IMG/VR virus record: IMGVR_UViG_3300021599_000181
Coordinates: 1 to 23,058 of that record
Strand: one strand, 5' to 3'
DNA: 23,058 bases
Source of the DNA: a virus
The notes below the pieces were generated by a model. It was not told the DNA's origin. It made no database searches and worked only from the letters and a program-made list of their open reading frames with translations. Below are positions 1 through 23,058 of this stretch, one piece after another (within the stretch, counting starts at the first letter, position 1; every line of letters starts with the position of its first letter). The position numbers and the translations under genes were made by a program.

Positions 1-183
1 GCACTAGAGTATCACCACAACGTAGTGTCTATGCTGGAGACAGAGATTAATCTTGTACGTGCTCGTAATGATAGGCTGGAGTATGAATTGCGGGTAGCCA
101 ATGAACTGTTGATCAAACAGAACATTGAGTTAATTAACTTTCATAATCAACAGAAAGCACAAAATGGAAAAGATACTTCCTAA
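1..183 (+). CDS. C-terminal end of a coiled-coil phage protein (partial)
   Basis: Frame 1 is open from the window edge to the TAA at 181-183, giving the last 60 residues of a protein whose start lies outside. The visible part is rich in Glu, Leu, Asn and Arg, with a heptad-like stretch (METEINLVRARNDRLEYEL and onward) typical of a helical coiled coil. No catalytic motif is visible. The next gene starts inside it (20 bp overlap in another frame), as throughout this operon. Function unknown; a small accessory phage protein is the best description. Confidence 0.55.
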   Translation, partial: ALEYHHNVVSMLETEINLVRARNDRLEYELRVANELLIKQNIELINFHNQQKAQNGKDTS

Positions 184-370
184 TGCTTTACGTCTAGCCA
201 ATTTGCTAGAGTCATCTGGCGAGGGGTGCACATGCCATGCATGGGCTGCATTTGAATGTGGGTGTGGTGCCCCTTGGCCTGAGCAGTACTGTAAGGAAGC
301 AGCTAAAGAATTACGTAGGCTGCAGGAGGAAGTTGAGTTTTTAAATCACATGTTGGAGAAAGAAGAATGA
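164..370 (+). CDS. Small cysteine-rich phage protein, unknown function
   Basis: 68 residues. The first half has a Cys cluster (GCTCHAWAAFECGCGAPWP, about residues 21-39, plus a Cys at 43) that could bind a metal, though the spacing matches no zinc-finger family I recognise. The C-terminal third (KEAAKELRRLQEEVEFLNHM) is strongly helical and amphipathic, like a short coiled coil. It starts inside the preceding ORF and its stop overlaps the next start (ATGA at 367-370), which suggests translational coupling. No function can be assigned. Confidence 0.6.
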   Translation: MEKILPNALRLANLLESSGEGCTCHAWAAFECGCGAPWPEQYCKEAAKELRRLQEEVEFLNHMLEKEE

Positions 371-633
371 CTGACCTACGCCAAGCACTAGCGCAGACGG
401 AACAAGAGCCTTATGGTTACTTTCGTTACGACATGCGGCTTGATGCGTGGGTACAAAACAGAGAGAACACAAAGGGCGTTGCTTTCTACACCGCACCACC
501 AAAGCGTGAATGGGTTGGGCTGACGGATGATGAGATTGCAGAGTGCAAGATTGATGGCGGATTACCACACGCCGTTAATTGGAGACTTTCTGCAAAGGTT
601 TTGCAAGCCAAACTAAAGGAGAAGAACACATGA
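367..633 (+). CDS. Small conserved phage protein with C-terminal GLTDDEI motif
   Basis: 88 residues. The N-terminal half resembles many phage accessory proteins (EPYGYFRYDMRLDAW, then YTAPP), followed by a WVGLTDDEI segment. Family knowledge: the YTAPP plus GLTDDEI combination recurs in small hypothetical phage proteins with no proven role. Both ends overlap neighbours by ATGA junctions (367-370 and 630-633), so it belongs to a translationally coupled cassette. No enzyme motif is visible. Confidence 0.7.
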   Translation: MTDLRQALAQTEQEPYGYFRYDMRLDAWVQNRENTKGVAFYTAPPKREWVGLTDDEIAECKIDGGLPHAVNWRLSAKVLQAKLKEKNT

Positions 634-839
634 AGATCATTGCCATTCTATCTGCAGTCGGATTGCTTTGGATACTTATCGATAGCCAAATAGATCGTGC
701 CCATGCTGAAGGATTCAAAGTAGGCATGCATTACGCCTTGAAGTCTAACCCGCCATCGCAAGAACTAGAGGCAGTGTGTGCTGGCCTATGGATCGGTGAA
801 CAGAACCGTAAGTACTGGAAGAAAGAGAACAAGCTTTGA
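630..839 (+). CDS. Small single-pass membrane or signal-anchored protein
   Basis: 69 residues from the ATG at 630. I prefer this to the in-frame ATG at 579, because an AAAGGAGAAG ribosome site lies at 615-624 and ATGA overlaps the previous stop. Residues 2-18 (KIIAILSAVGLLWILID) form one hydrophobic segment, either a signal anchor or a cleaved signal ending near AHA. The rest is polar with two Trp near the C-terminus. It is likely membrane-associated; function unknown. Its stop overlaps the TTG start of the next small membrane protein. Confidence 0.6.
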   Translation: MKIIAILSAVGLLWILIDSQIDRAHAEGFKVGMHYALKSNPPSQELEAVCAGLWIGEQNRKYWKKENKL

Positions 840-982
840 GTTCTTGGCTGATTATTGTAACCGGATTAATTTATGCGTACATATCCGTAGAGCAAGGCAT
901 GAAAGGCAACATGCCCATGATGGTGGTCTATGCAGGCTACGCATTCTCAAACGTGGGTTTATATTTAATGGCTACTAGATAG
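836..982 (+). CDS. 48-aa two-helix membrane protein with TTG start
   Basis: Reading from TTG at 836 gives a 48-residue protein ending at TAG 980-982. It has two hydrophobic segments: residues 4-16 (WLIIVTGLIYAYI) and about 27-46 (including VVYAGYAFSNVGLYLMA). The TTG overlaps the previous TGA (TTGA, 836-839), matching the ATGA coupling of its neighbours. An AG-rich stretch at 817-827 may act as ribosome site. Similar tiny proteins with a YAGYAFSNVGL-type segment occur in phages of this kind, as I recall. The competing ORF at 778-978 in another frame has no such pattern. Confidence 0.55.
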   Translation: MSSWLIIVTGLIYAYISVEQGMKGNMPMMVVYAGYAFSNVGLYLMATR

Positions 983-991
983 GAGATTGCC

Positions 992-1276
992 ATGAAAAAA
1001 GTACATGTAGTAACCGAGCTTGATCTTGATTCGGAAAGAGCAGACGTAATTGCAATCATGATTCTGCTTCAAGAATACGGTAAGCACTTAAAAGAATTGC
1101 TGCAAGATGAGTACGAACTTGAAGACACACTAACCCTTAGCGAAAGAATGAGAGCAATCAAGTGCTTGCTTGAGTATTACATGATCCCGTCAGACTACAA
1201 GCGATTCATCAAGTGTACTGCTATGGGTGAACCTTTTGTGTTTGATGAAAGCTTTTACTATTCCGATGACGAATAA
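992..1276 (+). CDS. Acidic hypothetical phage protein
   Basis: 94 residues, preceded by an AGGAG ribosome site at 981-985. The protein is helical and acidic, ending in a run of Asp/Glu (YYSDDE). No transmembrane segment, Cys cluster or catalytic motif is visible. It directly precedes the integrase with a 2 bp gap, so an excisionase or regulator role could be imagined, but it is not basic and shows no helix-turn-helix; I do not assign one. Confidence 0.6.
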   Translation: MKKVHVVTELDLDSERADVIAIMILLQEYGKHLKELLQDEYELEDTLTLSERMRAIKCLLEYYMIPSDYKRFIKCTAMGEPFVFDESFYYSDDE

Positions 1277-1278
1277 TC

Positions 1279-2229
1279 GTGAGCAAAAGAAATAAGATAG
1301 CTACCGTACTGGATGAATACTACCAATCACTAGACTTTAAAAGGCTTGGTCCTCGTACCCAGTACGACTACAAGTACTGCCTGAACACTATCCTTGATAC
1401 CGTGGTGGATCGTGCACGGATAGGACTGATGTACTTCGGCACACTCAATACCCCAAAGGCACAGAAGGCATACGATCAGTGGGCAGAACGGGGTATCTCT
1501 TTCGCTAACCACACCCAAGCTGTAGCCAGTAAGTTCTTTAACTACGCAATCCAAAGGGGATATGCTGACTCAAATCCCTTCAGGAACCTATCTAAAAAGC
1601 CCTACAAGCCCCGCAAAGTAGTGTGGACTAGGGGGGATATCAACCTCTTCTTACAAACCGCTTATAGCCAATTTAAATGGCGCTCTATCGGACTGATAGT
1701 ACAGATGTCCTTTGAGTGGTGCCAAAGGCTAGGCGATATGCGTACCCTGAAGTGGGGGAATCTTGACTTGGATAGTGGGGTATTGTACCTAGAGCAATCC
1801 AAACGTAGGAGCAGGGTAGAACTACCGATCTCGGATGATCTGCTGGCAATGCTCAAGCAACAGAAGGAAGAGGTGGGTAACCAGCCGTATGTTGCACCGT
1901 ACTGTGGCAATCTTGTGTACACACCGAGGTACTACGGCAAGATTGAATTCAGCACTGTGGGCAGGGAGATCATGCAGGCAGCAGGACTGCCCTCGGATCT
2001 GTGGCTCATGGACATGCGCCGTACTGGCACGACTGAGATGGTCGATGCCGGGGTTCCCCTGACCAACATCATGATGGTCACTGGGCATGCTTCCCCAGCC
2101 AGTCTCAAACCGTACATAAAGAATACCCTTACAGGTGCTAGGGTTGCATTGACAGCCCGTCAGAACCATGATAGCCTACTGCCAAGGCGCACCGGGGGTG
2201 AGGTATATGCTGGTGAACCTTTAACCTGA
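1279..2229 (+). CDS. int: Tyrosine recombinase / phage integrase
   Basis: 316 residues from a GTG start. Family: tyrosine site-specific recombinases, which cut and rejoin attP and attB through a 3'-phosphotyrosine. The N-terminal third (to about residue 100) is the helical core-binding region. The catalytic domain shows Arg150 (CQRLGDMRTL), Lys175 in the beta hairpin (LEQSKRRSRVELP), the box II segment MDMRRT with Arg247, His270 in TGH and the likely nucleophile Tyr279 (LKPYIKNT). The box II His is replaced by Met244, a position that varies among phage integrases. The start has only a weak ribosome site and lies 2 bp after the previous stop, so coupling is likely. No intergenic space for attP exists on either side. 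Confidence 0.93.
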   Translation: MSKRNKIATVLDEYYQSLDFKRLGPRTQYDYKYCLNTILDTVVDRARIGLMYFGTLNTPKAQKAYDQWAERGISFANHTQAVASKFFNYAIQRGYADSNPFRNLSKKPYKPRKVVWTRGDINLFLQTAYSQFKWRSIGLIVQMSFEWCQRLGDMRTLKWGNLDLDSGVLYLEQSKRRSRVELPISDDLLAMLKQQKEEVGNQPYVAPYCGNLVYTPRYYGKIEFSTVGREIMQAAGLPSDLWLMDMRRTGTTEMVDAGVPLTNIMMVTGHASPASLKPYIKNTLTGARVALTARQNHDSLLPRRTGGEVYAGEPLT

Positions 2230-2240
2230 AAGGAAAAACT

Positions 2241-2495
2241 ATGACTGAAGATGTAAAAGAAGAAGCTACAACAACAACAAAGGCACAGCCAACCACACTG
2301 AAACTTCCCATCGGGGAGATCACATTTTTTGTGGATGGATTTAAGTATCAATACAAACCGCAGCCCGATATGACTGTCAAAGAACTTAATGACATGATGC
2401 TGATGTTTGTAAGTGCAGCTACAAACCCAGTGAACTGGGATATCGAAAGCTGGATTAAGAACAACAACTTGCTTCGTCACTTTACTAAAGCATGA
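2241..2495 (+). CDS. Hypothetical protein
   Basis: 84 residues, with an AAAGGAAAA ribosome site just upstream. A Thr/Ala-rich disordered N-terminus (about 1-20) is followed by a compact domain rich in aromatic residues (ITFFVDGFKYQYKP) and a C-terminal helix. No known family is recognised. The stop overlaps the glycosyltransferase start (ATGA at 2492-2495), so the two are probably translated together. Confidence 0.65.
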   Translation: MTEDVKEEATTTTKAQPTTLKLPIGEITFFVDGFKYQYKPQPDMTVKELNDMMLMFVSAATNPVNWDIESWIKNNNLLRHFTKA

Positions 2496-3109
2496 TTGTT
2501 GCCTCCGTCTTAAAAACCGGAGGAGAATACAGTCCCTGCCATGTCTACAACTTACGTGACATGTGCAGGGATTTTTTACCTACGCACACATTCGTATGTC
2601 TTACGGACATACACCTAAGCAATTGCGAATACATCCCTCTAGTACACAACTGGAAGGGATGGTGGTCAAAGCTTGAACTCTTTAAGATAGAAGAGCCATG
2701 CTTGTACTTCGATCTAGACACCATCTTAGTGAATGACTGCACCAGTTTGGTGCATGCAGCACAGTCTAAAGACTTCGTCATCCTCCGTGATTTCTATCGT
2801 GGGTACACACTGACCCCTGTCAATCCAAAGGCAATGGGTTCAGGCATGATGTACTGGAGCAAGTCTGTAAAGTTTGTGTACGACTTGTACACACAATGTA
2901 CATACGACTTCTACGGTGACCAAGACTTCCTTGAGTACGCACTGCAAGACTATGAAGTACACTACTGGCAAGACATATGCACCGGTGTAGTATCTTACAA
3001 AGCCCACGACAGACATCTTGGAATACAGCCTACAGATAAAGTCATCTGTTTTCATGGACACCCTAGACCTTGGGAGCAAACAAAAATTGAGTACCCATTC
3101 AAACTTTAG
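2492..3109 (+). CDS. GT-A fold glycosyltransferase (GT8-like)
   Basis: 205 residues. A typical DxD metal and sugar-nucleotide motif lies at Asp74-Leu-Asp76 (LYFDLDTILV), after a WWSKLELF segment, as in GT8-like and related phage glycosyltransferases. A substrate-loop-like segment follows (AMGSGMMYW, about 114-122), then GDQDFLEYAL (142-151) and a C-terminal CFHGHPRPWE with His188 and His190, which often complete metal binding in GT-A enzymes. It would transfer a sugar to an unknown acceptor: phage DNA base, a virion protein or a host surface glycan. Its place between integrase and primase, far from the structural arm, slightly favours DNA or host modification. Donor and acceptor cannot be read from sequence. 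Confidence 0.78.
   Translation: MIVASVLKTGGEYSPCHVYNLRDMCRDFLPTHTFVCLTDIHLSNCEYIPLVHNWKGWWSKLELFKIEEPCLYFDLDTILVNDCTSLVHAAQSKDFVILRDFYRGYTLTPVNPKAMGSGMMYWSKSVKFVYDLYTQCTYDFYGDQDFLEYALQDYEVHYWQDICTGVVSYKAHDRHLGIQPTDKVICFHGHPRPWEQTKIEYPFKL
3072..3076 (+). promoter_or_regulatory. Ribosome binding site deciding the DUF1289 TTG start
   Basis: GGGAG lies 10 bases upstream of the TTG at 3087, inside the end of the glycosyltransferase gene. The in-frame ATGs at 3018 and 3054 have no comparable site and would add residues unlike the family, so this site favours the TTG. Confidence 0.4.
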
Positions 3110-3347
3110 TCCCTGTGTACGTATGTGTAAGGTAGACAATTCCAATACCTATTGTGTATCTTGTTTCCGTACTCTCACCGAGATCAGCACTTGGCAGTGG
3201 ATGACAGAGGAAGAGAAAGCATTTACCGTAGCACTCACCGAGTTAAGGAAGACAGTACATTTATTGGATAAAGAGAATGAACAAATCAAAGTTGATTCAA
3301 AAGATCGAAGAGTTAAACCTTGCAGTGGGCATGACACACAGGGGTAG
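3087..3347 (+). CDS. DUF1289 family small Cys-cluster (putative Fe-S) protein
   Basis: With a TTG start at 3087 the product is 86 residues. Family match: SPC-x3-C, Asp, then C-x2-C-x-RT-x2-EI-x2-W-x2-M-x3-E, the DUF1289 (YdhL-like) signature. The four cysteines are Cys10, Cys14, Cys23 and Cys26 (C-x3-C-x8-C-x2-C), suggesting an Fe-S cluster or metal. The WQWMTEEEK segment follows. The in-frame ATG at 3018 would add 23 residues without family resemblance, and the conserved region starts at once after the TTG. The C-terminal 25 residues overlap the primase gene (71 bp) and look unconstrained. The role of DUF1289 proteins is unknown. Confidence 0.75.
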   Translation: MSTHSNFSPCVRMCKVDNSNTYCVSCFRTLTEISTWQWMTEEEKAFTVALTELRKTVHLLDKENEQIKVDSKDRRVKPCSGHDTQG

Positions 3348-4074
3348 TTGCCCCGTATGCAAGAGAGATAAAACATTTACGGTAAGCAATGACAATGGGA
3401 CGTTACTTTATAACTGCTACTCTAATAGCTGCAACATCAGTGGGGCTGTCCGTGTTGGCCTCACTGTTGATGACATCAAACAATACCTCCTTAACAATGG
3501 GTTTAGAAATGCTAAGGCACCTGCACCTTTTGTAATGCCGCAGCAGGTGGTGTATGACAGCACCTACACCAAACCATACGCAGATAAATACGGCCTAGAC
3601 CACGATCATCTTGGCCTACGTTACGATGTTGCAGAGCAACGGGTCGTATTCCCAATTACGCAAGATGGTGTAATCGTGGACGCTATCGGACGTAGCATTG
3701 TCAATGCACAGCCAAAGTGGTTACGCTATGGCGAGGCACGGACAGCATACATCACTGGCACTGGGCCAGTTGCCGTGGTTGTAGAAGATGCAGTATCGGC
3801 TGCTGTTGTAGAAACTTTAGGGGGGACAGGCTTTGCTTTACTTGGTACGACATTACTTACAGAACACGTGGGACTATTGCACAGGTATGCTTCGGTTATT
3901 GTGGCCTTAGATCCTGATGCTAGGAAAAGCACAATCACCATAACCCGAGAGCTTAAGTCCAATGGTGTCAAAGCTGTTGCATTCCCCCTGCATGATGATT
4001 TAAAATACAGGGAGGAAGACGATGTCACTCAACTCAAACACGTAATTGAAACGGTAGACAGCACATGGAACTAG
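3277..4074 (+). CDS. DNA primase with zinc-binding and TOPRIM domains
   Basis: 265 residues. It makes RNA primers for lagging-strand synthesis. The N-terminal zinc ribbon has Cys25, Cys28, Cys47 and Cys52 (CPVC, then CYSNSC). The TOPRIM domain has VVVEDAVSA with Glu170-Asp171 and VALDPDA with Asp212 and Asp214, the metal-binding acidic residues. In T7 the primase and helicase are fused as gp4; here they are separate genes overlapping by 10 bp. It begins within the DUF1289 gene. At 265 residues it corresponds to the T7 gp4 primase half. Confidence 0.88.
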   Translation: MNKSKLIQKIEELNLAVGMTHRGSCPVCKRDKTFTVSNDNGTLLYNCYSNSCNISGAVRVGLTVDDIKQYLLNNGFRNAKAPAPFVMPQQVVYDSTYTKPYADKYGLDHDHLGLRYDVAEQRVVFPITQDGVIVDAIGRSIVNAQPKWLRYGEARTAYITGTGPVAVVVEDAVSAAVVETLGGTGFALLGTTLLTEHVGLLHRYASVIVALDPDARKSTITITRELKSNGVKAVAFPLHDDLKYREEDDVTQLKHVIETVDSTWN

Positions 4075-5294
4075 CCCTACTTAAAAGCCTGCTGAATAAA
4101 GAGTTCTATCAGGAGGCACGATCAAAGTGCCCTGAGAAATTATTCGGTAAAGACTTCCGTAAGATTAAGCAAACCATTGACAGTGCAATGGAACAGTATG
4201 ATAAAGACATAACACTGGACGAAATAAAAGCTTTATTCTTTGCATCAAATCCCACACTAACTACAGCACAAAAACATTCCTACGGCATGACCTTCCACTT
4301 AATGGAGAAGGCAGACACACTCAGCCCAGATGTAGCACAAGACGTACTCAGCAATCTGTTCAGGCAAGTGGTGGGTCAGGAAGTTGCTAACCTTGGTTTT
4401 GATTTTGTTAATGGGGATAAGACAAGTCTTGAACCACTACGAAATCTAATCAACAACTATCAAGATGACTTCACACCATCCATAAGGATCAACTATGTCG
4501 ACAACTCCATTGACAACCTTATCGAACGTGCCAGCACCAATACAAAGTGGCAGTTTAATATCCCAACCTTGCACCACTCCGTTGCCGGACTCGACAGCGG
4601 AATGCTCTTCGTCATCGGTGCAAGATCCAATGTCGGTAAATCCTCGTTCCACGCCAGCCTGTGTGCTGCACCTAATGGATGGGCGGCACAAGGAGCACGT
4701 ATACTCATACTATGCAATGAGGAAAAGCCAGAGCGAGTAGCCAGCAGATATCTAACTGCCAGCACTGGCATGACCATGCATCAGATATCTGAAGATAAAA
4801 CACAAGCACATAGGTTTTACGATCCGATAAGGGATAACCTAAAGTTTGTGGATGCAACAGGCAGGACGATGTCGTGGGCAGAAGGAGTAATCAAAAAGCA
4901 TCAGCCTGACATTGTCGTGCTGGACATTGGAAGTAAGTTTGTTGAGGATGCTATAGCAGGATCTGCATCCAATAGTGCAGAGGCACTGAAGGCTAACGCA
5001 ATCTACGCACGTAACCTTGGTAAGATGTACGGCTGCTTGGTAGTGTACTGCACACAGCTAAGTGCTGAAGCTGAAGGCAAGATTGTTTTATCTCAGGCTA
5101 TGATCGAAGGCAGTAAGACTGGACTTGCTGGTGAGTCTGACCTTATGATATTGGTAGCACGTAACCCACCACTGAATGATCAGACTGAAGACGATGGCAT
5201 GCGGTATCTGAATATTGTCAAGAACAAGATTACGGGTGTGCATAGGATTGTTAATTGTGAGTTTGATTATAGGACAGGAGTATATTCATCATGA
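4065..5294 (+). CDS. Replicative DNA helicase, DnaB/T7 gp4 RecA-like fold
   Basis: 409 residues. A hexameric ATP-driven helicase that would open the fork with the adjacent primase and polymerase. The first 150 or so residues form a helical N-terminal region. The RecA-like core follows: Walker A at 185-194 (GARSNVGKSS), a helicase H1a-like acidic motif at about 216-224 (LCNEEKPER), Walker B ending in Asp287 (DIVVLD) and a later VVYCTQLS segment resembling motif H3 with a sensor Gln. It overlaps the primase end by 10 bp, and its stop overlaps the next start (ATGA at 5291). Confidence 0.87.
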   Translation: MELALLKSLLNKEFYQEARSKCPEKLFGKDFRKIKQTIDSAMEQYDKDITLDEIKALFFASNPTLTTAQKHSYGMTFHLMEKADTLSPDVAQDVLSNLFRQVVGQEVANLGFDFVNGDKTSLEPLRNLINNYQDDFTPSIRINYVDNSIDNLIERASTNTKWQFNIPTLHHSVAGLDSGMLFVIGARSNVGKSSFHASLCAAPNGWAAQGARILILCNEEKPERVASRYLTASTGMTMHQISEDKTQAHRFYDPIRDNLKFVDATGRTMSWAEGVIKKHQPDIVVLDIGSKFVEDAIAGSASNSAEALKANAIYARNLGKMYGCLVVYCTQLSAEAEGKIVLSQAMIEGSKTGLAGESDLMILVARNPPLNDQTEDDGMRYLNIVKNKITGVHRIVNCEFDYRTGVYSS

Positions 5295-5545
5295 CAGATG
5301 CAAAAATAATTGTGTCAAAAGGCAAAGTAAAACTTTTATCCGGCCCGGAATACGCACAGGAAAATAAATTGTTATGCAAGATTAAAGACACGGGCAATGG
5401 ATTCATTGCAAAGTTTCCGTCTTGGATATCATCACATCAAGATAATTACATTTGTATGGATTATTCAGAAGCAGAATATCTTGTAGCCGGACTAACCGAA
5501 TTAATGAAACAATGGAATAACAACGATGCAAGTTCTAATACTTGA
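5291..5545 (+). CDS. Small hypothetical protein between helicase and polymerase
   Basis: 84 residues, starting within the helicase stop and overlapping the polymerase start by 20 bp. The mixed alpha/beta sequence has paired Trp/Tyr residues (FPSWISSHQDNYICMDY) and a final amphipathic helix. I recognise no family. Its tight coupling on both sides suggests a replication accessory role, but nothing in the sequence proves it. Confidence 0.6.
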   Translation: MTDAKIIVSKGKVKLLSGPEYAQENKLLCKIKDTGNGFIAKFPSWISSHQDNYICMDYSEAEYLVAGLTELMKQWNNNDASSNT

Positions 5546-7571
5546 TGTAGAAAATACTGTAACTAATCGGGACGGTAAGAAACACTTAGACCCGTTTGAG
5601 ACTGGCAATAGTTTGGTTATGATTGGGTGTAAGTTTGTTGGTGATGAAGACACGTACATTGCAACCTTTGATCACGCAGATGTACCACCAACAAAGAATG
5701 GCAGGGATGTAATACAAGACTACCTTGACTCTGCTGATGTACTGGTAGGTCACAACCTAGCCCACGATTTGCCTTGGCTGTGGGAGTCAGGATTTAATTA
5801 CAAGGGCAAAGTGTTTGATACCATGCTGGCAGAGTACGTAATGCAACGTGGTAACAAGATGCCATTAAACCTTAGTGCTGTAGCTGAAAGATATAAGTGT
5901 GACGTGCAAAAACAAACTACCTTGGACACATACTTCAAGAACAATGTTTCTACAAGGGACATACCACACGCTGAACTGTCGGAATATTTACAGCACGATA
6001 TTGGAGCCACCGAGGGAGTATATCAGGCACTACATGCTCGCCTGCAGACAGCGAAGGATGCGGGTTTACAATCGACAATTGAACTTACTAATGAAGTCTG
6101 CTACGTCCTAGCACGTATCTATTGCACAGGATTCAGGATAGACACTGATCAATTGTCCTCTGTAAAAGAGGAGTTTGAATCAGAAAAATCTGCCATAGAA
6201 AATAGATTACAGAAGATGGTATCGGATCTGATGGGAGATACACCTATCAATCTGAATAGTCCAGAGCAATTGTCATGGGTTATTTATAGCCGTAAACCCA
6301 AAGACAAAAACCAATGGGCTGCTGCAGTCACACCTAACATGACAGATGCTGATTTTAAAAATGCTGTAAAGCAGCACTTCACTACGGTGTATAAGACCAA
6401 GGCAGAGAAGTGCCCGGATTGTGACGGGGCTGGTAGTAAACACAAAAAGAAAAAAGATGGAACCGACTTCAAGAAAGCTACTAAGTGTGGTACTTGCGGA
6501 GGCCAAGGCTATTTATTTAAAGCAACTAAAGACATGGCTGGTCTTAGGTTCACGGCACCCGGGGTCAAGTGGGCGAGTGCTAATGGTTTTGCCACTGCCA
6601 AAGAGAACCTTGAGATTTTGGAGCGAGTGGCAAAGTCCAAAGGAATGACAGTTGCCGAAGAGTTTCTTAGTAGTGTTAAGCGACTGTCTGCCTTAGATAG
6701 TTATCTATCTAACTTTGTAGATGGCATTCTAACATTTAAGAAGTTAGATGGTATGCTTCATGTTAGATTGAACCAGCACATCACAGCTACTGGCAGATTC
6801 AGTGGCAGTAATCCAAACATGCAGAACATGCCACGTGGCGGTACGTTCCCAGTCAAGCGAGTGTTTGTGTCTAGATTTAATAATGGTAAGGTTATGGAGG
6901 CAGATTTTGCCCAGCTAGAATTTAGGGTAGCTGCCTTCCTGTCCCAAGATCCTGTGGCTATGAAAGAGGTAACGGAAGGATTCGATGTACACTCGTATAC
7001 GGCGAAGATTATTACGGACGCTGGGCAGACAACGTCTAGGCAGGAAGCTAAGGCGCATACTTTTGCGCCTCTCTACGGAGCCACTGGATACGGTAGAACC
7101 CCAGCAGAAGCAGCCTACTACCAGCACTTCATGGAAAAATATAAAGGGGTAGCTGCGTGGCATAAGGTGTTGGCTAAACAGGCACTGGGATACAGGATGG
7201 TCAAGATCCCCAGTGGCAGGGAGTATTCGTTCCCGAATGTCCAGCGCAGGAGGGATGGTACAGTAACAAACTTCACAGCCATTAAGAACTATCCGGTGCA
7301 GGGGTTTGCCACTGCAGACATCGTACCCTTGGTTCTTGTGGAGATTTACAATAAGCTTGACGGGATGCATTCAGTGGTGGTAAATTCAGTACACGATTCA
7401 ATCGTGATAGACGTTCACCCTGACGAAGAAAAGGAAGTGCTTCTCATTATTGAGAGTGTACAAAATGAGATACACAACCTGATTAAGAAACGATGGAACA
7501 TTGAAATGAATGTGCCACTGTTGCTTGAAGCTAAGTTAGGTTTAAATTGGTTAGATCAGAAAGCTGCTTAA
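5526..7571 (+). CDS. Family A DNA polymerase with 3'-5' exonuclease and DnaJ-type zinc insert
   Basis: 681 residues. The proofreading exonuclease shows Asp7/Glu9 (LDVENT), Asn77 and Asp81 (VGHNLAHDLPW), Asp98 and Tyr154/Asp158 (YLQHD). Between it and the polymerase domain lies a zinc insert at 296-328: two exact CxxCxGxG motifs (Cys296/299 and Cys321/324) around a Lys-rich linker, as in the DnaJ central domain. The polymerase core shows TATGRFSGSNPNMQNMP (about 420-436), motif A with Asp460 and QLE-x-R, motif B with Arg505, Lys509, Phe513 and Tyr517-Gly, and motif C His623-Asp624. Phe513 equals E. coli Pol I Phe762. This zinc insert is a known marker of HMO-2011-type phage polymerases. The start overlaps the previous gene by 20 bp; the next gene follows after 15 bp. 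Confidence 0.95.
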   Translation: MQVLILDVENTVTNRDGKKHLDPFETGNSLVMIGCKFVGDEDTYIATFDHADVPPTKNGRDVIQDYLDSADVLVGHNLAHDLPWLWESGFNYKGKVFDTMLAEYVMQRGNKMPLNLSAVAERYKCDVQKQTTLDTYFKNNVSTRDIPHAELSEYLQHDIGATEGVYQALHARLQTAKDAGLQSTIELTNEVCYVLARIYCTGFRIDTDQLSSVKEEFESEKSAIENRLQKMVSDLMGDTPINLNSPEQLSWVIYSRKPKDKNQWAAAVTPNMTDADFKNAVKQHFTTVYKTKAEKCPDCDGAGSKHKKKKDGTDFKKATKCGTCGGQGYLFKATKDMAGLRFTAPGVKWASANGFATAKENLEILERVAKSKGMTVAEEFLSSVKRLSALDSYLSNFVDGILTFKKLDGMLHVRLNQHITATGRFSGSNPNMQNMPRGGTFPVKRVFVSRFNNGKVMEADFAQLEFRVAAFLSQDPVAMKEVTEGFDVHSYTAKIITDAGQTTSRQEAKAHTFAPLYGATGYGRTPAEAAYYQHFMEKYKGVAAWHKVLAKQALGYRMVKIPSGREYSFPNVQRRRDGTVTNFTAIKNYPVQGFATADIVPLVLVEIYNKLDGMHSVVVNSVHDSIVIDVHPDEEKEVLLIIESVQNEIHNLIKKRWNIEMNVPLLLEAKLGLNWLDQKAA

Positions 7572-7586
7572 TAGAAAGGTAAATAT

Positions 7587-8474
7587 ATGTCACAACTAGC
7601 GTTAGTAAATAATGAATCAAACTTTGGTGCTCTTGCTGCAGCAATGGGTATGCAGGCAGATCAATCGAAAGAGAAATCATCCATCCTGCCACGCCTACGT
7701 ATCGATCACTCTGGCGTGATGGGTGAAGACGAAGTCAAAGGCAAGAAGCGTAAGGTAGAAGTTGTGCCTGCTGGCATGTACAAGTTGGACATCCCAGAGA
7801 AAGCTACACTGTTTTCAAACAGCGTACGTATTCGGCTGTTCAATCAGCGGTTCATGTACAAGCGGTTTATCAAAGAGGGCGATAAGAATCGGTTTGTTAA
7901 AACCATCATGGCCCTTGACCTGAAGTCTGACCTTCGGGATAATGAAGGTGGATTTAATTGTGGTAAGCCAAGTGGTTGGATTGAAGACTACAAGTCTCTG
8001 CCTTCCGATATGCAATCTCTGATTAAATCCATCAAACGGGTTCGTGTCCTGTTTGGTACGGTAGAGATGAAGTCTGTCTTAAATGCACAAGGCGAAGAGC
8101 AGGAAGATCTGCTGTTGCCTTTCATTTGGGAAGTCGATAATAAGGATGCCTTCAAGACTATGGGTGCCCCTATTACACAGATGGCTAAGCAGAATCGCCT
8201 ACTGCCCCAGCATTGGATTACTTTAGATACAGAAGAAAAGGGACTTCCCAATGGGGAATCTTATTTCCTACCTCTTGCTTCTCTTGATCTTAGCTCTGCC
8301 ATTCCTTTGGTAGATGCAGATCAAAAGACATTCGCTGACTTCAATCAGTGGATTGATAACTACAATGACTACATCATCAAGCAGTTCAATGAAGCACGTG
8401 ATAATGGTGCTGGTGATGTAGACGAAGAGTTAGTGGATGAGTTTGTTGATGTCGAGATAAAGGACGCAGCTTAA
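7587..8474 (+). CDS. Conserved phage protein, candidate ssDNA-binding protein
   Basis: 295 residues with ribosome site AGAAAGG at 7573-7579. No classical OB-fold signature can be read with certainty. However, it has a basic patch near 51-57 (VKGKKRK), many beta-prone stretches and a strongly acidic C-terminal tail (from about residue 274, GAGDVDEELVDEF and onward), the usual design of phage ssDNA-binding proteins that recruit partners through the tail. Its position between the polymerase and a recombination exonuclease fits an SSB or annealing role. This is inference; a replication-associated conserved protein is certain, SSB is not. Confidence 0.6.
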   Translation: MSQLALVNNESNFGALAAAMGMQADQSKEKSSILPRLRIDHSGVMGEDEVKGKKRKVEVVPAGMYKLDIPEKATLFSNSVRIRLFNQRFMYKRFIKEGDKNRFVKTIMALDLKSDLRDNEGGFNCGKPSGWIEDYKSLPSDMQSLIKSIKRVRVLFGTVEMKSVLNAQGEEQEDLLLPFIWEVDNKDAFKTMGAPITQMAKQNRLLPQHWITLDTEEKGLPNGESYFLPLASLDLSSAIPLVDADQKTFADFNQWIDNYNDYIIKQFNEARDNGAGDVDEELVDEFVDVEIKDAA

Positions 8475-9322
8475 TGCAACATCCTGCCGAATTAAAGGTA
8501 CACCAGTACATCGAAGAAGTACGCACTGGCAAAGCTTCTGTCAGTGAGAAGACTATCAATCAGATCACTGACGATGTACGTGCTGCCTTAGTTCGGCAGT
8601 TTGTTGATAAGAAGTCTAGAGAGTTTTCATTACGTATGTCAAACGCTGGCAGACCGTACTGCCAGTTGTGGTTTGAAAAGAATCGTCCTGAAGAAGCAAC
8701 CACAATGTCATCAAACTTCCTGATGAATATGATGATTGGTGATATTGTGGAAGCTGTATTCAAAGGTCTGCTCACAGAGGCAGGCGTTGTATATTCCAAT
8801 GGCGAGAAGGTCACACTGAAGGTGGACGGGTACGAGGTGCAAGGCACACCCGATCTATCAATAGACGGAGCAGTAGATGATGTTAAGTCTGCTAGTGATT
8901 GGTCTTACCGTAATAAGTTTGTTGATTATGACACGCTTGCATCTAACGATTCCTTTGGTTATGTAGCACAGCTTGCAGGCTATGCCAGAGCCATGGACGT
9001 AAAGGCAGGGGGATGGTGGGTTATCAACAAAGCAAAGGGAGAGTTTAAGTATGTACCGGCGACAGGACTTGATGTTGATACGGAAGTACAGAAGATTGGC
9101 GAGAAAGCATCTGCTTTACAAGAGAATAAATTCACCCGTTGTTACGCACCTGTTGAAGAGACTTATAGAGGCAAACCTACGGGCAACCTTGTGTTGGACA
9201 AAGAGTGTGGATGGTGTTCCTACAGATATGCGTGTTGGGATAACCTTGAAGAAAGACCATCATTGGTCAGCAGGGCAGAACATCCGCCGATGGTCTCGTA
9301 TGTCAAGATCAAAAAAGATTAA
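8474..9322 (+). CDS. PD-(D/E)XK exonuclease, Cas4/RecB-like, with Fe-S cysteines
   Basis: 282 residues; its ATG shares one base with the previous stop (TAATG). Nuclease motifs: Glu93 (GDIVEAVFKG), Asp127 (GTPDLSI), Asp136-Val-Lys138 (VDDVKSAS) and the QxxxY motif Gln166-Tyr170 (AQLAGY). One Cys at 63 (PYCQLWF) plus three near the C-terminus, Cys245, Cys248 and Cys254 (ECGWCSYRYAC), match the split 1+3 cysteine pattern that holds a 4Fe-4S cluster in Cas4 and AddB nucleases. It probably degrades or resects DNA ends for recombination, DNA concatemer processing or host DNA breakdown, acting with the following resolvase. No CRISPR array is nearby, so a Cas4 role is not implied. Confidence 0.85.
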   Translation: MQHPAELKVHQYIEEVRTGKASVSEKTINQITDDVRAALVRQFVDKKSREFSLRMSNAGRPYCQLWFEKNRPEEATTMSSNFLMNMMIGDIVEAVFKGLLTEAGVVYSNGEKVTLKVDGYEVQGTPDLSIDGAVDDVKSASDWSYRNKFVDYDTLASNDSFGYVAQLAGYARAMDVKAGGWWVINKAKGEFKYVPATGLDVDTEVQKIGEKASALQENKFTRCYAPVEETYRGKPTGNLVLDKECGWCSYRYACWDNLEERPSLVSRAEHPPMVSYVKIKKD

Positions 9323-9330
9323 AGAGCTTC

Positions 9331-9804
9331 GTGACCTTTAATAAAAAACAATTCTATGCTGCCAAGAAGCATGGGTACAGAAGTGGACTTGAGGTCAAGA
9401 TACAAGATCAACTCAAGGAACTTGGCATTAAATTTATTTATGAAAAAGTTAAAGTCGAATGGGAGGATCTTAAGTACAGAAAGTACACACCAGACTTTAT
9501 ACTTGAGAATGGAATCATTATTGAAACCAAAGGATTATTTACTGCCGAAGATAGACGTAAGCATTTACTGGTAAAGAAACAACATGCGAATCTTGAAATT
9601 AGATTTGTATTTGAAAGTAGTAAACGTAGGCTATCAAAAGTATCAAAGACAACTTACGGGGATTGGTGTACCAAGCACGGATTTATCTATGCCGATAAAG
9701 AAATACCTGAAGCATGGCTTAAAGAGAAAACACGTAGTAAAATATTTTACCCTGAACTTATCAACTATCCACATAGAAGGAAGACAGATGATGGCACCGC
9801 TTAA
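9331..9804 (+). CDS. Endonuclease I (Holliday junction resolvase), T7 gp3 family
   Basis: 157 residues from GTG at 9331, 8 bp after the previous stop. It closely follows T7 gp3 along its whole length: YRSGLEVKIQDQLKELGIKF, YTPDFILENGIIIETKGLF, RRKHLLVKKQH and SYGEFC-like TYGDWCTKHG, ending AWLKEK. The catalytic residues occur at nearly identical numbers: Glu21, Asp55, Glu65 and Lys67 (T7: Glu20, Asp55, Glu65, Lys67). The enzyme is a homodimer that resolves four-way junctions and branched DNA before packaging and helps degrade host DNA. T7 gp3 is about 149 residues, so this is full length. Confidence 0.95.
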   Translation: MTFNKKQFYAAKKHGYRSGLEVKIQDQLKELGIKFIYEKVKVEWEDLKYRKYTPDFILENGIIIETKGLFTAEDRRKHLLVKKQHANLEIRFVFESSKRRLSKVSKTTYGDWCTKHGFIYADKEIPEAWLKEKTRSKIFYPELINYPHRRKTDDGTA

Positions 9805-10108
9805 TGATAATGATATTGCACTGGTAGTGCGCCCTAATTTACAAGCAGGTAAATGGGATGGAACGGTTAACTTAAACATTGTCGCCATGCCCTCACCGGA
9901 TCTGTCGGCGGAGTCTGCTGAAGACTTGCTATACATGGTCAATGGATTGGTTGCCTGCTTCCAACTGATGAATTCAGATTCAACTTTTGCTAATCGTGTG
10001 TCCGTTTACATGGCAAAGCTTCGTGAAGAAAATGATCAAGCAGAATCGTTAACTCCCGATAACGTAGTGCAACTTGACCAGTGGACTAAGACAAAGGGGA
10101 CAGCATGA
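9788..10108 (+). CDS. Hypothetical phage protein
   Basis: 106 residues from ATG at 9788 (or 9791, the next codon). The ribosome site AGAAGGAAG at 9775-9783 decides this start. The open frame continues upstream to 9584, but there it lies inside the resolvase gene and has no family resemblance. The N-terminal half looks like a beta sandwich strand pattern (IALVVRPNL, GTVNLNIVAMP), followed by a helix (AEDLLYMVNGLVACFQLM). No family recognised. The stop overlaps the DUF3310 start by ATGA. Confidence 0.68.
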   Translation: MMAPLNDNDIALVVRPNLQAGKWDGTVNLNIVAMPSPDLSAESAEDLLYMVNGLVACFQLMNSDSTFANRVSVYMAKLREENDQAESLTPDNVVQLDQWTKTKGTA

Positions 10109-10461
10109 AAGCAAAGACACTGGGCGACATCATTCGTCAGACACAGGGAGCATCTATCGATGATGCTTCTCCATCAGAGTGGAGTTCTGCTGCCAATAGA
10201 AACTATGAAGAACAGAACAAAGAAGGTTTGGATGAAGTACAAAAACCAGCCCATTACAACTTCGGTAAGTACGAAACTATCGATGTAATCCTAGACACAC
10301 TAGGCCCATACGAAACAATTAACTACTGTCACGGCAATGTGCTGAAGTACGTAATCAGAATGTGGCACAAGGGCAAACCCATTCAGGATGCACGTAAAGC
10401 TAAGTGGTATCTTGAGAAGATGACTGAGCTTCTTGAGAAAACAGAAGGCACCAATTGGTAA
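10105..10461 (+). CDS. DUF3310 family phage protein
   Basis: 118 residues. After a disordered N-terminal 45 residues comes VQKPAHYNFGKYETIDVI, then NYCHGNVLKYVIRMWHKGK and ARKAKWYLEKM, the DUF3310 signature (P-x-HY, then G-N-x-xKY-x-R-x-x-K and A-x-WYL). Such proteins are common in phage replication modules and are sometimes annotated as nucleotide kinase-like, but no biochemical role is established to my knowledge. It is coupled to the previous gene by ATGA; the next small gene follows after a 9 bp gap with its own ribosome site. Confidence 0.88.
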   Translation: MKAKTLGDIIRQTQGASIDDASPSEWSSAANRNYEEQNKEGLDEVQKPAHYNFGKYETIDVILDTLGPYETINYCHGNVLKYVIRMWHKGKPIQDARKAKWYLEKMTELLEKTEGTNW

Positions 10462-10470
10462 GAGGCTGGC

Positions 10471-10644
10471 ATGGTTACAGCAGAAGTTAAATTTTATGTC
10501 GAGTTTGATGAGGACAATATGCCAACAGCATATACCAATACAGAGTATTTAATTGAAGTCATACAAGAGGCAGTAACAGACGCCATGTACGACATAAATG
10601 CAGATCTAGTTGGTGCAACTAAAGTAGAGATTGATCACGCATGA
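10471..10644 (+). CDS. 57-aa hypothetical protein
   Basis: From ATG 10471 to TGA 10642-10644. An AAGAGG ribosome site at 10460-10465 and an ATGA overlap with the next gene (10641-10644) support it as real. The product is acidic: a short beta strand (AEVKFYVEFDED), a helix (YLIEVIQEAVTDAMYD) and a final strand, a beta-alpha-beta layout. No family recognised. Confidence 0.6.
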   Translation: MVTAEVKFYVEFDEDNMPTAYTNTEYLIEVIQEAVTDAMYDINADLVGATKVEIDHA

Positions 10645-11075
10645 CAGTAAAGAAAAGGTTTAGTAAAGACCTACACCAAGAGAATGACACACTTGCTAGA
10701 GCAGCGGGTAAAAGGTATTGGGGTAGTTTTGGTTATACGGTTGAGGATAATCCAGACCGCTACGGCGCAGATCTTATTGTAAATACGGGGTGGGAAGTGT
10801 TTTACTCAGAGGTCGAGATCAAGCGGGTGTGGTCTGGACCCACTTTCCAGTACGACACATTGCAAATACCAGCACGTAAAAAGAAATTTACTGAACTGGA
10901 TATGCCGTGTGTGTTTTTAGTTATAAACAAAGAACAAACGCATGCATTTGTTTGTGGCACTCAAGCTCTGTTGGATTCGCCGTTAGTTGAGGTTCCAAAC
11001 AAATACGTGTATAGTGGAGAAATGTTTTATCAAGTACCGATCAATACTCTTTTGTACGTTACCATACCATGCTAA
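10641..11075 (+). CDS. Putative PD-(D/E)XK fold protein (nuclease-like), unknown function
   Basis: 144 residues. The pattern YGADLIV (Asp44) then strand YSEVEIK (Glu59-x-Lys61) followed by a basic loop resembles the D and ExK parts of a restriction-endonuclease fold. A conserved-looking segment (TLQIPARKKKF) and a strand CVFLVINKEQTHAFVC follow, the latter like the strand after the active site in small PD-(D/E)XK proteins. The fold call is inference from motif spacing only; DNA target and function are unknown. Its end overlaps the ClpP-like gene by 7 bp. Confidence 0.5.
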   Translation: MTVKKRFSKDLHQENDTLARAAGKRYWGSFGYTVEDNPDRYGADLIVNTGWEVFYSEVEIKRVWSGPTFQYDTLQIPARKKKFTELDMPCVFLVINKEQTHAFVCGTQALLDSPLVEVPNKYVYSGEMFYQVPINTLLYVTIPC

Positions 11076-11659
11076 ATATAAAACAGGATATAGAAGAACA
11101 AGCAGATCCATATGCAGGGTTAGGTGCAGCCGATGTCATTGATCGTGGCATACTGGATTCTAATTCGTATGTGCTCAGTGGCATGATTGATTCTGATTCT
11201 GTTGATGCCGCTATTCGCTGGTTGATATTTGAAAATAATAAACCCAGCCACCATACGCTGACAATGTATGTCAATTCCATGGGCGGTTATTTAGATGATG
11301 CATTCTGCCTCATCGACATGATGCGATACACCAAGCACAACATCCGTACTGTTGGTGTTGGCAATGTCATGTCTGCAGCTTTCTTAATATTTTCAAGTGG
11401 CACAAAAGGACTTCGCTTTATAGGCAAGAATGCCAACACAATGTCCCACCAGTTTTCTGACTGTGTTGACGGTAAGCACCATGACATAAAGTCGTACATG
11501 AAATCAGCAGAGTACACTAATCAAAGAATGATTAATCTTTTAAGAGACAACACAGGATTAGATGCATCAACAATACGGCGTAAGCTTTTGCCACCCAGTG
11601 ACGTGTGGTTAACGCCAGATGAGTTAATTGAATTGAAAGTGGCAGACCATGTTCTATAG
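11069..11659 (+). CDS. ClpP-like serine protease
   Basis: 196 residues, the length of bacterial ClpP. It has the oxyanion-loop motif YVNSMGGYLDDA (ClpP: NSPGG), the nucleophile Ser102 in GNVMSAAFLIFSSG, His127 in NTMSHQF and Asp178 in PPSDVWLTPDEL, which aligns with the ClpP catalytic Asp. The complete Ser-His-Asp triad suggests an active peptidase. Phage ClpP-like enzymes often mature the prohead next to the major capsid gene; here the gene sits in the replication arm, so a role in host-protein turnover, or using host ClpX/ClpA, is possible. A partner ATPase is not encoded in the window. Confidence 0.88.
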   Translation: MLNIKQDIEEQADPYAGLGAADVIDRGILDSNSYVLSGMIDSDSVDAAIRWLIFENNKPSHHTLTMYVNSMGGYLDDAFCLIDMMRYTKHNIRTVGVGNVMSAAFLIFSSGTKGLRFIGKNANTMSHQFSDCVDGKHHDIKSYMKSAEYTNQRMINLLRDNTGLDASTIRRKLLPPSDVWLTPDELIELKVADHVL

Positions 11660-11855
11660 TCAAGACTTTTTAATTACCATGCAACACCTACGCAGCATCA
11701 TTGATGCAGAAGTTAAACGTGCGGTGGAAGAAGAGCGAGAGTGTTGCGCTAAACTTGCTGAAGTAACTGGCTTGGGGGAGCCGCACTCAATGCCCCCTTA
11801 CAGTGTGCGTGATTACATTGCACATGAGATTAGAAACAGAGGTTCCAATGCTTAG
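11649..11855 (+). CDS. Small hypothetical helical protein
   Basis: 68 residues from ATG 11649, or 58 from the ATG at 11679; neither has a clear ribosome site. The helix AEVKRAVEEERECCAKLAE and the closing IRNRG match a recurrent small phage and bacterial protein pattern (ERE-x-CAK-x-AE then IR-x-RG) with no known function. It overlaps both neighbours (11 bp and 8 bp). Confidence 0.55.
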   Translation: MFYSQDFLITMQHLRSIIDAEVKRAVEEERECCAKLAEVTGLGEPHSMPPYSVRDYIAHEIRNRGSNA

Positions 11856-12114
11856 TTTAAAACATTACAGTTGGGTTGTATCTTTTGATGATGGCACGAG
11901 ACTGTCTTATGATTTTCAAATGGACAGTGATTGCAGTTGGCCTGAAGTATTACAACGCTTTGCCAGCTTCCTTGAGAAAGAAGGATATCCCGGTGTGCAA
12001 GAAACTGTAGACGAGATTTGTGCAGAGAAAGCACAGCGTTTGCAAGAGATCATCGAAGGTTCAGAAGCATTACAACAGCTTCACTCTAATGATAGTTCGA
12101 CTGGTAAGCATTAA
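11848..12114 (+). CDS. Hypothetical protein
   Basis: 88 residues from ATG 11848, chosen for the AGAGG site at 11838-11842. The frame is open to 11803 but the upstream part lies in the previous gene. It starts with two beta strands (HYSWVVSFDDGTRLSYDF), followed by helices with VLQRFASFLEKEGYPG, and a C-terminal Glu/Gln-rich helix. No family recognised. Confidence 0.6.
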   Translation: MLSLKHYSWVVSFDDGTRLSYDFQMDSDCSWPEVLQRFASFLEKEGYPGVQETVDEICAEKAQRLQEIIEGSEALQQLHSNDSSTGKH

Positions 12115-12283
12115 TGCTATTAGAAAGGGAGACTGGATTGTTAAAGTATCTCAGGCATTTGATCAAATAGTTGTAGTGGCGTATCATGCAACACGGTACG
12201 AGGGACACGTTAAGTTTTTCTTGTGCGAACAAGAGGCAATAGTATATGTAGAAACCCTCTTGTTAAAAGGGGACAGCGTTTAA
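12089..12283 (+). CDS. Hypothetical 64-aa protein, last gene before terminator
   Basis: From ATG 12089 the product is 64 residues; it overlaps the previous gene by 26 bp and has no clear ribosome site, so the start is uncertain (an in-frame ATG at 12020 exists). The sequence is strand-rich (DWIVKVSQAF, QIVVVAYHA, HVKFFLCEQ), looking like a compact beta protein. No family recognised. It closes the long rightward operon. Confidence 0.5.
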   Translation: MIVRLVSINAIRKGDWIVKVSQAFDQIVVVAYHATRYEGHVKFFLCEQEAIVYVETLLLKGDSV

Positions 12284-12305
12284 TAATAAAAAAGTTCTTG
12301 CTATT

Positions 12306-12311
12306 AGGAGG
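12306..12311 (+). promoter_or_regulatory. Orphan AGGAGG ribosome-site-like sequence
   Basis: A perfect AGGAGG sits in the gap between 12283 and the terminator. Downstream is a short frame from ATG 12329 (15 codons, 17 bases from the site) or CTG 12317 (19 codons, 5 bases away), ending at TAA 12374-12376 and spanning the terminator hairpin. A leader peptide is conceivable but unsupported. Confidence 0.2.
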
Positions 12312-12337
12312 CCAATCTGTATAACTATATGATCCCG

Positions 12338-12368
12338 GGGCACTCATCCGAAAGTGCCCTATTTTTTT
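12338..12368 (+). terminator. Intrinsic terminator after the early operon
   Basis: A perfect 7 bp GC-rich stem GGGCACT / AGTGCCC (12338-12344 with 12353-12359), 8-base loop, followed by TA and seven T (12362-12368). It ends the long rightward operon just before the RNR gene. Confidence 0.88.
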
Positions 12369-12389
12369 CACTATAATTCTGGAGATTTA

Positions 12390-14279
12390 ATGACCCCCTA
12401 TTCAACTTACATAGCCAAATCCCGGTACTCACGCTACCTTTCTGACATGAAACGCAGGGAGCACTGGGAGGAGACTGTCAATCGGTACACAACATTCATG
12501 GTTAAACATCTACGGGAGAAGTTTAACTACACTGTGACAGATGATTTATACAAAGAGCTAAGAGATGCAATCATCAACCTAGAAGTAATGCCTTCTATGA
12601 GGGCTATAATGACCGCTGGCAAGGCTTTGGACAGAGACAATACCGCAGGGTACAACTGCTCCTATCTGCCCATAGATGACCCAAAAGCCTTTGATGAGGC
12701 AATGTATATTTTATTGTGTGGTACGGGTGTAGGATTCTCTGTGGAGCACAGATATGTCGACCAGCTACCTGAAGTGCCGGACCAGTTGTTTGATTCTGAG
12801 ACTGTTATTTCTGTTGCAGATTCCAAAGAAGGCTGGGCTAAAGCATTACGTCAACTCATCGCTCTACTATACTCTGGGGAGGTGGCAAAGTATGACCTTA
12901 GCAAGATCCGCCCAGCCGGAGCAAGACTTAAAACTTTTGGGGGGAGAGCTTCTGGGCCTGCGCCTCTGGATGAATTATTTAAGTTTACTATTGCCAAGTT
13001 TAGATCAGCAATTGGTAGGAAACTTACATCAATCGAATGCCATGATATTCTGTGCAAGATCGGGGAAGTTGTTGTTGTGGGTGGGGTGCGTAGATCGGCA
13101 ATGATCAGCTTGTCAGATTTAGAAGACGATAGGATGCGCCATGCAAAAACTGGAGACTGGTGGACACATAACGGGCAACGGGCTTTGGCTAACAACTCAG
13201 CAACTTACAACGCTAAACCAGATATTGGACAGTTTCTTGCAGAATGGACAAGCCTTTACAACAGTCATTCTGGAGAACGAGGCATCTTCTCTAGGGACGC
13301 AAGTAAGACTCAAGCAAAGAAGAATGGCAGACGGGACAGTGACTATGACTTTGGAACTAATCCCTGCTCGGAAATTATATTAAGGCCATATCAATTTTGT
13401 AACCTCACAGAAGTAGTAGTACGTGAGGAAGACACACTGGAATCCTTGTCACGCAAGGTGCGTATTGCTACCATACTTGGCACGTTCCAATCTACACTTA
13501 CACACTTCCCCTATCTACGTAAGATATGGCAGAAGAACACTGAAGAAGAGCGTCTGTTGGGTGTATCATTAACTGGTATTCTTGATAACGAATGGATGGG
13601 TACAATCTGTGACAGCACTAAGAAGAATCTTGAACAGCTACGCCAAGTCGCCGTTAGCACCAACATGGACTTTGCAGCAAATCTGGGAATCCCTCAGTCT
13701 ACTGCTATTACTTGCGTCAAACCTAGTGGCACTGTTAGCCAACTTGTTGATTCTGCCTCTGGTATTCATACTCGACATAGTGATTATTACATTCGCAGGG
13801 TTAGGGGAGATAAAAAAGATCCTCTTACGGCGTTTCTTATAGAGGCTGGAGTACCTGCAGAAGACTGTGTCATGCGTCCTGAGAGCACTGTAGTGTTTTC
13901 ATTCCCAATGAAATCACCAGACCACGCTCGTACCCGTGAGGATCTAGATGCAGTGCAGCATTTAGATCTGTGGCTAATGTATCAACGGCATTGGTGTGAG
14001 CACAAACCTTCTGTCACTATCTCTGTCAAGGAAGAGGAGTGGATGGATGTGGGTGCTTGGGTGTGGAGAAACTTCGATGAGATCAGTGGGGTATCCTTCT
14101 TGCCTTACGATGGTGGCACGTATCGACAGGCTCCATATGAGGAGTGCTCCAAAGAGGATTACGAAACTTTGTTAGCTAAGATGCCAAAGGATATTCACTG
14201 GGATGTCTTGGTTGAGCATGACGATAATGTCGAAGGTGTGCAGACACTTGCTTGCACTGGTTCTACCTGTGAGATATAA
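12390..14279 (+). CDS. Class II (adenosylcobalamin-dependent) ribonucleotide reductase
   Basis: 629 residues from ATG 12390, chosen for the GGAG site at 12381-12384; an in-frame ATG at 12354 lies inside the terminator. It reduces ribonucleotides to deoxyribonucleotides. Key residues of the monomeric RTPR type: redox Cys90 (GYNCSYLP), the thiyl-radical Cys326 and Glu328 in NPCSE, Cys337 (FCNLTEV, the redox partner), a substrate segment CVKPSGTVSQL and the C-terminal shuttle pair Cys622/Cys627 (CTGSTC). No beta subunit or activase gene is present, as expected for class II; B12 must come from the host. It is shorter than the Lactobacillus enzyme (about 739 residues), normal for phage forms. Confidence 0.93.
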   Translation: MTPYSTYIAKSRYSRYLSDMKRREHWEETVNRYTTFMVKHLREKFNYTVTDDLYKELRDAIINLEVMPSMRAIMTAGKALDRDNTAGYNCSYLPIDDPKAFDEAMYILLCGTGVGFSVEHRYVDQLPEVPDQLFDSETVISVADSKEGWAKALRQLIALLYSGEVAKYDLSKIRPAGARLKTFGGRASGPAPLDELFKFTIAKFRSAIGRKLTSIECHDILCKIGEVVVVGGVRRSAMISLSDLEDDRMRHAKTGDWWTHNGQRALANNSATYNAKPDIGQFLAEWTSLYNSHSGERGIFSRDASKTQAKKNGRRDSDYDFGTNPCSEIILRPYQFCNLTEVVVREEDTLESLSRKVRIATILGTFQSTLTHFPYLRKIWQKNTEEERLLGVSLTGILDNEWMGTICDSTKKNLEQLRQVAVSTNMDFAANLGIPQSTAITCVKPSGTVSQLVDSASGIHTRHSDYYIRRVRGDKKDPLTAFLIEAGVPAEDCVMRPESTVVFSFPMKSPDHARTREDLDAVQHLDLWLMYQRHWCEHKPSVTISVKEEEWMDVGAWVWRNFDEISGVSFLPYDGGTYRQAPYEECSKEDYETLLAKMPKDIHWDVLVEHDDNVEGVQTLACTGSTCEI

Positions 14280-14289
14280 TAGGGACCGT

Positions 14290-14472
14290 ATGGATACTCA
14301 ACACATCAAGAAAGAACGTACAGCACCTCTGTCTATTCAGTTTGACAAAGGCAAGTTTGCATTCAAGAAAGGGTGGCTTGGAAATCCATACAAGCCCGAT
14401 ACTGTTCAGGGCAAAGAGTGGCAGCGAGGATTCAATGCTGCCTATTTTGAGAACCTAGAAAGAAGGAGTTAG
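14290..14472 (+). CDS. Rmf/CrpP-like small protein
   Basis: 60 residues from ATG 14290 with AGGGA just upstream (14281-14285); the frame open to 14203 lies in the RNR gene. The motif AFKKGWLGNPYK, then T-x5-W-x-x-GF (FAFKKG, GNPY, EWQRGF), follows the Rmf/CrpP pattern (A-x2-G, NPY, W-x2-GW) of ribosome modulation factor and its many phage relatives. Rmf binds the 30S subunit during hibernation; whether the phage form touches ribosomes is unknown. The next gene starts 1 bp after its stop. Confidence 0.65.
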   Translation: MDTQHIKKERTAPLSIQFDKGKFAFKKGWLGNPYKPDTVQGKEWQRGFNAAYFENLERRS

Positions 14473-14473
14473 T

Positions 14474-14641
14474 ATGTACGTAGTCAAACTCAATGGTCGT
14501 AAACTTAAAATCAAATCTTTTCGTGTGTCATTTAAATCATATGAAGCAGCACGTACTCTGCTGAAGCGTTTGATTCGTAGCAAAGGACACAACTCTGACC
14601 GTGGCTATACCCATCTGGGATACAGCATTCAGCGCATTTAA
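14474..14641 (+). CDS. Small basic protein, unknown function
   Basis: 55 residues from ATG 14474 to TAA 14639-14641, preceded by AAGGAG (14463-14467). The sequence is rich in Lys and Arg (NGRKLKIKSFRV, LLKRLIRSKGH), suggesting nucleic-acid binding, with a strand-helix-strand layout. It lies 6 bp before the tRNA. No family recognised. Confidence 0.65.
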   Translation: MYVVKLNGRKLKIKSFRVSFKSYEAARTLLKRLIRSKGHNSDRGYTHLGYSIQRI

Positions 14642-14647
14642 GTTGTA

Positions 14648-14723
14648 GCTGACATAGCTCAGTTGGTAGAGCAACTGATTTGTAATCAGTAGGTCGTGGG
14701 TTCAAGTCCTACTGTCAGCACCA
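14648..14723 (+). tRNA. tRNA-Thr(UGU) with encoded CCA
   Basis: The cloverleaf reads clearly. Acceptor GCTGACA (14648-14654) pairs with TGTCAGC (14713-14719). The D arm GCTCAGTTGGTAGAGC, anticodon arm ACTGA-TTTGTAA-TCAGT with anticodon TGT, and T arm with GGTTCAAGTCC follow. The discriminator A14720 and CCA 14721-14723 are encoded. It decodes ACA threonine codons. It stands between the two converging gene arms. Confidence 0.96.
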
Positions 14724-14729
14724 AACTAT

Positions 14730-14756
14730 CAGGGGGCTTAGTGCCCCCTGTTTTTT
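14730..14756 (+). terminator. Intrinsic terminator after tRNA, at the convergence point
   Basis: Stem CAGGGGGC / GCCCCCTG (14730-14737 with 14743-14750), 5-base loop, then six T. It ends rightward transcription 7 bp after the tRNA. The T run overlaps the stop codon of the leftward 1069-aa gene (TTA at 14755-14757). Leftward the hairpin is followed by no long T run, so bidirectional use is possible but weak. Confidence 0.9.
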
Positions 14757-17700
14757 ATCTGAATCCAGATATACGTGCTTGATACTTGTAGACTTGGTTG
14801 TACGCTTTATCTTCGTCCATCGTACGCCCATTATTATCTTTGGCGTACAACTCGTTAATAGCCTTACGTTCTCTCTGTGGCAACTTATTAAACGTCAGCT
14901 TATCGACACGTTCACGATCAGAGACAGTCATCCTTCCCTGTGTTAACTGCCTACCAATATCCAATGCCATGCTCATGTTTTCAGAGAGTGCAATCTTTTG
15001 CTGAGTCGGTGTCATTCGATTAAATCTTTCCGACTCAATAAAGTTTCCTACAAGACGTTCTACATAGGGAATTGAGTTCTCTATAACAGCACGGTCATAG
15101 ACCTTATCTCCAGATGATCCGTAGAATGTATAAGGATCTAAGCTAAGCTTCTTAAACTGTTCCTCTATCTTGTTAACACGTGGCACTACACGCATACCTG
15201 ATAACACGTTAAAGAATTCCCCACCACGCATTGGTGTTTCTCTACGTAAGTATCTCTTAGCTTCAGGCAACTCTTCTTTAAGTGCTGGCAATTTACCTTT
15301 GATTCTGTTCATTGCTGCTTCGGTGACAATGTCATCGCCAGTGATTACATTGGGATCACGCACTACCTGAGATTCTCTGTCAAACATATCTAAGTAAGCA
15401 AACACGGGTTGTCCGGGCTGTACGAATCTTCCAGCAAAGTCACCAATTATTTTTCCTATGGCTGTTTTTAACTTCTCGCCTTCTTTGCCTTCAGTAGTTG
15501 CAATCAACTCAGGTAAAGAATCTAAAAAGGTTGCTTGTGCTCCAGCAGGCAACTTCATGCCCACGATAGTAGATACCATTTCAGATACCTTGGCTTCATC
15601 CTCTTTGCCTAGTTTCATCTTGGCAAGAAAATCGCCAATAGCTAGATACGGGCCGATTGGAAATATTGCACGTGTGTCTACAGTAGAACCATCATCACCT
15701 TGAACATTAAACCACTCTGTGTTTTGATTCTCTAAACGGTACTTGTAAGCAGCGTACATAATGGCAGTGCCAACAGCACCACGTGAGAACTTACCAACGC
15801 CTTCCCGCATCATTCTCTCAGCACGTGCAGGATCTTTACTAAACAACGTACTGGCTTTCATCATATCGCCTACACCAGAGGTAGCACCAATGGGACTATA
15901 GCGATATTGAAAAGACATGGCATTAGTCATGAACCGTGGGAATGTTACAACCAAACTTCCTCCGGGCAGACCTTCAAAGAATCTTACAAACTGGTTAGCA
16001 AGACCTTCTGCCTTGGCTTCTACAGTTACCTGCCCTGCCTTATGTGGCTTTGGCATGTACGAGAAGGTAGCTTTCAGAGCATCGTCTGCTGCATTCTTAA
16101 TTACATCAGCAGGAATCTGCTTACCATCGGCAATGATCTTGTACATGTCAAGACCGACAGCACGTAACTGCCTCTCTACACTGGCAGTAAATGCTGCACG
16201 TCTAAACAAAGCATCTTGTGCTACGTTAAAAGTGTTAGCCATACGAGATACAGCAGATAGTTGGGCATTGCCTGTCTCTTGCAAGGCAGAGAATAGCTGC
16301 TGCTTAATGCGTGGATTGTCTGCTAAAATCTTTTCAGTTACTTCAGCAGTAATGCCTGCATTTGTGAGGTAGGTAAGTGTACCAAAAGCATCACGAATAG
16401 TAGTCTGCAATCCTTTTGTAAGATCACCTCTTTCGTATGTTCCTGTTGCCGCACCTTTTAATACTTTGCCTGTTGTGTATAGGGCACCTTCTAACAGACG
16501 TGAGGCAGCATCCCATGTCATACCCATGGTAGTGCCCATCATGTTACGTGTGGTAGTTGCAATACTGGATACAACTAAAGCCTTTGATTCTCGCTCTAGC
16601 CTTCTAATACCATTCATTAGATATCCCATGGCAGAGGTTACATCTTGATCTTTGCCGTACATATCTTTAATAATCTTCTCTGCTTCAGGATCAAGTTCTG
16701 CAACACGTTTTAGTGTACGTGCTAAGGCGGAGTATCCTTGCATAATGCTGGCTGCATCTGCCACTGTAGTACGAGTGGCTTGTGCAAATTCTGCAGGACT
16801 TAAGTTGGCTTTCTTTAATGCGGCATCTAAAACGACATCATCGATTTGCTCTGTTGTCATAAAAACATCTTTTACCGCATCGCTAATCTTTTGTCCTTGC
16901 TTGGGACGAAATGTAGGATCAAGAATCATTACGTACTTAGCAACATCAATCGCTTTACGATTGACATCTGTACGTATCTCTGCTTGTGTTAATGGTCCGG
17001 GTGGAGATAATTCATCTAGCACCTTACGGCCTTCAAAGATATCAAACTTAGATAAAGTGTCTTCCAGTTCTTTATCAAAGTCGGCTACTAATTTTTGTGT
17101 AGCTGGGTCTTCAATAGATCTTGCAGACTTGCGCCCTGCCAATACAGATTCTAGATCTTCCTTGGTACTTTTCTTAGGCATGCGGAAAGCAGCACGGGCT
17201 TCTGCACCACCAAAGACAGCACTGATGCTGCCTGCAAGGGTAGCTTCACCATAACTTAATTCTTCACGTCTGCCTGTTTCAATTTGTAATTGTTGCTGTA
17301 CTAAGTTCTCTCCAGTGCCGAGCGTAGCTTCTGCTGCCGCAGCACCACCGATAGCAGCAATACGTTTTTTCAATGCAAAGTTAATGCCTTCACGTGCAGC
17401 TTTATATCTAGCAGCAGCACCAATACCAAAGCTAATGATATTAGTTGGTTCAGATACTGCAGCAAATGTAGCTTCAGCAAAAGGACGTACTCCCGGCTGT
17501 CCACCAGCTTCGTACCAATCCGGTATAGTGTCGTATAGTTGATGAGCCTTGGCAGCTTTACGTACATCATCTACCTTGGCGTTGTAGATCCAGTTCAGTT
17601 CAGGAACAGCATTAAGTGTTGTGTTCCATTCTGACTGTCGCATTGAAGTCATCCAACGCTTGACATAGTCTTCGTTAGATTCTTTTGATTTCTGCTTTCC

Positions 17701-17964
17701 AGATTCTCCGTATCTTGCTATAGCGTAATCACGGATGATTTGAAGGTTCTCATCTTTAGTAAGATCTTTAAAGTTTGTAGTTGTCTTTGTCGGAAGATCC
17801 CGTGGAGTTACATCAGCTACAGGCGCAGTACCTGTCTCCATCTCAAATGTAGAACCCAGTGCCCTGTTAGTTTGCTGAGTAGTCGGAGTTACAATCGGTA
17901 AAGAAAACTCATCTGCTTTTTCTTTACGAACACCAACAACTGGCAAATCAAAATCACTTGCCAT
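14755..17964 (-). CDS. 1069-aa putative internal virion / DNA-ejection protein
   Basis: 1069 residues on the minus strand with ribosome site AAAGGA 6 bases before ATG. The N-terminal 60 residues are Pro/Thr-rich and probably disordered (FDLPVV and FSLPIV repeats). The rest is mostly helical and Ala-rich, with hydrophobic stretches near 175-185, 466-495 and 738-748 that may cross or disturb membranes. Size, helical Ala-rich content and position last in a leftward virion arm resemble the large internal virion (ejection) proteins of podoviruses such as T7 gp16. I see no lytic transglycosylase or other enzyme motif. The function is inferred from size and context only. Confidence 0.7.
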   Translation of the reverse strand: MASDFDLPVVGVRKEKADEFSLPIVTPTTQQTNRALGSTFEMETGTAPVADVTPRDLPTKTTTNFKDLTKDENLQIIRDYAIARYGESGKQKSKESNEDYVKRWMTSMRQSEWNTTLNAVPELNWIYNAKVDDVRKAAKAHQLYDTIPDWYEAGGQPGVRPFAEATFAAVSEPTNIISFGIGAAARYKAAREGINFALKKRIAAIGGAAAAEATLGTGENLVQQQLQIETGRREELSYGEATLAGSISAVFGGAEARAAFRMPKKSTKEDLESVLAGRKSARSIEDPATQKLVADFDKELEDTLSKFDIFEGRKVLDELSPPGPLTQAEIRTDVNRKAIDVAKYVMILDPTFRPKQGQKISDAVKDVFMTTEQIDDVVLDAALKKANLSPAEFAQATRTTVADAASIMQGYSALARTLKRVAELDPEAEKIIKDMYGKDQDVTSAMGYLMNGIRRLERESKALVVSSIATTTRNMMGTTMGMTWDAASRLLEGALYTTGKVLKGAATGTYERGDLTKGLQTTIRDAFGTLTYLTNAGITAEVTEKILADNPRIKQQLFSALQETGNAQLSAVSRMANTFNVAQDALFRRAAFTASVERQLRAVGLDMYKIIADGKQIPADVIKNAADDALKATFSYMPKPHKAGQVTVEAKAEGLANQFVRFFEGLPGGSLVVTFPRFMTNAMSFQYRYSPIGATSGVGDMMKASTLFSKDPARAERMMREGVGKFSRGAVGTAIMYAAYKYRLENQNTEWFNVQGDDGSTVDTRAIFPIGPYLAIGDFLAKMKLGKEDEAKVSEMVSTIVGMKLPAGAQATFLDSLPELIATTEGKEGEKLKTAIGKIIGDFAGRFVQPGQPVFAYLDMFDRESQVVRDPNVITGDDIVTEAAMNRIKGKLPALKEELPEAKRYLRRETPMRGGEFFNVLSGMRVVPRVNKIEEQFKKLSLDPYTFYGSSGDKVYDRAVIENSIPYVERLVGNFIESERFNRMTPTQQKIALSENMSMALDIGRQLTQGRMTVSDRERVDKLTFNKLPQRERKAINELYAKDNNGRTMDEDKAYNQVYKYQARISGFR

Positions 17965-17973
17965 GTTATTCCT

Positions 17974-19383
17974 TTACCTTACAGGTTGGAAACTAGTTCC
18001 GTTCCAAATTTTACTTACGCCATTACTGTCTACGTAAGTCTCACCGGATACAAGTTTAGATCCGTCAATCTTTCCTTCTTTTGTTTTTGGTATAGGTTTA
18101 CCTTTACCGGCAGCAGTTCCCGGAAGTGCTTGAGGTCTTGCTGCTTGTCTGCGCTCATTAAATTGATAGGCTTTATTGTACGCATCAATAGCCCTTTGTT
18201 TTTCTTCAGTAGATAAATGATCCATAGCATTTACTTGCGAAGAAAACTTTTCTGGAGAAACAAATTCAGCATTCTCTGTACGTGCTGGTGTCTTTCCTTG
18301 AGCAGCATTTTTCCACGATACAATTCTATTATTTTCTATCTCAGCATATATTGACAATGCTCTTTTTGCTGCTTCTCCCGCAGGACCGCCTGTAATGTTT
18401 CCTTTTTCATCAATCAAACCATTTGCAAAAGCTGCATCTCTAATGATTTTATTTTTATGATCGATGTAAGAACCAATAGCATCCGCATCTCCAATAATTG
18501 GAACATAGTCATTCTTGCTGGGATCAAATCTAATTACACCCTTTTGAACAAGAATATCTAGACCGTTCTTAAGTGAACGATCAAAGATAGTATTGATGTT
18601 GCCAAAGGTTAAGTCGCCTTTCTTTTCAGGATCGACCATGTTATCTACTACAATCATGGCCCGAAGCTTTGAAAGACTTCTTTGTACTTCAGGATTCTTT
18701 AATGCTTGTCCAACTGCTCTGTTGTAATCATCAGACCCTTGCTCTAAGCCTTGTGTTGCTCTGGCTAAGTGATCACGGAATTTTGCTTTAACTGCAGCAT
18801 CAGATTCTGGACTTGAGAAAGCAGTTAAATCTAATCGACCTACGGGTTTAAACTCAGCAATCTTATCAAATTTATTTTTGTACAGATCGTCAATAGACAC
18901 TCCTGATGCTTTTGCAAACTTCTCACGTGTCTCTGCCCCAGCACGTGTTGGTAAACCAAAGGCACCTTTTTCTACTTCTTCTGTGGGCATTGCTTCTGCC
19001 CCGGGTTTTAGTGTGGTCAGTCTACCTACTACATCTTGCACTGTGCCTTTGTAATCTTTTCCGGGAGTAAACAGACCAGCAGTCTGTTCGTCTGTTAAAT
19101 TGGCACCGTCTTTCTTTAAGTTAGTGATGACAGTATCTGCCTGTCCTGACTCTAAGATACCTGCAATTTGTGTTTCAGTAAGACGATTGCCCGACAGTGC
19201 TTGCAGATCTTTGGCCTGTTGACGGAGTTCATCACGGCGAGTATTGGCTTCTTCTAAAGACTTCTCACGCTTACGCAATAGATAATTCATCCGTGTGCTT
19301 ACGGTATCACGGATCTCTTTATCTTTTTCTTCTATTACTTCGGTTGCACCTTTGGCAAACCCAGTTACAAATGCGGTTAGCAT
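17974..19383 (-). CDS. 469-aa putative virion (ejection-associated) protein
   Basis: 469 residues with a strong GGAGG site before its ATG, sharing one base with the previous stop (TAATG). Residues 17-65 form a highly charged helix (EEKDKEIRDTVS then RKREKSLEEANTRRDELRQQ) typical of a coiled coil. A long polar helical region follows, and a C-terminal strand-rich tail (GKIDGSKLVSGETYVDSNGV) resembles small beta modules at protein ends. No enzyme motif. A structural or ejection role fits its position just before the 1069-aa protein. Confidence 0.65.
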   Translation of the reverse strand: MLTAFVTGFAKGATEVIEEKDKEIRDTVSTRMNYLLRKREKSLEEANTRRDELRQQAKDLQALSGNRLTETQIAGILESGQADTVITNLKKDGANLTDEQTAGLFTPGKDYKGTVQDVVGRLTTLKPGAEAMPTEEVEKGAFGLPTRAGAETREKFAKASGVSIDDLYKNKFDKIAEFKPVGRLDLTAFSSPESDAAVKAKFRDHLARATQGLEQGSDDYNRAVGQALKNPEVQRSLSKLRAMIVVDNMVDPEKKGDLTFGNINTIFDRSLKNGLDILVQKGVIRFDPSKNDYVPIIGDADAIGSYIDHKNKIIRDAAFANGLIDEKGNITGGPAGEAAKRALSIYAEIENNRIVSWKNAAQGKTPARTENAEFVSPEKFSSQVNAMDHLSTEEKQRAIDAYNKAYQFNERRQAARPQALPGTAAGKGKPIPKTKEGKIDGSKLVSGETYVDSNGVSKIWNGTSFQPVR

Positions 19384-19868
19384 TATTCCTCCATCATCCG
19401 TTTAGCCATTAATCCTTTACGCTCTACTTCCATCGGAGCAGGTGCTGGTGCCTGTGCTTCTTTAGAAATCTCACGGGCAATCTCTTTAGCAATCTCACGT
19501 GGCACACGTTTTTTAACAGCCTCTTTCTCATAAGATTCTATGTAGTCCACATTGCTTATATCACCAACATACATAATCATTTCACGAATTACAGGATTGA
19601 CAAGTACTGATATATCATAAGAATGAACACCGTTCATGACACCAGAGTTTAGAATCTGATCTGCCATAGCTTCTACAGATATACCAGTATCAAGTGCACT
19701 AATGATTGCACTTTCAACATCATCATCTGTCATGCGCTCAGTGTAGAAATCAATAACCTCTTCTATCTTAGAAAACTGAGGGGGATTCTCCCATGGATAA
19801 TTTCCGGGTTCGCCTGTTAAGGAAGAACCGGGAATAGGGGCAGTTAGAAACTTAGGATCAATTGCCAT
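19383..19868 (-). CDS. Conserved phage structural-arm protein starting MAIDPKFLTAPIPG
   Basis: 161 residues. The N-terminus DPKFLTAPIPGSSLTGEPGN then PWENPPQ is a recurrent start of a conserved hypothetical protein in marine tailed phages, usually within virion modules. The middle is helical with regular Asp/Glu (MTDDDVESAIISALDTGISV). The C-terminus is a charged helix plus an Ala-Pro linker (APAPAPMEVER) and ends MAKRMMEE. Probably a virion or assembly protein; exact role unknown. Overlaps the upstream gene by 11 bp. Confidence 0.65.
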   Translation of the reverse strand: MAIDPKFLTAPIPGSSLTGEPGNYPWENPPQFSKIEEVIDFYTERMTDDDVESAIISALDTGISVEAMADQILNSGVMNGVHSYDISVLVNPVIREMIMYVGDISNVDYIESYEKEAVKKRVPREIAKEIAREISKEAQAPAPAPMEVERKGLMAKRMMEE

Positions 19869-20055
19869 TTCTAATCTCCATTCGTTTCTGACGGATATCC
19901 ATTACATAGTTAGCCATACGCTCAATAATATCGTCTGATTTTTTAATTGGCGTTACAGAACTTTTAGGGCTAAGTAAACCTTTAGTTTTAACTTTAGGTT
20001 CTTGACCTGTGCGTTCTTCAATGACACGCTCTAGCTGTTTAATATATCGATTCAT
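19858..20055 (-). CDS. 65-aa hypothetical protein of the virion arm
   Basis: 65 residues with a GGGAGT ribosome site 6-7 bases before ATG (minus strand). Basic, helical ends (YIKQLERVIEERTG and ERMANYVMDIRQKRM) flank a Pro/Ser/Lys linker. It lies 1 bp after the stop of the large repeat protein and overlaps the next gene. No family recognised. Confidence 0.55.
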   Translation of the reverse strand: MNRYIKQLERVIEERTGQEPKVKTKGLLSPKSSVTPIKKSDDIIERMANYVMDIRQKRMEIRNGN

Positions 20056-20056
20056 T

Positions 20057-22252
20057 TTAGACTCCCTGCCCGTAGTCAGTAAACGAATTGTCTACCTCAT
20101 AAGCAATATCTGGTACGCCTGTACCAGCGACCCATACTAATTCACCCTGATAGTAGTAATTTCCAGAGGGATCAATGGCTGTGCCATCTGTGTAGTATGT
20201 CCATCCATATCCCGGATCATTTACAGTAAGACCACTAGTGTCCACTTGAACAGCACCACCACCACCTCTGCCTAGCTGTGCAATAGCACCAGCTTTAATA
20301 GTACCAAAGGCACTCTTCATTGCAGAGTAAGCATCGCCAGCAATTGCAGTCTTCTCCATAATCTTTGCAGAGACATTTCCAAGAGCTTCGTACATCTTGC
20401 CTTCTAATGCGAGCTTGGCTGCTTCTACTTGTCCTTGTTTTTGTAACACAGCAATCGCTACATAGTTTTCTCTGTTTTTATTATTCTCGCCAGATGTAAA
20501 TGCGTACTGAATATTATCACGGAAAACTTGCATCTGATTGTTATACTCAGCTAAACCTACTTGTAAAGCAGACTGTGCATTAATTTCATTGGCACGGTTA
20601 ATCGCTGCAGTGTTAGCTGTAGAAATCTCTCTACGCCATGCGGCATTGGATTGATCAATCACTAATCTATTTTGAGCATTAAATTGCTCACGTTGATTTT
20701 GTGATTCAGTATTAAATCTAGCTACAGTATTATACTGGTCAGCATTAAACTGCGACATAGCATTTGTTTGTGTTGCATTAAACTGCTGTACTTGTGTTGC
20801 AAGACCAGCAAAGAATTGTGTAACTTGATTCTGACTGGCAGCATTAAATTGTCTAGCAGCGTTTTCCGCAGCTTGATCTGACAATATGGCCTGCACATTC
20901 GATTGTGCTTTAAACATTTCTGCCTGCTGTGAATAGCTCAAGTTAGCCATGTCCATTTGCAAGAAAGCTTGAGCATTTGCTACAGCCGCTTGCTGACGAT
21001 TATTTAAGTTAGCAGTTTCAAGTGTGGCAATTTGAGCAGCATTTGCCATGACCAATGCTTGCCTATTATTTAGATTAGCCATGTCCATAGTCTGAGCAAG
21101 ACGGGCATTCTCTATTGCTATCTGTTGCTGGGCATTAAAGTTTTGATTGGCAATATCAGCAACCTTGGCTGCATTTAAAACACGAGTCTGAAAGTTTTGA
21201 TCAAACTCTTGTCCTAAAAACTGAGCACGTTGCTGAGCAGTGAGCATTGCCACTTGCTGTCTATTGGACAGATTCTGTAATCCCATCTGCTGGTATGTTT
21301 GAGCATCAGCAGAAGCAATCGGTAGTGCAGCTTCAAGTGTAGCTTGAATCATTGCTTGCCCAGCTAAACTAGAAGCCCCTAGCCCACGCTGTGCCAGTAC
21401 AGATGTGACATTACGTAGAGAAGCTGCAGCCCATGGCGGGGGACTGCCAGCTTCAAAGGTAGACATCAAGGTATTAAGTTGACCCTGCACAGTCATGTCT
21501 GCAGTTACAACACCTTGTGCTGCCTCTGCTTGCTGCAGTGCAGCTTCTACTGCAGTCCTATCGACAGCAGCACCGGAAATAATTTCCCCTGTCTGTACGC
21601 CCCGAATTGGTGCACCAGTGATCTGGGTAGCTGTACCCTCAGCAGCCTTAAGTGTTCCAAGGGCAGTGCTGGTAGGCTCTACTTGTGCGGCTTGAACTTG
21701 TGCCTGCTGACTTACTACGCCTTGAGCAGGCTGTAATTGAGATACCGTTCCAGACACGCTAGGAGCCGCTGCAGCAGCTTGCATTGTGGCTGCTGGGGTG
21801 GTGGTAGGGGCAGCAGCAGTAGCGGCTGTAGGAGCCTGTGCTGCAGTCACAGAGGCAGCTTGTGCTGGAGCTAGTTGTGTAGTTAGAACCTGATCTTCAG
21901 TGACCACATTCTGAGCAGGGGTAATGACAGGTGCCAAGGGTGACGTGGGCGTAGTCTGAGCCACCTGCTGAGACAGGGGAGTGATAGTACCCGTAGGTGT
22001 GGTTTGTGTGGCTGTGCTTGTGTTTACAAGTTCTACTTGCTCAGATGTAGGATCTACCTCTACCGCACCACCCTCTTGGTACATACGGACCATGCCGCCC
22101 CTAGCCATATATTTCTCAAGCACCGTAGTGTACTTACGTGACATGGCAGGGTCTGATTTTACAAACTCATCAAACATTTGCATTGGTCCATCATAGCCCA
22201 GTTTACGAGCTACGATTTCTTTTTGCTTCATATTAAATTCTTTAGTCGCCAT
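20057..22252 (-). CDS. 731-aa virion protein with 11-residue (hendecad) repeats
   Basis: 731 residues from ATG 22252, 1 bp after the lysozyme stop; an in-frame GTG at 22264 would add four residues but overlaps the lysozyme and has no ribosome site. An N-terminal domain of about 75 residues contains RGGMVRMYQEGG, a Gly-x-Val-x-Gly-Gly type motif seen in aquatic phage virion proteins. A long Ala/Thr/Pro/Gln linker follows (about 76-270). A helical region (about 327-565) shows exact 11-residue periodicity with Asn-Ala or Asn-Leu. The C-terminus is a Gly/Tyr-rich strand domain (about 660-731). No catalytic motif. It is probably a virion structural or ejection protein. Confidence 0.7.
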   Translation of the reverse strand: MATKEFNMKQKEIVARKLGYDGPMQMFDEFVKSDPAMSRKYTTVLEKYMARGGMVRMYQEGGAVEVDPTSEQVELVNTSTATQTTPTGTITPLSQQVAQTTPTSPLAPVITPAQNVVTEDQVLTTQLAPAQAASVTAAQAPTAATAAAPTTTPAATMQAAAAAPSVSGTVSQLQPAQGVVSQQAQVQAAQVEPTSTALGTLKAAEGTATQITGAPIRGVQTGEIISGAAVDRTAVEAALQQAEAAQGVVTADMTVQGQLNTLMSTFEAGSPPPWAAASLRNVTSVLAQRGLGASSLAGQAMIQATLEAALPIASADAQTYQQMGLQNLSNRQQVAMLTAQQRAQFLGQEFDQNFQTRVLNAAKVADIANQNFNAQQQIAIENARLAQTMDMANLNNRQALVMANAAQIATLETANLNNRQQAAVANAQAFLQMDMANLSYSQQAEMFKAQSNVQAILSDQAAENAARQFNAASQNQVTQFFAGLATQVQQFNATQTNAMSQFNADQYNTVARFNTESQNQREQFNAQNRLVIDQSNAAWRREISTANTAAINRANEINAQSALQVGLAEYNNQMQVFRDNIQYAFTSGENNKNRENYVAIAVLQKQGQVEAAKLALEGKMYEALGNVSAKIMEKTAIAGDAYSAMKSAFGTIKAGAIAQLGRGGGGAVQVDTSGLTVNDPGYGWTYYTDGTAIDPSGNYYYQGELVWVAGTGVPDIAYEVDNSFTDYGQGV
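20579..21274 (-). repeat. Coding tract for an 11-residue (33 bp) repeat in the 731-aa protein
   Basis: From residue 327 to 558 of the protein, Asn recurs at exact steps of 11: 327, 360, 371, 382, 393, 404, 415, 426, 437, 470, 492, 503, 514, 525, 536, 547, 558. The exceptions in register are 338, 349, 448, 459 and 481. The next residue is nearly always Ala, Leu or Phe. A 22-residue higher order (NLxNRQ at 327, 393, 415) is also visible. The DNA copies are diverged, so selection acts on the protein pattern. Confidence 0.85.
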
Positions 22253-22253
22253 A

Positions 22254-22736
22254 TTAATCGCCACTTAAATATAAGTTCATTTCGTCCTTGCGTCTTTTAA
22301 CAAGGCCCGGGAGTTCTTTACCACCAGCTTTAGTCCATTGCATGAATGCTTCTGCTGCTTCTCCAAACTCACCACGGTTGTGCTTCATTCTTATTGTAGA
22401 GCGTTGGAGATTGCCGAGGCCAACATTGAAAGAGAAGGAAACGAGGCTGTCAAAGCGAGACTGAGTAAGACCAGAAGGACACAGTCGTAATACACCTCGC
22501 TCAAACGAAGCCAAGTCACTGGATAGGATGTCATCAACTTCTGCCATGCTGAGGGTTCTATCCCACTCTGGGGGAATTGGTATACTTTTGCGTTCATTAA
22601 ATGGAACCTTTATGTGATTTGCATCTATTACGTGGCCTACGCCGATTGTCCACAATAAAGCAGGGCATCTGTAGCCACGAGTACGAACACCCTCGTGGTG
22701 CTTAATCATCTCTATACATTTTTTGGATACATTCAT
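22254..22736 (-). CDS. Endolysin, GH24 muramidase (T4 lysozyme family, R21 subtype)
   Basis: 160 residues. It cleaves the MurNAc-GlcNAc bond of peptidoglycan at lysis. Active-site pattern: Glu15 (HHEGVR), then 8 residues to Cys24 (YRCPALLW), then 5 residues to Thr30 (WTIGVGH). This is the E-8-D/C-5-T triad of phage 21-type endolysins, with Cys where T4 has Asp20. The C-terminal KRRKDEMNLYL matches the conserved family end (RR-x-x-E-x-x-L-Y). The N-terminus has no hydrophobic signal-anchor segment, so export depends on the holin rather than SAR release. The start overlaps the holin stop by ATGA. Confidence 0.93.
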   Translation of the reverse strand: MNVSKKCIEMIKHHEGVRTRGYRCPALLWTIGVGHVIDANHIKVPFNERKSIPIPPEWDRTLSMAEVDDILSSDLASFERGVLRLCPSGLTQSRFDSLVSFSFNVGLGNLQRSTIRMKHNRGEFGEAAEAFMQWTKAGGKELPGLVKRRKDEMNLYLSGD

Positions 22737-23058
22737 TTCTTAAATGATTGACTTCCAAACCAGAATGCAATCACAGAAGAGAAGATGATGGCTGAGTCCT
22801 CATCCCAAAGAATTTCCATAGCCTGATCAAACGGAACACCTGTTTTCCATGCATAGAAAAATCCAAAGATGTTTACAAAGAGTAGCATACAAAACATCCC
22901 GTAGGTAATGACCGGACGGACAGAAGCCCTCATGTTAATTACCCACTGTGATGCACCTTTACCTATCTCAATGTCATGCTTATACAGTGCTTCACGTTCT
23001 TGCACTGCTGTCTGCATAGCAATTTGATCTGTTCTTATCTCTTCTATACGAGCCTGTG
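22733..23058 (-). CDS. Holin, 3TM family, partial at the window edge
   Basis: The frame stays open from the stop at 22733 to the window end, so the start may lie outside; ATG 23017 would give 94 residues. Upstream codons (QARIEEIRTDQIA) continue the charged helix, favouring a longer protein. A charged coil (QEREALYKHDIEIGKG) precedes ASVRPVITYG and a hydrophobic span (MFCMLLFVNIFGFFYAW). A second span follows (SAIIFSSVIAFWFGSQSFKK) with the FG-x-x-x-x-K ending typical of the 3TM holin family (GTA_holin_3TM). It would permeabilise the inner membrane and release the adjacent endolysin. Confidence 0.75.
   Translation of the reverse strand, partial: QARIEEIRTDQIAMQTAVQEREALYKHDIEIGKGASQWVINMRASVRPVITYGMFCMLLFVNIFGFFYAWKTGVPFDQAMEILWDEDSAIIFSSVIAFWFGSQSFKK

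Follow-up and report, generated by a model that had tools for sequence, protein, structure and literature searches.

Protein H of phage phiX174 forms a helical tube for DNA; the N-terminal part of the tube consists of 11-residue repeats, or hendecads (QKELTKMQLDN, QKEIAEMQNET, QKEIAGIQSAT), and the lumen is lined mainly by Asn, Gln and Arg (PMC7354561). The ejection genes of T7 and P22 follow one another as a small gp14/gp7, then gp15/gp20, then a larger gp16, and the known gp14-like proteins have 181-240 aa (PMC8954989). Helical ejection proteins are an established kind, since T7 gp14 (PMC11784390) and protein P2_38 of Peru-2 (PMC13320782) each form a two-helix hairpin in the opened tail. The needles of P22-like phages are rods with a whole number of repeats and of differing length between phages; their shaft is three-stranded and contains 11-16 heptads, the N-termini are conserved and the tips can be exchanged (PMC3741392).

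The window analysed here, a virus record of 23,058 bases in one contig, is a fragment of a marine podophage of the HMO-2011 type, as judged from its gene content and homologues. Its marker genes are a family-A DNA polymerase, a ribonucleotide reductase, a tyrosine integrase and a lysozyme. The integrase (1279-2229, plus strand) and a tRNA-Thr (TGT; 14648-14723, plus strand) suggest that this phage may integrate. Residues 290-332 of the polymerase (5526-7571, plus strand) contain a zinc motif of the DnaJ type, CXXCXGXG, which matches PF00684 at 5.6e-5, short of the curated cut-off. Inspection by eye gave a putative ClpP-type protease in the replication-side cluster (196 aa; 11069-11659, plus strand) and a putative glycosyltransferase (205 aa; 2492-3109, plus strand; LYFDLDTILVND). 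The minus strand carries a gene for a 731-aa protein with a long hendecad array, which heads a conserved cassette:

22254-22736, minus strand: phage lysozyme, directly upstream of the hendecad gene (PF00959, 1.2e-34)
20057-22252, minus strand: hendecad-rod gene with ATG start, whose 731-aa product is homologous to HMO-2011 phage1322_25
19858-20055, minus strand: 65-aa cassette gene
19383-19868, minus strand: 161-aa cassette gene, the most constant partner (matches in 173 loci)
17974-19383, minus strand: 469-aa gene, placed like gp15 in T7 or gp20 in P22
14755-17964, minus strand: 1069-aa gene, in the position of gp16

An in-frame GTG at 22264 is a possible alternative start of the hendecad gene, the product then having 735 aa. 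Every genome viewed showed the order hendecad gene, ~65, ~161, ~469 and ~1069 aa; apart from minor insertions and losses, it is maintained across pelagiphages, roseophages and phages of Vibrio, Aeromonas, Rhizobium and Pseudoalteromonas. At the position of the 1069-aa protein, one relative (L011) has a homologue with a match to 'internal virion protein' (PHROG 6651, 1.1e-9), and Slicky01 has a protein with a match to 'virion structural protein' (PHROG 30152, 2.1e-18). An AlphaFold2 model of the 1069-aa neighbour itself (mean pLDDT 59) gave PDB matches with no phage internal protein among them. The 161-aa neighbour (PIPGSSLTGEPGNYPWENPP) is the cassette member of widest conservation.

The repeat in the 731-aa protein is real, strong and conserved. 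The original prediction placed it at residues 327-558, which correspond exactly to 21274-20579 of the window, and the count of Asn at 17 of 22 positions spaced by 11 residues in this minus-strand protein was recovered as claimed. The residue that follows these Asn is Ala in ten cases, Leu in four, Thr in two and Phe in one, and the five phase positions without Asn are T338, E349, K448, D459 and F481. When the same 242 residues were shuffled 200,000 times, the mean Asn count in the best phase was 5.9 and the maximum 12; for whole-protein shuffles the maximum was 8. Autocorrelation of residue identity over residues 295-590, the check that had been proposed, gave z = 6.8 at lag 11, together with 9.0 at lag 22, 4.9 at lag 33 and 6.5 at lag 44, and all other lags were at or below 1.5. 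The N-terminal half of the tract is better seen as repeating every 22 residues, each unit pairing two dissimilar hendecads such as NAQAFLQMDMA and NLNNRQQAAVA, and in the C-terminal half every hendecad is similar to NATQTNAMSQF. Tandem Repeats Finder detected no DNA-level tandem repeat in the window; the 11-residue period thus lives at the protein level, and recent duplication is not the explanation for the pattern.

An AlphaFold2 model of the protein (single chain, 77 sequences) and the alignment of its relatives allow the following parts to be distinguished:

22100-22252, minus strand: conserved N-terminal helical domain, residues 1-51 (AlphaFold2)
21560-22099, minus strand: Pro/Thr/Ala/Gln-rich stretch mostly without predicted structure, residues 52-231 (AlphaFold2)
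21368-21490, minus strand: conserved VQGQL...PPPWAA...RGLGASS, residues 255-295
20354-21367, minus strand: nearly continuous predicted helix with short breaks at 393-396 and 472-473, residues 296-633 (AlphaFold2)
20549-21274, minus strand: array of 22 hendecads, 17 of them with a phase-0 Asn, residues 327-568
20060-20353, minus strand: variable C-terminal part, residues 634-731

The best-modelled part is residues 11-50, with a pLDDT of about 80-92. Residues 255-295 form two helices whose final turn, G-L-G-x-S-S, is found in 142 of 147 relatives. The continuous helix that had been expected was predicted with moderate confidence, nearly unbroken over residues 296-633; its pLDDT is about 46-84 by block, reaching about 70-84 over most of 470-600 and lying lower before, and a straight helix of this size, with a rise of 1.5 A per residue, would measure about 50 nm. 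The reading as a rod is thus well backed as far as prediction goes. Net charge is low in this protein. On a helical wheel that assigns 11 residues to 3 turns, two candidate hydrophobic seams appear in the N-terminal half of the rod, at about 113 and 318 degrees, flanking the Asn face, and one appears in the C-terminal half at about 273 degrees, made up of Phe (phase 10) and Val/Ile (phase 7); these seams are a hint only, their hydrophobic moments being not significant when the 11 positions are permuted. The proposal that Asn occupies a core position gained no support from this projection, where the phase-0 Asn instead flanks the hydrophobic seam and is not plainly core. Elsewhere in the family, the C-terminal part is rich in Gly and Ala, carries a Peptidase_S74 domain or holds a module of the CWVAREVYG type; this module (CWVAREVYG..DPRW..FR.W....AP.W) recurs at the C-termini of many members (for instance L082, L113, L128, L138 and L149).

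Relatives were found by tblastn in 27 phage records, comprising HMO-2011, the CRP-series roseophages, pelagiphages, Slicky01, Aeromonas phages MQM1 and 1233, Rhizobium and Sinorhizobium phages, Vibrio phage CHOED and one uncultured genome, and they are encoded in at least 550 stretches of IMG/VR. The 731-aa protein is similar over most of its length to the HMO-2011-type phage1322_25 family, with the same gene order; it belongs to the same family, but the length of the array and both ends differ. Family members have 460-1283 aa, and phage1322_25, CRP-1 gp35, CHOED_013 and HTVC115P gp47 are annotated solely as hypothetical proteins. A lag signal in homologues, whose absence would have counted against the original prediction, was present in 73 of 73 distinct relatives, the top lag being 22 in 58 of them and 11 in 15, and this peak holds down to about 28% identity.

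Array length was measured from a conserved Pro (P311, in ALPIA) to a conserved Asn (N536, in NxxW), a distance of 225 residues in the window protein and in most relatives. In all 149 resolved homologues, many of them sequences of shared ancestry, this distance equals 5 modulo 11 (148, 159, 170, 181, 214, 225 or 313 residues), the count covering the proteins that carry the two motifs and leaving aside six that are not anchored by them. The same holds for six genome-bin loci (214, 225, 247, 313, 423 and 533), so that ten distinct distances from 148 to 533 residues were observed with none off register. The tract between two fixed anchors thus changes length in whole hendecads only, from 13 to 48 units. 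Unequal recombination between repeats would by itself yield whole units. Even so, off-register insertions are absent across lineages that reach down to about 28% identity, which points to selection for register. The longest array, with 533 residues between anchors and about 80 nm if straight, lies in a 1258-aa relative (L289:674-4447) on a contig binned as Sphingobacteriales. Two other relatives (L023:4291-8043 and L083:7648-10929) have about 450-570 extra N-terminal residues, which in L023 include a Pro-Glu-rich repeat and weak EF-hand and dockerin matches (below curated cut-offs).

Searches with the window protein against Pfam, PHROGs, NCBIfam and PDB sequences returned no match, and a profile search against the PDB gave a chance match only. 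Comparison by hhalign with T7 gp14, P22 gp7, phiX174 H, SP6 gp35, P-SSP7 and phage 7-11 proteins gave nothing significant; for T7 gp14 and P22 gp7 the probability was 3.2% or less, in a test that does not recover the control pair T7 gp14 and P22 gp7 either. Within P22 gp7, the best local match falls on the GLGSTAT turn and spans only 8 columns, and scans for relatives of T7 gp14 and P22 gp7 recovered only close copies or nothing. A blastp match to H6/1 gp17 (7e-6) was discarded, as it was obtained without composition correction on an Asn/Gln/Ala-rich sequence, and a lag-22 signal in P-SSP7 gp15 faded under a stricter test (p 0.013). Structural comparison with the PDB by VIA-align returned only generic long helices (chemoreceptors, Z 4.7) and was uninformative. 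Foldseek against viral models gave four significant matches, two of them at 41% and 28% identity, all without a functional name.

We favor the view, with a probability of roughly 0.6, that the 731-aa protein belongs to the internal-virion (ejection) type in HMO-2011-like podophages, in the role of P22 gp7 or T7 gp14; it is probably a member of that class with a greatly lengthened helix. The suggestion of a part in DNA ejection is plausible from gene context, whereas the tape-like spacer offered beside it is unlikely, because the relatives are short-tailed phages. The domain plan would run from a small N-terminal domain through a flexible Pro/Ala/Gln-rich stretch and a helix-turn (GLGxSS)-helix to the very long whole-hendecad helix, followed in many relatives by a Gly/Ala-rich, weakly hydrophobic tail that might be suited to membrane contact. 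A 19-residue segment after the rod has a mean hydropathy of at least 1.0 in 64 of 141 members, near the values of 1.3-1.4 found in P22 gp7, T7 gp14 and phiX174 H; the window protein is without such a tail, its best 19-residue hydropathy being 0.81. We infer that the protein is present in the virion and would leave it before the DNA, that the helices would associate side by side and in register, and that, together with the products of the downstream genes, they may form part of a path across the envelope. A role in cell-wall contact would fit the upstream lysozyme and the LysM domain of a hendecad protein of Roseobacter phage CRP-235 (L178:1124-3655), which combines an N-terminal LysM (8.7e-11) with a C-terminal Peptidase_S74 (3e-9). 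A search of the literature found no virion proteomics papers on this phage group. The 161-aa neighbour, which is steadier in size, could itself be the gp14-like protein.

The main rival to an ejection role is a trimeric tail needle or central fibre like P22 gp26, its long shaft made by three hendecad helices wound together; we consider this unlikely, if worth serious attention, and judge in the same way its corollary of an N-terminal virion-binding domain with exchangeable C-terminal tips. The P22 needle gene lies directly ahead of the ejection genes, needles vary in length by whole units as the rod does, and the C-terminal half of the rod has a single candidate hydrophobic seam. Moreover, Peptidase_S74, which is usually a mark of trimeric fibres and in them couples trimerisation with self-cleavage (PMC11058221), was found with its S-D-x-x-x-K motif at the C-terminus in six members tested (L021, L030, CRP-3, CRP-738, CRP-235 and CRP-212). 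This domain is however not decisive, because it also sits on annotated ejection or injection proteins of Pseudoalteromonas phage H6/1, Salmonella phage 7-11 and Vibrio phage PVA1 (tblastn), including H6/1 gp17, which aligns to the P22 gp7 profile (hhalign E 4.4e-6); in phage 7-11 the annotated ejection gene gp020 stands in a run with gp021-024. A Pfam search found no Peptidase_S74 in the window protein, and no heptad signal was seen in it (lag 7, z -1.0). Nor do the Gly/Ala-rich tails that many members have resemble those of a needle, and the long stretch without predicted structure that follows the N-terminal domain would poorly fit a plug.

An internal head protein that is not ejected, serving as a scaffold or DNA-packing spacer, would agree with a cassette of internal-protein type and with the ability of Asn and Gln side chains to bind DNA bases (PMC7354561); nevertheless, the LysM and S74 domains of relatives point to cell-surface or ejected proteins, and we find this reading very improbable. 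The least probable account is that the rod is a surface-binding amphipathic helix, in which the 11-residue period would create one long lipid-binding face. Such 11-mer lipid-binding proteins are known among the apolipoproteins and synucleins, and the period, the low net charge and the Gly/Ala-rich tails agree with them; but the N-terminal half shows two candidate seams and not one lipid face, and these helices usually border the lipid face with Lys, of which residues 296-633 have only 7. As a special case of the ejection reading, the hendecad rods might form an alpha-helical barrel, its lumen ringed by Asn/Gln, that carries dsDNA across the envelope. This would be a convergent and much longer (22-80 nm) tailed-phage counterpart of the phiX174 H tube, with its length set in whole hendecads; we put this forward very tentatively and regard it as doubtful. 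If the rods make up a conduit, tubes of amide-rich hendecads would be a recurring solution for moving nucleic acid through proteins. The hendecad family offers a concrete candidate, a rod whose length between the fixed anchors strictly follows whole hendecads (13 to 48 units), and the natural length variants of the family make the role of the rod directly testable.

How the putative ejection protein compares with the known systems depends on the feature considered. The claim that no described phage protein has such a design was too strong: proteins with hendecad arrays have a precedent, so the design is not wholly new, and an amide-lined hendecad tube already exists in phiX174 H, with hendecads at residues 151-183. 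The two proteins are alike in being Asn/Gln-rich and in placing hendecads in a DNA-delivery protein (this role being putative for the window protein), and our autocorrelation test also detects the lag-11 signal of H (z 7.4 over 151-194). They differ in that H, whose helical tube spans residues 151-271, has only three hendecads followed by a kinked transition and heptads, is a decamer 17 nm long in an ssDNA microvirus, and has Gln at two phase positions, versus Asn at one in the window protein. With an hhalign probability of 0.6% or less and no match to the H family phrog_1471, the likeness would be one of design and is not shown to be one of descent. With the P22 gp7 / T7 gp14 class, the hendecad family shares the first position in an ejection-type cassette, a turn of the G-L-G-[ST] type (in P22 gp7 types), the Gly/Ala-rich tail of many members and, for some members, the S74 tail of the P22 gp7-like H6/1 gp17. 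Proteins of that class have about 200 aa, against 731 aa in the window protein and 460-1283 aa in its family, and no hendecad array was found in those tested. The P22 gp26 needle, encoded just before the ejection genes as the hendecad protein is, resembles it as a long rod with exchangeable ends and a whole-number repeat count that varies between phages; it is set apart, by its published description, in having heptads and not hendecads and a needle of 22-32 nm (PMC3741392).
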